Positions 1 to 64,000 of a DNA stretch of 64,000 nucleotides are shown here, in pieces. How positions within the stretch are numbered: the stretch's first letter is position 1; each line of letters starts with the position of its first letter. The position numbers were made by a program, and so were the translations under genes. The DNA is from Corynebacterium sp. 74A (GTDB lineage Bacteria; Actinomycetota; Actinomycetes; Mycobacteriales; Mycobacteriaceae), in contig NZ_PQMG01000001.1 in the NCBI RefSeq assembly GCF_008930665.1, forward strand, positions 186,001 through 250,000, read 5' to 3'. A model generated the notes under the pieces. That model was not told the DNA's origin. It did no database searches and worked only from the letters and a program-made list of their open reading frames with translations.

Positions 1-423
1 TGGGGTGTGTGCGTCAAGCGATAATCCCGCAGCCCCCAGCTCCGCGCGGAATTCCTCCGATTCCCAGAACTCGCGATGGGCGTGCTCCCACTCGGCCACA
101 CTGTCATAGCCCTCCCCTTCATCGCGGCAGTGCTGCAGATCCACCTGATGCAGCGGCACTACCCGCACCGAGGTGGTACGGGTGACACACACCGGCTGAT
201 CCGCGCTATCGACTACCAGCTCATAGCCGCCGAGCAACTGCAGCGGATCTATGCCCTCGCGCTCGTACTCCACCACAAGGCCCGTGGTGGTCGTTTTCCG
301 ACCATCCATAATCGCCGCCACCAACTGATCTCTCAGTGGGCCGGGAAAGGCGTACTCCCCCACCGGAATACGCCCGCGCAGCGCCTGAAGCGCGGTGATG
401 TTCTGCGTGACCATGTACGCCAT
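1..423 (-). CDS. ASCH-domain protein, C-terminus cut by window edge
   Basis: Reading leftward from ATG at 423 (a second in-frame ATG lies at 414) gives 141 codons with no stop before the window edge, so the gene is partial. The product contains GRKTTTTGL near residue 40, then a stretch in which a bound small domain describes its own substituent (VVDSADQPVCVTRTTSV) and a tail with EGEGYDSVAEWEHAHREFW. This order is typical of ASCH (PUA-like beta barrel) proteins, which are thought to bind RNA or modified nucleosides; the actual ligand of this family branch is not known. It is transcribed away from the small-peptide gene at 632. Family assignment is firm, exact function is not. Confidence 0.75.
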   Translation of the reverse strand, partial: MAYMVTQNITALQALRGRIPVGEYAFPGPLRDQLVAAIMDGRKTTTTGLVVEYEREGIDPLQLLGGYELVVDSADQPVCVTRTTSVRVVPLHQVDLQHCRDEGEGYDSVAEWEHAHREFWESEEFRAELGAAGLSLDAHTP

Positions 424-514
424 TCTGGCACGAGCCCCTCGATGTCGTGAGCGCGCAGGCGCTGGGCCGGCTGGGGCGCACGTAGTGGTGGCCGCGCTAG
501 AATCGCACTCGGCT

Positions 515-534
515 CCGTCCTCTCACGGGGACGG
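515..534. promoter_or_regulatory. Hairpin in the gap between the ASCH gene and the small-peptide gene
   Basis: CCGTCC (515-520) and GGACGG (529-534) form a 6-base-pair stem with an 8-base loop. A TAGAAT hexamer at 498-503 could be a -10 for rightward transcription, which would put this hairpin at the 5' end of a roughly 120-base leader of the peptide gene at 632. No T-run follows, so it is not a standard terminator. The rest of 424-631 shows no gene. Confidence 0.3.
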
Positions 535-631
535 CTTCTTTCGTCGCTGCGCGGTGTACCCGCGCGCGATCGTGAGTACCTCGCGCAGCACTGCTTGGCG
601 AGAGGATCACAGCGAGAGAAAGGAGGTGCTA

Positions 632-772
632 TTGGCTCCAACGCCTGAACGCACGCCCGGTCGAGACGAAGAAAACCCCGGTGCCAGCCGGTCTAAGAAA
701 CTGACGCTGGCTACCGAGGTTCTACGCTTCTTGACCGCTATCGTGAAGCTCGCCGTGGCGATCTTCACCTAG
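632..772 (+). CDS. 46-residue peptide with hydrophobic C-terminal helix
   Basis: A TTG start at 632 is preceded by an ideal ribosome-binding site (AAAGGAGGT, 619-627, four-base gap), which is what makes this short reading frame convincing. The peptide has a charged, proline-rich first half (PERTPGRDEENPG) and a C-terminal segment TEVLRFLTAIVKLAVAIFT that would be an amphipathic or membrane-seeking helix. It has no signal peptide. A strong factor-independent terminator follows 31 bases after the stop, so it looks like a one-gene transcript. Possible roles include a membrane-active peptide, a small toxin or a small porin; none can be assigned. I do not recognise the family. Confidence 0.55.
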   Translation: MAPTPERTPGRDEENPGASRSKKLTLATEVLRFLTAIVKLAVAIFT

Positions 773-803
773 GGTCATGTACCCGGCACCCTCACAGTGC
801 TGC

Positions 804-828
804 AACACCGTGGGGGTGTTTTTTAGTT
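804..828 (+). terminator. Factor-independent terminator after the small-peptide gene
   Basis: AACACC (804-809) pairs with GGTGTT (815-820) around a five-base loop, followed by TTTTAGTT. The T-run is on the rightward side only, so it ends the peptide transcript and not the leftward helicase gene that stops at 928. Confidence 0.75.
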
Positions 829-927
829 CCAGCAGGGCGGTGGTACGTGCTCTGCTGTTAGCTCCGAGTATAAGACCCGTCCTCCCAGCGCCGCAACGGC
901 GGCGTTCACCCCTGCCTGCCGCTGCGT

Positions 928-3900
928 TTAGGCGCCACCACTCTCCCACTGTCCTTGGGAGTTGTCTTTCTCTGCGGGCGGGGATGTCGCCTCCTCTGTG
1001 GAGTCATCGGCGCTGAGTTTCGCGGCCCCCAGCGCGCACAAACGGATGATCCATTGGAGGGTGAACAGAGCGAAGAGCAGAATCAGCAGCATCAAGATGC
1101 CAGCGGCGATATCCTGCACTCGAGTCCACTCAAACGCAGCGGCAGTCACTCCAATGATCATTATGGCGATCCCCCACTTTAGCGTCGCCCACATCCGCTT
1201 CAACGCAGACTTGTGTTTGCGCTGTCGCCGTTGAAGCGTGGTTTCGTTGGGTTCCGCTGCGCGCTGCTGCTCTTCAGAGATAGCTGCGGCGTGGGCCTGG
1301 GCTGGCTTCTTCTCGTACGGCTCGTCGTCACCGTCCTTCTCGGGCGCTTCTTTCTTTTTCTCTTTCCCCTCCACGACGGCGTCGTCGCCATCGTCGTTAT
1401 CGTCATCCTTGTTGAATCCGCCGGCGTTCCACTCGTTCCGATCTGCATCCTCGTCGGCGTCGGCGTCTCCCACTTCCCCGTTGTCCTCGGTATCAGGGGT
1501 GGCGGCGTCATCTTCCCACTCATCCCAGTCCGAGTCGTCATCATCACTGTCCTCGGTTGGGTGCGTATCGGGCTGCATTCGCAGCGTGTCAGCGAAGGGT
1601 TCCGCGGTCCACTGACTATCGTCTCCCTCCGCCTCGGCCGGCTGATGCGACTCGTACTCTTCATCGGAGACAGCCCGGCGCGACCGCGATCGAGGCGTGC
1701 TGTCGCTGGGGTTGTTCTCCGTTTGGAGTCTGGCGAGCATCGCAGCGAAGGGTTCTTTGCCCTCGGGGGTGTCGGCGCCGCCGTGGTTGCCGTCCATGGC
1801 GTCATCATTATCGGAGTCGCTGGTCTGCTCGCCGCTCAACGACGTGGCGCTGTTGAAGCTACTGCGCATCGAGGAGCTAGAGGCGACGCCGCCAAGGTCC
1901 ATACGCTCAGACCTCGACCCCTCAGACATCGCATTCTCAGCTGTCCAGTCCGCGCTAGCTGGGTCCTCGCGGAGTGCTTCTTCGCTTCCCCACGGCGTCT
2001 CGGGTTCTGCCCGGAAGTGAGTGCCCTGACCGTGGGTGGTCTCCTCCTCCGGTGCGTCTTCTGCCTCCGAGAGGGCGTCCCATGCCGGGGCGAAGTCCCA
2101 CGCTGCGGTGGCGTAGGTGAACTCTGGGGCACTGTCCTCCCACGAGTGAACGAGCTCACCGCGGGCAAGGGCGTCCAGGAATGTGTCGTCGTCGAGATCC
2201 TCGACGTTATCGATCAGCTCTGGCTCATCGTCGAGTTTCTTCTCTGCCCATGCGGTGAAGTCTCGGGCGAGGATGAGCGGTGTGCCGTAGCGCAGGGCGA
2301 GGGAGTTTTTGCCGTCGTCCGAATCAAGGTCATCGCTCACGAGCGCGTCGCAGCGGGTTTTGGACACGGCTTGTTTATATTCCAAACCGAGCAGCAGACA
2401 TAGCTCATCGAGCACAGCCCCGTGCGGCCGGAGTTCTCCATGAACGTAGGTGGAGCCGCGAAACGCCACACGTGCCCCACTATCGAGCAGCTCTGCTGCT
2501 TCCTGCGGGCTGAGGACCCGCTGCCGCGGCGTGTCTGGGGTGGCTGCTTCTCCTGCGTTCTCGCTACGGGTGGCGGGATCATCGCCCGTATTCGCATCGG
2601 CGGCACTGGTGGCTGGCTCTGTCTCCGCCGCGGCCATCTCACTGAGCGCAGCAGCGTCCCACTCCTCGTCCCAGTTACTCTCCTCCTCGTCCCAGTCGCC
2701 ATCCCATGCAGGCTCGTGCGCACTGGTCTCGTTCTCGGCTTCTTTCTGCGTGGGAACGTCAGCCCCAGTCGCCTCACTGGGCGCTTGAGTCGTGTTGTCG
2801 CACCAGCTATCGAAAGCCGCGAGATCAATGATCGGGAGACCAAACTCGCGGGCGCGCTTGGCTTTGCGGGAGGTGGAGCTAGGGTCGCCGACGATGAGAA
2901 CGTCGCACTTTTTGCGGGATACGCCCCAGCGGTGCTCCAGATCATGGGCTGTGCATAGTTTCTCGAAGTCGCTGTCTGTGCGCTCATCCTCGCTGTTGTA
3001 GCCGCAGCCGCTAAACGCCACCCGGGTGCCGGGCACGAGCACGCTGTCGAGGTCGACGGTGCGTGGATCTACCTCGGGCAGCTCGATCTTCGCGCGGGTA
3101 TTCGGGCGGGTTCTATCGAGGACTTCTCGGCGAAGGGCATAGTCCCACACCCCGCGCGAGATCGCCCATGCAGAAAGCAGCTCGGCGGTTTCTACCACCT
3201 CTTTGGCATCCTTCGCCTTGGTGGTGCCACCGAAGCAGCTGGCCCAGGCGTTATCGGAATCGGTGGCATGGTCCTGGTCGAGTTTCATCGGCTGCTGCTC
3301 GGCCCAGACCGGCTGGTACACCGCGCCTTCGGTGTGCGGGTTGGCTGGAGGTACAAGCACGCCGCGTTCGATGGCCATGCCCTTGCGCTTGTGGTGCTCG
3401 TACATCTCCAAGCAGCGATCGCGCAGGCTGGTTTTTTCGAGCGTGATACCCAAGTCGGCGCAGTCGTAGCCCACGCCGAGGTTGACGGCGAGACCACGCT
3501 CTTGATGGCGTATGACCCGCTCGAGTACAGCTAGGCGGTCTCCGACCACTAGCCCACCTGCGGCTTGGCGTAGCAGCAGCGGCCAGAAGTCGCTGAGATC
3601 GGGGGCTAGGGCGAGCCCGCGTGGCGGCACGTTCATTCGGCTGCCGAACTCCCCGAGATCGCAGTTGGGGTTGATCCAGCTCCCGAAGTCCGCCACGATC
3701 TTGCCCTTTTTCGCGATCACCACGTGCATGCGGGCGATGCGATCGGTAATTCCCAGGCTCACCCCGTCGAAGGCGATGAACACAAGGCGTTCGGGATTAA
3801 TGCGGGGGCTGATGTCTCGTCGCACTCGCCGCATCACCGCGTTGCTGGCCTGCATATGCTGTGGAGTCAGTGGGCTGCTAAAGCGCAGATGCTCCATGTC

Positions 3901-5112
3901 CACTGCCCGCGACAGCGCTGCATACAACTGCCCGTTGGTGCCCATATTCTCGTGGACGTCTATGACGCAACGAGGAATGGTTGTCCCCTGTGCCTGATAC
4001 ACGGTCATTGCCCAGCCCGCCACGAGCGGGAATTGCGTGACACTGCCCGTCGATTCCGCGCACAACCGGCCATCCTTCACCGCCGGTCGCGTCACCTCCC
4101 AGCGATGGCGCTGAAACTCCACGGTCTCTTCCGAGTGATCAAGACGCACCGTAATCGTTGTCTGCGTGGCATGGGTGACGGTGCCGAAACTACCGTTGTA
4201 AAAACGCCCCTCCGGATCGTCGATGAGCACCCGGACCCGCATGCCACGGCCATACCGTAGCTCTTCTACGCCATTGAAAGAATTTTCTCTTGCGTTGCCC
4301 TCGTAGTGCGCGCGGGAGACGAGAAGCTGCCCCTCTAGCTTCTTAAGCTGCTGTTTATTGATCTTGTTCACTCGGCGGCTATAGGAGCTCAGCGTCACCC
4401 ACTCCCCCGTATCCCCCGCGTCATGATCCACGAGGGTGTTCAGCGCGGCCAGCACCCGTGGTCCCGCAGATCCTTCGCGCATCTGGTTGAGGATCTCCAC
4501 AAAAGTTGCGTCGGTGTGACGCCAGACTTTGCTCAGGGTGATCCGCTCCAGTTGCAGCGCCGGATACACCACTGCGGAGAAGAAATACGGGGTGGCCCAG
4601 CGCTCAAGAAAACGCTCCCGTTCATTTGCTCGGACAACAGGCGGCAGCTGTAGCTCATCCCCCACGAGCACCAACTGCACGCCACCAAAGGGTTGCTTGT
4701 TCTCTCGCACCAGGCGCAGCGCTCGGTCCATCATGTCAAAGTGATCGGCCCGCACCATGGAGATCTCATCCACGACCAGCACGTCGATGGCGCGCAGCGT
4801 GTCCTGTACCGCTTGCGAGGGGTTCCATGCCCCACCAGGAGCAACATCCTCGGGCCCCATATTCGGCCGGAACCCAAAGACCTTATGGATGGTGTAGCCA
4901 TGCACCCTGTGGGCGGCCACGTTCGTCGGCGCAGTCACCATCACCGTGGGAACGAAGTCTGCTCCCGCATTGGTGGAAGGATCGAGGTGCTCGAGATAGA
5001 GGCTGAGCAGCGTGGATTTACCGCTTCCGGGTTTTCCGCTAATGAGTACATTTTTCCCCGCGCGGATCGCGTCGAGCGCATAATGAAACTCGGCGGTCAT
5101 CATAATCGACAT
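928..5112 (-). CDS. Pif1/RecD-like helicase + degenerate DnaQ-like exonuclease + two BRCT-like domains + C-terminal membrane anchor
   Basis: This 1,394-residue protein (ATG at 5112 preferred; GAAAG 11 bases upstream; ATG codons at 5103 and 5100 are alternatives) has an unusual domain order. Residues 1-420 are a superfamily 1 helicase: Walker A GKPGSGKST (26-34), Walker B VLVVDEIS (about 111-118), GDELQLPPV (about 151-159) and the C-terminal motif GWAMTVYQAQGTT (about 366-378). Residues about 445-560 resemble a DnaQ-type exonuclease but the acidic catalytic positions are lost (DGV where DxE is expected, GDRLAV where HNxxFD is expected). BRCT-like segments follow at about 687-772 and 875-957. 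Residues about 960-1290 are highly acidic and probably disordered. Two hydrophobic helices lie at about 1312-1328 and 1336-1360. It is transcribed divergently from another membrane-anchored protein. A role in nucleic-acid sensing or defence at the membrane is my inference, not shown. Confidence 0.8.
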   Translation of the reverse strand: MSIMMTAEFHYALDAIRAGKNVLISGKPGSGKSTLLSLYLEHLDPSTNAGADFVPTVMVTAPTNVAAHRVHGYTIHKVFGFRPNMGPEDVAPGGAWNPSQAVQDTLRAIDVLVVDEISMVRADHFDMMDRALRLVRENKQPFGGVQLVLVGDELQLPPVVRANERERFLERWATPYFFSAVVYPALQLERITLSKVWRHTDATFVEILNQMREGSAGPRVLAALNTLVDHDAGDTGEWVTLSSYSRRVNKINKQQLKKLEGQLLVSRAHYEGNARENSFNGVEELRYGRGMRVRVLIDDPEGRFYNGSFGTVTHATQTTITVRLDHSEETVEFQRHRWEVTRPAVKDGRLCAESTGSVTQFPLVAGWAMTVYQAQGTTIPRCVIDVHENMGTNGQLYAALSRAVDMEHLRFSSPLTPQHMQASNAVMRRVRRDISPRINPERLVFIAFDGVSLGITDRIARMHVVIAKKGKIVADFGSWINPNCDLGEFGSRMNVPPRGLALAPDLSDFWPLLLRQAAGGLVVGDRLAVLERVIRHQERGLAVNLGVGYDCADLGITLEKTSLRDRCLEMYEHHKRKGMAIERGVLVPPANPHTEGAVYQPVWAEQQPMKLDQDHATDSDNAWASCFGGTTKAKDAKEVVETAELLSAWAISRGVWDYALRREVLDRTRPNTRAKIELPEVDPRTVDLDSVLVPGTRVAFSGCGYNSEDERTDSDFEKLCTAHDLEHRWGVSRKKCDVLIVGDPSSTSRKAKRAREFGLPIIDLAAFDSWCDNTTQAPSEATGADVPTQKEAENETSAHEPAWDGDWDEEESNWDEEWDAAALSEMAAAETEPATSAADANTGDDPATRSENAGEAATPDTPRQRVLSPQEAAELLDSGARVAFRGSTYVHGELRPHGAVLDELCLLLGLEYKQAVSKTRCDALVSDDLDSDDGKNSLALRYGTPLILARDFTAWAEKKLDDEPELIDNVEDLDDDTFLDALARGELVHSWEDSAPEFTYATAAWDFAPAWDALSEAEDAPEEETTHGQGTHFRAEPETPWGSEEALREDPASADWTAENAMSEGSRSERMDLGGVASSSSMRSSFNSATSLSGEQTSDSDNDDAMDGNHGGADTPEGKEPFAAMLARLQTENNPSDSTPRSRSRRAVSDEEYESHQPAEAEGDDSQWTAEPFADTLRMQPDTHPTEDSDDDDSDWDEWEDDAATPDTEDNGEVGDADADEDADRNEWNAGGFNKDDDNDDGDDAVVEGKEKKKEAPEKDGDDEPYEKKPAQAHAAAISEEQQRAAEPNETTLQRRQRKHKSALKRMWATLKWGIAIMIIGVTAAAFEWTRVQDIAAGILMLLILLFALFTLQWIIRLCALGAAKLSADDSTEEATSPPAEKDNSQGQWESGGA

Positions 5113-5220
5113 GCACAAATCTTTCAGGTCACGATAATAATGCAGAGATTGATTCTAATATCTCCGCACCGGTCTGCTCGGGAAAATCACCACACGAGTT
5201 TTTTTACCTTCCCTTTTCGC

Positions 5221-5233
5221 GCTTATCGACGCC
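5221..5233 (+). repeat. Exact copy of 13-base repeat GCTTATCGACGCC
   Basis: Intergenic copy in the gap between the helicase-fusion gene and the gene at 5762. One of six exact copies in the window. Confidence 0.8.
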
Positions 5234-5716
5234 CCTTCCCACCCCGAGGACCAGCACAGTGCAGCCGTGCTCACGCTGGGCCGGAACCGAACTAGGGACT
5301 GAGAGCCTCGTGCCGGTGTCGTGGAGTAGCCATAAAGCGTGGAGACCACCCCGCACCTCGTTCCTCGCTCGCCGCCTGGGGGCTGCTGTGGCTCACTGGA
5401 TGGCTGTCTCTATAGGAAGAGCCGGACCACTTTCACCGCGCTCGCAGTGCTTTATAACACCACTTCAGCTACCAATGCAGACATGGTTACGCGTCGTGTA
5501 TTTCCTTTTCCCAGCTTTGAGTAGGCGCAACGGGTGAGTGGACGCTGGTGTAGGTATCCACTGCACACGTCATAGCTGACCACACCCTAGCTGTTTATCT
5601 GTGGAGAATTTCGCAGCCGGCGGCAGGTACAGGCAGGGCAACGATTCTTCTGCTAACGCTACTGTCGTCCTCTCTTTAAAAGAGTAAATACTGCTCACAC
5701 GCGACCGGAGACGCGA

Positions 5717-5722
5717 TATACT
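5717..5722 (+). promoter_or_regulatory. Probable -10 element for the gene at 5762
   Basis: TATACT fits the actinobacterial -10 consensus and lies 40 bases before the chosen ATG. The -35 region (around 5692-5697, TGCTCA) is poor, so the call rests on the -10 alone. Confidence 0.4.
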
Positions 5723-5761
5723 TCAGTGCGTAAAAACACTCCACCGCACAGGAAGTTCCTC

Positions 5762-7978
5762 ATGGATCTCACCGCCGTCACCACGTATTCCCAGAAGCGA
5801 ATGTCCCTCGTGGAGTCTCGTCTCGCTGCTCATAGCAAACTCACCCCTAGTCTTCCCGACGTCGAGAGCTTCACACGATGGGTCAATTGGGCAGCCCCTA
5901 AATGGCAGTACACCAATGGCGTGCCCAATGCTCTCTATAACAAGCTCGACGGAAATACTAAGCCCACGAACTATGAGCTGGGCGATATCATCTGTCTCGA
6001 CGAGACAAACTCGGACTATCCGTGGAAAGCGGGCTTCATCAGTCTCATCTTCCCCTTCCCCGTCAGCGCGCTGCCTGAGCAGAAAAATGATGAGAACCCT
6101 TGCCGTAGCCAGGTACCGGGTAGCAGCTGGCATTGGGGACGCTACCGCGGCACCAGTGTTTTCGGTAGCGTCCACGGGGAAAAGGTATCGACACACAAGC
6201 ACTTGGGTTCTGGAATCAAACAGTACTTCAGCTCACTGGCGTCCATGTTTGGCACAGAACCCGACGCTTCCCACATGACGGCCGATGCCTTCCCCTTCCT
6301 AGATTCCTCTCCACTAAGCGCAGATGAGCTCGATAGCGAGGAGCTCGTGGAGCTGCAAGAGGAACTGCGCAATGCTCGATTTCCGCATGCAGGCCAAGGG
6401 GTAGATCACACACCTGAGGTACTCAACTACGTTCGCACCTTCGATCACGGCTCGCCCTCAACATCGTGGACTCTCTGGAAGGCCACTAACCCCTCTGAAA
6501 GAAAAGACGCCCTGAGACTGACAGACGACCCTGACGGCTACATCGAGCTGCGTGCACTGGAGTTTCTCCGCTTCAACAAGTTGAAAGACTCCAGCCCCTC
6601 GAGAGATGACGATGGGCCGGAGAGTGTCCCTCGAGCCTTTCTCGTCTGTCATCTACAGTGCACAAACCTTACTCATACCGGGCTCGCGTTGGTCTCTAAG
6701 ATGCTTACCCGTCCTCGTGACGGCATTACCATCAGAGACGGCAACGATCCTGGTGTGATTATCGGCCCCTATGTGAGCAAGAGAGACACCACACGCCAGT
6801 ACATCGATCCTGTTTCAGGTGAGGTAAAAGAGGGCCATGCCCATGGTTTCTTACGCGATCTATTCTCCGTTGCCACCTCCACCATGGACTGCTATTTCCC
6901 GGCTCTAAACGATGAAACAGAACAACGACTTCCTGTCTCATTATCATCCGGAGGGTATATTCAGGCCATAAACTTCACCGGCACGACATCGAAGTCACGA
7001 TTCCATGAGAGCATCATGCCTTTCAGGATTATTTCACTCATCCCCAATGATTGCGTTGCGGAAGAGACTACATATTCCGAGCACTGTATCAAAGATAAGA
7101 ATATTTCCATTCCAGACGGCTGCACATACCCAGAAGTCTGGTGCGAGGCATGGGCGGAATCCATCATCAATTCCCAAGACCGCTTCAGCGCCGAGCTGAA
7201 TACCCTGGACTCTTCGGCGGAGCAGCACCACGAGGTCAATTCTTTCGCTAACTGGTGCTTCCGCTCCAGCTCCACATGCTTGGTGGGTATTAAGCGACAG
7301 TCCGATCTCGATCACGACTTGTTCTTCGCCGGGCTCAGCCAGACCCGCTTCGTTGATATCTGCCTGCTTGCTATGCGGCAATACCTTGGATTGGTGCGCT
7401 TCCACAACCGGATGGAAAACGGCATCTACGACTTCCGTTCTGTCCGCACAAGCGACACTGGCCTCTCAAGCATGGCCATTGATGCCGACTCACTGAGCGA
7501 GGCAACCGACCATTTTGACTTGCTCAATCTCGACTATCTTCGGTTCCGCAATAAAATCTGGCAACGCACCATACCCAAGCGTCCCTTTGCCACCGCGTTG
7601 CTGCATCTACTGCAAGATCGTTTGGGCGTGAGCGAGCTTTCTGCGGAATTCGATAAGGAGATGGACTTACGCAAATCTATTTTGCAGTCACGGTATGACC
7701 GCGAAATGTTGCGTATCCGCGAAAAGGATGAGAAAGCACTCCGCAAGGAACAGGAGCGGCAGTATCAAGCCGAACGTACCACCCAAATAGTCTTTGGCAT
7801 CGTTGCACTGCTCGTCGGTGTCATTCCCGCCTACGAGTTTATGCCCTTTTTCGGCAACGAATCTGGAGATCCGGTTATCTTCTACTGGCAGATAGGCACG
7901 GCCGCGCTGCTCTGTGGATTTCTCTACTTGTACACACGCAGGAAAAATAAATCGACCAAGGGCAGAGATGATGGCTAG
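5762..7978 (+). CDS. 738-residue protein of unknown function with coiled coil and two C-terminal membrane helices
   Basis: I chose ATG 5762 because AGGAAG sits about eight bases upstream; an in-frame GTG at 5726 has no such site. Most of the protein (residues 1 to about 600) is soluble and unlike any family I recognise. Near the end is a charged, probably coiled-coil stretch (EMDLRKSILQSRYDREMLRI and the following KEQERQYQAER), then two membrane helices (VFGIVALLVGVIPAYEFMPF and IGTAALLCGFLYLY) and a basic tail. This stalk-plus-two-helix end recalls CorA-type channels in shape, but the GMN signature of CorA is absent. It diverges from the helicase/BRCT fusion, which also ends in two membrane helices, so the two may work together; that is inference only. 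Confidence 0.7.
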   Translation: MDLTAVTTYSQKRMSLVESRLAAHSKLTPSLPDVESFTRWVNWAAPKWQYTNGVPNALYNKLDGNTKPTNYELGDIICLDETNSDYPWKAGFISLIFPFPVSALPEQKNDENPCRSQVPGSSWHWGRYRGTSVFGSVHGEKVSTHKHLGSGIKQYFSSLASMFGTEPDASHMTADAFPFLDSSPLSADELDSEELVELQEELRNARFPHAGQGVDHTPEVLNYVRTFDHGSPSTSWTLWKATNPSERKDALRLTDDPDGYIELRALEFLRFNKLKDSSPSRDDDGPESVPRAFLVCHLQCTNLTHTGLALVSKMLTRPRDGITIRDGNDPGVIIGPYVSKRDTTRQYIDPVSGEVKEGHAHGFLRDLFSVATSTMDCYFPALNDETEQRLPVSLSSGGYIQAINFTGTTSKSRFHESIMPFRIISLIPNDCVAEETTYSEHCIKDKNISIPDGCTYPEVWCEAWAESIINSQDRFSAELNTLDSSAEQHHEVNSFANWCFRSSSTCLVGIKRQSDLDHDLFFAGLSQTRFVDICLLAMRQYLGLVRFHNRMENGIYDFRSVRTSDTGLSSMAIDADSLSEATDHFDLLNLDYLRFRNKIWQRTIPKRPFATALLHLLQDRLGVSELSAEFDKEMDLRKSILQSRYDREMLRIREKDEKALRKEQERQYQAERTTQIVFGIVALLVGVIPAYEFMPFFGNESGDPVIFYWQIGTAALLCGFLYLYTRRKNKSTKGRDDG

Positions 7979-8160
7979 CGAATCACCGTGACAGCGTGAA
8001 GTGCCGCCTCGCGTATTTCGCTAACGGAACGCGTTAGATCGAGGGCCACACACCCCATAGGGTGACCATCCAGCACCCAGCGTTGCTCGCGTGGAAACTC
8101 AGACTCATCGTTATAGCCGAGGTCCGCGTAGACCAACACTCCCGCCACGGGTTCAACCAA
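7975..8160 (-). pseudogene. 61-codon reading frame, probable gene remnant
   Basis: A TTG-started frame overlaps the stop of the upstream rightward gene by four bases and encodes a normal-looking soluble sequence (NDESEFPREQRWVLDGHPMG, then ALDLTRSVSEIREAA). No ribosome-binding site precedes the TTG and a stop codon lies three codons further up in frame. The composition looks like real protein rather than an antisense shadow, so I read it as the C-terminal fragment of a lost gene, though a small intact gene is possible. A nine-base sequence TCACCGTGA occurs at both ends of this stretch (near 7982 and 8179), which may mark an old insertion or deletion. Confidence 0.35.
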
Positions 8161-8191
8161 GAACGCGATTCATGGATCAGTCACCGTGATA

Positions 8192-9112
8192 CTAGCTGTA
8201 GAGCGTGATGTCGAAGTGTTCAAGAACAGGCGCGATCGATGCAAAAGTCTCACGATCGGGCTCATAATCGCTACCCGAGGATACAAACCCGGCTGCATAT
8301 AGCTTGTCCTCAATGATCGCGAATGCTGGGCCACCGGAGTCACCATGATCAGCCGGCGCATGGGCTTCAAACATAAGCTCACTGAACCCCTTGCGGTAGT
8401 CCCCGCAGCTAAGGCCAGTACGCCACCCGAGGCGACAGATCTGGGGGCGGAACTCGTCCATCTGATCAACCGTCAGATATCCCACCAAGGAGGCTGTAAA
8501 CGGCGGGGTAGAACGCCAGACCGCCTCGGATCGGGAAACATCCACCAGAGCCCAGTCTTTCTTATTAAGAGTGAATTCAGACTCCACCACCCTGCCGAGA
8601 AACACCTGCTCGCCGTATTCATCGCGAGCGTAGATATCATCTCCTCTATCGCCACAATGTCCTGCGGTGATCATGAAGTCTCTGCCTTCAGCACGTCCGA
8701 AAAAGCCCGCGGAACACTCCGTGCCCGCAGCTTTGTTGAACACCTTTACTCCCGGCACCACGGTGGTGGAATCAGAAAGCCACTGCCAATCCGCACTGTT
8801 GTGGTACCGCACTTTGCCCTCGGGCAGAGGTTGGCGTTCCTTTGTTGGAGGTGGCTGCCCTTCTGGGGTGAAGTTCTGGCTCGGAGCTGCAGCGGTCGGT
8901 TCTGGGTTCGGTGCGCCTTTCGCCGTTGAAGTTACCGTGGTGGTGCGCGTGGACTTAGCACCAGTGGCCGATGTGCCCGCGATTTCGTTGGCAGTCGAAC
9001 CACTCCCACATGCTGTAAGCGATAGCGCAAGAACTGCAGTGGCCGCCACAGTAACTGGACGTTGAAGTATGCCTGGAGACTCAGGATCTCGTTCGGCTAA
9101 GAAAGCTTTCAT
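8192..9112 (-). CDS. Secreted trypsin-like serine protease, lipoprotein
   Basis: The 306-residue product starts at ATG 9112, with GGAG six bases upstream; a TTG 12 bases earlier is less likely. A long N-region leads to a hydrophobic segment ending in the lipobox LTAC (Cys35), so the protein is probably exported and lipid-anchored. A Thr/Pro/Ser-rich linker (about 40-100) precedes a chymotrypsin-fold (S1) domain with the complete triad: His152 in TAGHCG, Asp186 in KKDWALVDV and Ser259 in GDSGGP. Cysteines at 133, 153, 226 and 236 could form disulfides. It stands alone, leftward, with a palindrome upstream. Substrate is unknown. Confidence 0.85.
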   Translation of the reverse strand: MKAFLAERDPESPGILQRPVTVAATAVLALSLTACGSGSTANEIAGTSATGAKSTRTTTVTSTAKGAPNPEPTAAAPSQNFTPEGQPPPTKERQPLPEGKVRYHNSADWQWLSDSTTVVPGVKVFNKAAGTECSAGFFGRAEGRDFMITAGHCGDRGDDIYARDEYGEQVFLGRVVESEFTLNKKDWALVDVSRSEAVWRSTPPFTASLVGYLTVDQMDEFRPQICRLGWRTGLSCGDYRKGFSELMFEAHAPADHGDSGGPAFAIIEDKLYAAGFVSSGSDYEPDRETFASIAPVLEHFDITLYS

Positions 9113-9153
9113 GGGACACTCCAACGCAAGCGGCTATTGGTTTCAAGGAGGCA

Positions 9154-9176
9154 GTGCTTTGGCGCCAAAGGAGCAC
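9154..9176. promoter_or_regulatory. Palindrome upstream of the serine protease gene
   Basis: CTTTGGCGCCAAAG (9157-9170) is a perfect 14-base palindrome, flanked by GTG/CAC that nearly extend it. It lies about 45 bases before the protease ATG, a suitable place for an operator. No regulator in the window can be assigned to it. Confidence 0.4.
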
Positions 9177-9310
9177 CAGAACAGTGAGGATGAGGGTACG
9201 TCGCGATCTTCGCTAGGACGAAACTAACTTTCCGTAGACGATTTCGGCATAGCGCCCTCGGAAGAGTTACCGGTTCCCATAGCAGAACTACGTTCCCTCG
9301 AACCCCATCA

Positions 9311-10906
9311 TCAATCTACCGAAACGTTCTTTCGATTTACCGGCACCGGTGCGCCCTCGGGCGGCAAGATCTTCGGGTACTTCCTCCCGTTTCCTCCACC
9401 CGCGGCCTCATTCTGAGCATCACCGCCAACGGCCGAGTCCACTGCCCCACCCGCGTTGCGTCCAGGCGCCGGATCCCAGTGGCCGTCCACAAGCCGGCGC
9501 TGGCATACCCATCCAATTCCAAACAGCGCAGCGCCAAGTACCGCAATAAGCACCAGTCCGATGGCTCCGCCTCCTCGGGAGGACCAGCCCAGAAGCAGTC
9601 CCAGCCAGCCAAAGTCGGCATCGCCGAAGGTGGTGTTCTCCTCCCCGAAGGCGCCGAGAACCCCAAGGAGGAACGCCGGCAGGAAGGTAATAAGCAAACC
9701 ATTAGCGAAGGCACCGCAGACCGCACCGCGACGCCCGCCTACGGCGTTGCCGTACACGCCGGCGGCACCACCGGTAAAGAAGTGCGGAACGAGTCCAGGC
9801 AGGATCAGCGCTACCCCGAAAGCAGGGTTGAGCCATGCAGAGAGAACACCGAGTCCCACCAAACCGCCGAGGAAGGAGGAGATGAACCCAACCAGCACGG
9901 CGTTTTGGGCGTAGGGGAACACGATGGGTGCGTCGAGCGCCGGGATGGCTCCAGGCACAACTTTGGCAGCGATTCCTTGGAATGCTGGCACCAATTCACC
10001 CAGAATGGTCCGCACACCGAAGAGGATCACGGCCACTGCTACGCCGAACTGCAGGCCTTGGGTGAGCGATTGCATGAGGTAGTTCCCCACCCCAGTCGCT
10101 CCATCAGGAAATGCGGTAAAGGCTTCTTCAGTTCCAGCCCGTGCGATGAACAACACCGCAAGCACCACGTACATCAACGCCATCGAGAGTGCTGTGGCCA
10201 CCATGGAGTCGCGCAGGAACCGCAGTCCCTCAGGCAGATTGAGTTCTTCGGTAGAAGGCGATTGCTTAGAGCCCTTGCCGCCGACGACCTTGGCCACGGA
10301 TCCAGAAAGCACATAGCCTGCGGTGCCAAAGTGGCCGATAGCAATCGAGTCATCTCCGGTGATCTTCCGAGTCCATGGGTGTGCGATGGCCGGCAAGGAG
10401 ACCATGACGATGCCCAACAGCAACGCACCTGCAATCACCACCACCCACGGGGAATAGCCTGCCGGGGCAAGCACCATTACCAGCAATGTGGCCATGAACA
10501 GCACGTGATGCCCGGTGAGGAACACGTACCGCATAGGAGTAAACCGCGCGAGCAGGAGGCTCACAACGAATCCAAGGATCATGATCCACGCGACTTGCCC
10601 GCCGAATTGGTCCTGCGCGATTCCCACGATCGCTTCATTGGTAGGTACGACGCCATGCGCACCCGTAGCCCCAGCGATCATGGCGCCGAGCGGCTCGAGC
10701 GATGCGGTCACCAGCCCTGCGCCAGCTCCAATGAGGAGGAAGCCGAGAGTGGCTTTGATCGCCCCGCCGAGTACGGTGCCGATTCCGCGCCCCATCGCGG
10801 CCAAACCCACGGCGGTGATGATGCCGATGAGGAATGCTGGCACTGACAGGATTTCATTGACGAGGAAGTTCGCTACATCAAGAGTTATTTGGGTCACTGA
10901 ACTCAT
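9311..10906 (-). CDS. ulaA: PTS ascorbate-type transporter, EIIC subunit
   Basis: The 531-residue, highly hydrophobic product matches the UlaA/SgaT family: N-terminal membrane segments with AVGLAAMGRGIGTVLGGAIK, LEPLGAMIAGATGAHGVVPT, and the central conserved stretch around PWTRKITGDDSIAIGHFGTA. It would carry L-ascorbate or a related sugar acid across the membrane while the partner EIIB phosphorylates it. The tail after the last membrane helix is hydrophilic and glycine-rich. It follows the fused EIIA-EIIB gene by 41 bases in the same direction, so both are likely co-transcribed. Ascorbate is the family substrate; real specificity cannot be read from the sequence. Confidence 0.88.
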   Translation of the reverse strand: MSSVTQITLDVANFLVNEILSVPAFLIGIITAVGLAAMGRGIGTVLGGAIKATLGFLLIGAGAGLVTASLEPLGAMIAGATGAHGVVPTNEAIVGIAQDQFGGQVAWIMILGFVVSLLLARFTPMRYVFLTGHHVLFMATLLVMVLAPAGYSPWVVVIAGALLLGIVMVSLPAIAHPWTRKITGDDSIAIGHFGTAGYVLSGSVAKVVGGKGSKQSPSTEELNLPEGLRFLRDSMVATALSMALMYVVLAVLFIARAGTEEAFTAFPDGATGVGNYLMQSLTQGLQFGVAVAVILFGVRTILGELVPAFQGIAAKVVPGAIPALDAPIVFPYAQNAVLVGFISSFLGGLVGLGVLSAWLNPAFGVALILPGLVPHFFTGGAAGVYGNAVGGRRGAVCGAFANGLLITFLPAFLLGVLGAFGEENTTFGDADFGWLGLLLGWSSRGGGAIGLVLIAVLGAALFGIGWVCQRRLVDGHWDPAPGRNAGGAVDSAVGGDAQNEAAGGGNGRKYPKILPPEGAPVPVNRKNVSVD

Positions 10907-10947
10907 CGGTTATGCCTTTTCGCGCCTTGTGATGTCTTCTCGTAGTG

Positions 10948-11769
10948 CTAGATGTCGTAGAGCTCGCGCAGGGCGGTGTCTACTTGTTGCGTGGATGTGA
11001 AGTCGTCGACCACGTATACCGGCACGCCCACATCGCCGAGGGTTGCCGCGATCGCGCCAGAGGTGAGCAGGAAGTCTGCCTCCCCGGCGCGGCCTTTGGC
11101 TGAGATGGTGTCTGTGGCTTCGACGGTGAGATAGGGTGCCCATCCCCACTCTTCGAGCACCTGCTCAAGGGTGTTTTTGAGGAAGAGCGATGTGCCCAGC
11201 CCGTTACCGCACACAGTTAGGATCTTCCCTTTGGAAGGCACGGAGTCGGCGCTAGGGGTGTGCTTTCTCGTGTCTTCTGTAGGTGTTCTCACTGGTGTGG
11301 TGCCAGCCGGTTTAGGCGCATCGTGTGCCTCGCCATTCAAAATGGCTCGCAGGCTTTCCTCGCTATCGGCACTGTCCAGGTCTTCACGTCGTGTGCGTAG
11401 CAGTTTGGCGAAGTCCTTCATCGCCTCAAGGTGGGCGCTGAAATCTGTTGCGGCTAGTGCGGCAACGATATGCACAGGGTCGTTGCTGGCGTGGCCAAAA
11501 CGTACTGGCGTCTCTAGTCGGAGCCATGCGAGAGCGGAGTGTGTCACGGCCTCGCTGGGCCGCGCGTGCGCTAGGGCGAATCCCGGCGCGAGCACGATAT
11601 AGGGACCGTTGTCTTCCACGCTGCGTACCATCTGCGCGGTGTAGTCAGCGGTGGTTGCACCGGCGTCCTCGAGTAACTGCCCAGCTAAGCGTATCGCTTC
11701 TTGCCAGTCGTGTGCCTCGCCGTGGAATGCTGTAGCTCCAGGGGCGAGTAGCGTGTCCAGGCTTGCCAT
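10948..11769 (-). CDS. PTS fused EIIA-EIIB protein, ascorbate type
   Basis: The start at ATG 11769 is supported by GGGAGAG directly upstream; a GTG 18 bases earlier overlaps that site. The 273-residue product carries an EIIA domain of the mannitol/fructose-Ntr fold with the phospho-histidine His68 in ALAHARP, a Pro/Thr-rich linker (about 150-180), and an EIIB domain with phospho-cysteine Cys187 in VCGNGLGTS. In the well-known ula system EIIA and EIIB are separate proteins, so this is a fusion. No ascorbate-6-phosphate catabolic genes (lactonase, decarboxylase, epimerase) are nearby. Phosphate would pass from HPr to this protein and then to the sugar bound by the EIIC encoded next to it. Confidence 0.85.
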   Translation of the reverse strand: MASLDTLLAPGATAFHGEAHDWQEAIRLAGQLLEDAGATTADYTAQMVRSVEDNGPYIVLAPGFALAHARPSEAVTHSALAWLRLETPVRFGHASNDPVHIVAALAATDFSAHLEAMKDFAKLLRTRREDLDSADSEESLRAILNGEAHDAPKPAGTTPVRTPTEDTRKHTPSADSVPSKGKILTVCGNGLGTSLFLKNTLEQVLEEWGWAPYLTVEATDTISAKGRAGEADFLLTSGAIAATLGDVGVPVYVVDDFTSTQQVDTALRELYDI

Positions 11770-11824
11770 GTGCTCTCCCTTCCTCACGTGTCTACGACTT
11801 AGGCTACATCACTGTTCGGCGGCT

Positions 11825-11837
11825 ACTTATCGACGCT
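11825..11837 (+). repeat. Near copy of the 13-base repeat (ACTTATCGACGCT)
   Basis: Two differences from GCTTATCGACGCC. It lies in the divergent gap between the PTS operon and the restriction-modification gene. With the copy at 36538 it shares the longer string CTTATCGACGCTCAC. Confidence 0.6.
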
Positions 11838-11926
11838 CACAGTCACCCCGCCTTCTGTCTCAAAATTGAACCATTGTGGGTGTAAACCTTCTCCCGACGG
11901 TGAGACTATTGGCCATAATGGTCCTC

Positions 11927-14900
11927 ATGTCTACCTTCGCTGAGGCCCTCGAGCAGCTCCGTGCCAACCAGCCCAATCCCGCCCGTTATGGCTATGCCTT
12001 TGAGCGGTTGATGGTCAATTACATCAAGGCTGATCCGGTGCTGAGTACCGAGTATTCGGAGGTGTATCAGTGGTTGGATTGGCCGTACACCAATGGCCGC
12101 TCGGATTACGGCATTGATCTGGTGGCCAAGCGTGCCGAGGATGGCGCGTGGACTGCGATCCAGTGCAAGTTCTTTGACGATGCCACCACGCTGTCTAAAA
12201 GGCATCTCGATTCTTTCTTTGAGGCCTCGGGGCGTTCCTTCCGCACGGAGTCCGGTGTGGAGCAGTTCGCTAATCGCGTGATCATCTCTACCAAGGATGC
12301 GTGGAGTAAGAATGCGGAGTCGATGCTGGAGAATCAGGTTATTCCTGCGGCTCGCATCGGCTTGGCGGATATCGCCCAGTCCCCTATTGATTGGGATCTC
12401 ACCTTCCCTGGCGACACGGTAGAGATCAACCTCACCAAGAAGGAAACCTTCGAACCGCGCCCGCATCAAGAGCGCGCTATTGCTGCGGTGATGGAGGGCT
12501 TAGAAACCCACGATCGGGGCAAGCTGATCATGGCTTGCGGCACCGGTAAAACCTTCACCTCGCTGCGTTTAGCCGAGCGGGTTGCCGAGGCCAATGGTGG
12601 CCGAGCCCGTGTGCTGTTTTTGGTGCCGTCTATCGCGCTGTTGAGTCAGACGATGAAAGAGTGGCTGGCTCAAACCCGCATGGACCTTAAGCCTTATGCG
12701 GTGTGCTCTGATTCGAAGGTTTCGAAGAAGGCCGAGGATATCGCGTCCTATGATCTGGAGATTCCCGTCTCTACCAATGGTGCGGCTATCGCTGAGCGTT
12801 TCTCCCACGGCCGCCGCGCCGCCGGGCTGCAGGTGATTTTTTCCACTTACCAGTCCATTGAGGCTATTCACGACGCCCAACAGCAGGGTCTCGATGATGT
12901 CGATCTCATTATCTGCGACGAGGCCCACCGCACCACCGGTGTCACCCTCGCCCACGAGGATTCCTCGAACTTCGTGAAGGTCCATGATCCGGACTACATC
13001 CGCGCCACCAAACGCGTGTACATGACGGCCACCCCGCGGCTGTTCGATCAAACGGTCAAGGACAAGGCCGAGGAGCACTCGGCGGAGATCACTTCCATGG
13101 ACGATGAAGCGGTCTTTGGCCCAGAGTTCTTCCGTCTCGGCTTCGGCGATGCCGTCGATCATGGCCTGCTCACCGACTACAAGGTGCTAGTCATGACAGT
13201 CGACGAGGATGTCGCCGCCGAGGCCCTGGCTCGGAAAACCGGCACGGAGACCGGCGGCATTAACCTCGCCACGGCCTCCGCCATGATCGGCGTCTGGAAT
13301 GCCCTAGCCAAACGCTCTGGCACGCTCCAAGGTGGAAAGGCCGGTTTCAGCGCCACCGAAGCACCCATGCACCGCGCCGTGGCCTTCGCCAAGGACATCA
13401 AAACCTCCACCACCATTGCCACCACTTTCCCCGCGCTGATCGCCAGCCACCAAGAGCAGCTCCGCGAGAACTCTGCGCTTGACAACGCCGCCCTGCACAA
13501 CATCGACCTCAGCATCAGCGCAGAACACGTTGATGGTTCGATGAACGCCATGCAGCGCAACTCCCGCATTTCCTGGCTGGAGTCCACCATGAACGAGCAT
13601 GAGGCTCGCATCCTCACCAACGCTCGCTGCCTCAGCGAAGGTGTGGATGTGCCGGCACTCGACGCCGTAACCTTCTTCAATCCGCGCAATTCCATGGTTG
13701 ATGTGGTCCAATCCGTGGGCCGAGTGATGCGCAAGAAGGAGGGAAAGGACTACGGCTACATCATTCTTCCCGTCGCGGTTCCCCCGAACACGTCGCCGTC
13801 GCAGGCACTCAACGACAACACCCGCTTCAAGGTCGTGTGGCAGATCCTCAATGCGCTCCGCGCCCACGATGAGCGCTTCAACGCCAAGATCAACTCCATC
13901 GCGCTCAATTCCCCGGCCGACACACTGGACGCTGAGACAAAGAACGGTGCCGAGGCGCTGCCTTTGGAAGTCGATCACGTTAGCAGCACCCGCGAGATAA
14001 TCAACGAGACAAACACCGCCACTGACTCCGCGAGCAGCGAGGAGGGCGTTACTGAATCCACCCTGGCGTTGTTCTCCCTCGAGCAGTGGGAAGAGGCCAT
14101 GTATGTCAAGGTGGTTGATAAGGTTGGCTCCCGCACCTACTGGGAAGACTGGGCAGACGATGTCGCCTCCATCGCTCAATCCCAAACCCAGCGCATCACC
14201 AAGCTGCTAGCTATCGCGGATGTGAGCATTAAGGAAGAGTTCGATCACTTCCTCGCCGGTCTGCGAGGCAACCTCAATGATGCGATCACAACCGAGGAAG
14301 CCATCAGCATGCTCTCGCAGCATCTGATCACCGCCCCAGTATTCAACGCACTCTTCAGCGAGCACGACTTCGCCCACCACAACCCAGTCTCTCGAGTGAT
14401 GCAACGCATGGTCGATGCGCTCGAAGGAGCCAATCTTGACGCGGAAACAGAGTCCCTGCACCGCTTTTATGATTCCGTGCGGGTACGAGCCAGCGAAGTC
14501 ACCTCAGCCTCCGGCAAGCAACAGGTGGTCAAGGAGCTCTACGAAAAGTTCTTCCGCAAAGCCTTTAAGAAGCAATCAGAGGCCCTCGGCATCGTCTACA
14601 CCCCGGTAGAGATTGTCGATTTCATCCTTCGTAGCGCTAATGAGCTCTCTACCACACACTTCGGCAAGGGCTTGAGTGATCCAGGCGTGCATGTGCTCGA
14701 TCCCTTTACCGGCACCGGCACCTTCATGGTGCGGCTGCTGCAGTCTGGACTCATCCGGCCCGAGGACCTGGCTCGAAAATACGCCACTGAGCTCCACGCC
14801 ACCGAGATCATGCTGCTCGCCTACTATGTGGCCGCCGTGAACATCGAATCCACCTACAACGCCCTCAAGGCAGAAGAAGCACGGCGCAACGACGAGCCTG

Positions 14901-16945
14901 AACCAGAGTTCGTCCCCTTTGAAGGCATTGCACTGGCCGATACCTTCCAGATCACCGAGGAAGACGACACCCTCGATCTGGACTACTTCAAGGACAACAA
15001 CGCCGCTATCCAGCGGCAGATGGACGCACCCATCCACGTGATCGTGGGCAATCCGCCCTACTCCGTAGGCCAAACCAGCGCCAACGACAACAACCAAAAC
15101 CTCAAGTACCCAACCCTCGACGCCCGTATCGCCGAAACCTACGCGGCAAAATCTACCGCGACCAATAAAAACAGCCTCTACGACTCCTACCTGCGGGCCT
15201 TCCGCTGGGCCACCGACCGCATCGGCGAGCGCGGCATCGTTGCCTTCGTATCCAACGGTGGCTGGCTCGATGCCAACACCGGCGACGGCGTGCGCCTGTC
15301 CATGGCTGAGGACTTTAGCGACATCTACGTCTTCAACCTGCGAGGCAACCAGCGTACGGCCGGCGAACTTTCCCGCAAGGAGGGCGGCAAGGTTTTCGGT
15401 TCTGGGAGCCGCAACACCGTAGTTATCACCATCGGTATCAAGGACCCCACCGCCTCTGGCTGCACCATCCACTACCGCGACATCGGCGACTACCTTAGTG
15501 CTGAGCACAAGCTCGAGATCGTCGAACATTCCTCCCCTGCCACTATCGACTGGACCACGATCACCCCCAACAGTCACGGCGACTGGCTCAACCAGCGCAG
15601 TGCGAAGTACGAGAATTGGCCGGTTCTTGGGAGTAAGAAAAACACTTCCCAGCTCATGGTTTTCAAACGGTTCAGCCGAGGATTGGAAACCGGTCGCGAC
15701 AGTTGGGTAAATAATTTCTCCAATGATAGATTACAAAATGCTATTTCGTCGCTTTGCAGCACATATAATAATTCACTTGCACCCATCTATAAATGGTTTG
15801 AGAATAATAACCATTTAAACAAAAATGAATCTAGTGTTGCAAAGTTCCTCAAGGAGAGAACTAAGTACGCAGACCCGAAGGCGATAAAGTGGTCACGCAG
15901 TCTGCGCGCATTCGCAGCTAAGGGCGAGAAAGTGACTCCACAGAGCGGTTCATTTATTCATTCCCTATATAGGCCGTTCTGCACACAGCACGCTTACTTC
16001 GACAAGTATTTGAATCACGAGCGCAGCCAGCTCCCCTCGATGTTCCCGACTCCAGAGCATGACAACATCGGGATCGGGGTGTGTTCCACTTCGAATCGCA
16101 CACCATTCTCAGTACTCGGTGCTGATCGTATCCCGAATCTCGGACTATTCATGGATCCAGTTCAGTTCTTCCCCCGCTGGACTTGGGAACCCGTGAAGGC
16201 GCCAGAGGGTGAGCTTGATTTGATGGGAGCTATGGCGTCGGATCACTCAGAGGCCGCGCAGGGCTGTGAGGGCGAGATCCTCGATGGGTACCGGCGGGTG
16301 GATAACATCACCGATGAGATCCTCGCCGTGTACCAGAGAGCGCTCGGCGAGGATGTGACTAAGGACGATATTTTCTACTTCGTTTATGGCCAGTTGCACG
16401 ATCCCTCCTACCGCGAGACCTATGCGGCAGACCTGAAGAAAATGCTGCCCCATATTGAGACACCGAGCTCTCGGGCTCGCTTTGACCAGCTAGCTACCGC
16501 AGGCCGGAAGCTCATGGATCTCCACGTGAACTATGAGCAGGTTGAGCCTTGGCCAGTGAAACGGGGGGGGGGGAAGAACTCTGCCGATCTGTCTTCGCGT
16601 GAGGCGTGGCGGGTGCAGAAGATGAAGTGGGCCAAGGTCCGCGACCCAGAGACGAACAAGTTGGTTAATGACACCACAACGATCATCTATAACAAGCACC
16701 TGACTATTTCCGGCATCCCCGAAGATGCGGAGCGCTACCAGCTCGGCTCCCGTTCGGCACTGGCGTGGATCATTGACCGCTACCAAGTGAAGAAGGACAA
16801 GAACTCCGGCATTATCAACGACCCCAATGATTGGGCGGATGAGCAGGAGGCTCCTCGCTACATTGTGGATTTGATCGCCAAGGTCACTCGCGTCGCTGTA
16901 GAGACCGTGCGGATTGTCGATTCGCTCAGCGATAACGCGTGCTAG
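11927..16945 (+). CDS. Type ISP single-polypeptide restriction-modification enzyme
   Basis: The 1,672-residue protein has the order known from Type ISP enzymes such as LlaGI and LlaBIII. An Mrr-like nuclease comes first (GIDLVA with Asp64, then QCK at 79-81), followed by a superfamily 2 helicase/translocase (ACGTGKT 203-209, DEAH 331-334, MTATPR from 366), a coupler, a gamma-type N6-adenine methyltransferase (VLDPFTGTGTF from about 923, NPPY 1042-1045) and a C-terminal target-recognition region. Start ATG 11927 has no Shine-Dalgarno but CATAAT ends eight bases before it, so leaderless translation is plausible; ATG 11918 and GTG 11876 are alternatives. Two oddities: an AT-rich patch around 15705-15845 and an 11-G tract at 16563-16573 that could switch the reading frame. 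A terminator follows at 17024. Confidence 0.9.
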   Translation: MSTFAEALEQLRANQPNPARYGYAFERLMVNYIKADPVLSTEYSEVYQWLDWPYTNGRSDYGIDLVAKRAEDGAWTAIQCKFFDDATTLSKRHLDSFFEASGRSFRTESGVEQFANRVIISTKDAWSKNAESMLENQVIPAARIGLADIAQSPIDWDLTFPGDTVEINLTKKETFEPRPHQERAIAAVMEGLETHDRGKLIMACGTGKTFTSLRLAERVAEANGGRARVLFLVPSIALLSQTMKEWLAQTRMDLKPYAVCSDSKVSKKAEDIASYDLEIPVSTNGAAIAERFSHGRRAAGLQVIFSTYQSIEAIHDAQQQGLDDVDLIICDEAHRTTGVTLAHEDSSNFVKVHDPDYIRATKRVYMTATPRLFDQTVKDKAEEHSAEITSMDDEAVFGPEFFRLGFGDAVDHGLLTDYKVLVMTVDEDVAAEALARKTGTETGGINLATASAMIGVWNALAKRSGTLQGGKAGFSATEAPMHRAVAFAKDIKTSTTIATTFPALIASHQEQLRENSALDNAALHNIDLSISAEHVDGSMNAMQRNSRISWLESTMNEHEARILTNARCLSEGVDVPALDAVTFFNPRNSMVDVVQSVGRVMRKKEGKDYGYIILPVAVPPNTSPSQALNDNTRFKVVWQILNALRAHDERFNAKINSIALNSPADTLDAETKNGAEALPLEVDHVSSTREIINETNTATDSASSEEGVTESTLALFSLEQWEEAMYVKVVDKVGSRTYWEDWADDVASIAQSQTQRITKLLAIADVSIKEEFDHFLAGLRGNLNDAITTEEAISMLSQHLITAPVFNALFSEHDFAHHNPVSRVMQRMVDALEGANLDAETESLHRFYDSVRVRASEVTSASGKQQVVKELYEKFFRKAFKKQSEALGIVYTPVEIVDFILRSANELSTTHFGKGLSDPGVHVLDPFTGTGTFMVRLLQSGLIRPEDLARKYATELHATEIMLLAYYVAAVNIESTYNALKAEEARRNDEPEPEFVPFEGIALADTFQITEEDDTLDLDYFKDNNAAIQRQMDAPIHVIVGNPPYSVGQTSANDNNQNLKYPTLDARIAETYAAKSTATNKNSLYDSYLRAFRWATDRIGERGIVAFVSNGGWLDANTGDGVRLSMAEDFSDIYVFNLRGNQRTAGELSRKEGGKVFGSGSRNTVVITIGIKDPTASGCTIHYRDIGDYLSAEHKLEIVEHSSPATIDWTTITPNSHGDWLNQRSAKYENWPVLGSKKNTSQLMVFKRFSRGLETGRDSWVNNFSNDRLQNAISSLCSTYNNSLAPIYKWFENNNHLNKNESSVAKFLKERTKYADPKAIKWSRSLRAFAAKGEKVTPQSGSFIHSLYRPFCTQHAYFDKYLNHERSQLPSMFPTPEHDNIGIGVCSTSNRTPFSVLGADRIPNLGLFMDPVQFFPRWTWEPVKAPEGELDLMGAMASDHSEAAQGCEGEILDGYRRVDNITDEILAVYQRALGEDVTKDDIFYFVYGQLHDPSYRETYAADLKKMLPHIETPSSRARFDQLATAGRKLMDLHVNYEQVEPWPVKRGGGKNSADLSSREAWRVQKMKWAKVRDPETNKLVNDTTTIIYNKHLTISGIPEDAERYQLGSRSALAWIIDRYQVKKDKNSGIINDPNDWADEQEAPRYIVDLIAKVTRVAVETVRIVDSLSDNAC
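15705..15845 (+). other. AT-rich patch inside the target-recognition region of the Type ISP gene
   Basis: About 140 bases with many A/T runs (for example AATAATTTCTCC and AATAATAACC) interrupt an otherwise GC-rich gene without breaking the frame. It follows the methyltransferase NPPY motif by about 200 codons, where specificity is expected to lie. This suggests the target-recognition segment was exchanged by recombination with DNA from another source. Confidence 0.6.
16563..16573 (+). repeat. Poly-G tract, 11 bases, in coding sequence
   Basis: Eleven consecutive G encode part of Arg1546 and Gly1547-1549. I traced the other frames: losing one G leads to TGA at 16623-16625, gaining one G leads to TGA at 16600-16602. 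Both remove over 100 C-terminal residues. The tract length is in the range known for slipped-strand phase variation in other bacteria. A sequencing length error cannot be excluded. Confidence 0.8.
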
Positions 16946-17023
16946 CTAGTGCACTGCCCCTGGACCGTCGGCCTTGTGCAGGGTTAGGCCGATACCTCGC
17001 TTGTAGGGCTGCGCAGCAGACTC

Positions 17024-17046
17024 AGCCCAGCCCCAGCTGGGCTTTG
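17024..17046 (+). terminator. Terminator downstream of the Type ISP gene
   Basis: AGCCCAGC (17024-17031), loop CCCA, GCTGGGCT (17036-17043), then TTTGAG: an eight-base-pair stem with a short T-run, 80 bases after the stop. A second, weaker stem TCGGCCT/AGGCCGA lies at 16968-16992. The rest of 16946-17231 has no intact gene; a leftward frame ending at about 17028 (VEELRWMSPSEVYRTLKAQ) may be debris. Confidence 0.6.
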
Positions 17047-17231
17047 AGCGTCCGGTACACCTCGCTGGGACTCATCCAGCGCAGCTCTTCCACGCGGTTA
17101 GTCTCGCGCCTTCAAGGCATGCCTGCTGCAGGATCTCGTGACGCGCGGGAAGCGCCCCTTAGTGCGGTGACGAAGCTGAGGATAGCGATCGCCCAAAATC
17201 GCCGCGGGTGCGCGGTAATCCTCCAGTCTGG

Positions 17232-17770
17232 TTAGAGACCGCCGCCAAGTAGCAGCCACAGGCCAAGGATGATGTATTCGGCAGGCCAGACCAGCGTGGC
17301 TGGAGTACCTGGGAAAAGCGCGCACACCACAATCAAACTGGCGCCCACGGCCCTGATGGCAGGCAGCCACGACAGCTTAGACACTTAGGGCCGCTGCATC
17401 TGTGGATACTTTTAGGCAATGTATATGTGGCCCACACGACTATCAGCCACACCACGCCGAAATACGCCTCACCGGTATCGAGGAACCACACCACCGAGCC
17501 TGGATCAAGCCAGCCCACAGCGAGGGGCGAGACAATGGTGGTCCACAGCAGTGCCACGGTGGGGGTTTGAGTGCGGGGTGGACGTGCGCGAGCGCACTGG
17601 GTAACAGTTGGGCGCGTCCCATGGCTAGCAGGATGCGGGAAGTGGAAACAGCACAGCCAAAGAAAGCTGGTGAGTAGTCCGAAAATGCCGACGGAATAGC
17701 CGCCCATGGCGAAAGTGGGATGGCCCGCCTCGCAGAACGCGGAGGTGGTGCCAAGGCGCATTAGGGCGAT
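17232..17770 (-). pseudogene. Frameshifted, N-terminally truncated APC-type amino-acid permease
   Basis: Read leftward, permease-like sequence continues only if the frame is changed at least three times. AGHPTFAMGGYSVGIFGLLT switches near 17656-17670 to FFGCAVSTSRILLAMGRAQL and on to HVHPALK. It switches near 17556-17566 (a short C-run) to TPTVALLWTTIVSPLAVGWL and the following FLDTGEAYFGVVWLIVVWATY, then again near 17385-17430 to a final membrane helix ending at the TAA at 17232-17234. SR-ILLAMGR and the HP-LKTP-V-ALL order are typical of APC transporters. The first half of the gene is missing. This is a decayed gene, not an active one. Confidence 0.8.
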
Positions 17771-18111
17771 GAGCTGCCAGATTGAAAGGCTCTTTTTTAG
17801 ATCATTCCTATCGCTTCCTCATTCACATGTATTCGGTGAAATCGGGGAATCCGCCATCGGGTTGCGCCTGTGGCGCTGTCTCCCGGGACACGTTGATAGC
17901 AAAAGCCGAGTTTCACCTGCAGCGCGGCTGCAGCTCGGCTACGCCCTGGTGGGCGGCTAGATGGCGTCGATAAGCGAAGCCGAAATAACCCTCCCAGAAC
18001 AGCGGGGCGTACTGCTAGGCTGGGGCCCACTATCCACTCGCGTGACGCGGCCCACCCCGATGCCCGTCAAGTGTTTTGTACCCGACACACAGAGAGGACG
18101 TGAGGCACATC
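17771..18111. other. Gap upstream of putA with no intact gene
   Basis: No gene is visible between the permease remnant and putA. The stretch contains an exact copy of the repeat (17960-17975) and presumably the putA promoter. Some of it may be further permease debris. Confidence 0.5.
17960..17975 (-). repeat. 16-base copy of the intergenic repeat
   Basis: GATGGCGTCGATAAGC here is identical over 16 bases to the copy at 57426-57441 and, inverted, to 57366-57381. It lies about 137 bases upstream of the putA start. Confidence 0.8.
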
Positions 18112-21100
18112 ATGCCAATCCGCCTGAATGATGACCTTGAGCAGATCACCGACAGCGCCATTGAGCGGGCGCAACGGTGGATGCGCGAAGCCGAGAGTGC
18201 GTCGGTGAGTAGCAAGGAAGCGAAGAACACCCAACTTTTATCCGAGATGGTGCGCTCTGAGGGCGGCATTGACTTCACCATGGGTTTTGTGGACCGGGTG
18301 GCACGGCCGGAAGATAATGCGGTATCGGCGCGGGAGCTCAACCGGCTCGCGAGCCCGCTTGATGCGCAGCGGCGCACGCAGAGCGCGATTCCGGACTTTA
18401 TGGGCGTGGTGAATAAATCGCTGATCACCGCCGGCTCCCTTCTCGCCCCGGCAATGCCGCATGTTGCTATGCCGATCGCGCGCGCCAAGCTGCGCCAGAT
18501 GGTGGGCCACCTGGTATTTGATGCCCAGGGCTCGAAGCTGGATAAGCTGCTCGATCGCGCCGCGGAGCAGGGCTTTCAGCTGAATGTGAACCTGCTTGGC
18601 GAGGCCGTGCTGGGTGAAAAGGAAGCGGATCGACGCTTGGAGCGCACCCTTGAGCTGCTGCAAAATCCGAAGGTTACCTACGTCTCTATTAAGGCCTCCG
18701 CGGTGGTCTCGCAGCTGAATCACTGGGACTTTGGGGGCTCGGTCAAGGCGCTCAAAGACAAGATCCGGCCGCTCTATCGCGCCGCGCAAGAACGTGCCGA
18801 TCGGCCCTTTATCAACCTCGACATGGAGGAATACAAGGACCTCGAGCTCACGCTGCGGCTCTTTACCGAACTCATGGCCGAAGAGGAGTTCCACGATCTC
18901 GAGACCGGCATCGTGATTCAGGCCTATCTGCCGGACTCGGTGGGCGCGCTGGAACAACTGGCCACCTTCGCCCGCGAGCGCGTGGCCAACGGCGGCGCGC
19001 CGATTAAGGTGCGCATCGTCAAGGGCGCAAACCTCTCCATGGAGCGCGTGGAGGCCGAGCTGCACGACTGGCCGCAGGCGCCGTATATGAGCAAGGCCGA
19101 GGTGGACGCCAACTATCTTCGCCTGCTGGACTATGTACTCACCGAGGACAACGCCGATGCCATTCGCATCGGTGTGGCCAGCCACAACCTCTACACTCTC
19201 GCCACCGCCATCGAGCTGGCGGATAAGCGCGGGGTGAGCCGGCAGCTCGATATCGAAATGCTCCAAGGCATGGCCCCGGCCCAAAGCCGCGTGGTACAGC
19301 GCGACGCTGGGCGCATCATCCTCTACACCCCGGTGGTGCACAAGGAGGACTTCGATGTGGCCATCTCCTATCTGGTGCGCCGGCTGGAGGAAAACGGCGA
19401 GCCGCAGAACTTTATCTATGCGATGTTCGCCCCTGATGTCGAAGGGCCCGACCAGCACACCCCCTTAGAGCAGCAAGAGCAGCGCTATCTCGACGCGGTG
19501 CGGGAGCGCTGGGAGGTGCGCGATAGCGCGCGGCGCACCCAAAACCGGGCCGAGAACACCGAGGCCCAGCTGGGTCATGACGGGCATTTCCACAACGAGC
19601 CCGACACAGATCCCGCCCTCGCGGCCAACCGCGCCTGGGCACTGGCAGCACTCGCCCAGGATCCTGGCGCGCCGGTGTCTGACGTGATCACCGATCCTGC
19701 GGTGATTGATCAGGCTGTCGCCCGTGCTCAACAGGCGCATGAGGCGTGGGCTGGGCGTTCCGGGGCGGAGCGCGCCGAGGTGCTCGACCGGGCTGCTGAA
19801 GCACTGGGACGCTACCGTGGACAGCTGATCTCTGTGGCGGCGCATGAGGCTGGCAAAACTGTCGACCAAGCCGATCCAGAGATCTCCGAGGCCATCGACT
19901 TCGCCCGCTACTACGCAGAATCTGCTCGGGCGATCGACGCGCACTCCGGTGCACAGTTCACGCCCTACTCAGTAGTGGTGGTGACCCCACCGTGGAACTT
20001 CCCTATCGCCATTCCCATGGGCGGGGTCTTCGCGGCGCTGGCGGCAGGCTCCGCGGTGATCATCAAGCCCGCACCGCAGGCCTTGCGCTGTGCTGAGGTG
20101 GCGGTCGAGGCCCTGCGCGAGGCCGGCATCGGCGAGGACATTCTGCAACTGGTCAATGCCGATGAGGACGAGGCCGGCAAGCGGCTAATCGCGCACGAGG
20201 ATGTGGAGTCGGTGATTCTCACCGGCGCCTCCGATACCGCAGAGCTCTTCCGCTCGTGGAAGCCAGAGATGGTGATCAACGCCGAAACCTCAGGCAAGAA
20301 CGCGCTGATCATCACCCCCGCCGCCGATCCTGATCTAGCGGTATCGGATCTCTATCACTCCGCCTTCGGCCACGCCGGGCAGAAATGCTCCGCCGCCTCC
20401 CTTGCCATTCTGGTGGGCAGCGCCGGCAAGTCCGAGCGCATCATCAACCAGCTGGTCGATGCCGTCTCTACCCTCAAGGTGGGTGTGGGCACCGATATCT
20501 CCACCACCATGAACGGGCTCATCGAAGCACCCAACGAGAAACTTCTGCGCGGGCTGACCACCCTCGAACCGGGCGAGCGCTGGCTAATTAAGCCACGCAA
20601 GCTCAACGACGAGGGCACGCTGTGGAGCCCCGGCATCCGCGATAACGTCCAACCCGGCTCCTGGTATCACACGCACGAATGCTTCGGGCCGGTGCTCGGC
20701 ATCATGCGGGCCCGCGATCTCGATGAGGCCATCGAGTGGCAAAACTCCACCGGCTATGGCCTGACCGGCGGGCTCCACTCCCTCGACGAGGAGGAAATCC
20801 GGCACTGGGTGGAGCATGTGGAAGTCGGCAACGCCTATGTCAATCGCGGCATCACCGGCGCGATCGTGCAACGCCAGTCCTTCGGCGGGTGGAAGAAATC
20901 CGCCCTCGGCGCCGGGGCCAAGGCCGGCGGCCCGAACTACGTGGCCCAGCAGGGCGTGTGGAGCGAGACTGAGGCAGTGGACATGCCGCCGGTGTCCCTT
21001 GAGCCGAGCATCAACCGGGCACTGCGCGATATCGCAGAACGCGCCCACGATGGGCGCCTGGATCTTAACCCCTCCGATCTGGAGTGGCTGCGCCGTGCCG

Positions 21101-21561
21101 CCCACTCGGATCAGTACTGGTGGGAGCGGGAGTTTGGTCGCACCCACGATCGCACGGGGCTGCAATCCGAGAGCAATATCTTCCGCTACCGGCCGCTACT
21201 CGAGTCGCTGCAGATACACCTCGGCGCTGGCTGGAGGCTACGGGATCTGCTGCGTATTCACCTTGGGGCACTACGCACCGGCACCACTGTGGTCGTCACC
21301 GGCGATGCCGAGGCGACAGCTGTGGCCCGCGCCGCAGGGCTGAGCGCCCAAGAAAGCGAACAGGTAGCACAGCTGCGGGTCCGCGTGCTCGGTGAGCCGA
21401 GTGACGCGATGCGCGAGCACGCAGTGCGCTTGGGCGCCACCCTCCTCACAGCGCCGGTACTCTCCGATGGCCGCCGCGAGCTGCTGCCGCTGCTACTGGA
21501 GCAGGCGGTGTCTATTACCACCCACCGCTTCGGTCATCTCACCCCGAACCCGCTGGGATAG
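18112..21561 (+). CDS. putA: Bifunctional proline dehydrogenase / L-glutamate gamma-semialdehyde dehydrogenase
   Basis: The 1,149-residue enzyme oxidises proline to glutamate in two steps. The N-terminal half is the FAD-dependent proline dehydrogenase barrel (RIVKGANLSMERVEAELHDW, VASHNLYTLA, EMLQGMAPAQSRVV). The second half is an NAD-dependent aldehyde dehydrogenase with VVVTPPWNFPIAIPMGGVFA, the VINAETSGKNALI region and the catalytic cysteine in GHAGQKCSAAS. A C-terminal extension of about 150 residues follows. I chose ATG 18112 because GAGG sits six bases upstream; a frame extension to 18076 lacks a good start. There is no N-terminal DNA-binding domain as in enterobacterial PutA, so regulation must come from another protein. 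It stands as a single gene. Confidence 0.93.
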   Translation: MPIRLNDDLEQITDSAIERAQRWMREAESASVSSKEAKNTQLLSEMVRSEGGIDFTMGFVDRVARPEDNAVSARELNRLASPLDAQRRTQSAIPDFMGVVNKSLITAGSLLAPAMPHVAMPIARAKLRQMVGHLVFDAQGSKLDKLLDRAAEQGFQLNVNLLGEAVLGEKEADRRLERTLELLQNPKVTYVSIKASAVVSQLNHWDFGGSVKALKDKIRPLYRAAQERADRPFINLDMEEYKDLELTLRLFTELMAEEEFHDLETGIVIQAYLPDSVGALEQLATFARERVANGGAPIKVRIVKGANLSMERVEAELHDWPQAPYMSKAEVDANYLRLLDYVLTEDNADAIRIGVASHNLYTLATAIELADKRGVSRQLDIEMLQGMAPAQSRVVQRDAGRIILYTPVVHKEDFDVAISYLVRRLEENGEPQNFIYAMFAPDVEGPDQHTPLEQQEQRYLDAVRERWEVRDSARRTQNRAENTEAQLGHDGHFHNEPDTDPALAANRAWALAALAQDPGAPVSDVITDPAVIDQAVARAQQAHEAWAGRSGAERAEVLDRAAEALGRYRGQLISVAAHEAGKTVDQADPEISEAIDFARYYAESARAIDAHSGAQFTPYSVVVVTPPWNFPIAIPMGGVFAALAAGSAVIIKPAPQALRCAEVAVEALREAGIGEDILQLVNADEDEAGKRLIAHEDVESVILTGASDTAELFRSWKPEMVINAETSGKNALIITPAADPDLAVSDLYHSAFGHAGQKCSAASLAILVGSAGKSERIINQLVDAVSTLKVGVGTDISTTMNGLIEAPNEKLLRGLTTLEPGERWLIKPRKLNDEGTLWSPGIRDNVQPGSWYHTHECFGPVLGIMRARDLDEAIEWQNSTGYGLTGGLHSLDEEEIRHWVEHVEVGNAYVNRGITGAIVQRQSFGGWKKSALGAGAKAGGPNYVAQQGVWSETEAVDMPPVSLEPSINRALRDIAERAHDGRLDLNPSDLEWLRRAAHSDQYWWEREFGRTHDRTGLQSESNIFRYRPLLESLQIHLGAGWRLRDLLRIHLGALRTGTTVVVTGDAEATAVARAAGLSAQESEQVAQLRVRVLGEPSDAMREHAVRLGATLLTAPVLSDGRRELLPLLLEQAVSITTHRFGHLTPNPLG

Positions 21562-21594
21562 GTACCCGAGCTAGTCGAGGGGGATCCCACGGTT

Positions 21595-21637
21595 GCACGG
21601 CGGGTCCGGTGCCACGCTGGCGCGGGCCCGCCTGTGC
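21595..21637. terminator. Large hairpin between convergent putA and priA
   Basis: GCAC-GGCGGG-CC pairs with GG-CCCGCC-GTGC across 21595-21637, with small bulges and a 16-base loop. It sits 33 bases after the putA stop. There is no T-run, so it is a possible but atypical terminator. Confidence 0.4.
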
Positions 21638-21745
21638 ATGTGTCGATGGAAGGGCCGTGAAGGAGTGCCGTGGTGACGGTGCGTGATGACGGTCCGTGAG
21701 AAACGCGCGCTGCCGCTTCCCTGCTCTCTCGGTGCCAGGTATCCG

Positions 21746-23770
21746 CTAGCCGATACGCAGCGGGCCCACCTGGACGCGCAAAGGCGGGTCCTCCGAGCGA
21801 ACCTCGCGTTTGATCTGTCCGGCCTTCAAGATCCGCCCCAACTGTTGGGCGGGGAGGCTACCGCGAATAATCATCCGCTCGGGCGGGCCAAAGGCGCGCT
21901 CATCCCACTCCCCTGGCAAATGCACTCCTGGGGGAAGATCCACCGGCCCCAACACCTCTACGTGCTCGGGTAGCTCGAGCAGTTCCACGAAACGATCCAA
22001 GCTGGCGCGGCCGCCATCCACCACGGCCATGGTGGTCGTCGGTGGCAGCTCTACCTCGGCGCGCTCAGCCAGCTCCCTGTGGGCAGCGCCGATGGGATCC
22101 CAGCGCAGGAGCGCCTGCACCACGGGCACATCCTGATCGGCCACCACGATCAACTGGCCATCATTATCCCGAGAGTCCACCAAGGAACCAACGCGCAGCC
22201 AGCTCGCTAACGCCTCCTCGCCGGCGCGGAGATCCTGCTTACTCAGCAGCCCCCAGGTATCGAGCAAAATCGCAGCACCATATCGGCCCCCGACGACACG
22301 GGGCTCCGCGCCCGAGGTCGCCACCACGATGGTGGGGCCGGGGTCGATCTCGGAGACGATCTTCTCCCCACTCGAGGTCACCACCCGCACCCCGCTGAAG
22401 GCGCGGCCCAGCTCTTCGGCGGTGCGATCAGATCCGATCACCACGGCGCGAATCTCTGTGGAGCCGCATTCAAGGCACTCGTGGTGGGCGTCGATACGCC
22501 CACACCACCGGCACTGCGGAGAAACCGGCACGTGGGGATCACCGGAGGCAGGAAGCTCAAGGGGGCCATTGCAGTGGCGGCAGCGGGCGGCAGCGCGGCA
22601 GCGTCGACACGCAAGAGTAGGCGCATAGCCCTTGCGGGGAACCTGCACCAGCACCGGCCGCTGGGCCTCCACGGCGGCGCGCACCGCCTGATAGGCCTTG
22701 CTGGGAATCCGCCTACTCTTCGCCAGCGGATCGCCCCCGCCATAGGCGGATGCGCCGGTGGCCATGGTTAAGGGCGCGGCCTGGCGAATGTGTCCGCGCT
22801 CGCCGGCACAGTCGAAGGCCCAGCCGCGCTCGACCATGAGCTGCACCTCGGCAGTGCGGGCATAGCCGCCCATGATGAGCGCGCATTTTTCCTGCGCGGA
22901 ACGGGTGCTCAACACCTCGCGGGCGTGCCAATAGGGGGCGCGCGGATCGACGAGATTATCATCGCCATCAAACATGATCGCAGCTAGACGCAGATCCTGC
23001 ACGGGGGCGAAGGCCGCAGAACGGGTGCCAATCACCAACCGTGACTGACCATGCAGGATCGACAAAAAGCGCCGGTAGCGCGCCTGCGGGCCCAGCGTGG
23101 CGCTGAGTGTGGTGATCTGTTTCGCCGACACCAGCTCGCGCAGTGCGGCCTCGAGACGATCCAAGGCGCGTTGATGCGGCACCACCGCTAAAGCCCCGTG
23201 GCCGGCTCGCACGGTGTGTACCAAGGCGGCGGCGAGCTCGGCGGCCCAGTCGCCGTCGGGGTTGATCTGCCAGGCAATGCGGGCGGGTTTGCCCTCCTTC
23301 ACGGCTTTGAGAAAGGCCTGGCCGCGCACATAGTTATCCCAGGCGCTCATGTCCGGCTCGGCGGCGTCGCCAAGCGTGTCCCAGGAGGTGGTGAAATCTG
23401 TTTTCTCGGCGGCGGCATGGCGATTCGGCACTGCGGCGCGGATCATATCCGAACGGCACCCGGCATAGCGTTCGGCGAGTTTCTCCACGAGAGCCTGGGT
23501 GCTGGGCGGATAGACCACCTCGGGCGAGATGACCCGCTCGATATAGCGCAGGGAGCCCTGGTGTTCGGAAGTGTCGTGCCGGGAGATCAGGATGGCATCC
23601 ACCAGCCGTCCGCCGAAGCGCACCCGCACCTTCACCCCAGGCTGGGCGCTCTCAGAATCAGCCTCGCTGAGGCGGTAATCGAAGTAGCGGTCGAGGTGAA
23701 TCAGCCCCAACAAAGGCAACACCCGCGCCACCGGCAGGGATTCTGCTGGGGTGCGCGGGTGGGTAGCCAT
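21746..23770 (-). CDS. priA: Primosomal protein N', helicase motifs degenerate
   Basis: The 674-residue product matches actinobacterial PriA, which helps reload the replisome at stalled forks. Zinc-binding cysteine pairs are clear in CRRCRAAARCRHCNGP, CRWCG and CLECGS. The helicase part is degraded: no Walker A lysine motif is visible, and the Walker B position reads IMFDGDDN instead of DEEH. This loss is usual in this phylum, so the protein probably acts by binding DNA and partner proteins rather than by unwinding. It lies 15 bases downstream of metK in the same direction and probably shares its transcript. Confidence 0.88.
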   Translation of the reverse strand: MATHPRTPAESLPVARVLPLLGLIHLDRYFDYRLSEADSESAQPGVKVRVRFGGRLVDAILISRHDTSEHQGSLRYIERVISPEVVYPPSTQALVEKLAERYAGCRSDMIRAAVPNRHAAAEKTDFTTSWDTLGDAAEPDMSAWDNYVRGQAFLKAVKEGKPARIAWQINPDGDWAAELAAALVHTVRAGHGALAVVPHQRALDRLEAALRELVSAKQITTLSATLGPQARYRRFLSILHGQSRLVIGTRSAAFAPVQDLRLAAIMFDGDDNLVDPRAPYWHAREVLSTRSAQEKCALIMGGYARTAEVQLMVERGWAFDCAGERGHIRQAAPLTMATGASAYGGGDPLAKSRRIPSKAYQAVRAAVEAQRPVLVQVPRKGYAPTLACRRCRAAARCRHCNGPLELPASGDPHVPVSPQCRWCGRIDAHHECLECGSTEIRAVVIGSDRTAEELGRAFSGVRVVTSSGEKIVSEIDPGPTIVVATSGAEPRVVGGRYGAAILLDTWGLLSKQDLRAGEEALASWLRVGSLVDSRDNDGQLIVVADQDVPVVQALLRWDPIGAAHRELAERAEVELPPTTTMAVVDGGRASLDRFVELLELPEHVEVLGPVDLPPGVHLPGEWDERAFGPPERMIIRGSLPAQQLGRILKAGQIKREVRSEDPPLRVQVGPLRIG

Positions 23771-23785
23771 GCGGGAGATTCTAGT

Positions 23786-25009
23786 CTAGATCCCCGCTGC
23801 GGCGCGCAACTCCTCCACACGGTTGGTGTGCTCCCACGGGAAGTCCACATCGGTGCGGCCAAAGTGGCCATAGGCGGAGGTGTCCGCGTAAATCGGGCGC
23901 AAGAGATCCAGCTCGCGGATAATCGCGGCTGGGCGCAGATTAAAGACCTCAGCCACAGCGTGTTGGATCTGCTCATCGCTCAGACCGTGCTTGGCGGTGC
24001 CGAAGGTTTCTACATACAGCCCCACCGGAGCGGCGCGGCCAATGGCATAAGCCACCTGCACCTCGGCCTTATCGGCCAAGCCGGCGGCCACGATGTTTTT
24101 CGCCACCCAGCGCATAGCGTAGGCGCCGGAGCGATCCACCTTCGAGGGATCCTTGCCGGAGAAGGCGCCACCGCCGTGGCGGGCCATGCCGCCATAGGTG
24201 TCCACAATGATCTTGCGGCCGGTCAACCCGGCGTCGCCCATCGGCCCGCCGAGCACGAAGGAGCCGGAGGGGTTAATGAGCACGGTGAGCTCCTCACTGA
24301 GGAAGCTCTCCAGCCCTGCATCGGCGATCACCCAGTTAATCACGTGCTCCCGCAGCTGCTCCTCCAGCCACTGCTGGGTGATATCCGGATCGTGCTGGGT
24401 GGAGATCACGATCGTGTCGATATGGCTGGGATTATCCGCCTCGTCATAGGCGAAAGTCACCTGGGTTTTACCGTCCGGACGCAGATGGGGCACGATGCCC
24501 TCCTTGCGTGCCTGGGTGAGACGCCGAGACAACCGATGCGCCAACGCAATCGGCAGCGGCATGTACTCGTCCGTCTCGTTGGTGGCATAGCCGAACATCA
24601 GGCCCTGATCGCCAGCGCCCGCGTGATCATCATCGTGCTGGGAGGTACCGCTACGCACCTCCTGGGAGGTGTCCACGCCCGAGCCGATCTCGGCGCTCTG
24701 CTCGCCAATGGCCACGGTTACTCCACACGTGGTGCCATCGAAGCCCACCTCGGAGGAGGTGAAACCGATCTCCTTCAGCTTGGTGCGCACCAGCTGCGGG
24801 ATCTCCACATAGCCGGCGCAGCGCACCTCTCCCACCACGTGCACTAAACCGGTAGTGACCACAGTTTCCACGGCCACCCGAGAGTGCGGGTCCACCTCGA
24901 GCATGGCGTCGAGAATGGTATCTGAGATGGCATCACAGATCTTGTCCGGGTGACCTTCCGTCACCGACTCGCTGGTGAAAAGTCGAGTATCTTTAGCTGC
25001 GCTGGTCAT
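23786..25009 (-). CDS. metK: S-adenosylmethionine synthetase
   Basis: The 407-residue enzyme makes S-adenosylmethionine from methionine and ATP. The family signatures are all present: [12 protein letters not shown] near the N-terminus, VTVAIGEQS, and the phosphate-binding [20 protein letters not shown] start at ATG 25009 ([11 protein letters not shown]); a TTG nine bases earlier is possible. No Shine-Dalgarno is visible. The probable -10 (TAGTCT, complement of 25022-25027) lies so close that the leader is only a few bases. An McbR-type operator overlaps this promoter, so expression should respond to sulfur-amino-acid status. Confidence 0.95.
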
Positions 25010-25021
25010 AGACAACAAACA

Positions 25022-25037
25022 TAGACTAAGCGGTCTA
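25022..25037. promoter_or_regulatory. McbR-type operator overlapping the metK promoter
   Basis: TAGAC-TAAGCG-GTCTA is a perfect match to the TAGAC-N6-GTCTA site bound by McbR, the repressor of methionine and cysteine genes in Corynebacterium glutamicum. It covers the likely metK -10, the position expected for repression. McbR itself is not in the window. Confidence 0.8.
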
Positions 25038-25088
25038 ATTTAGCAATACATGCAGGGCACGCCCTTCGATATGCGCTCCTGCGCCACG

Positions 25089-26333
25089 CTAACGCCGAAG
25101 CGCGCTGATCCCATCGAGAATCCGATGCGCCACCGCGTTCTTGGTCCCCGCGGGCACGGCTATCTCCGTGTCATCGGCGCCGAGCAGCCAGCCCTCGTTG
25201 GTGTCTTGTCCGAAGACGCGGCCACCGCCGACGTGATTGACCATGAGCAGGTCCACCCCTTTGCGTTGGAGCTTTTCTCGGCCCAGCTGCAGCGGGCTGG
25301 TGTGCTCATCGCCGGTCTCTGCGGCAAATCCGACGATGATCGTCTCGGCGGGCACCGCGCCATCGCGGCGCTGCTGCACCAGACCGGCGAGAATATCGGG
25401 GTTTTGGGTCATCTCAATCACCGATAGATCCGCTTCAGCCTTACCCTTTTTCATCTTGGACTCCGCCCGGTGGGCAGGGCGATAATCCGCCACCGCGGCG
25501 GCCATAATCACTACATCGGCCTTCTGTGCCTCGCGGTCCATGGCTGCGTGAAGCTCGGCGGCGGAATCAATGCGGATGATCCGCGCCCCAATGGGATCCA
25601 CCAACGTGTCCGCCGCTCCGACGACCAGCACCACCTCTGCACCGCGCTGGGCGGCGGCATTGGCCAGGGCATAGCCTTGGCGGCCGGAGGAATGATTGCC
25701 AATAAAGCGCACGGGATCGATCTCCTCGCGCGTCCCGCCGGCCGAAATCAGAACCCGCACGCCCTCGAGATCGCGCTGCGGGGCGCGGCCCTCCTCCTGC
25801 ACACCAAGCGCATACTCCACTACCTGCTCCGGCTCGGGCAGCCTGCCCGGCCCGCTATCGCGGCCGGTGAGCCGCCCATGAGCGGGCTCCATCACGGCGA
25901 TACCGCGCTGCCGCAGCACCTGGACATTTTCCCGAGTAGCGGGGTTATTCCACATCTCGGTATGCATGGCTGGTGCCACCACCACGGGGCAGGTGGCCAC
26001 GAGACAGGTGGCGGTGAGCTGATCATCCGCCATACCCAGGCGCAGCCGAGCCAGGAAATCGGCGGTGGCGGGCACCACCACCACGAGATCGGCCTGCTGC
26101 CCCACCATCACGTGCTGCACCTTATCCACGTTCTCAAATACATCGGTGGCTACCGGATTGCCGGACAGGGCGGTGAAGGTTGCCTCCCCGACGAACTTAA
26201 GGGCATTGCGGGTAGGCACCACCCGCACGCTGTGTCCCGCTTCGGTGAAGGCACGGATCACATGGCAGGCCTTATAGGCGGCGATACCGCCGGTCACACC
26301 AACGACGATGGAGAGTTTCTCGCTCGAATTCAT
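25089..26333 (-). CDS. coaBC: Bifunctional phosphopantothenoylcysteine decarboxylase / phosphopantothenate-cysteine ligase
   Basis: The 414-residue enzyme performs two consecutive steps of coenzyme A synthesis. The N-terminal CoaC flavoprotein part shows VVGVTGGIAAYKACHVIRAF, the VVVPATADFLARLRLG loop and APAMHTEMWNNPA. The C-terminal CoaB part begins near residue 195 with LISAGGTREEIDPVRFIGN and the SSGRQGYALA nucleotide-binding loop. ATG 26333 is preferred over a TTG nine bases upstream; no clear ribosome-binding site is seen. It lies between rpoZ and metK in the same direction, but terminators and the McbR site suggest separate transcription units. Confidence 0.94.
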   Translation of the reverse strand: MNSSEKLSIVVGVTGGIAAYKACHVIRAFTEAGHSVRVVPTRNALKFVGEATFTALSGNPVATDVFENVDKVQHVMVGQQADLVVVVPATADFLARLRLGMADDQLTATCLVATCPVVVAPAMHTEMWNNPATRENVQVLRQRGIAVMEPAHGRLTGRDSGPGRLPEPEQVVEYALGVQEEGRAPQRDLEGVRVLISAGGTREEIDPVRFIGNHSSGRQGYALANAAAQRGAEVVLVVGAADTLVDPIGARIIRIDSAAELHAAMDREAQKADVVIMAAAVADYRPAHRAESKMKKGKAEADLSVIEMTQNPDILAGLVQQRRDGAVPAETIIVGFAAETGDEHTSPLQLGREKLQRKGVDLLMVNHVGGGRVFGQDTNEGWLLGADDTEIAVPAGTKNAVAHRILDGISALRR

Positions 26334-26383
26334 AAGTGTCAAGGGTAGCCGATACCCCTACGGCCGCTGGATGTACACAGCAC

Positions 26384-26422
26384 AAAACCCAGCACGCACC
26401 GAGAGTGTGGGCGTACTGGGTT
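26384..26422 (-). terminator. Terminator downstream of rpoZ
   Basis: AACCCAGTACGC (complement of 26411-26422) and GCGTGCTGGGTT (complement of 26386-26397) form a 12-base-pair stem with one G-U pair, ending in TTTT. It closes the gmk-rpoZ unit before coaBC. Confidence 0.75.
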
Positions 26423-26501
26423 GGTGATGTCGACCGGGGCAGCGTCGAGCTGCCCCTTTCAGTAACCGTGCGAACACGGAGGCCGATCAAGGGATGAGGC
26501 T

Positions 26502-26786
26502 TTAGCCTTCCTCGTGGTGCAGCATTCCAGCGTCGATCTCGCGCAGGGCGATAGACAGCGGCTTCTCGCCAGCTTCGGGGGTAACGAGTGGGCCAATGAA
26601 TTCAAAGACGCCCTCGTCCGCCTGCTGGTAGTAGCTGTTGATCTGACGGGCACGCTTCGCCGCGAAAATGGCGAGAGCGTACTTGGAGGACACATGGTTC
26701 ATAAGGCTGTCGATGGGCGGTGCGGTAATGCCTACCGGATCATCGAAAACAGACTCATTGCCTGTGGTTTGGTTACTCACTGTCAT
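26502..26786 (-). CDS. rpoZ: RNA polymerase omega subunit
   Basis: The 94-residue product contains [20 protein letters not shown] followed by [16 protein letters not shown], the conserved core of omega, which helps assemble RNA polymerase by chaperoning beta-prime. The C-terminal [15 protein letters not shown] segment is also family-typical. AAAAAGG directly precedes the ATG. It follows gmk by 95 bases in the same direction, an order conserved in actinobacteria. Confidence 0.95.
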
Positions 26787-26881
26787 CCTTTTTCTGGATT
26801 GCTATCTGTAAAAGTTCTCTCTGCACCATGCTGCCCACTGCGGTCCACTACGCCCGCGGGTCCGAGTGGCACCCTCGACGG

Positions 26882-27454
26882 CTAGTGGCCGGTGAGAAGC
26901 TGGTGAATGGCCTCGACTGCTGCGTCCACATCATCGTTGACCACCACGTGGTCGAATTCGCTTTGCGCATCGAGCTCCTTGCGCGCCGTCGCGAGACGAC
27001 GATCAATCACCTCTTGGGACTCGGTACCACGACCGGTCAGGCGATCAACCAGTACCTCCCAGGAGGGCGGGGCGAGGAACACGGTGGTTGCCTCGGGCAT
27101 GGACTTCACGATGTTGCGCGCACCCTGTAGATCAACCTCCACGAGCACGGGCCGTCCAGCCGCGAGGGCTTCGGTGACCGGTCGCGCGGGAGTGCCAGAG
27201 CGCTGCAATCCGCCGTGAATATCCGCCCATTCGAGCATCTCCCCTGCCGCAATCGTGTCATTGAACTGCTCCATCGACACGAAGAAGTAGTCCTGACCAT
27301 CCACCTCACCGGGGCGAGGATCGCGGGTGGTCATGGAGACGCTGAAATACAGCGAGGGCACGTCTGTGCGCAGACGATGAACCACGGTGGATTTACCCAC
27401 CGCAGAGGGACCAGCTAAGACGACGAGGCGGGGCGTCGGGTTCTCGCCGGTCAT
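26882..27454 (-). CDS. gmk: Guanylate kinase
   Basis: The 190-residue enzyme phosphorylates GMP to GDP. It has the P-loop [10 protein letters not shown] (14-23), the GMP-binding region with [21 protein letters not shown], and [10 protein letters not shown]. The length is normal for the family. Only five bases separate its ATG from the mihF stop, and the GAGGA at the end of mihF serves as ribosome-binding site, so the two are translationally linked. Confidence 0.96.
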
Positions 27455-27459
27455 CTGAA

Positions 27460-27783
27460 TTAGTCCTCAGAGAAACCGAAGCGCTCGAGCAGGGCACGAC
27501 GCTGACGGTCGCCCAAGCCGCGCAGACGGCGGGTCTGAGCGATCTCGAGGTCCTCCATGATCTCCTTAGCCTTGACCTTGCCCACCTTCGGCATGGCCTC
27601 GAGGAGAGCGGAAACCTTGGTCTTGCCAATGATCTCGTTGTCCTGGGCCTGGTCCAGAACTTCCTTAAGGTTGGTGCCGCCGCGCTTCAGCTTTTCCTTC
27701 AGCTCAGCACGGGCCTTGCGGGCCTCAGCAGCTTTCGCGAGGGCTTCCTTGCGCTGCTCGTCAGTCAACTTGGGAAGGGCCAC
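27460..27783 (-). CDS. mihF: Integration host factor, actinobacterial type (mIHF)
   Basis: The 107-residue, lysine-rich protein begins at GTG 27783, seven bases after GGAGG. After a basic coiled N-terminus (residues about 8-35, [20 protein letters not shown]) comes the helix-two-turns-helix DNA-binding part with [20 protein letters not shown] and the conserved [18 protein letters not shown]. mIHF is a nucleoid-associated protein unrelated to enterobacterial IHF and essential in mycobacteria. Its position just upstream of gmk is conserved in this phylum. Confidence 0.95.
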
Positions 27784-27884
27784 GTTGGTTCCTCCGATTC
27801 GTAGGCGATTAATTACTTGGGCTATCTGGTGGAAACCGCCTCGACACAGCGTGTGCGCCGAGCGGATTCCTTGAAGCTCGCATC

Positions 27885-27911
27885 AGTCTAGCACTACTTG
27901 GACAAAAGCCA
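27885..27911 (-). promoter_or_regulatory. Probable promoter of mihF
   Basis: On the leftward strand, TAGACT (complement of 27885-27890) is a good -10 and TTGGCT (complement of 27906-27911) a fair -35 with a 15-base spacer. Transcription would start about 95 bases before mihF. Confidence 0.5.
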
Positions 27912-27936
27912 AGGTGACAGGCCGCGGGCTTGTCAC
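27903..27936 (-). terminator. Possible terminator of the pyrimidine operon
   Basis: GTGACA (complement of 27931-27936) pairs with TGTCAC (complement of 27914-27919) around an 11-base loop, followed by CTTGGCTTTTG. It sits just after pyrF and partly overlaps the mihF -35. Confidence 0.45.
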
Positions 27937-27958
27937 GCGCTCTCCCGCGATAGCGCTT

Positions 27959-28792
27959 CTAGCTGGGGATTCCCGGAAATTGGCCGGCTAAGTCCGAAAC
28001 GGCCTTTTCTAGGGCTTTCACGCTTGCACCGGCCTGTAATACCCCACGAGAGACGTTGGGAAATGCCATGTGTGTCATTCCCTGTGCGAGCTTATCGACG
28101 TCCTCCGCGCCGGCTCCTTGGGCGCCTACCCCAGGCATCAAGATGGGGCCATTGAGCGCCGCGAGATCGGGGGCGTCGCGCAGCGTTGCCCCCACGACGA
28201 CGCCGACGTTGCCGGGGCTACCAGCGGCTACTCGCGCCGCATTGCAGGCGGCAGCCTCATCGACGATGTGCTGGGCGACCGTCAGCTCGCCCTGCTTCAC
28301 TGCCCGCTGGATGCTCTGCCCCTCCGGGTTGGAGGTGGCGGCGAGGACGAATAGCCCCTTGCCCTGCTCCGCATAGTCCAGGGCAGGTGCGAGGGCACCG
28401 AAGCCCAAGTAGGGAGAGACCGTGAGGGCGTCCACCTCCAGCGAGGAGCCAGGGCGCAGCCACGCATCCGCGTAGGCGGCCATGGTGGAGCCGATATCGC
28501 CGCGCTTGGCATCGGCTACCACCAGGGTGCCGGCCTGCCGCAGCGAATTGATGGTCTCCTCGAGCACGGTGTAGCCGGCGGCACCATAGGCTTCGAAGAA
28601 GGCCACTTGGGGCTTCACCAGGGCCACAGAGCCCGCGAAGGCGCGCACACAGGTGGCGCTAAATTCACGCAGCCCCTCGATGCTGCGAGGCAGCCCCCAG
28701 GCGTCGAGCAGCGCCGGGTGGGGGTCAATGCCCACACAGAGCCGGCCGTGCTCGAGGGAGGCTTGGTGGAGCTGGGATCCGAAGTCGCTCAC
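27959..28792 (-). CDS. pyrF: Orotidine 5'-phosphate decarboxylase
   Basis: The 277-residue enzyme makes UMP from OMP, the last step of the operon's pathway. The catalytic DAKRGDIGSTM motif is intact and the sequence has the longer form found in actinobacteria (type 2, with LCVGIDPHPALL and VKPQVAFFEAYGAAG). It starts with GTG directly after the carB TAA and reads GGGGGAG at the end of carB as its ribosome-binding site, so translation of the two is coupled. A near copy of the 13-base repeat (GCTTATCGACGTC) lies in its coding sequence at 28090-28102. Confidence 0.95.
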   Translation of the reverse strand: MSDFGSQLHQASLEHGRLCVGIDPHPALLDAWGLPRSIEGLREFSATCVRAFAGSVALVKPQVAFFEAYGAAGYTVLEETINSLRQAGTLVVADAKRGDIGSTMAAYADAWLRPGSSLEVDALTVSPYLGFGALAPALDYAEQGKGLFVLAATSNPEGQSIQRAVKQGELTVAQHIVDEAAACNAARVAAGSPGNVGVVVGATLRDAPDLAALNGPILMPGVGAQGAGAEDVDKLAQGMTHMAFPNVSRGVLQAGASVKALEKAVSDLAGQFPGIPS

Positions 28793-32131
<3,339 letters not shown>

Positions 32132-32163
32132 TGTCTGTATTCCTCTTTCTCTTCCTGGTGTGC

Positions 32164-33351
32164 TTAGTTCTGGCCGTCGCCGGAGCCGGATTTTTTCGCC
32201 GCGATGTCTGCGAGAACCAGCTCCACGAATTGATCGAAGAGCGGGTTGGCATCATTCGGGCCGGCGGCAGCCTCGGGGTGGTACTGCACCGAGAAGGCCC
32301 GCCCATTCTTCAGCGCCACACCTTCGACCACGCCGTCGTTGAGGCAGGTATGCGTCACCAGCGCGGGGCCATAGGGGGTATCAAACTCCTGGCCTTGCTC
32401 ACCTTCGAGGGCGAAGCCGTGGTTTTGGGCGGTGATTTCGATGTGGCCCTGCACGTGGTTTTTCACGGGGATATTCACGCCGCGGTGGCCGAATTTGAGC
32501 TTGTAGGTGTTCATGCCGAAGGCCCGGCCCAGGATCTGGTTGCCGAAGCAGATGCCGAAGATCGGCACATCTTTGTCCAGGAACTGCTGCACGATGCTCA
32601 CCATCTCATCTGCGGTGGCGGGATCGCCCGGGCCATTGGAGATGAATACGCCATCGGGCTGGAACTCCATGGCCTTCTCACAGGGGTAATTGGCCGGCAC
32701 CAGCACGGTGCGCATGCCGCGCGCAAGCAGGTTACGCGGGGTATTGGACTTAATGCCCATGTCATAGGCGACCACGGTGGCGTGGACCTCGCCCTCGGGC
32801 TCGAGGATCTGCGGCTCGGCAATGGAGACATCGGCCGAGAGATTCGCGCCCTCCATATCCTCTTGGGCCTGCACACGGCGTACCAGCTCCTCGGTATCGA
32901 GCAGGGCGTCCTCGCCGGTGAACACTCCCGCCTTGATGGAACCGTAGTTGCGCAGGTGGCGCACGATGGCGCGGGTATCTACATGCTTAATTCCCACCAG
33001 GCCTTGGGAGATCATCTCCTCCTCGAGGCTGCGGCGGGCCCGCCAATTAGAGACGGTGTGGGAGAGATCGCGAATAATTAGACCGGCGATCCAGATCTTG
33101 TCCTCGCGGGACTCATTATCTTCGTCGTTCCAGCCGGTGTTACCGATCTGCGGGGCGGTCATCACCACCATCTGCTTGTGGTAGCTGGGATCGGTCATCG
33201 TCTCCTGATAACCGGTCATGGCGGTGGTAAAGACGGCCTCGCCGAAGGCGTTGCCGTCCGCGCCGAAAGCGAGCCCGCGGTAGGTGTTGCCGTCGGCGAG
33301 CACGAGCACTGCGGGCCGCGTGGTGGCCGAGTGGGTGGTCTCAGTAGTCAC
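32164..33351 (-). CDS. carA: Carbamoyl-phosphate synthase small (glutaminase) subunit
   Basis: The 395-residue subunit releases ammonia from glutamine and feeds it to CarB. The N-terminal half shows [22 protein letters not shown]; the C-terminal class I amidotransferase has the nucleophile in [13 protein letters not shown] and the triad end in [11 protein letters not shown]. The GICFGNQ form is usual in actinobacteria. It starts at GTG 33351. Its first residues MTTETT are the same as in the upstream pyrC. Confidence 0.96.
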
Positions 33352-33406
33352 TGTGTGAGGGCCTTTCCATGAAGTTTTTTTCTGGGGTGTGGGAGTGTGC
33401 TGTGGC

Positions 33407-34738
33407 TTAGCGACGCTGATAGGTCACGGTGCCGCGCAGGATGGTGTGGGTGACCTGGGCGTTGAAGTCCATGCCCTCATAGGGGGTGTTATCGGCCTTG
33501 GAGTCCATCTCCTCGCCCCGGGCGGTCCACGGGCTGTGCGGATCCACCACCGTGAGGTTGGCGGGCTCGCCGACGGCGATGGGCCGGCCGTGGCCGGGCA
33601 GGCGCACGATCTCGGCGGGCTTTTCGCTCATCACCTTGGCCACGAAGCGCCAATCGGCCAGCCCGGATTCCACGAAGATCTGGTGCACGATGGCCAGCGA
33701 GGTCTCAAGGCCCAGCATGCCGTTTTTGGCCTCAGAGAATTCGCAGCACTTCTCCTCGGAGCCGTGCGGTGCGTGGTCGGTGGCCACGCAGTCGATGGTG
33801 CCGTCGAGCAGCGCATCGCGCAGCTTCTCGGTATCGGACTTCTCTCGCAGCGGCGGATTCACTCGGTCGCGACCATCGAAATTGTGCAGGCGAGCGTCGT
33901 GAAGCAATAAATGGTGGGGTGTGACCTCGGCGGTGAGCGGAATGCCGCAGTCCTTGGCCCAGCGCACGAGCGTGACTGTGCCAGCGGTGGAGGCGTGGCA
34001 GATGTGCATGCGGGCGCCATAATCGCGGGTCATAATCGCATCACGCGCCACAATCGACTCCTCCGCCACGCGCGGCCAGCCGCGCAGGCCGAGCCGGGCA
34101 GCCATCTCGCCCTCGTGGGCCACCGCTCCTTCGGTCAGGCGGGCGTCCTCGCAGTGCTGGGCGAGCAGCACGTTCTGGCCTTTGGCGTATTCCAGGGCGC
34201 GGCGCATCACCTGCGGATTATTCACGCAGACGCCGTCATCGGAGAACATGCGCACCTTGGCTGCGGAGTTGGCCATCATGCCGAACTCGGTGAGCGTCTC
34301 GCCCTTCAACCCCTTGGTAATCGAGCCCACGGGGTGAACATCGCAGAGGCCCACCTGCTGGCCTTTAAACCAGACGGACTCGGCGATCACCGGCTGATCC
34401 ATCACCGGCTGGGTATTGGCCATGGTGAACACGGCGGTAAACCCGCCCTTGGCGGCGGCCGCGGAGCCGGTGGCGATGGTCTCAGTGTCCTCGCGGCCGG
34501 GCTCACGCAGGTGCACGTGAATGTCCACCAGCCCAGGCAGCAGCACCGCCCCAGCGGCGTCGATGGTGCGATCGGCCGCAGTATCGGCGGCCGCATCGAG
34601 GCTATCGATCACGCCATCGCGAATCAGCAGGTGGCGCGGCTCGCCCTCGCCATAGGGGCGGGCGTTGAGAATCAGGAGGGTTCCCTCGGCAATTGGCGCG
34701 AGTTCCCCAGTGGCAGGATATGTGGTCTCAGTCGTCAT
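33407..34738 (-). CDS. pyrC: Dihydroorotase
   Basis: The 443-residue zinc enzyme closes carbamoyl aspartate to dihydroorotate. The metal-binding motif [10 protein letters not shown] is intact, and ATDHAPHG marks the later catalytic aspartate region; [10 protein letters not shown] is also present. This is the class I type found in Gram-positive bacteria. ATG 34738 follows AAGGAG by seven bases. The gene lies 18 bases after pyrB and is part of the same operon. Confidence 0.96.
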
Positions 34739-34756
34739 TATTTTCTCCTTTGGGAC

Positions 34757-35698
34757 TTACTCGCGCGGGCTGCCCTGGCCACAGAGCAGGGTAAAGAGCA
34801 CGGCCATGCGCACGTGCACACCATTGGATACCTGTTGCAGCACGGCGGTTTGCGGGGCGTCGGCAACATAGTCGTTGATTTCCATGCCGCGCAGCATCGG
34901 CCCGGGGTGCATCACGATGGCCTCGTCCTTCAGCTGCGCCAGGCGGGCCTTGCTCATTCCGTACAGGGTGGCGTATTCGCGATGCGAGGGGAAGAACCCG
35001 CCGTTCATGCGCTCTTGTTGCACGCGCAGCATCATCACCACATCTTGCGTGGCGAGCACTGGGTCCATCTCATAGGAGACGGTCACCGGCCAGTTCTCCA
35101 CACCGAAGGGCAGCAGCGTGGGCGGGGCAACGAGGGTGACCTCGGCGCCTAAGGTGCTGAGCAGATCCACATTGGAGCGCACCACCCGCGAGTGCAGGCA
35201 GTCGCCCACAATCGCAATCTTCTTGCCTTCGATACGGCCCAGGCGCTGGCGCATGGTCACCGCATCTAGGAGGGCTTGGGTGGGGTGCTGGTGAGCACCA
35301 TCGCCGGCGTTGATCACGCTCGGCCCCTCCCCCTGCGGGGCCACCCAGCGGGCCAGCTGCTCAGCCGCGCCCGAGGCGGGGTGCCGGATGATGATGGCAT
35401 CCGCCCCCACCGCACTCAAGGTCAAGCCGGTGTCCTTGAGCGATTCGCCCTTCTTCACCGAGGACGAGGAGGCGGAAATATTGATCACGTCCGCGCTCAT
35501 CCACTTGCCGGCAGTCTCGAAGGAGGAGCGGGTGCGGGTGGAGTTTTCGTAGAAGAGGGTGAAAATGGTGCGGCCGCGGAGTGTCGGCAGCTTCTTGATC
35601 TCGCGGTGAGACAGCAGTTCTAGGAACTTGTCCGCCTCATCCATGATGGTCAGGATCTCGTCTTTGCCGAGGTCCTCGATGGAAAGCAGGTGTTTCAT
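34757..35698 (-). CDS. pyrB: Aspartate carbamoyltransferase catalytic subunit
   Basis: The 313-residue enzyme joins carbamoyl phosphate and aspartate. It has the carbamoyl-phosphate loop [13 protein letters not shown], the [13 protein letters not shown] loop and [14 protein letters not shown]. The length is normal. No pyrI regulatory subunit follows, as usual for this group. It is the second gene of the operon, 76 bases after pyrR. Confidence 0.97.
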
Positions 35699-35774
35699 TA
35701 GCCTCTAGCTCACTAGGTTCTAGACAGCACGTGCAGGCCGTGGCGGCGTTCGCAGCTGCCGCGGCAGGCGCGCG

Positions 35775-36359
35775 CTACTCGCGGGTGGTGGCGGATTCGC
35801 CGGGATGATTCGTACGGGAGATCTCCACGGCATCCTCGCCGTCGATCTCTGCAAGCAACACGCTCACGCCCTCGCTGACGGCCGTGGGCAGGTTTTTGCC
35901 CACATAGTCCGCACGGATAGGCAGCTCCCGATGGCCGCGATCCACGAGCACCGCGAGCTGCACGCAGTGCGGGCGGCCGATATCGCGGAGCGCGTCGAGG
36001 GCGGCGCGAATGGTGCGACCGGAATAGAGCACATCATCGACCAGCACCACGGTGATGTCATCGATACCGGTATCAGGAATGGTGGTGGGCTTGAGCGCGC
36101 GGTGCGCACGGTGGCGCAAATCATCGCGGTACAAGGTGATATCGAGGGTGCCGACGCTCACGGCCACGCCCGAGAATTCTTCAATCTTGGCCGCCAAGCG
36201 CTGGGCCAGCGGCACTCCCCCCGAAGGAATACCCATCAGACACACCTCGGGGTGCGCTGATTCCTTCGCAGCATCAAGTGCTGTCTTTTCAATAATTTGG
36301 TGCGCGATGCGCGCAATCGTGCGTCCGACATCGTCGGCGCTCATTAATTGCGTTGCCAT
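35775..36359 (-). CDS. pyrR: Pyrimidine operon RNA-binding regulator / uracil phosphoribosyltransferase
   Basis: The 194-residue protein has the PRPP-binding motif [40 protein letters not shown] and RHRELPI-type ending regions of PyrR. The protein binds the leader of its own mRNA when UMP or UTP is high and so represses the operon; it can also make UMP from uracil. It is the first gene of pyrR-pyrB-pyrC-carA-carB-pyrF. A strong AAGGAGG precedes the ATG and lies within a leader structure that carries a PyrR-type loop. Confidence 0.96.
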
Positions 36360-36364
36360 CGTGA

Positions 36365-36400
36365 CCTCCTTCCCCGCCTCTCTGTGCGGTCCGTTAAAGG
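36365..36400 (-). promoter_or_regulatory. PyrR-binding leader hairpin that can mask the pyrR ribosome-binding site
   Basis: In the leader RNA, CCGC and GCGG (complements of 36386-36389 and 36374-36377) close a loop ACAGAGAG, which with the next G gives the AGAGAGG seen in PyrR targets. Outside this, CCTT (complement of 36397-36400) can pair with the AAGG of the ribosome-binding site AAGGAGG (complement of 36365-36371). Bound PyrR would stabilise the structure and block translation. No terminator is present, so the control would be translational. Confidence 0.6.
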
Positions 36401-36537
36401 ATGCCCTCAGACACCGAGACTGCAGTCACTATGCAGCCACTGAATCCTATGAACTTTATCGTTTTCTTAGCTTAGCACCCGCTTTAGCCCACCACTAGGA
36501 AATGACCACCACCCCTCACCCCACCCGCGGGGCTATC

Positions 36538-36550
36538 GCTTATCGACGCT
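36538..36550 (+). repeat. Near copy of the 13-base repeat (GCTTATCGACGCT)
   Basis: One mismatch. Intergenic, in the divergent gap between pyrR and the epimerase gene, about 40 bases upstream of the latter's -35. Confidence 0.7.
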
Positions 36551-36590
36551 CACCTACCCCACTTCCCAGCCCGGCGAGAGCTGAATCTCA

Positions 36591-36618
36591 TGGCAGTGTC
36601 CGGCTGTCTCCGTATAAT
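36591..36618 (+). promoter_or_regulatory. Promoter of the epimerase-YbjN gene cluster
   Basis: TATAAT at 36613-36618 is a perfect -10, with TGGCAG at 36591-36596 as a modest -35 and a 16-base spacer. The transcript would start near 36625, which rules out an upstream ATG at 36590. Confidence 0.65.
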
Positions 36619-36664
36619 CGACACTCATACACTTGCCGCCGCTTTGAGGAGGTCACCAACCCAC

Positions 36665-38038
36665 GTGGGTATTTCAACCGAGCACATTCTTCCCTTCCCC
36701 CGCTCAGAAGTCTGGCAGTGGCACACCCGCCCTGGTGCGGTGGTGCGATTGACACCGCCCTTCGTACCCATGACCCCTGTGAAGCAGGCTAGCTCGCTGG
36801 CCACCGGAACCACCGAGTTTTCGCTGCCAGCAGGCCTAAAATGGGTGGCCAAGCACGATCTTGCCGGCTACCACGAGGGACGCCAATTTACCGATGTGTG
36901 TATCAACGCCCCCATGCGGGCGCTCTCGCAGTGGCGCCACATACACGCCTTCGCCGACAGCCCGGCCGGCACCCGTATCACCGATACCGTGCACACCCGG
37001 CTTCCGGGGAGTTTCCTCGAGGCCACTTTCGCCTATCGGCAGCACCAGCTGCTGGAGGATCTCACTCGGATAGCGGAGTTCCAGGCGCTCGATAGTGCCC
37101 CCACCGAGCCGCTTACCATTGCGCTCACCGGTGCCGGCGGATTCGTGGGCACCCATCTCGCCGCCCAGCTGCGCACCTCCGGGCACACCGTGATCGAGCT
37201 CAAACGCGGCTCCGATCTGAAACCCGGCCAGCGCCGCTGGCATACCACCCTGCCCGATGAGGATCTCCTCGATGGTGTGGATGTGCTCATCCACCTTGCC
37301 GGCGAGTCCATCGCCGGTCGCCTGAGCGAGTCCCACCGCGAGAAGATCCGCCACTCCCGTGTCACCCCCACTCGCCGTCTCGCGGAATTGGTGGCCGCGT
37401 CTGAGACCTGCCACGCCATGATCGTCGCCTCCGCGGTGGGCTTCTACGGCCCCGACCGTGGCGATGAGCTGCTGGACGAGTCCGCCGAGCGCGGCGAGGG
37501 CTTTTTGGCCGATGTGGTCGCCGAATGGGAGGAGGCCTGCGCTCCGGCCCGCGAGGCCGGAAAGCGCGTGGTGAATCTTCGCACCGGGCTGGTCATGGGC
37601 GCCGCCGGCGGCATGCTGCCCGGGCTGCGCGCCGCCTTCGGCGCGGGCCTGGCACCGCAGGTGGGTACCGAGGGCGGCTATCTGCCCTGGGTGAGCATCG
37701 ATGATCTCACCTCGATGTATTACCGCGCTGCCGTTGATCCGCAGATGTCCGGCCCCTTCAACGCCACCGGCCCGCAGCCGGTGCGCTCCGAGGAATTTGG
37801 CGAGACCCTCCAGGGCGCGATGCACCGCAGGTTCGTGGTGCCGATTCCGGCGGTGGCCCCCAAGCTAATGATGGGCCCCATCGCCTCCGAGGAGCTGCTC
37901 ATGACCTCGCAGAACGCGGTTCCCACCAAGTTTGAGCAGCTGGGCCACCGTTTCACCCACCCGACACTCGCGGCGACCTTCGCCCACGAGCTTGGCGGCG
38001 AGACGCTTTTCGACGCCACCTCCGGCGACGATTCCTAG
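36665..38038 (+). CDS. SRPBCC-domain plus TIGR01777-type NAD-dependent epimerase
   Basis: I start at GTG 36665, after GAGGAGGT at 36646-36653, since the promoter lies upstream of it but downstream of the ATG at 36590. The 457-residue product has an N-terminal ligand-binding START-like part (residues 1 to about 145, with FPRSEVWQWHTRPGAV) and a short-chain dehydrogenase part starting at about residue 155 with TGAGGFVGTHLAAQL. VHLAGE-like DVLIHLAGESIAGR and NLRTGLVMGAAGGMLP identify the TIGR01777 (SDR39U1) family, whose substrate is unknown. Related proteins often influence cell-division or envelope phenotypes, but no role can be assigned here. Confidence 0.85.
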   Translation: MGISTEHILPFPRSEVWQWHTRPGAVVRLTPPFVPMTPVKQASSLATGTTEFSLPAGLKWVAKHDLAGYHEGRQFTDVCINAPMRALSQWRHIHAFADSPAGTRITDTVHTRLPGSFLEATFAYRQHQLLEDLTRIAEFQALDSAPTEPLTIALTGAGGFVGTHLAAQLRTSGHTVIELKRGSDLKPGQRRWHTTLPDEDLLDGVDVLIHLAGESIAGRLSESHREKIRHSRVTPTRRLAELVAASETCHAMIVASAVGFYGPDRGDELLDESAERGEGFLADVVAEWEEACAPAREAGKRVVNLRTGLVMGAAGGMLPGLRAAFGAGLAPQVGTEGGYLPWVSIDDLTSMYYRAAVDPQMSGPFNATGPQPVRSEEFGETLQGAMHRRFVVPIPAVAPKLMMGPIASEELLMTSQNAVPTKFEQLGHRFTHPTLAATFAHELGGETLFDATSGDDS

Positions 38039-38093
38039 CCCTTGACCGCATCTCAACCTATCCCCCATCACCTGTGTTTTAAGGAGTGAATCA

Positions 38094-38624
38094 GTGGATT
38101 CAGCCGACACCGCTGCCGACGAGCAGCTACTCATGCCCCTCACTATCGAGCGGGTGGCCGCCGTGCTACGCGAACAGGACCTCGAGTTCGACGACATCGA
38201 GGGCGCTATTCGCACCGGCTTCTATGACGCCGCCATCGGCATCGTGGTACACGAGGGCACCTTGCTGCTCGACGCCCGCTGGCGCGGCGAGCCGAGCCCC
38301 GATCAGGGCAATGATCTGCTCCAAGCCGCCCATGAGTGGAACGTGCCGGAGATCAAACCCACCATGTATGTCGGGGCCGCCTCCGGCAGCGAGGACGGTG
38401 TGGAAGTGCACCTGCAGCGGGCCTTGCCGGCGCTGAATAAGGCCGGCGGCTACACCCATAATCAGCTGGGGCTATTTGTGGTCTCTTTCTTCACCGCCAC
38501 GGCCACCGCCTGCGACTATCTGGCCAATTCCTTCCCCGATCTGGTCACCTGGGAGCGCCCTGAGGCGGAGTCCGCCCCCGCGGCCGATGCGCCCGCCACC
38601 ACCTCCGAGAACGACAACGCTTAA
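38094..38624 (+). CDS. YbjN-domain protein 1
   Basis: The GTG start at 38094 has GGAG eight bases upstream. The 176-residue acidic protein shows the YbjN fold pattern: a helix with LTIERVAAVLREQDLEFD, a strand-rich part GIVVHEGTLLLDARWRG and a later FVVSFFTATATACDYLANSF helix. YbjN proteins resemble type III secretion chaperones; in E. coli overexpression affects motility and stress responses, but a molecular function is not established. The C-terminal 25 residues are Ala/Pro/Glu-rich. It is the first of four such genes in a row. Confidence 0.75.
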   Translation: MDSADTAADEQLLMPLTIERVAAVLREQDLEFDDIEGAIRTGFYDAAIGIVVHEGTLLLDARWRGEPSPDQGNDLLQAAHEWNVPEIKPTMYVGAASGSEDGVEVHLQRALPALNKAGGYTHNQLGLFVVSFFTATATACDYLANSFPDLVTWERPEAESAPAADAPATTSENDNA

Positions 38625-38635
38625 AGGATCACGCC

Positions 38636-39040
38636 GTGCCTGAACTCAACGCAGTCACCTATGCCCGCGTCAAGGACGCCCTGGCCAGTGTCGATGTGGA
38701 GCTGGAAGACATCGACTTCCCCGATGTGGGTCACGCCCGTCTCAATAACATCGATACCTTCATCGCCGTACTGGACAATCAGTCCGTGATTGTGCGCGCC
38801 GAATATCCTCTCGAGTCCCTCGAGGGCCCGTGGTTTGCCGCCTGCAACCACTTCAATGCCCGGTTGCACGGGGTGAAAGCGGTAGTCGCCACCTCCGGCG
38901 ATACCCATGGCCTACGCACCGAGTCCGAGTTCCCTGTCTCTGCCTATATGAGCGATGCGCAGCTGCAGGAGTCGCTGGAGATCCGTATCGATTTGGTTCT
39001 TGCCGGCATGAAGGCCCTGCAGGATCTCGGGAAAAAGTAA
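38636..39040 (+). CDS. YbjN-domain protein 2
   Basis: The 134-residue product starts at GTG 38636, 11 bases after the previous stop, with AAAGGA upstream. It has VELEDIDFPDVGHARLNNID, the strand-turn TFIAVLDNQSVIVRAEYP, and the closing helix IRIDLVLAGMKALQDL. The order of predicted elements is the same as in its neighbours although sequence identity is low. No catalytic or signal motif is visible; it is probably cytosolic. Confidence 0.75.
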   Translation: MPELNAVTYARVKDALASVDVELEDIDFPDVGHARLNNIDTFIAVLDNQSVIVRAEYPLESLEGPWFAACNHFNARLHGVKAVVATSGDTHGLRTESEFPVSAYMSDAQLQESLEIRIDLVLAGMKALQDLGKK

Positions 39041-39050
39041 GTTCACTATC

Positions 39051-39554
39051 GTGGCGCGCCGCTCCCATCCCGCAGCACTACGCATCTTCGAGGCTGTTCA
39101 TGCCTGGTTGCGTAGTGTGCGCCTGCCGGTGAGGTTCGGCCATGAGTCCTTTCTCGTCACCACCGACCACGCGGCGGTGGAAATCACTTACGATCCCTAC
39201 CGCGATGCCTTGGTGGTGCACGGGATGTGGCCCAAGGAGGCCACCGTCGATACCCTCGAGCGCTTGACGAACTTCGTGGACTTTTGGAACGTCAACCGCA
39301 TTCAGCCCATCGGCTATATGCTTACGGGCGAGGACGCCTCCCTCGGCGTGGGCTGTGTGGTGCATCTTCCCGATGCCTCCCAGTGCAGCGCGGAAGAATT
39401 GGGCGATGCCGTGGATCACTACCTTGCGATGGTGGACATCTTCTTCATCGAAATGGAGCACTTCTTGCCCGATGTGTGTGGTACCACCGTGGATCACCAC
39501 CCCTATATGCTGCGGCTGCCCACCATGCCGATTATCGAAAGCCCGCCCCGATGA
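39051..39554 (+). CDS. YbjN-domain protein 3
   Basis: The 167-residue product starts at GTG 39051, ten bases after the previous stop. It contains FLVTTDHAAVEITYDPYRDA, a helix ATVDTLERLTNFVDFWNVNR and the closing AVDHYLAMVDIFFIEMEHF. It is the best match in the cluster to actinobacterial YbjN sequences that come in pairs or triplets. Its stop overlaps the start of the next gene (ATGA), which points to coupled translation. Function unknown. Confidence 0.75.
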   Translation: MARRSHPAALRIFEAVHAWLRSVRLPVRFGHESFLVTTDHAAVEITYDPYRDALVVHGMWPKEATVDTLERLTNFVDFWNVNRIQPIGYMLTGEDASLGVGCVVHLPDASQCSAEELGDAVDHYLAMVDIFFIEMEHFLPDVCGTTVDHHPYMLRLPTMPIIESPPR

Positions 39555-40042
39555 GCGTTCACTATCTCCATCTCGTGGAAGCGATCTCCGCCCACGCCCG
39601 CATCATCGATCGGCACCGCGGAATACGGTTCTGCTTTCCCGATCATCCATTGGTCTTTCACGCCCATCTGCGCGCCCCAGCGGTGATGTTCATTTCCGCG
39701 AGCGAAGCCTTGCGGGAGTCCTATACCGTCGAGCAGCGCCGCGACGCCGTCCTCGCCGCCAATGGCTACCACCAAGAGGGTCATCACGCGAAGCTTGGGA
39801 TAGCCCAGTTCGGCCAGTCCGAGGCGCTCACCGCCATGAGCACCGCATCGACCTTCCTCGTGGACTCGCTCACCACCGCCCGCCTAGAGCGGCATGTTTT
39901 ACGCTGCTGCTATGACATTGCCGACGCGCTGCACTGGCTGAGTACCACCCTCGATACCCCCACCATCGTTCCCGCCCCCAACCCCGAGTGGTTACCCCGC
40001 ACACTCAACGGGCCGTGGACGGAGCCGGACACACGCGCCTAG
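39551..40042 (+). CDS. YbjN-like protein 4
   Basis: ATG 39551 overlaps the preceding stop codon by four bases. The 163-residue product is the most divergent of the four: YLHLVEAISAHARIIDRHRG, FCFPDHPLVFHAHLRAPAVM and a late helix TFLVDSLTTARLERHVLRCC keep the same element order. Assignment rests on context and pattern more than on strong sequence similarity. It ends the rightward cluster and converges with nusB, 112 bases away; the hairpin CTGCT/AGCAG near 40078 lies in that gap but lacks a T-run. Confidence 0.6.
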   Translation: MSVHYLHLVEAISAHARIIDRHRGIRFCFPDHPLVFHAHLRAPAVMFISASEALRESYTVEQRRDAVLAANGYHQEGHHAKLGIAQFGQSEALTAMSTASTFLVDSLTTARLERHVLRCCYDIADALHWLSTTLDTPTIVPAPNPEWLPRTLNGPWTEPDTRA

Positions 40043-40154
40043 AACTGGGCCAACACAGAAAATAACCACCGGAACGTCTGCTACTACGCAGCAGAGTTCT
40101 CGGCGGTATTCGGTATGTGGGAAGAGGAGGAACCTCAGCGACCGGTGCGGGTAC

Positions 40155-40796
40155 TTAGCGCTCCAGCTCCTGCTCTGGCTCCTGCTCGTGCTCAGCCACT
40201 GCGGCGGCATCGCTCTCAGCGGGGATGTCCGCACCGTCCAGCGGAGCCTCCTCATCGTCGACCGTGACGGGCACGGGGCCTTCGAGGGTCTCATTGGCCT
40301 CGTCGAGGGTGTCCTCGTCTGCGTCGTCTTCCACGGGCTGAAGTTCCTCGGCCTTGATGTCCTCGAGGTTCTTCGCCACCGAGTCGAGCACGGCATTGAT
40401 ATAGGGCGAAGCCACGGGGGTGGAGTATTCGCTGCCGAGCTCTACCCCTTCCACCACGGCGGTGCGGCGCGGCACATCCGGGTTGAAGAGCAGTTCCCAG
40501 CCAGAGACACGCAGAATGGCGCGGTCGACGGCAGGCAGGCGATCGAGTTCCCACTCGGCGGCGAGGAAGCGCTCGATGACCTCATCGATGCGGTCAAGCT
40601 CGACCGCCACACCCTCGACGATGTCGCGGGTATAGGGCTTGATGGGAGCCACCCCGGCATTCTGGTCTTGGGAGAGCGTCGCGCGCTCCTCCACCAAGGC
40701 CACGGGATCGATATCGCGGGCCTCTGCCTCGAAGAGGATATCGACGGCGCGGCGACGCGCCTTATACCGAGTTCCCCGCCGCTTGAAGTCAGTCAC
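40155..40796 (-). CDS. nusB: Transcription antitermination factor NusB with acidic tail
   Basis: GTG 40796 follows GAGGAG. Residues 1-148 are a normal Nus[21 protein letters not shown], then [20 protein letters not shown] and [28 protein letters not shown]. NusB with S10 binds boxA in rRNA leaders and keeps RNA polymerase from terminating. Residues about 150-213 form a strongly acidic, probably disordered extension ([25 protein letters not shown]) that standard NusB lacks; such tails occur in some corynebacteria. It lies 85 bases after efp in the same direction. Confidence 0.95.
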
Positions 40797-40881
40797 AGTC
40801 TCCTCAGAACTTCCTGATAGTACAAATAATGCGCACGCCGCGCGGTACTTGTCCGCGAGACGTGCATGTGCAGTGTGGTGC

Positions 40882-41445
40882 TTAGTTGTTCACGCGGGAC
40901 AGGTACTCGCCGGTGCGGGTATCGACCTTCACCACGTTGCCGGTCTCGAGGAACAGCGGCACCTGGATCTCGGCGCCGGTCTCGAGGGTGGCGGGCTTGG
41001 TGCCGCCGGTGGAGCGGTCGCCCTGCAGGCCCGGATCGGTGTGCTCCACCTTCAGCTCCACGGCCACGGGCAGATCGGCGAAGAGAGCCTCGCCCTCGTG
41101 GAAGGAGACCTGCACGGGCATGTTCTCCAGCAGGAAGCGGGCGGAGTCGCCGATCAGGTGCGGCTCCAGCTCGACCTGCTCGAAGGTCTTATCGTCCATG
41201 AACACGTAAGCGGTGCCGTCGTTGTACAGGTAGGTCATGTCGCGGCGATCCACTAGTGCGGTCTCCACCTTCACGCCGGCGTTGAAGGTCTTGTCTACGG
41301 TCTTGCCGGAGACAACGTCCTTCAGCTTGGTGCGCACGAATGCGGGCCCCTTGCCCGGCTTGACGTGCTGGAACTCGATAATCTGCTGCAGCTTGTTATC
41401 GATCTTCAGCACAAGACCATTCTTGAAATCGGCGGTAGTTGCCAC
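40882..41445 (-). CDS. efp: Elongation factor P
   Basis: I start at GTG 41445 because GAAGGAGC lies just upstream; an in-frame start at 41523 would add a non-homologous extension. The 187-residue protein has three beta-barrel domains and keeps the tip loop PGKGPAF with Lys32. EF-P helps ribosomes through consecutive prolines. The PGKGPA loop, rather than the lysylated type of E. coli, is the actinobacterial form and is thought to work without modification. It is downstream of pepQ, an order conserved in Gram-positive bacteria. Confidence 0.95.
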
Positions 41446-41559
41446 GTGTTTAGCTCCTTCGGGCCCGCGCCCAACGACGTCGGCTGCGGGAAAGGTTTCC
41501 CCGCCGCCGCGCGGCGCGAGCACTCAACAATATGAAAGCGTGTACTTGACCAAACCAGA

Positions 41560-42651
41560 CTACACCACGGTGAGCTGCTTGCTCACCTTGGTAATAATCT
41601 CGGGCTGGCCGTCGGTGATGATGAGGGTGTCCTCGATACGCACGCCACCCTTGCCGGGAACGTAAATGCCCGGCTCGATGGTCAGCGTCATGTCCTTCTC
41701 CAGCACGTGGGTGCTGGTCTGGGCAGCAGCGGGGGCCTCGTGCACGTCGAGGCCAACACCGTGGCCGGTGGAGTGTACAAAGTACTCGCCATATCCGGCT
41801 TCCTCGATGACATCACGGCAGGCGCGGTCGATATCGACCAGCTTCGCCCCAGGTCGCGAGGCCTCCACGCCGGCGAGCTGGGCCTTGAGCACCACCTCGT
41901 AGATCTCGCGGGCGAAATCACTGGCCTCGCCGATGATGATGGTGCGGGTCATATCCGAGTTAAAGCCGCGATCGTGGGCCCCGAAGTCGATGGTGACGAT
42001 ATCGCCATGCTCGAGCACCCTATCGCCGGCACCGTGGTGCGGCTTCGCCGAGTTCGGGCCCGAGGCCACGATGGTATCGAAGGACACCCGCTCAGAGCCG
42101 AGCATGCGCATCCGGTACTCCAGATCCGCGGCGACCTGCCGCTCGGTGCGGCCCGCGGCCACCTCGCCGGCGGCGAGCATATCCAGATAGGCCTGGGAGG
42201 CCAGCGCCGCGACGTCGCGCAGCCGCTGCTTTTCCACATCGTCCTTGATCAGGCGCAGCTTCTCGATGATGCCGCTGACCGGAACCAAGGTGACGTCCTC
42301 CGGGCAGGCCTTTTCTAGGGCTTCCAGTTCAGAGACGGTGACATAGTCGGCCTCATAGCCCACGCGGCGATGCCCTTCCACCCGCTTGAGCAGCCCGGTG
42401 GCGCAGCGACGCTCCAGCACGGCCGCAATATCCGGGACTTCTTCCGCGATCTGAGTGGTGTAGCGGCCATCGGTGGCGATGCTGGCGGTGAGATCCTTAT
42501 TCACCAGCAGTGCCGCATTGGATCCGGAGAACCCAGAAAGATAGCGCACGTGGGTGAGATGGGTGACCAGCATGACATCGACGCGTTGACTGTTCAGCTC
42601 GGCCGACAGTGCGCGGCGGCGGGTGAGGAATCGGGTATCGCTCAAAGACAT
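41560..42651 (-). CDS. pepQ: Xaa-Pro aminopeptidase / creatinase-family metallopeptidase
   Basis: The 363-residue product has a creatinase N-terminal domain (LVTHLTHVRYLSGFSGSNAA) and an M24 pita-bread catalytic domain. Metal ligands are visible in order: Asp in IVTIDFGAHDRGFNSDMTRT (two), His in HSTGHGVGLDVHE, Glu in LTIEPGIYVPG and Glu in GVRIEDT. It cleaves peptides next to proline. It sits between aroQ and efp and is probably co-transcribed with the latter. Whether it acts on dipeptides or on longer substrates cannot be told. Confidence 0.93.
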   Translation of the reverse strand: MSLSDTRFLTRRRALSAELNSQRVDVMLVTHLTHVRYLSGFSGSNAALLVNKDLTASIATDGRYTTQIAEEVPDIAAVLERRCATGLLKRVEGHRRVGYEADYVTVSELEALEKACPEDVTLVPVSGIIEKLRLIKDDVEKQRLRDVAALASQAYLDMLAAGEVAAGRTERQVAADLEYRMRMLGSERVSFDTIVASGPNSAKPHHGAGDRVLEHGDIVTIDFGAHDRGFNSDMTRTIIIGEASDFAREIYEVVLKAQLAGVEASRPGAKLVDIDRACRDVIEEAGYGEYFVHSTGHGVGLDVHEAPAAAQTSTHVLEKDMTLTIEPGIYVPGKGGVRIEDTLIITDGQPEIITKVSKQLTVV

Positions 42652-42705
42652 CTATTCAAGGCCCCTCTCGGCTCAAATCGTGTGTGGTCTGGATCTAGCT
42701 CAACT

Positions 42706-43143
42706 CTAGGTGATGCGCTCCGCCAGGTACTCGAGGGCGAGTTCATAGCCTTTCACCCCGAGGCCGGCGATCACCCCGAGCGCGATCGGGCTGAGATAGG
42801 AATGGTGACGGAAAGGCTCGCGGGCGTGCACATTCGAGATGTGCACCTCGACGAAGCCGTGGCCATCGGCGATCTCGGCGAGGGCGTCGCGCAGCGCCAC
42901 CGAGGTGTGGGTCAATCCGCCGGGGTTGATGATGACTGCGGCACCCCGATCGGCGGCGTCATGCACCCAATCGATGAGCTGGCCCTCGTGATTGGATTGG
43001 CGGCACTCCACCGCGAGGCCCAGCTGCTGGGCGCGGCTGGCGAGCCGCTGCTCGACGTCGTCAAGCGTCGTGCTGCCATAGACCTCGGGCTGGCGCTTGC
43101 CGAGACGGTTGAGGTTCGGACCGTTGAGAATTAGGACGTCCAT
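42706..43143 (-). CDS. aroQ: 3-dehydroquinate dehydratase, type II
   Basis: The 145-residue enzyme carries out the third shikimate-pathway step. [20 protein letters not shown] includes the catalytic tyrosine in its flexible loop; [16 protein letters not shown] and [20 protein letters not shown] supply the other active-site residues. The size fits the dodecameric type II enzyme. It overlaps the end of aroB by 13 bases. In older corynebacterial literature this gene is sometimes called aroD. Confidence 0.96.
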
Positions 43144-44213
43144 GCCACCACCTGCTCATAGGCCTGGCGCAGCTGCTCTTCGGTGGTGTCCTCTAACCGA
43201 GTGGTCTCCCCCACCCCAGTGAGGCCAACGAAGCGGATGGAGCCGCCGCGGTTCTTTTTATCCTTGCGCATACCGGCGAGCAGCTGTTCAAAGCTGGCGC
43301 CGTTGTAGCCGGTGGGCAGGCCCACGCTGGAGATGATCGCGCGGTGGCGCTCCACCTCGGCCGCGGAGAGCTCGCCGCGGATCTGCGAGAGCGCAGCAAC
43401 ATACATCATGCCCACCGCCACCGCATTGCCGTGGCGCCACCGGAACTGCTCATTGAGTTCCACAGCGTGGCCGAAGGTGTGGCCATAGTTGAGGATTTCG
43501 CGCAGATTGGATTCCTTCAGATCGGCCGCGACGACTGCGGCTTTGACCGCCACGGAGCGAGCAATCAACTCCGGCAGATGCCCGGTGGGGTCCACGCAGG
43601 CGGCCGGATCGGACTCGTAGAGGGCGAGAATCTCCGGATCGCGGATAAACCCAGTTTTGATGATCTCTGCGGACCCAGCGATGATCTCCTCCCGCGGCAG
43701 GGTCGCGAGGCAGTCGAGATCAATGAAGACGCCGAAGGGCTCGTGGAAGGCACCCACGAGGTTTTTCCCGGCCGCGGTATTGATGCCGGTTTTGCCGCCG
43801 ACAGCGGCGTCCACCATAGCCAGCAGCGTGGTGGGGCAATGAATCACCTTGATTCCACGCATCCACGAGGCGGCGATGAAACCAGCGGCGTCGGTGCAGG
43901 CACCACCGCCCACAGAGACCACCACATCGCGGCGGGAAAATTCGAGCTTGCCCAGCTCGTCCCACATGCGCCCCGCCTCGGCGAGGGTTTTGCCGGATTC
44001 CGCATCGGCCAGCTCGAGGGGATGCACCTCCATGCCGGCGGAGCTGAGGGCGGCGCCGATCCGCGCCGCGATGTGCTCCACGGAATGCTGATGGATGATC
44101 GCCACCTTGCGGGCGTCTGCGGCACTGCTCACCAGCTCGCTCAGCGCCGGCGCGATACCGTGATCGATGACGACCTCATAGGGAGAGGCGCCGTTGACGG
44201 GGATGGAACGCAT
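43131..44213 (-). CDS. aroB: 3-dehydroquinate synthase
   Basis: The 360-residue, NAD- and zinc-dependent enzyme makes 3-dehydroquinate from DAHP, step two of the pathway. It shows [41 protein letters not shown], and the metal ligands in [11 protein letters not shown] and [12 protein letters not shown]. It lies between aroK and aroQ in the same direction, with short gaps, and so belongs to the aroC-aroK-aroB-aroQ block. Confidence 0.97.
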
Positions 44214-44233
44214 GATTGTCCTTGCTACGGGGA

Positions 44234-44764
44234 TTAGAGGCTGGGCTCGGGTTCGCAGACGGTCTCGAGATAGGCGAGCACATCGGCCACCACCCGCTGC
44301 GGGCTGCGCTCATTGGAGCGAACGCGGAAGGTAGCCACATCCTTGTAGTAGCCGATGCGCTCGTCGTAGAGCTGCTGATAGCGCTCGCGCGGATTCTCGG
44401 ACTGCAGGATCGGCCGCGAGGAATCCTGGGCGGTGCGGCGCAGCCCCTCCTCCACGGAGATGTCGATCCACACCACGGAGTGATGATCGAGTGCGGCGCG
44501 CACGGAGTCAGTGACCACTGCCCCGCCGCCGAGGGAGACAATGGCGTCCTGATCGAGGGCTTCTGCGACCACCTCTGCCTCGAGGGCGCGGAACTTCTGC
44601 TCGCCGAGGCGGGAGAATACCTCGCCACATGGCTCGCCTTCGCGCTCCTCGATCATCTGATCAGTATCCACAAGGGGGATGTTCAGCGCCCGCGATAGGC
44701 GGCGACCAATGGTGGATTTCCCCGCGCCAGGCAGGCCAACGAGAACAACTCGAGGGGTTCCCAT
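44234..44764 (-). CDS. aroK: Shikimate kinase
   Basis: The 176-residue enzyme phosphorylates shikimate. It has the P-loop GLPGAGKST (10-18), the shikimate-binding [11 protein letters not shown] and the GGGAV loop in [16 protein letters not shown]. The lid region includes [20 protein letters not shown]. It starts six bases after aroC ends, so the genes are closely coupled. Confidence 0.96.
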
Positions 44765-44770
44765 GTGTTT

Positions 44771-45973
44771 TTAGAACTCCAATCGCTTAGCAACGCTTTC
44801 GGTATAAGTATCGACATTTCGCTTAGTCTCGGCAAGCGAATCACCGCCGAATTTCGCCAGCACAGCGCGGGCGAGGACGAGAGCAACCATCGCTTCGGCC
44901 ACCACTCCGGCAGCGGGGACGGCGCACACATCGGAGCGCTGGTGAATGGCGGTGGCAGCATCGCCAGAAGCCATATCCACGGTCTGCAGGGCCCGCGGCA
45001 CCGTCGAGATCGGCTTCATCGCGGCCCGCACGATCAGCGGCTGACCATTGGTCATGCCGCCCTCGAGGCCACCAGCCCGGTTGGACAGCCGGTCCACACC
45101 ATCGGCGGTGCGCACCATCTCATCGTGGGCCTGGGAGCCGGGGCGGACGGCCTCGAGGAAGCCATCGCCAATCTCCACTCCCTTGATGGCTTGGATGCCC
45201 ATGATCGCCCCCGCCAATTGGGCGTCGAGGCGATCCTCGCCGGAGGTATAGGAGCCCAAACCGATGGGCAGGCCATTAACCACGACTTCCACCACGCCGC
45301 CGAGGGTGTCGCCGGACTTTTTCGCCTTATCGATATGCGCGATCATGGACTCCTCGGCGGCCTTATTGGCGGCACGCACCGGAGAGGCGTCGATGTCCTC
45401 GAGCTGCTCGAAGCTGGGGGTGGGTCCGTCATAGGGCTCGGATTCGCCGATCGAGATCACATGGGAGAACACTTCCACTCCGATGGTCTCGCGCAGGAAG
45501 TTACGCGCCAGCACACCGAGGGCCACCCGGGCCGCGGTTTCGCGGGCGGAGGCGCGCTCCAGCACAGGCCGGGCCTCGTCGAATCCGTACTTGATCATGC
45601 CGGAGAAATCGGCGTGGCCGGGCCGGGGCCGGGTGAGCTTGGCACCGCGGCCGGAGGACATCGCCTTCTGCACCTCAGGATCGTCCTCATCCAATGGCGA
45701 GGCGGACATGATGGTGGTCCACTTAGGCCACTCGGTATTGCCGATCATGATGGCAATCGGTGCACCCATCGTTCTGCCGTGGCGCACCCCAGTAAGCAGG
45801 GACAGCTCATCGGCTTCGAACTTCATGCGGGCGCCGCGGCCATAACCGAGTCGACGCCGAGCGAGATGCGCCGAGATCTCCTCCAAGGTGATCGGCACGC
45901 CCGCAGGCAGGTGTTCCATGGTGGCGATTAGGGCTTGACCGTGGGATTCCCCAGCTGTAGTCCATCGAAGCAT
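44771..45973 (-). CDS. aroC: Chorismate synthase
   Basis: The 400-residue FMN-dependent enzyme makes chorismate, the last common step of aromatic synthesis. The start is ATG 45973 ([17 protein letters not shown]); an open frame further upstream is not family sequence. Signatures: [29 protein letters not shown] with [14 protein letters not shown], and the C-terminal [19 protein letters not shown]. It is the first of aroC-aroK-aroB-aroQ and follows a prepilin peptidase gene. Confidence 0.97.
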
Positions 45974-46038
45974 GCCCCATATTCTTGCACGCCGCGGCTG
46001 GATACACGCACATCTACCCCCGTTTAATTTCGCCGCCC

Positions 46039-46500
46039 TTAAACTTCGACACACAGCAGCGCGGCCATGAGCGTCGCCGCCACCATCCCCGGCCCGTGCG
46101 GGACGCGGCCGCGCGCTGCCGCCGCGGGCAGGAGCTGACGGTGCTGGAGGGCGGCGTCGATAAGCGTGAGTACTGCGGCACCGGCGATGACCCATGGCAG
46201 CACGAGCGCCCCTTGAGCTGCGGCGATAATGCCTAGAGAGACGGCAAGTTTGACGTCTCCGCCGCCGATGCCCCAGCCCCGCCACCATGCGAGCCCATAG
46301 CTGGCGCCCCAGAACAGCCCGCCCCACCACGCGGCGGGAAAGAGCACGAGCGTCATGAGGATGGCCGGCAGGGTGAGCGCGTTGGGCAGGCGAGCGTGAA
46401 CGCGATCCCAGCCGGCGGCAAGAATGAGCATCACGCAGACGGCACTCAGCAGCAGCTGTTGCGGACTGCCGCCGAGTGCGGCGCAGATGATTGTGAACAC
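46039..46500 (-). CDS. Prepilin peptidase (A24 family), short form
   Basis: The 153-residue membrane protein starts at GTG 46500 after GGGGGAG. It keeps both catalytic aspartates of the type IV prepilin peptidase: Asp32 in [12 protein letters not shown] and Asp82 in GGGDVKLA. Several membrane helices surround them. It lacks the N-terminal methylation domain of PilD, as is usual for the short actinobacterial form linked to Tad/Flp pili. Its position between aroE and aroC is seen in related genomes. No pilin gene is in the window. Its last codons include an exact copy of the 13-base repeat. Confidence 0.85.
46153..46165 (-). repeat. Exact copy of the 13-base repeat within the prepilin peptidase gene
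   Basis: GGCGTCGATAAGC in the 3' part of the gene. In this frame it encodes TLIDA. Confidence 0.6.
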
Positions 46501-46567
46501 ATACTCCCCCTCAATATGTGCTGAGATATCCGGCCTGTTCCCCGTGCTGTCACGGAGGACGGAAAAC

Positions 46568-47416
46568 CTAAGCGGCGCCAGCGATCTCGGTGGCCAATAC
46601 CTCGGTGGCTTCGGCGAGTGCGGCCACCATGGAGTCCTTGGGTGCGGCGACGCCGGTGAATTGTTCGAATTGGCTCAAGGCCTGAAAAGCGAGCATGCTC
46701 AGCCCGCCGACGCACGCTAGGCCGCGGGTTCTCCCCACCGCGACGAGCGGGGTGGGCCATGGATCGTAGATGACATCAAAGATCGGCGCGTGGGCGATAT
46801 GTTCTTCCTTGCCTTGGACCACGGCGGCGGGCACCGTGGAGATCACCACGGCACTGCGGCGGCAGGCCTCGGCAATCGCTGTCGTATCCTCCCAGGACAA
46901 CCAGCGCAGCGGCGCCTCGCAGAGACAACGCAGCTCCTCGGTTTTATCGCTGCGGTTAATCACGGTGATCTCCGCGGCACCAAGCTGGCCTGCCGCATAG
47001 ATGGAGGGACGGGCGGTACCGCCACCGCCAATGACCACCACAGGCTTACCGGCCAGCTCCACGCCGAGCACCCCAAGCCCGCCGTAGATACCTTCCACAT
47101 CGGTATTATCGGCGCGCCAGCCATTCTCGCAGCGCACGAGCGTATTGGCCGAGCCGATGGCGCGGGCGCGCGGGCTGCGTTCCACAGCAAGGGCATTGGC
47201 CTCGAACTTGCAGGGCATCGTCACCGAAAAACCGGCGATCTCCGGGTCCGCGGCGGCCTCGGCCATGACCGTGGCCATCTCCTCGGCGGAGGTGTCGCGT
47301 CGGCCATAGCTCCACTGGCTCAGACCAGCGGCTTGGTAGCCGGCGTTGTGCAATACCGGGGAGAGGGAATGGGCGATCGGGGATCCTAAAACTGCGGCGC
47401 GTGGCATGTCTGCCAT
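46568..47416 (-). CDS. aroE: Shikimate dehydrogenase
   Basis: The 282-residue NADPH-dependent enzyme reduces dehydroshikimate to shikimate. It starts at ATG 47416 after GAGGCGAG; ATG 47407 is an alternative. Substrate-binding LGSPIAHSLSPVLHNAGY and VTMPCKFEANAL (the usual NVTxPxK with Lys) are present, as is NTDVEGIYGGL and the nucleotide loop VVIGGGGTARPSI. It completes, with aroB, aroQ, aroK and aroC, most of the shikimate pathway in this run. Confidence 0.93.
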   Translation of the reverse strand: MADMPRAAVLGSPIAHSLSPVLHNAGYQAAGLSQWSYGRRDTSAEEMATVMAEAAADPEIAGFSVTMPCKFEANALAVERSPRARAIGSANTLVRCENGWRADNTDVEGIYGGLGVLGVELAGKPVVVIGGGGTARPSIYAAGQLGAAEITVINRSDKTEELRCLCEAPLRWLSWEDTTAIAEACRRSAVVISTVPAAVVQGKEEHIAHAPIFDVIYDPWPTPLVAVGRTRGLACVGGLSMLAFQALSQFEQFTGVAAPKDSMVAALAEATEVLATEIAGAA

Positions 47417-47567
47417 TGTCTCGCCTCGCTCGGGTGCTGTCCACACACCGCGACGAAGCGGGGGCGGCGCGGGGGATGCGCACCGCTGCTTTGCCCCACC
47501 TCGTACCCCTTAGCTCCCCGCGTTGTCGCAGACTGGCGCGCGCCCACGCGCATGCAGACATGCACAA

Positions 47568-47598
47568 ACGCCCGCCCCCGTACTTCGGAGGCGGGCGT
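47568..47598 (-). terminator. Hairpin downstream of mltG
   Basis: ACGCCCGCC (complement of 47590-47598) pairs with GGCGGGCGT (complement of 47568-47576), followed by TTTG. A nine-base-pair GC-rich stem between mltG and aroE; short T-run, so probably a partial terminator. Confidence 0.6.
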
Positions 47599-47655
47599 CA
47601 AGCGTGCCCAAGGCGTGCAGCCCCGTACGGAGCTATAGCCCTAGGGCCTTGTGGC

Positions 47656-48891
47656 TTAGGGAGCCTCCGGTGCCGGCGGCTCGGGCGCGGCCGGGGGCTC
47701 AGGCTCTTCACGGCCGCTGTCGAGCACGCCGTTTTCGATAGCGCGCTGGGTATCGGCCTGGTGTTGGTCGAAGTTGTCGTTGAACACGGTGGTGCCGTCC
47801 TTATCCACCGTCACGAAGAACAGCCAGTTGCCCTCGGCCGGGTTCTCCATGGCGCGCAGCGCCTCCTCAGAGGGTGCCGCGATGGGAGTCTCGGGCAGGC
47901 CGTCCTTGGCGTAGGTATTCCACGGCGTGACGCGGGAGCGGTCCTTATCGGTGGTGGCCACCTCCACCTCGGGCAGGCCATAGTTCACGGTGGAGTCGAA
48001 CTCCAGGCGCATCGGCTCATTGAGGCGGTTAAGAATGACTCGGGCCACCTTGTCGAAGTCACCGGCCGGGGCCTCGCGCTCGACCAGGGATGCGGCGATA
48101 AGCAGCTCATAGGGGCTGAGACCGACGGCCTGGGCGCGGGCCACGATATCGGTGTCGTTATAGATCTTGGTGGAGCGGGCCACCAGATCCTTCAGCACGG
48201 CAGTGGCATCGGCCTTGGGGTCGATCACATAGGTGCCGGGGGCGATAAGCCCCTCGAGACGCTTCGGATCCGCGCCGCGGGCACGCACCGGCTCGAGCGC
48301 CCACTCGGGCACACCGAGATCTTCGAGTTTTGCGTTGGCGGCCGCCTTTTCCAGCTCGGGCAGCGGGATGCACTCCCCAGCCGCGTCCTCGCAGCTGATG
48401 CGGGAGATCTCGGAAAGAATACCGGGCCGAATTTCGCCACTGACGGCGCGCACATCCATCAGGGTCTGGCCGCCGGGCACCTGCAGCGCCTCGGCCTTAT
48501 TGGCGGGATCCACCAGGGCCGCCACGGCCGCCTCGGCGCTCATCTCGCGCTGCAGACGGTAGAAGCCGGGCTGAATGCTGGCGGCATCGGGGTTCGCGCT
48601 GGCCGCCCGTTGGAAGGCACCATTGGACTTCACGATGCCGCGCTCGACCAACTCCCCTCCCAGCTCGGAGACGGACTCGCCCTCGTTGATCTGCACGAGC
48701 TCGATCTCGCCATTGCCCTCGCCGGAGTAGTCAGCGAGGCTCGGTGGATTTGCGCGCATCACGGCGATGTAGATGACGGAGCCGATGATAAGCAGCAGAG
48801 AGGCAACCAAAATAGCCACACCGCGCTGGCGCCTTTTGACATACACCGGTTCCATGCGCCTACCGCGCCGGGCTTGAGGACGTTGAGCCAT
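47656..48891 (-). CDS. mltG: Endolytic murein transglycosylase MltG
   Basis: The 411-residue protein has a basic cytoplasmic tail, one membrane helix (residues about 24-45) and an extracytoplasmic YceG domain. The catalytic glutamate is Glu271 in ASLVERE, and NTYAKDGLPETPIAAPSEEAL is the family signature. MltG cuts nascent glycan strands and helps set their length. The C-terminus ends in a Pro/Glu/Ala-rich tail. It lies between ruvX and aroE, the usual actinobacterial order alaS-ruvX-mltG-aroE. Confidence 0.94.
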   Translation of the reverse strand: MAQRPQARRGRRMEPVYVKRRQRGVAILVASLLLIIGSVIYIAVMRANPPSLADYSGEGNGEIELVQINEGESVSELGGELVERGIVKSNGAFQRAASANPDAASIQPGFYRLQREMSAEAAVAALVDPANKAEALQVPGGQTLMDVRAVSGEIRPGILSEISRISCEDAAGECIPLPELEKAAANAKLEDLGVPEWALEPVRARGADPKRLEGLIAPGTYVIDPKADATAVLKDLVARSTKIYNDTDIVARAQAVGLSPYELLIAASLVEREAPAGDFDKVARVILNRLNEPMRLEFDSTVNYGLPEVEVATTDKDRSRVTPWNTYAKDGLPETPIAAPSEEALRAMENPAEGNWLFFVTVDKDGTTVFNDNFDQHQADTQRAIENGVLDSGREEPEPPAAPEPPAPEAP

Positions 48892-48916
48892 AACTTATTT
48901 GAGCCTCTCAGAATCT

Positions 48917-49435
48917 TTACTCCTCGCCCTCGCGGCAGAGGCGGTTGTTCCGCGCATCCAGCCACGATTGCAAGATTTCCACTGCAGCTGCCTGATCAAT
49001 CACGTCTCGGCTCGTGCGGCTAGACCGCCCCGCCGCGTGCATCGCCTGGGTGGCCACGACGGTGGTGAGGCGCTCATCGGCGAAGCGCACGGGGATGCTG
49101 TGCCCCGCGCGACTCAGCCGCCGGTTGATCCGGAACGCAATTTCTTTGGCATGCTTGACTGACTTGGAGCCATGTCCCTTGAGATCGCGCGGCAAACCGA
49201 CCACGACCTCCACTACCTGACCGTCTTCGATGATCTCGATCAGACGGTCAATATCCGCTAGGTCCCTGCCCCCGAACCCCGTCTGGCGCTGCACAGTTTC
49301 CACCGGCATAGCCAGCGAGGCGTCACGATCCGACATGGCGAGACCAATACGCGCCGTCCCGACGTCAATACCGAGCCGTCGACCCACTCCGGGATCATCA
49401 ACCCCAGGCTCATCGGGTACTGGTTTATTGGCCAT
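48917..49435 (-). CDS. ruvX: Putative Holliday-junction resolvase / pre-16S rRNA nuclease (YqgF family)
   Basis: I prefer ATG 49435 ([11 protein letters not shown]) with GAAAG seven bases upstream; ATG 49441 is close by. The 172-residue protein has the RNase H-like YqgF fold: first acidic strand [35 protein letters not shown], and the final Asp in [12 protein letters not shown]. In E. coli this family trims 16S rRNA ends. It follows alaS by about 280 bases and precedes mltG by 25. Confidence 0.92.
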
Positions 49436-49546
49436 TCGCATCTTTCTGTCTTCACAACGGGCATTGAGCACATAGCTACACCTACAATGTAGCGATTCGT
49501 AACCTTTTAGTGATAAATATTCCTGCGTGTGTTGCCCAGTAATATG

Positions 49547-49559
49547 GCTTTTCGACGCC
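49547..49559 (+). repeat. Near copy of the 13-base repeat (GCTTTTCGACGCC)
   Basis: One mismatch, intergenic between ruvX and alaS. Confidence 0.55.
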
Positions 49560-49586
49560 CACCTCCCCCACACCACCCACGTTGCT

Positions 49587-49604
49587 TCAAGGTTCACACC
49601 TTGA
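49587..49604. promoter_or_regulatory. Perfect inverted repeat TCAAGGT-N4-ACCTTGA
   Basis: Seven-base arms with a four-base centre in the alaS-ruvX gap. Could be an operator or an RNA hairpin; no T-run follows on either strand. Confidence 0.4.
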
Positions 49605-49673
49605 CTGATGGCCCTGTGAGAAGCGGCAAGCCGCATCGATTCAGCGCAGAGTTATTTCCCATGACAAACGAAA

Positions 49674-49702
49674 CACCCATCCCTTGTACCTCGGGATGGG
49701 TG
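49674..49702 (-). terminator. Terminator downstream of alaS
   Basis: CACCCATCCC and GGGATGGGTG form a perfect ten-base-pair stem with a nine-base loop, followed by TTTCGTTTG on the leftward strand, 17 bases after the alaS stop. Confidence 0.8.
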
Positions 49703-49718
49703 CATGCGTTGCGGGCGT

Positions 49719-52382
49719 CTAGCCCTCGAGTGCTGCGGCTACTGCAGCGAAACCGGCAGCGATACCGGAGGCGTCAGAGCCAGAGCCCTGGGCCATATCC
49801 GGCTTGCCCCCACCGCGGCCACCAATGTGGCTGCCGAAGGTCTTGACCAGTTCGCCAGCCTTGATGCCTTGGGACACCGCCTGCGCGGTGGCAGCAACGA
49901 TGAAAGGCACCTTGCCGCCATTATCGCTGGCCAGAACCACCACACCGGCGCGCTCGCCGAGGCGGTTCTTCAGATCAGAGGCCATCTCGCGCAGGTCTCC
50001 GCCGGAGAGGTTCTCGGCCGGGGTTGCGGTGATCAGCTCATAGCCGCCGACCGGGCGGGCCGAGGAGAGGATCTCGCCGGTCTGGGCGGCCAGCTGCTGC
50101 TTGTGCAGCTGGGCGATCTGCTTCTCGGCCAACTTGAGCTTCTCGGTCAGCTGGGAGATGCGCTCCGGCAGCTCCTCGCTGGGGGCCTTCAAGGAGCTCG
50201 CCAGGCCGGCGGCGAGGGCGCGCTCGCGGGAGAGGTAGGAGAAGGAATCCAATCCGGAATAGGCCTCGATGCGGCGCACCCCGGATCCCACCGAGGACTC
50301 GCCCAGCACGGCCACGGGGCCGATCTGCGAAGAGTGCTGCACGTGGGTGCCGCCGCAGAGCTCCATGGAGAAGGGGCCACCGATTTCTACCACGCGCACA
50401 TTGCGGCCATAGTTCTCGCCGAAGAGCGCCATCGCGCCCATGGCCTTGGCCTCATCCAGGGTGGTTTCGATGGTATTGACCTGGTGATCGGTATCCACAG
50501 CCTGATTGGTGATGTACTCGATCTGCTGCATCTGCTCCGGGCTCAGTGCCTGGGTGTAGTTGAAGTCGAAGCGCAGATAGCCCGGCTTATTCATCGAGCC
50601 AGCCTGGACCGCTGTGGGACCGAGCACCTCCCGCAGCGCGGCGTGAATGAGGTGGGTGGCGGAGTGCGCCTGGCGGGCAGCGTGCCGCCATGCCGGATCG
50701 ACGGCGGCGTGCACCTGCGCGCCCACACCCAATTCACCGCCGACCACACGGGCCTTGTGCACCCACAGCTTTTTGCCGATCTTCTGCACATCACTGACTT
50801 CCAGATCGGCGGAGCCGGCGGTGATACGGCCACGATCGCCCAGTTGGCCGCCTGCTTCGGCGTACATCGGCGAGACGTCGAGGATGACCTCGACCTCCTC
50901 GCCCGGGGAGGCGGCGTCGAGACGCTGCCCCTGGCGAATCAGGCCCAGCACGCGGGATTCGGACTCGAGGTTGTCATAGCCGACGAACTCGGTGGGGTGA
51001 TCGTCCACGAACTCGCGGTAGACGGACATGTCGGCATGGCCGTGCTTCTTGGCCACGCTATCGGCCTTAGCGCGGGCGCGCTGTTCGGCCATGAGCTGAT
51101 CGAAGCCCTCGCGATCCACGTCGAGGCCCGCCTCGGCGGCCATCTCCAATGTGAGATCGATCGGGAAGCCATAGGTGTCGTGCAGAGCGAAGACCTTATC
51201 GCCGGAGAGGCGTGTCACCCCGGCGGAGCGGGCCTCGGCGGCGGCATTATCAAAGAGGTGCGTGCCGGATTCGAGCGTGCGCAGGAAGGCCTTTTCCTCA
51301 TTGGTGGCCACCTGCAGAATGCGGGCGCGAGCATCCGCGATCTCCGGGTAGGACAGCTCCATGGTGTCCATGATGGTGTTCATCAGCTGTTCCATGGTCT
51401 CGCCGGTGGCCCCGAGCAGCTTCGCCGAGCGGATGATACGGCGCAAGAGTCGGCGCAGAATATAGCCGCGGCCCTCATTACCCGGGGTGACACCATCGAG
51501 GATGAGCATCATGCCAGTGCGGGAGTGATCGGCGATCACGCGGAAACGAATATCGTTCTGGTGATTCTTGCCATAGGTGGCGCCGGTGAGGGTTTCGGCC
51601 ACGTCAATGACGGGGCGCAGTAGATCCGTCTCGTAGACATTGTCCACGCCCTGCATGATGCAGGCGACGCGCTCAATGCCGAGGCCGGTATCAATATTCT
51701 TCTTCGGCAGCGGGCCGAGGACCTCGAAGGAGTCCTTGCCGGTGCCCTCGCCGCGCTCATTCTCCATGAACACGAGGTTCCAGATCTCCATGTAGCGGTT
51801 ATCATCCGCCACCGGGCCGCCCTCTTGGCCATAGTCGGGGCCGCGATCGTAGTAGATCTCGGAGCAGGGGCCGCAGGGGCCGGGAATGCCCATGGACCAG
51901 TAGTTATCTGCCATGCCCAAGCGCTGGATGCGCTCGGTGGGTACACCGATCTTCTTATGCCAGATATCGGCGGCCTCGTCATCGTCGAGGTACACCGTTA
52001 CCCAGAGGCGCTCCGGGTCGAGGCCATAGCCGCCCTCGGCTACATCTCCGGTGAGCAGCTCCCAGGCATGGGTGATCGCGCCTTCCTTGAAGTACTGGCC
52101 GAAGGAGAAGTTGCCGGCCATCTGGAAGAAGGTGTTGTGGCGGGTGGTAATGCCCACTTCCTCGATGTCGAGGGTGCGCACACACTTCTGGATGGAAGTG
52201 GCCGTGCCATTGGGGAAAGGCGGATTCTGCTGGCCTAAGAAGTAGGGCTTGAAGGGAACCATGCCGGCGTTCACGAACAGCAGGGTGGGATCGTCAAGAA
52301 TCAGCGAGGCGCTCGGCACGGCCTCGTGGCCTGCCTTCACGAAGTGCTGCGTAAAACGCTCTCTGATCTCATGAGTCTGCAC
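49719..52382 (-). CDS. alaS: Alanyl-tRNA synthetase
   Basis: The 887-residue class II enzyme charges tRNA-Ala. The N-terminus shows [16 protein letters not shown] and the catalytic motifs; the editing domain has the zinc ligands in [13 protein letters not shown] and CGGTHVQHS; the C-terminal oligomerisation part ends in [14 protein letters not shown]. It starts at GTG 52382, six bases after GAGGAA. It lies between rarA and ruvX in the leftward run. Confidence 0.97.
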
Positions 52383-52437
52383 GAAAAATTCCTCGCTTCA
52401 CCGTGGTATGAGTGTCAATCTCTGGGTAGTTTACTCT

Positions 52438-53814
52438 TTAGCCGCGCACGATCCTGCGCAGGCGGCCGATAAAATCATACAGACGTTTTTCCGCACCGTG
52501 GGTGCTCGGCTCATAGTAAACGGCATCGTCCAGCGCTTCGGGGATATAACGCTGCGCCACTACCCCGCGCGGATCATCATGCGGATAGCTATACCCCACC
52601 GCATTGCCCAGCTTCTTTGCGCCTTCATAGTGCCCATCGCGCAGATGCTGCGGCACGGGATAGTTCTTGCCCTGGCGCACATCCTCAAGCGCGCGGTCGA
52701 TAGCCCGATACACCGCATTGGACTTCGGTGCCGTGGCCAAATGCACCACCGCTTGAGCGAGCACGATACGTCCCTCGGGCAGGCCGATCAGCTGCACCGC
52801 CTGGGCAGCAGCGGTGGCGGTGCTGAGCGCGGTGGGATCGGCCATGCCGATATCCTCACTGGCGGCGATCACCAGTCGGCGGGCAATAAAGCGAGGATCC
52901 TCCCCCGCATCGATCATCCGCGCCAGATAGTGCAGGGCCGCGTCAACATCCGAGCCGCGAATGGACTTGATGAAGGCACTGGTGACGTCATAGTGCTGAT
53001 CTCCATCGCGGTCATAGCGCACGATCGCGCGATTGACGTTGTCGGCGATGGTCTCCAGAGTAAGTGTGCCGCCATCCTCGACGGCCTCCGCGCAAGCCTC
53101 GAGGTAGGTGAGACTGCGGCGGCCATCGCCGCCGGCGAGCAGCACCAGCTGCTCTAAAGCCTCATCATCGGCGCTGATGCGGCCACCGATGCCGCGCTCA
53201 TCCTCGAGGGCGCGGGTGATCAGCTGCTTAATGGAGTCATCCTCCAGCGGGTTGAGCTGGAGTAACAGCGAGCGGGAGAGCAGCGGTGAGACCACCGAAA
53301 AGCTCGGGTTCTCCGTGGTGGCGGCGACGAGCAAGACGGTGCGGTTTTCCACCGCGGCCAGCAGCGCGTCTTGCTGCGTTTTCGAAAAGCGGTGCACCTC
53401 ATCAATAAAGAGCACGGTTTGCTGGCCCTGGATGAGGCGGCGACGCGCCTCGTCGATGACCGCGCGCACCTCCTTCACCCCGCTATTCAGCGCTGAGAGC
53501 GCCACGAAGTGCCGGCCGGTGGCAGCACTCACCAGTGAGGCGATCGTGGTCTTTCCCGTCCCCGGCGGGCCATAGAGAATCACCGAGGCGTCGCCGGAGC
53601 CCTCCACTAGCCGCCGCAGCGGCTTGCCCGGGCCGAGAAGGTGGTCTTGTCCCACCACCTCGTCGAGGCTGCGGGGGCGCATCCGCGCCGCCAAGGGGGC
53701 GGCGGCACCGGGATGGAAATAGTCCGCGGCCGTGGATCCTGCCGATATCCCTGCTGTGCCGCCCGCGCCGGCTGCGTTCGCTCCGGCCGTATCAAACAGG
53801 CCTTGTTGGGGCAT
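52438..53814 (-). CDS. rarA: Replication-associated recombination protein A (AAA+ ATPase)
   Basis: The 458-residue protein has the clamp-loader-like AAA+ core: [20 protein letters not shown], Walker [11 protein letters not shown], Walker [12 protein letters not shown], and [20 protein letters not shown] (sensor and arginine finger). The C-terminal tetramerisation part ends with [21 protein letters not shown]. RarA/MgsA acts at stalled forks. The first 35 residues are a low-complexity extension. It lies between the kinase-like gene and alaS. Confidence 0.94.
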
Positions 53815-53831
53815 GTGTGCTCTACCTACTC

Positions 53832-55112
53832 CTAGTGGGTGCTCTCGCGCAGGGTCTCGGCGAGGTCGGCACCGACGAATCGATCGATCACGTGCTGGGC
53901 AAAGTCCACCACGGCGGGGAAACGGGGATCGTCCGAACGCTGGGCGAAGCGGATGAGTGCATCGAAGGTTTCGTAGATGTCGATCTTCGCGAGCCGCTCC
54001 AGCTCGGCGGTGTCGTCGAAGGAGTCGAGCATCTGCTGCGCGGACCAGCCTAGGTTGGTGTTCTGCGCGGCCTCGTCGATGGAGTCCTCGGCTGGGCGCA
54101 TCTGATCGAGAATATTGAGCGGGCCGAAATTGAGGTGCCAGATCGACAGCACTGCCCAGCCCACGAGCGCGGTGACAATGCGGGCACGCAAACGCTCGGG
54201 GTTATTCACGTTCGGCCACATGCTGCTCACTTCTTGGCGCCATGCTTCGACGAAGAGATCTGCCTCCTGATCACTCAGCCGGTGGGAGAACACGAATTGG
54301 GGGAAGCCGGCAACCACGCAGGCCACATCGAAGGTGGCATCGCGGAAGCCCGCCCATTCATAGTCCAAAAACTCGGGGCGCTCCGAGTAGACGATGTTAT
54401 CCGGAGACAGATCGAAGGGCGTGAACGCTCGGTGCTGCCCGGAGACCAGGCGGCGCTGCGCCTCGTGGGCGAAGCGCCGCACGGTGTCATCAATCACCAC
54501 CCCGTGCTTCTCCAGGAACTCCAGGCCAGAGAGCACCCCGGTTTCCAGTGCCTGGTCCCGATAGCCGGCGTGGGAGGCCTGTGCCCCATGCTTGGACACC
54601 ATGCGGCGGAAGAGGATGTCAAAGTCTTGTTCGTGATCGGCAGAGGCCGAGTGCAGCAGACCAAGGGCGCGACCGAGGCGGCGCAGCAAGGAGCGGCGCT
54701 GCTCGGTATCGGCCCGATCCATCAAATCGGCGAAGGTATCCACATCGCCGCAGTCGGAGATCACCAATAGGCGCTCGTCCATGTCATAGGCCAAGAGCAC
54801 CGGACCTGGCCGCACATCATTCGGCAGCGAGGTGGTGAATTGATAGGCCACCACCTCCCGCAGGAAGCGCGTGGGATCAAGAGGATCGTCCGAGGACGGC
54901 GAGTGTTTGACCACTACCGTGCGCTCTTGCAGATAGGGCGAGGGGGTGAGCTTCAACCGCAAAACGGTGGAATTGCCCGAGCCCTCGAGAATTTCTGCGC
55001 CGACCAGCCTGAGGGAACCACCGTACCGCTTGCACAAGAGCTTCTCTGCACGAGCAACCACATGCTCGTGGATCTCTTCGACGGCCGCGGTGGGTGTGAT
55101 TGTCGCCGACAT
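53832..55112 (-). CDS. Aminoglycoside-phosphotransferase-fold kinase of unknown substrate
   Basis: The 426-residue product has an APH/choline-kinase-like fold: a nucleotide lobe with [13 protein letters not shown], the catalytic loop [13 protein letters not shown] and the metal-binding [14 protein letters not shown]. The Brenner motif HxDxxxxN is altered: the first histidine is replaced (PFDLSPDN) while Asp and Asn remain. Activity is therefore uncertain. It starts at ATG 55112 after GAGGAGAG. The gene sits between aspS and rarA, an arrangement also found in other corynebacteria. There is no ground to call it an antibiotic-resistance gene. Confidence 0.75.
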
Positions 55113-55480
55113 GGGCGTGATCTCTCCTCAGTGGGGTTATGAGCTAAAAGTATGGTTCGGTTAAGGCTCCCGCGCATGAGCACCGCTCCCCTACGGCGCT
55201 ATGCACGGCAGTACGCACGCACTCAATTCCTTGCAGTCATGAGCACCATTGTGCCTGAGTGGCTGACCCTACCGATAGGGCCTAGGCGATATTCACAGCG
55301 ACATCACATCCGCAGCCCCATGGCGCGGCGTGGTGTGAGATGGCCGCGGCATGCCCGCCAACTGGGTGCGCGCATGCAAAAGCGAGGGCGCTGCGCCTGC
55401 CGCACACTGTGAACGAGACTGCCACCCTCGCTGAGCGCGCTACCGCCACCACTGCGGGTGGCGGCCGCGATGCGTGCGGA
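55113..55480. other. Gap between aspS and the kinase-like gene, structured, no gene
   Basis: Roughly 370 bases without a convincing gene. It contains the inverted repeats AGCGAGGG/CCCTCGCT (55381-55388, 55425-55432) and CCGCCACC/GGTGGCGG (55443-55450, 55457-55464). The latter lies 17 bases after the aspS stop and may act as terminator although it lacks T's. The promoter of the kinase-like gene presumably lies near the left end. Confidence 0.5.
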
Positions 55481-57274
55481 TTAGGACTGTGCGTCCTTCT
55501 CCTTCGGCTTGGCGTCGATACCCGATTCCTTGCGTTGTTGCTTGGTGATCGGCGCCGGGGCTGCGGTGAGCGGATCCACTCCGCCACCCGACTTCGGGAA
55601 GGCGATGACATCGCGGATGGAGTCGAAACCGCCCAGCAGGGAGACGATGCGGTCCCAGCCGAAGGCGATACCGCCGTGCGGCGGGGCGCCAAAGGCGAAG
55701 GCGTCGAGCAGGAAGCCGAACTTCTCCTGAGCTTCCTCATCGCTGATCCCCATCACCTTGAACACGCGCTCTTGCACATCGCGGCGGTGGATACGGATGG
55801 AGCCGCCACCGATCTCGTTGCCGTTGCAGACGATGTCATAGGCGTAGGCGGTAGCCTCACCTGGGTTCTCATCGAAGCTATCGATCCACTCGGGCTTCGG
55901 GGAGGTAAAGGCGTGGTGCACGGCGGTCCACTGGGAGTGTCCCAGAGCCACATCGCCGGAGGCGGTGGCTTCGGCAGAGGGCTCGAACAGGGGCGCATCC
56001 ACCACCCAGGTGAAGGCCCAGTCGCCCTCCTTGATCAGGCCGAGCTTCTCGGCGATCGCGCCACGGGCCGCGCCCAGCAGGGCACGGGAGGACTTGGCAT
56101 CGCCGGCAGCGAAGAAGATGCAGTCGCCGGGCTTGGCGCCCACGTGCTCGGCAATGCCGGCGCGCTCGGCGTCGGTGATGTTCTTGGCCACCGGGCCGGA
56201 CAGTTCGCCGTCTTCGCCCACGAGAATATAGGCCAAGCCCTTCGCGCCGCGCTGCTTCGCCCACTCCTGCCAGGCGTCGAGCTGACGACGCGGCTGGGAG
56301 GCGCCACCGTCCATCACCACGGCGCCCACGTAATCATTCTGGAAGACGCGGAAGGTGGTGTCCTTGAAGAACTCGGTGCATTCCACCAGCGGGATGTCGA
56401 AGCGCAGATCCGGCTTATCGGAGCCGTACTTCTCCATCGCTTCCTTGTAGGTCATGCGCGGGATCGGGGTGGAGATCTCATAGCCGATCTCCTTCCACAG
56501 CGCCACCAGGATGTCCTCGGCTAGGGCGATGACGTCTTCCTGATCCACGAAGCTCATCTCAACGTCCAGCTGGGTGAATTCCGGCTGGCGATCGGCGCGG
56601 AAGTCCTCATCGCGGTAGCAGCGCGCGATCTGGTAGTAGCGCTCCATGCCGGCCACCATGAGCAGCTGCTTGAACAGCTGCGGCGACTGCGGCAGGGCGT
56701 ACCACGAGCCCGGCTTGAGGCGCGCCGGAACGAGGAAGTCGCGGGCACCCTCCGGGGTGGAGCGCGTCAGGGTGGGGGTTTCGATCTCGAGGAAGCCATG
56801 GCTATCGAGCACCGAGCGGGCCGCGCGATTGACATTCGAGCGCAGCTTCATAGCGGCGGCCTGGCTGGAGCGGCGCAAGTCCAGATAGCGGTACTTCAGG
56901 CGGGTTTCCTCGCCCACCTCACCGGAGGAGGATGCGTCCTCGATCTGGAAAGGCAGCGCCGAGGCCTCATTGAGGATCTCCAGCTCGGAGACGTTGACCT
57001 CAACATCGCCGGAGGCAAGGTTCGGGTTCTCGCTTCCTTCCGGACGCGGCTCGACCACGCCGGTGACCTTCACGCAGAACTCGCTACGCAGCTTGTGTGC
57101 CTGCTCTGCCACCTCGGACTCGCGGAACACAACCTGCGCCACGCCGGAGCTATCGCGAAGATCAATAAAGATCACGCCACCGTGGTCACGGCGACGCGCG
57201 ACCCATCCGGTCAGCGTCACGGTGCTACCCGCGGTTTCTTTCCTTAAATCCCCTGCATAATGAGTACGCAACAC
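55481..57274 (-). CDS. aspS: Aspartyl-tRNA synthetase
   Basis: The 597-residue class II enzyme has the N-terminal OB-fold ([20 protein letters not shown]), the catalytic core with [19 protein letters not shown] and [19 protein letters not shown], a bacterial GAD insertion and the final motif [16 protein letters not shown]. The first codon may be GTG 57274 or TTG 57271; GGAAAGGGA lies about 12 bases upstream. Whether it is discriminating, or also charges tRNA-Asn, cannot be read from the sequence. It is transcribed away from the zinc metallopeptidase gene. Confidence 0.96.
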
Positions 57275-57365
57275 TGAAGGCTGTCCCTTTCCTTTACATA
57301 AATATGTAGATCCGTGCTGAGTTTACCCGCCAGAGTGGACATATTCGACACCGGCCCCTGTGCAT

Positions 57366-57445
57366 GCTTATCGACGCCATCCTCGCCCCCCCCCGCACAT
57401 CACCAGCGCACAGCGCTTGCAGCGAGATGGCGTCGATAAGCGCAC
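57366..57445. repeat. Large inverted repeat of the 16-base motif between aspS and the metallopeptidase gene
   Basis: GCTTATCGACGCCATC (57366-57381) and GATGGCGTCGATAAGC (57426-57441) are perfect inverted copies; GTGC (57360-57363) and GCAC (57442-57445) extend the arms after a two-base bulge. The 44-base centre contains nine C's (57386-57394). The right arm ends ten bases before the metallopeptidase -10. Confidence 0.8.
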
Positions 57446-57454
57446 AGAATGTGA

Positions 57455-57463
57455 GAATATAAA
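57455..57463 (+). promoter_or_regulatory. -10 element of the metallopeptidase gene, probably leaderless
   Basis: AGAATATAA offers AGAATA (57455-57460) or TATAAA (57458-57463) as -10. Either places the transcription start at or next to the ATG at 57467, and no Shine-Dalgarno is present. Confidence 0.5.
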
Positions 57464-57466
57464 CAC

Positions 57467-58342
57467 ATGACTTTTCGTAAAGACGTTACGAGCGAAGGCA
57501 GCCGCGCCCGAACCGGCGGCGGTGGCCGAGCGGTAGCGCTAGGTGGCGGCGGCATTGGCACCCTGCTGCTCGTAGGGCTGTATCTATTCATGGGCGGCGA
57601 TATTGGGAGCCTCGGCCAGCTCACCGCGCCCGAGCAACAGGTCCAAGGCGAGTCCGGCACGCTGGAGCACTGCCGTACCGGCGAAGACGCCAACACCCAC
57701 GACGATTGCCGCGTGATGTTCACCGCCTTGTCGGTCGATGATGTGTGGCGCGAGCAGCTGCCGGCCCAGGCCGGTATCGACTACACCGAGCCCACCCCCG
57801 TGCTTTTTGAGGGCGCCACCCAATCCGGCTGTGGCATCGCACAATCCGCCACCGGCCCCTTCTACTGCCCGCGGGATAACTCCGCCTACTTCGACACCTC
57901 ATTTTTTAGCCAGCTGGATCAGCTCGGCGGCGATTCCGGCCCGCTCGCCCAGATGTATGTGGTGGCCCACGAATACGGCCACCACATCCAGAACTTGGAA
58001 GGAACCCTGGGCTTAAGCAACTACAACGATCCCGGCGCGGATTCGAATGCGGTGAAGATCGAGCTGCAGGCCGATTGCTATGCGGGGCTCTGGGCGCACT
58101 ACGCCGATCAGGGCGAGGACGCCTATCTCGAGCCGATTACCGAAGAGCAGGTGCAGCAGGCCGTGGATACCGCGCGCGCCATTGGCGATGACAATATCCA
58201 ACAGCAGTCCGGCCGAGAGGTGCAGCCGGATAGCTGGACACACGGTTCCTCGAAGCAGCGCCAGCAGGCCTTTATGACTGGCTACACCAGTGGACGCATG
58301 TCCACCTGCGACACCTTAGAGCGCGGCGGCGATACCGACTAG
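57467..58342 (+). CDS. Neutral zinc metallopeptidase (YpfJ family)
   Basis: The 291-residue protein has a basic, glycine-rich start, one membrane helix (about residues 25-42) and an outside zincin-like domain with HEYGHH at 168-173 and the third ligand region ELQADCYAGLW. Paired cysteines (CRTGEDANTHDDC, CGIAQ...YCPRD) suggest disulfides outside the cell. Family members such as E. coli YpfJ have unknown substrates. It is the first gene of a rightward pair with the CBS protein, 50 bases downstream. Confidence 0.9.
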   Translation: MTFRKDVTSEGSRARTGGGGRAVALGGGGIGTLLLVGLYLFMGGDIGSLGQLTAPEQQVQGESGTLEHCRTGEDANTHDDCRVMFTALSVDDVWREQLPAQAGIDYTEPTPVLFEGATQSGCGIAQSATGPFYCPRDNSAYFDTSFFSQLDQLGGDSGPLAQMYVVAHEYGHHIQNLEGTLGLSNYNDPGADSNAVKIELQADCYAGLWAHYADQGEDAYLEPITEEQVQQAVDTARAIGDDNIQQQSGREVQPDSWTHGSSKQRQQAFMTGYTSGRMSTCDTLERGGDTD

Positions 58343-58392
58343 CGTTTCCGCCCGCCCCGTGAGACCCCGATGCGTGGAAAGAGGATGGCCCC

Positions 58393-59169
58393 ATGAATGA
58401 CACCCACCCCGCCGAGCGCGACGCCGCGAATGAACCGGCGCACCGCGCCCACCAATTCATTGCGGCATTTAACGATATCGAGGCGCACTTTCGCTCGGTA
58501 TTACAGCCGAAGGGCTATGAAGCCTTTGGCTCGATGGCGCGCCGCATGGAAAACAGCGGGGCCATCACCTCCCTGCAGTTGATGGAGCTTGAGGCCTTTG
58601 TGGATCTGCGCAATGCGATCAGCCACGGCTCCTATCGTGATGGCGAGCCCATTGCGGAGCCGCGGGCCGATACGGTGGCCGCTATTGAGAAGCTGCGCGA
58701 TGTATTGCTCAGCCCGCCGCGGGTGGTGCAGGTGATCGGGCAGCAGAAGATCTATAGCTTCACCCCGGAGGACTCACTCTCCGAGGTATTTCACATTATT
58801 AATGAGAAGGGCATTTCTCAGTACCCGATCTATCACGAGGGCTCCTATCAAGCGCTGCTGACCACCACCATGGTGGCGCAGTGGTTTGCGGACTGGTCGC
58901 TGCGCCGCAGCGCGGGCGAGGATGTCGGCGCGCTCGAGGCTGTTCGGGTGGGCGAGGTGATCGATTTCGCCCATAGCCGCGCTTTGCGCGATCATGCGGT
59001 CTTTGCCCCCGCCGATGTGGACGCGGCCACGGCGGTGACGATGCTGCGGCATCCGGAGCTGCCGCGGGTGCTGATTGTTACCGAGCACGGCAAGAAATCG
59101 CAGAAGCCGATTCGTATCGTCGGCGCCGCTGATGTGATCCCGCTGCTGGATGCACTGGAGGAGGTGTAG
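58393..59169 (+). CDS. CBS-domain protein
   Basis: The 258-residue product starts at ATG 58393 with GAGGAT upstream. An N-terminal helical part (residues 1-100, AHQFIAAFNDIEAHFRSVLQ and LEAFVDLRNAISHGS, a HEPN-like pattern with R-N-A-ISHG) precedes a CBS pair: IYSFTPEDSLSEVFHIINEK with ISQYPIYHEG, and DHAVFAPADVDAATAVTMLR with PRVLIVTEHG. CBS pairs usually sense adenine nucleotides. The output is unknown. HEPN-like identification is tentative. Confidence 0.78.
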   Translation: MNDTHPAERDAANEPAHRAHQFIAAFNDIEAHFRSVLQPKGYEAFGSMARRMENSGAITSLQLMELEAFVDLRNAISHGSYRDGEPIAEPRADTVAAIEKLRDVLLSPPRVVQVIGQQKIYSFTPEDSLSEVFHIINEKGISQYPIYHEGSYQALLTTTMVAQWFADWSLRRSAGEDVGALEAVRVGEVIDFAHSRALRDHAVFAPADVDAATAVTMLRHPELPRVLIVTEHGKKSQKPIRIVGAADVIPLLDALEEV

Positions 59170-59271
59170 GCCGCCGCGCGGCTTCAGGTGGGCCCGCAAC
59201 AGCGGTATCTGCCCATCGGATTCTCCCCCTCTCCTGCCGCTGCTGCACCGGCTGGGCTACCCTAAGAAACC

Positions 59272-59829
59272 ATGCCATCTCTGCTCGTGATTTCTGCTGG
59301 GCTCTCCTCGCCATCCTCCACGCTTGCTTTAGCGCGCCGTATCGCCACTGCCGCCGAGGACTCGCTGGCGCAGCAGGGTGAGACTATCTCCCGCTCCGAG
59401 CTGGAGGTGCGCACCCTGGCCTTCGATCTGGCCTCCTATATGACCGAGGGATTTCAGCTCAGCCCGGCGCTCAGCGCTGCGCATCGCCAGGTCGAGCAGG
59501 CCGATGGGCTGATTATCGCCACTCCGATCTTTACCGCCAGTTTCTCGGGGCTATTGAAGATGTTTGTGGACTCGCTGCCCCGCACCGCGGTAGTGGGCAC
59601 TCCGACGACATTGGCGGCCACCGCCGGCAGTCCCCGCCATCTGCTCGCGGTGGACTATGCGCTGCGCCCGCTGATCACACACTTAAAGGCCAGTGTGTTG
59701 CCCACGGCGGTATTTCACTCCACCGATAGCGCGGATTCGGCCGAGTTTGAGGAGCGTGTGCAGCGCGCCGCCGAGGAGCTTTCCGAGGCGATCATGATGG
59801 AGCACGCGGCAAGCACCTCTACCCCGTAG
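59272..59829 (+). CDS. NADPH-dependent FMN reductase
   Basis: The 185-residue flavodoxin-fold protein shows LLVISAGLSSPSSTLALARR, then ADGLIIATPIFTASFSGLLK with MFVDSLPRTA, the FMN-binding core of MsuE/SsuE-like reductases. It most resembles the corynebacterial CE1759-type reductases that supply FMNH2 to luciferase-like monooxygenases. No monooxygenase is nearby. TACCCT just upstream and no ribosome-binding site suggest a very short leader. Confidence 0.82.
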   Translation: MPSLLVISAGLSSPSSTLALARRIATAAEDSLAQQGETISRSELEVRTLAFDLASYMTEGFQLSPALSAAHRQVEQADGLIIATPIFTASFSGLLKMFVDSLPRTAVVGTPTTLAATAGSPRHLLAVDYALRPLITHLKASVLPTAVFHSTDSADSAEFEERVQRAAEELSEAIMMEHAASTSTP

Positions 59830-59973
59830 AGTGCTCGACGCCCGCCTGCTCGGAACGTCTGGAATACCAGATCGTCACCCCCGCACATAGTGTCCTTTTT
59901 CCTGCTCAGACCCTGTTCTCACATACCAGACCAGAGGGTAATTCCGGGCATCTTTATGTGATGTAGCCCGCAA

Positions 59974-59979
59974 TAGACT
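59974..59979 (+). promoter_or_regulatory. -10 of sdaA, leaderless start
   Basis: TAGACT ends seven bases before the ATG at 59987, so transcription should begin at the start codon. No Shine-Dalgarno is visible. Confidence 0.5.
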
Positions 59980-59986
59980 AGGCACT

Positions 59987-61381
59987 ATGACTATTTCAGC
60001 GGTTGATCTTTTTAGCATCGGCATCGGCCCCTCGTCATCCCATACTGTCGGACCGATGCGCGCTGCCCTGCAGTATGTACGGCAGCATCAGCCCCGAGCC
60101 GTTGCGATCACTCTGCACGGCTCGCTTGCAGCCACGGGGCTCGGACATGGCACCGACCGCGCCACGCTGCTTGGACTAATGGGCTACGAGCCCGATACGG
60201 TCCCCCACGATATCGAGCCCGCCCCCGGCGCAGCGATCCCGGCAAGCGGCACCATCGAGACCTTCGACGGGCCTATCGACTACCGGATTGTTTTCGATAA
60301 CGCTCCCCTGCCACAGCACCCCAATGGCATGACCTTCCAGCAGCTCGACGCCTCCGGCGAGCCACTCGGGACGCCGCAGCGCTATTTCTCGGTCGGCGGC
60401 GGGTTCATTTTGCGGGAAGAGGAGATGGAGGAGATCTCCACCCTGCCCGCCGGAGCTGCCACTGCCGGCCGCGAGGGTGAACTGCCATATCCCTTCACCA
60501 CCGGCAATGAGCTACTGGAGCTCTGCCGCCTACACGACATGTCGGTAGCGGCCATCATGCTGGCCAATGAATCCCAACTGCATTATGAGCACGGCGGGGC
60601 CGAGTATGTGCTCGGCCATCTCGACCGGGTGTGGCACACCATGAGCGAGTGCATCCAGCGCGGCACCGCCGCCACCGGCGAGCTCCCTGGGGGCTTGCGG
60701 GTGCGTCGTCGCGCCGCAGCCATGCTCGAGCGCATTCGTGCCGAGAAGCAAAACGATGAGGGCGATGCACTGCGCGCCATGGAGTGGGTGAACCTCTACG
60801 CGCTGGCAGTGAACGAGGAAAACGCCGCCGGCGGCCGGGTGGTCACCGCCCCCACCAATGGCGCAGCCGGCATCATTCCCGCAGTGATGAACTACGCCCG
60901 GGACTTCCGCGTGGACTTCACCCACGACACCGCCCGAGAATTCTTACTCGCCGCGGCCGCCATCGGCCTCATCATTAAAGAAAACGCCTCCATCTCCGGC
61001 GCCGAGGTGGGCTGCCAAGGGGAGGTGGGCTCCGCCTCGGCTATGGCCGCAGCGGGACTGGCGCAGATCATGGGCGGCTCCGCAGCCCAAGTAGAAAACG
61101 CCGCAGAGATCGCCCTCGAACACAACCTCGGGCTCACTTGCGATCCCATCGGCGGCCTAGTTCAGATCCCCTGCATTGAACGCAATGCCATCGGCGCGGT
61201 GAAATCTATTAACGCCGCCCGTCTCGCCTGCTTCGGCGATGGCCAGCACTGGGTGTCGTTGGATGATGCCGTCAAGACCATGAGCGACACCGGCAAGGAC
61301 ATGCTCTCCAAGTACAAGGAGACCTCTATGGGCGGGCTGGCCGTGAACATCGGATTGAAGGTCAACCGCGTGGAATGCTAA
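59987..61381 (+). CDS. sdaA: L-serine ammonia-lyase, iron-sulfur type
   Basis: The 464-residue single-chain enzyme converts serine to pyruvate and ammonia with a [4Fe-4S] cluster. The beta part begins SVDLF-like [20 protein letters not shown]; the alpha part has the cluster cysteines in [34 protein letters not shown] and the loop [19 protein letters not shown]. The length fits the fused form. It stands as a single gene with a leaderless promoter and converges with hisS. Confidence 0.95.
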
Positions 61382-61402
61382 CCACGCCCCGTGCGGCGTT
61401 CC

Positions 61403-61478
61403 GGCCTAGCATGCGCAACGGCGCTGCGCGCCGTTCCCGTGAGCGGTACGAGGAATCGCGGCAGCGCCGTTATAGGCC
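61403..61478. terminator. Complex hairpin between convergent sdaA and hisS
   Basis: AACGGCG (61417-61423) can pair with CGCCGTT at 61429-61435 or, as the longer AACGGCGCT, with AGCGCCGTT at 61463-61471; GGCCTA/TAGGCC (61403-61408, 61473-61478) frame both. It probably terminates transcription from both sides, though T-runs are short. Confidence 0.5.
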
Positions 61479-61486
61479 TTCGAGTT

Positions 61487-62764
61487 TTAGCCCAAAGCTG
61501 TGCGCAGGTGCTCCACCAGCGCGGCGGTGGAGACCTCCTGTTGCTCGTGGCGGCTCAGATCCTTCACCGCCACCACGTCATTGTCCAGCTCACGATCACC
61601 GATCACGAGCGCGAACTGGGCGCCGGCGCGATCCGCGCCCTTCATCGCGCCCTTCAAGCCGCGATCGCCATAGGACATATCGGCAGAGATACCGGCCACG
61701 CGCAGCTCATTGATGACAGCGGCGAGCCGCCGCTTGGCGTCTGCGCCCATGCCGACACCGTAGACATCCACCCGGGAACCAGTGGTCAGGCTCACACCCT
61801 CGGCCTGCATGGCCAACAGGGCGCGATCCACGCCCAAGCCATAGCCGATACCGGAAAGATCCTGTCCGCCAAGCTGTTTCATCAGCCCGTCATAGCGGCC
61901 GCCGCCGCCGATACCGGACTGCGCCCCCAAGCCGTCGTGCACGAACTCGAAGCAGGTCTTGGTGTAATAGTCCAAACCTCGCACCAAGCGCGGGTTGATC
62001 TCGAAGTCGATGCCCATGTCCTCGAGCAGGCCGGTGACCGTCTCGAAGTGCTCCCGGCACTCGGCAGAGAGATAGTCCAGCATGAGCGGGGCGTCGGCGG
62101 TCATCTCCTTGACCTCCTCGCGCTTATCGTCCAAGACGCGCAGCGGGTTCAGCTCGGCGCGCTGGCGGGTGGCCTCATCCAGCGGCAAGGCGAAGAGGAA
62201 CTCCTGCAGCTTCTCCCTATAGGTGCCACGGCAGCTGGCATCGCCAAGAGAGGTCAGCTCCAGCCGGTAGCCGCGCAAGCCCAGGGCACGGAAAGAACGA
62301 TCGGCGAGGGCCACCACCTCGGCGTCGAGGGCGGGATCATCGACCCCGATGGCCTCCACGCCCACCTGCTGCAGCTGGCGGTAGCGCCCGGCCTGGGGGC
62401 GCTCATAGCGGAAGAAGGGGCCGGCATAGGCCAGCTTCACCGGCAGCTGGCCGCGATCGAGGTTGTGCTCGATCACCGAGCGCATCACCCCGGCCGTGCC
62501 CTCCGGCCGCAGGGTCACCGAGCGCCCACCGCGGTCGGGGAAGGTATACATTTCCTTGCTCACCACGTCGGTGGATTCGCCGACGCCGCGCGCAAATAGG
62601 CCGGTGTCTTCGAAGATCGGCAACTCAATGTGCTCATAGCCCGCCCGATGCGCCTCGGATACCAAGGTGTTCTGGACAGCCTTGAATTCAGCGGAGTGCG
62701 CCGGAACATAATCCGGAACGCCCTTGGGAGCGGAAAATGCCTTGAGTTTCTTCGAATCAGTCAC
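61487..62764 (-). CDS. hisS: Histidyl-tRNA synthetase
   Basis: The 425-residue class II enzyme charges tRNA-His. [20 protein letters not shown] is the N-terminus, [18 protein letters not shown] is motif 2 region, and [20 protein letters not shown] with [12 protein letters not shown] are the histidine-specific signatures. GTG 62764 is the start. It follows the MBL hydrolase by 15 bases in the same direction, a pairing conserved in corynebacteria. Confidence 0.97.
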
Positions 62765-62779
62765 GGATGACAGTGTATA

Positions 62780-63409
62780 TCAGGCGAGGAAGGGGTTGGA
62801 CTTCAACTCCGTGGCCATCGTGGTCTCCGGCCCATGCCCGGGCAGCACATGCAGCTCGGGCGGGAGCTGAGAGACGACATCTGCCAGGCTGCGCTTCATG
62901 GCGGCAGGATCCGAGCCTGGCAGATCGGTGCGGCCAATCGAGCCGGCGAAGAGCACATCGCCGGAAAAGCACACCTGCCGCCCCACGAAGAGCACCGAGC
63001 CCGGGGAATGGCCCGGGGCATGACGCACCGTGAAGCGCTCCTTACAGATGTGGACCTCAGCGCCGTCATCGAGATAGTCCAGCGTGTCCGGAAAGGGCAT
63101 GGAGGCGGCGTCGAAAAGCTGCTGTGCCTGCTCAGACACCCCCGAGCCATCCTTGAGCATGCCCGCATCCTGGGGGTGAATAAACACGGCGCAGCCCAGC
63201 TCGTTGGCGAGGGCGGCCGCATCGCGAGTGTGATCAATGTGGCCGTGGGTCAGCAGCACCTGCTCCAAGGTGAGATTGTTCTGCCGCAGGTGCTGGGTGA
63301 TCGCGGCGGCCGCGCCGAGGCCGGGATCGATCACTGTCGCGCGCTCGCCATCGGAGATGACATAGCAGTTGGTCTGGAAAGGGCCGGTGACCATCATCGC
63401 AAGATTCAT
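62780..63409 (-). CDS. MBL-fold metal-dependent hydrolase (glyoxalase II-like)
   Basis: The 209-residue protein has all zinc-site motifs: LTHGHIDHTRDA, APGHSPGSVLF, CFSGDVLFAGSIGR and LPGHGPETTM. This group includes hydroxyacylglutathione-hydrolase-like enzymes, but actinobacteria lack glutathione, so the real substrate is unknown. ATG 63409 fits the family start best; ATG 63421 is an alternative. It is linked to hisS and diverges from the isomerase gene at 63519. Confidence 0.88.
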   Translation of the reverse strand: MNLAMMVTGPFQTNCYVISDGERATVIDPGLGAAAAITQHLRQNNLTLEQVLLTHGHIDHTRDAAALANELGCAVFIHPQDAGMLKDGSGVSEQAQQLFDAASMPFPDTLDYLDDGAEVHICKERFTVRHAPGHSPGSVLFVGRQVCFSGDVLFAGSIGRTDLPGSDPAAMKRSLADVVSQLPPELHVLPGHGPETTMATELKSNPFLA

Positions 63410-63518
63410 GCTCACCATCATAGGTCGCGGGCGGTACCACCACTGCGCCCGCGATACTCTAAACTGTGTTCAGTTAGCACGGAATCTACGAGCACATGAG
63501 GCTAGGTGAGCACCCCTA

Positions 63519-64000
63519 ATGGAGAGCAATAAGAAGCGTCGCGAGGAGTCGATGCGCGCCCTCGAGCGCGAAATCAAGTCCCGTGATCGGAAGGAAAAGA
63601 CCCAGCCTCTCGGCGTGGCGCTGGCCTCGCTGGCGGTGATTGGTCTCGCTACCGCCGGTATCTACTGGGCTTCAACGCACGAAGGCGATGATGCGGTGGA
63701 GGCTGCCGAGGAGACCAGCACCACCGAGGCAGCGGAGCAGGACATCACTCCGCTAGCCACCGAGCGCACCACCCCCCTTGGGGAAACCGTCACCTGCTCC
63801 TATGAGGATTCCGGCCGTGAGGCCAGCCGCGAGGTCTCCCGCCCCAACCAAGAGGATGTGCCCGCCCGCGGCACCGTCACCGTCACCCTCAACACCAGCC
63901 AAGGCCCGATCGGCATGAAGCTAGATCGTTCCGTCTCGCCCTGCACCGTCAACGCGGTGGAACACCTCGCACAGGAGGGCTTTTACAACGATACGATCTG
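63519..64000 (+). CDS. Membrane-anchored peptidyl-prolyl isomerase (cyclophilin type), 3' end cut
   Basis: From ATG 63519 (GGTGAG about nine bases upstream) the frame runs to the window edge, 160 codons. A charged cytoplasmic start (MESNKKRREESMRALEREIK) leads to one membrane helix (LGVALASLAVIGLATAGIYW) and an acidic linker. The cyclophilin domain then begins with VTVTLNTSQGPIGMKLDRS and CTVNAVEHLAQEGFYNDT. It would speed up folding of exported proteins outside the membrane. The position next to the hydrolase and hisS is conserved in the genus. Confidence 0.88.
   Translation, partial: MESNKKRREESMRALEREIKSRDRKEKTQPLGVALASLAVIGLATAGIYWASTHEGDDAVEAAEETSTTEAAEQDITPLATERTTPLGETVTCSYEDSGREASREVSRPNQEDVPARGTVTVTLNTSQGPIGMKLDRSVSPCTVNAVEHLAQEGFYNDTI

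What the first reader, a model, noticed from the sequence alone, without database searches (positions are those of the whole stretch)
16563..16573. Eleven-G tract makes the Type ISP restriction-modification gene a phase-variation candidate
A run of 11 G lies in frame at codons 1546-1549 of 1,672. I checked that one base lost or gained causes a stop within 20 or so codons, removing the end of the target-recognition region. Loss there should abolish both cutting and methylation at once, which is safe for the cell and would switch the whole methylome. Phase-variable Type I and III systems are well known; a poly-G switch in a single-polypeptide ISP enzyme in this genus would be new to me.
Basis: partly seen in the sequence, partly recalled or inferred. 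Interest (0 to 1): 0.82.

Follow-up and report, generated by a model that had tools for sequence, protein, structure and literature searches.

The report
Slippage-switched single-chain restriction enzyme gene
A bacterial DNA-defence enzyme gene contains a slippery run of eleven Gs that should let cells switch the enzyme off and on, and related bacteria have repeatedly evolved similar runs at other points of the same gene.

Summary
In detail: window 16563-16573 is an uninterrupted 11-G run, in frame (CGG GGG GGG GGG), in an intact Type ISP restriction-modification gene (11927-16945, Corynebacterium). One G more or fewer gives a stop at codon 1559 or 1566. Type ISP genes of the genus (in 91 of 242 genomes) carry long G/C runs at about eight positions, gained about 11 times on a tree. 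Run lengths show a second mode at 8-14, about 14 times the whole-genome rate; 30 PutA and 30 HsdR loci have none over 6. Of 15 frame changes seen in genus loci, 11 lie at a tract, and those 11 alleles are otherwise open. Related genes 89-94% identical differ in tract length (10/11/14/9 C; 8/9 G). No MutS match was found. Correction: the lost part is the 'guide' subdomain, not the base-reading loops, so loss of both methylation and cutting is likely but unproven. No same-species length data were available; switching speed is unknown. The paper searches showed no repeat-switched Type ISP enzyme. Verdict: a real, recurrent new variant of a known kind.

The parts
11927..16945 (+). Type ISP restriction-modification gene, 1672 aa, intact (ON) in this assembly
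   Evidence: Type_ISP_C, ISP_coupler, Mrr_cat_2, ResIII, Helicase_C, N6_Mtase; match to LlaBIII (4xqk) over residues 3-1668 and to LlaGI (5ffj)
16563..16573 (+). 11-G tract, frame CGG GGG GGG GGG (R1546 G G G)
12026..12415 (+). Mrr-type nuclease domain (residues 34-163)
   Evidence: PF13156 E 2.6e-41
12449..13735 (+). SF2 ATPase/translocase (residues 175-603)
   Evidence: PF04851, PF00270, PF00271
14138..14512 (+). coupler domain (residues 738-862)
   Evidence: PF22240 E 3.5e-49
14522..15100 (+). N6-adenine methyltransferase (Pfam stretch, residues 866-1058)
   Evidence: PF02384; DPFTGTGTF and NPPY visible (motif meaning recalled)
15659..16873 (+). C-terminal specificity region (residues 1245-1649)
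   Evidence: PF18135 E 3.8e-90; AlphaFold model of residues 1193-1672, pLDDT 90.9, matches 5ffj/4xqk/7lo5
16499..16942 (+). guide subdomain as mapped on LlaBIII 1448-1578 (about residues 1525-1672); the part after codon 1549 is lost on frameshift
   Evidence: R1546 aligns with LlaBIII E1466 (counted by hand in the printed alignment)
16600..16602 (+). TGA reached in the frame entered by one added G (codon 1559 of the shifted frame)

Best explanation
[quoted passage not shown] Strand slippage at the 11-G run during replication adds or removes G. Lengths equal to 11 modulo 3 read through (ON). The other lengths tested (9, 10, 12, 13 G) stop 12-21 codons after codon 1546 and give a protein without the C-terminal guide, which most likely can neither methylate nor cut stably (OFF). 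Lack of MutS-type indel repair makes the run mutable. A population would thus hold methylated, restricting cells and unmethylated, permissive cells. The same solution arose repeatedly at other sites of this gene in other corynebacteria. Shown: the tract, the frames, the recurrent tracts, the frame breaks at tracts, length differences between related genes, no MutS match. Inferred: slippage rate, reversibility, loss of both activities, benefit (phage bet-hedging, DNA uptake, or methylation-dependent regulation).
For: Run-length second mode at 8-14. 15 runs of >=9 in 462 kb of ISP gene against 1.03 expected at the rest-of-genome rate of 2.23 per Mb (14 if the pair of runs around an N gap in L146 is one). 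Controls: 30 PutA loci (102 kb) and 30 HsdR loci (64 kb), no G/C run over 6. Sites near codons 223, 323, 555, 673-705, 985, 991, 1118, 1546; 13 label changes on the tree, about 11 gains by my reading. Of 15 frame changes in genus loci (L146 left out) 11 lie at a tract; these 11 alleles have no stop before the tract and 550-1442 open codons after it. Another genus: 13 G near codon 990, OFF. No MutS_I match in this genome while 11 of 14 control genomes ring; M. smegmatis NucS does not repair 1-2 bp indels (PMC11551767, passages).
Against: No reads or same-species strains were available, so slippage in this species is not seen. In C. acnes, another actinobacterium, polymorphic G/C tracts follow clades, read by the authors as slow accumulation (PMC4746626, passages): OFF alleles could be slow losses and not fast switches. 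67 of 86 genus rows in the tree have no tract. The tree is a quick one and flags long branches, among them L157, one of the tract rows. Homopolymer sequencing error could mis-set single ON/OFF calls. L024 is in frame at its tract but has an early stop elsewhere. The run replaces a conserved strand pattern, so the ON enzyme may itself be impaired. The enrichment P value ignores shared ancestry. The codon-shuffle null, which keeps the GGG/CCC codons of the tracts, gives up to 14 runs of >=8 by chance against 17 seen (>=9: up to 6 against 15).
Confidence: 0.78

Rival explanations
1. Slow contingency decay: the tracts are mutational hot spots in a defence gene that is often dispensable; frameshifts fix by drift or by selection against restriction and are rarely reversed, so there is no switch in the population sense.
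For: C. acnes tract variation follows clades, and one R-M system there was inactivated five times independently (PMC4746626, passages). Several ISP copies in the genus are broken without a tract of 8 or more (L019, L027, L110, L113, L118, L129, L156).
Against: Decay does not explain why the tracts arise and stay: G/C runs over 6 are absent from the 60 control loci but recur in ISP genes. The 11 tract-broken alleles carry no further stops. The C tract at codon 991 persists in genes that differ by about 21% of bases.
Confidence: 0.17
2. Site-specific partial loss: the frameshift at codon 1546 removes only the guide and leaves nuclease, motor, methyltransferase and base-reading loops, so the short form might still methylate (modification without restriction) or read another target, as the homopolymer-switched JHP1272 enzyme of H. 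pylori changes specificity.
For: The LlaGI guide does not take part in target recognition and steers DNA upstream of the target, towards the ATPase (PMC4872093, passages); R1546 maps 18 residues into the guide. JHP1272 precedent (PMC3936762, passages).
Against: The guide is the most conserved TRD subdomain; 11 of 32 invariant columns of the 49-row alignment lie after the tract; the same region is kept in DrdV, which as far as I recall has no motor. At other sites in the genus the tract cuts the methyltransferase itself or the part before it. Internal start codons with a Shine-Dalgarno-like sequence were seen in 3 of 9 tract-broken alleles among the first six candidates each.
Confidence: 0.15
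3. Chance: an unremarkable G run that encodes glycines.
For: The genome has 6 other runs of >=9 G/C, apparently all between genes.
Against: Second mode of run length, recurrence in relatives, absence in control genes; glycines are not conserved here.
Confidence: 0.04

Closest known systems
LlaBIII / LlaGI, Type ISP restriction-modification enzymes
   Same: Same domain order; TRD model matches 4xqk and 5ffj.
   Different: I saw no report of repeat-controlled expression of a Type ISP enzyme in the paper searches.
Type ISP loci HP0667-0669 and JHP0612-0613 of H. pylori
   Same: Type ISP genes broken by frameshift in sequenced strains; the MTase-specificity part HP0669 alone is an active MTase (PMC3936762, passages).
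   Different: For HP0667-0669 the paper states that the two frameshifts are not due to sequence repeats.
Homopolymer-switched Type IIG / Type III enzymes (H. pylori JHP1272, C. jejuni Type IIG, mod genes)
   Same: Homopolymer tract in the coding sequence of a methylating enzyme; frameshift on slippage (JHP1272).
   Different: No SF2 translocase in the same chain (recalled); here one tract would switch motor, nuclease and methylase together. The C. jejuni study was seen only as a reference-list entry.
Homopolymer phase variation in mycobacteria and C. acnes
   Same: Actinobacteria with variable homopolymer tracts in genes (listing, 63, 66 passages).
   Different: Those reports concern other genes in what I saw; in C. 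acnes variation looked slow and clade-bound.

Membership tests
Type ISP restriction-modification enzyme | Mrr nuclease, SF2 ATPase, coupler, N6-adenine MTase and TRD in one chain | tested here: met
   domains in that order; one search match to LlaBIII over 3-1668
Type ISP restriction-modification enzyme | C-terminal specificity fold (core, jaw, guide) | tested here: met
   PF18135; AlphaFold model pLDDT 90.9, Foldseek E 6.4e-35 to 5ffj and 5.2e-34 to 4xqk; subdomain borders taken from PMC4872093 passages, not re-derived
Type ISP restriction-modification enzyme | Walker A, DEAH, MTase motifs I and IV present | tested here: met
   GTGKT, DEAH, DPFTGTGTF and NPPY read directly in the translation; motif names recalled
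Type ISP restriction-modification enzyme | One-strand adenine methylation and translocation-dependent cutting | not testable with these tools
   no assay or methylation data
Slippage-type phase-variable (contingency) gene | Long simple repeat inside the reading frame, beyond chance | tested here: met
Slippage-type phase-variable (contingency) gene | Unit change gives a premature stop | tested here: met
   in silico
Slippage-type phase-variable (contingency) gene | Tract length and phase differ between closely related alleles | tested here: inconclusive
   seen between related species at sites 223 and 991; for codon 1546 there is only this one allele, so untested for the window's own tract
Slippage-type phase-variable (contingency) gene | Variation within one strain or species, reversible, at high rate | not testable with these tools
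   one genome per species held; no reads
Phasevarion (methylation-switched regulon) | Expression of other genes depends on the phase | not testable with these tools
   no expression data

The most novel reading that the evidence does not exclude
Type ISP genes of Corynebacterium are convergently evolving contingency loci: independent lineages have put slippery G/C runs into different stretches of one giant enzyme. The place of the run sets the kind of OFF state: total loss for early or mid-MTase sites, and for the guide site found here perhaps a methylation-competent but restriction-deficient (or re-targeted) form. Such a form would make the return to restriction safe because the chromosome stays methylated.
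Probability: 0.15. Interest if true: 0.85.

Novelty: new variant of a known kind. Interest (0 to 1): 0.66.

Why it matters
If true, many corynebacteria use a slippage switch on a single-chain motor-driven restriction enzyme, so sequenced strains and cultures would be mixtures of restricting and permissive cells. That bears on phage sensitivity, transformation efficiency and methylome data for corynebacteria, and offers a system without MutS in which to ask why R-M genes so often become phase-variable. It is directly testable with long-read methylation calling.

Tried and rejected
Same-species or phage-borne copies: an exact 22-base pattern from just before the tract gave 0 matches in viral contigs; the protein gave one distant locus at 40% identity there; the plasmid search gave 90 records at 60-80% identity, none covering 80% of the query (only its 20 best rows seen). 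No same-species allele was found, so tract-length variation in this species is untested. The one scan of genome contigs returned 28 loci; the two contigs compared with G genomes by length were the same records, so it gave no second strain for the tracts at codon 223.

Chance run: rejected. The codon-shuffle null (runs >=8: mean 6.97, maximum 14, observed 17; runs >=9: mean 1.46, maximum 6, observed 15) is weak because it keeps the GGG/CCC codons of the tracts themselves; I rely on the run spectrum and the control genes.

Modification-only OFF form by internal restart: not supported, not excluded. A Shine-Dalgarno-like sequence before one of the first six start codons was seen in 3 of 9 alleles examined (of 11), one before the coupler, one inside it and one inside the MTase.

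An apparent 2314-aa in-frame ISP gene in C. striatum (L136) turned out to be an assembly gap of N.

Frame breaks without a tract (L018, L156, L163, L168) and stops inside otherwise aligned copies (for example L019, L027, L110, L113, L118, L129) were treated as ordinary damage and not counted as switches.

Full report
Observation. The window lies at G000:C1:186001-250000 of a genome of 2.46 Mb in 11 contigs. The genus is Corynebacterium, judged from genus members whose contigs match named Corynebacterium records; the species was not identified. Window 16563-16573 is an uninterrupted run of 11 G. It lies in frame (CGG GGG GGG GGG, R1546-G-G-G) in a 1672-aa open frame, 11927-16945. In silico, one G fewer stops at codon 1566 and one more at codon 1559.

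Identity. Pfam finds Mrr_cat_2, ResIII/Helicase_C, ISP_coupler, N6_Mtase and Type_ISP_C in order. PADLOC's best model is a 1646-position REase_MTase_IIG. NCBIfam gave only matches below its cut-offs. LlaBIII (4xqk) matches residues 3-1668, and LlaGI (5ffj, chain without the nuclease) 171-1422 plus a C-terminal piece. It is a Type ISP enzyme, intact in this assembly. Neighbours are PTS genes upstream (EIIC-GAT; EIIA/IIB) and a proline dehydrogenase/aldehyde dehydrogenase gene downstream.

Is the tract special in this genome? There are 7 runs of >=9 G/C. By inspection of ORFs the other six are between genes (no family search was done on those ORFs), so this seems the only coding one.

What relatives show. 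As held, the genus has 242 genomes including this one; 91 have a Type ISP match at E<=1e-60. From (L001-L030; L097-L168) I used 102 gene pieces, 84 spanning the full gene, 462 kb in all. Some fragments listed (in G007, G041, G062, G194 and a distant second G193 match) and smaller ones were not used. G/C run counts by length are 4:1669, 5:297, 6:26, 7:1, 8:2, 9:3, 10:4, 11:7, 14:1; A/T runs stop at 7. The 17 runs of >=8 lie in 16 gene pieces; two flank one N gap in L146, so 16 tracts is the fair count. Runs of >=9 number 15 against 1.03 expected at the rate of the rest of the 91 genomes (2.23 per Mb), 14.5-fold; the Poisson P of 5e-13 ignores shared ancestry. Two control genes from the same genus, 30 PutA loci (102 kb; the 30 best of 67 genomes with a match among 101 searched) and 30 HsdR loci (64 kb, the matched region only; 30 of 56 genomes with a match among 241), have no G/C run over 6.

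Positions and origins. Tracts sit near codons 223, 323, 555, 673-705, 985, 991, 1118 and 1546. On a tree of 86 genus rows plus 3 outgroup rows, built without the tract columns, 19 rows carry a tract label. Of these, L148 has 7 G, and G101 and G032 have a run interrupted by an insertion, so their labels are inferred. The labels need 13 changes; I read about 11 gains: 223 twice, 323, 555, 673-705 twice, 985, 991 twice, 1118, 1546. The tree is a quick one with SH-aLRT support only and warns of long branches, among them L157. The window's tract is unique: 48 of 48 other rows in the C-terminal alignment (49 of 92 eligible sequences) lack the R-G-G-G and mostly show a TVDVK/LDIQVK-type strand. At other sites relatives without a tract write the residues with mixed codons, for example GGC GGC or GGT GGC at codons 224-225.

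Phase. In frame at the tract: L001 (window, 11 G), L020 (10 G), L024 (10 C, but an early stop elsewhere), L028 (10 C), L111 (8 G). Out of frame: L134, L137, L142, L148, L149, L151, L152, L153, L154, L157, L158. These 11 are 11 of the 15 frame changes seen in genus loci; the others are L018, L156, L163 and L168; L146, with an assembly gap in its tract, is left out (my count). In the 11 the break found by alignment coincides with the tract or lies within about 150 bases of it (L157 widest); there is no stop before the tract and the 3' part is open for 550-1442 codons. Related genes differ in length: L028 10 C, L151 11 C, L152 14 C, L153 9 C (89-94% nt identity); L111 8 G and L134 9 G (90.9%). 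In two genomes (G101 at site 555, G032 at site 991) a mobile element with the same ends sits in the run.

Outside the genus. 401 genomes of the family were searched, 71 with a match at E<=1e-100, genus members included. 51 loci from other genera (244 kb) were read; five further partial matches were not fetched. One of the 51 has a tract (L226, 13 G near codon 990, out of frame); otherwise there is no G/C run over 6 within the matched gene. So the habit is concentrated in, not confined to, Corynebacterium.

Mechanism. No MutS_I match was found in this genome, while 11 of 14 control genomes ring. M. smegmatis NucS does not repair 1-2 bp indels, and its authors link this to phase variation at homopolymers (PMC11551767, passages). 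I did not search for nucS in this genome. Slippage is therefore plausible here. Against fast switching: in C. acnes 54 variable tracts follow clades, read as slow accumulation (PMC4746626, passages).

What OFF does. R1546 aligns with LlaBIII E1466, 18 residues into the guide (1448-1578; PMC4872093, passages). Frameshift removes about 112 of 131 guide residues but leaves nuclease, ATPase, coupler, MTase, TRD core and jaw. [quoted passage not shown] the guide is also the most conserved TRD subdomain. 11 of 32 invariant columns lie after the tract, and the region is kept in DrdV. The AlphaFold TRD model (pLDDT 90.9) has a short strand at model residues 353-356, so R-G-G-G (354-357) runs from that strand into the next loop. 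I judge loss of both activities most likely (inference), with modification without restriction as the main alternative.

Prior reports. Searches (held PMC library, open licences only) gave no repeat-switched Type ISP enzyme and no phase-variable R-M gene in Corynebacterium in the titles and abstract starts listed; searches matched more papers than were listed. Six papers were opened, all by passages only. For H. pylori HP0667-0669 the two frameshifts are explicitly not due to repeats (PMC3936762). A 2025 review names phase-variable Type I and III systems in the passages seen (PMC12707154). PMC13335696 mentions Type ISP without a repeat switch in the passages seen.

Verdict. The tract is real and very probably a slippage switch; the stronger finding is its repeated evolution in this gene family. 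It is a new variant of a known kind.

Noticed in passing
L150/L165 (G101) and L144/L145 (G032): The same mobile-element ends sit inside the G/C run of the Type ISP gene in two species at two different sites, flanked by G or C runs on both sides: an element that may prefer poly-G targets.
   Followed up: partly
G163: L155, L164, L291, L292; G112: L163, L168: In two species the Type ISP gene is split at codons ~923-940 (DNA of the DPFTGTGTF motif) by about 27 kb (G163) and 54 kb (G112) with the same left junction sequence; the G163 insert holds a large serine recombinase and a phage tail gene: a prophage-like element that may use the restriction gene as its attachment site.
   Followed up: partly
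G203: L147, L166: Type ISP gene split near codon 1040 with the two parts about 51 kb apart on one contig.
   Followed up: no
window 57386-57394: A 9-C run in the short divergent region between an aspS-like gene and a putative metallopeptidase gene (gene names from reading the ORFs): a possible promoter-spacing tract.
   Followed up: no
L171 4001-4011, L172 4001-4010 and 4057-4064, L174 4001-4012: Other long G/C runs of this genome (11, 10 and 8, 12), apparently between genes.
   Followed up: no
L226 (G411), near codon 990 of its Type ISP gene: A 13-G tract, out of frame, in another genus of the family, at the same loop where corynebacteria carry a poly-C tract.
   Followed up: partly
   Followed up: no
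   Followed up: no
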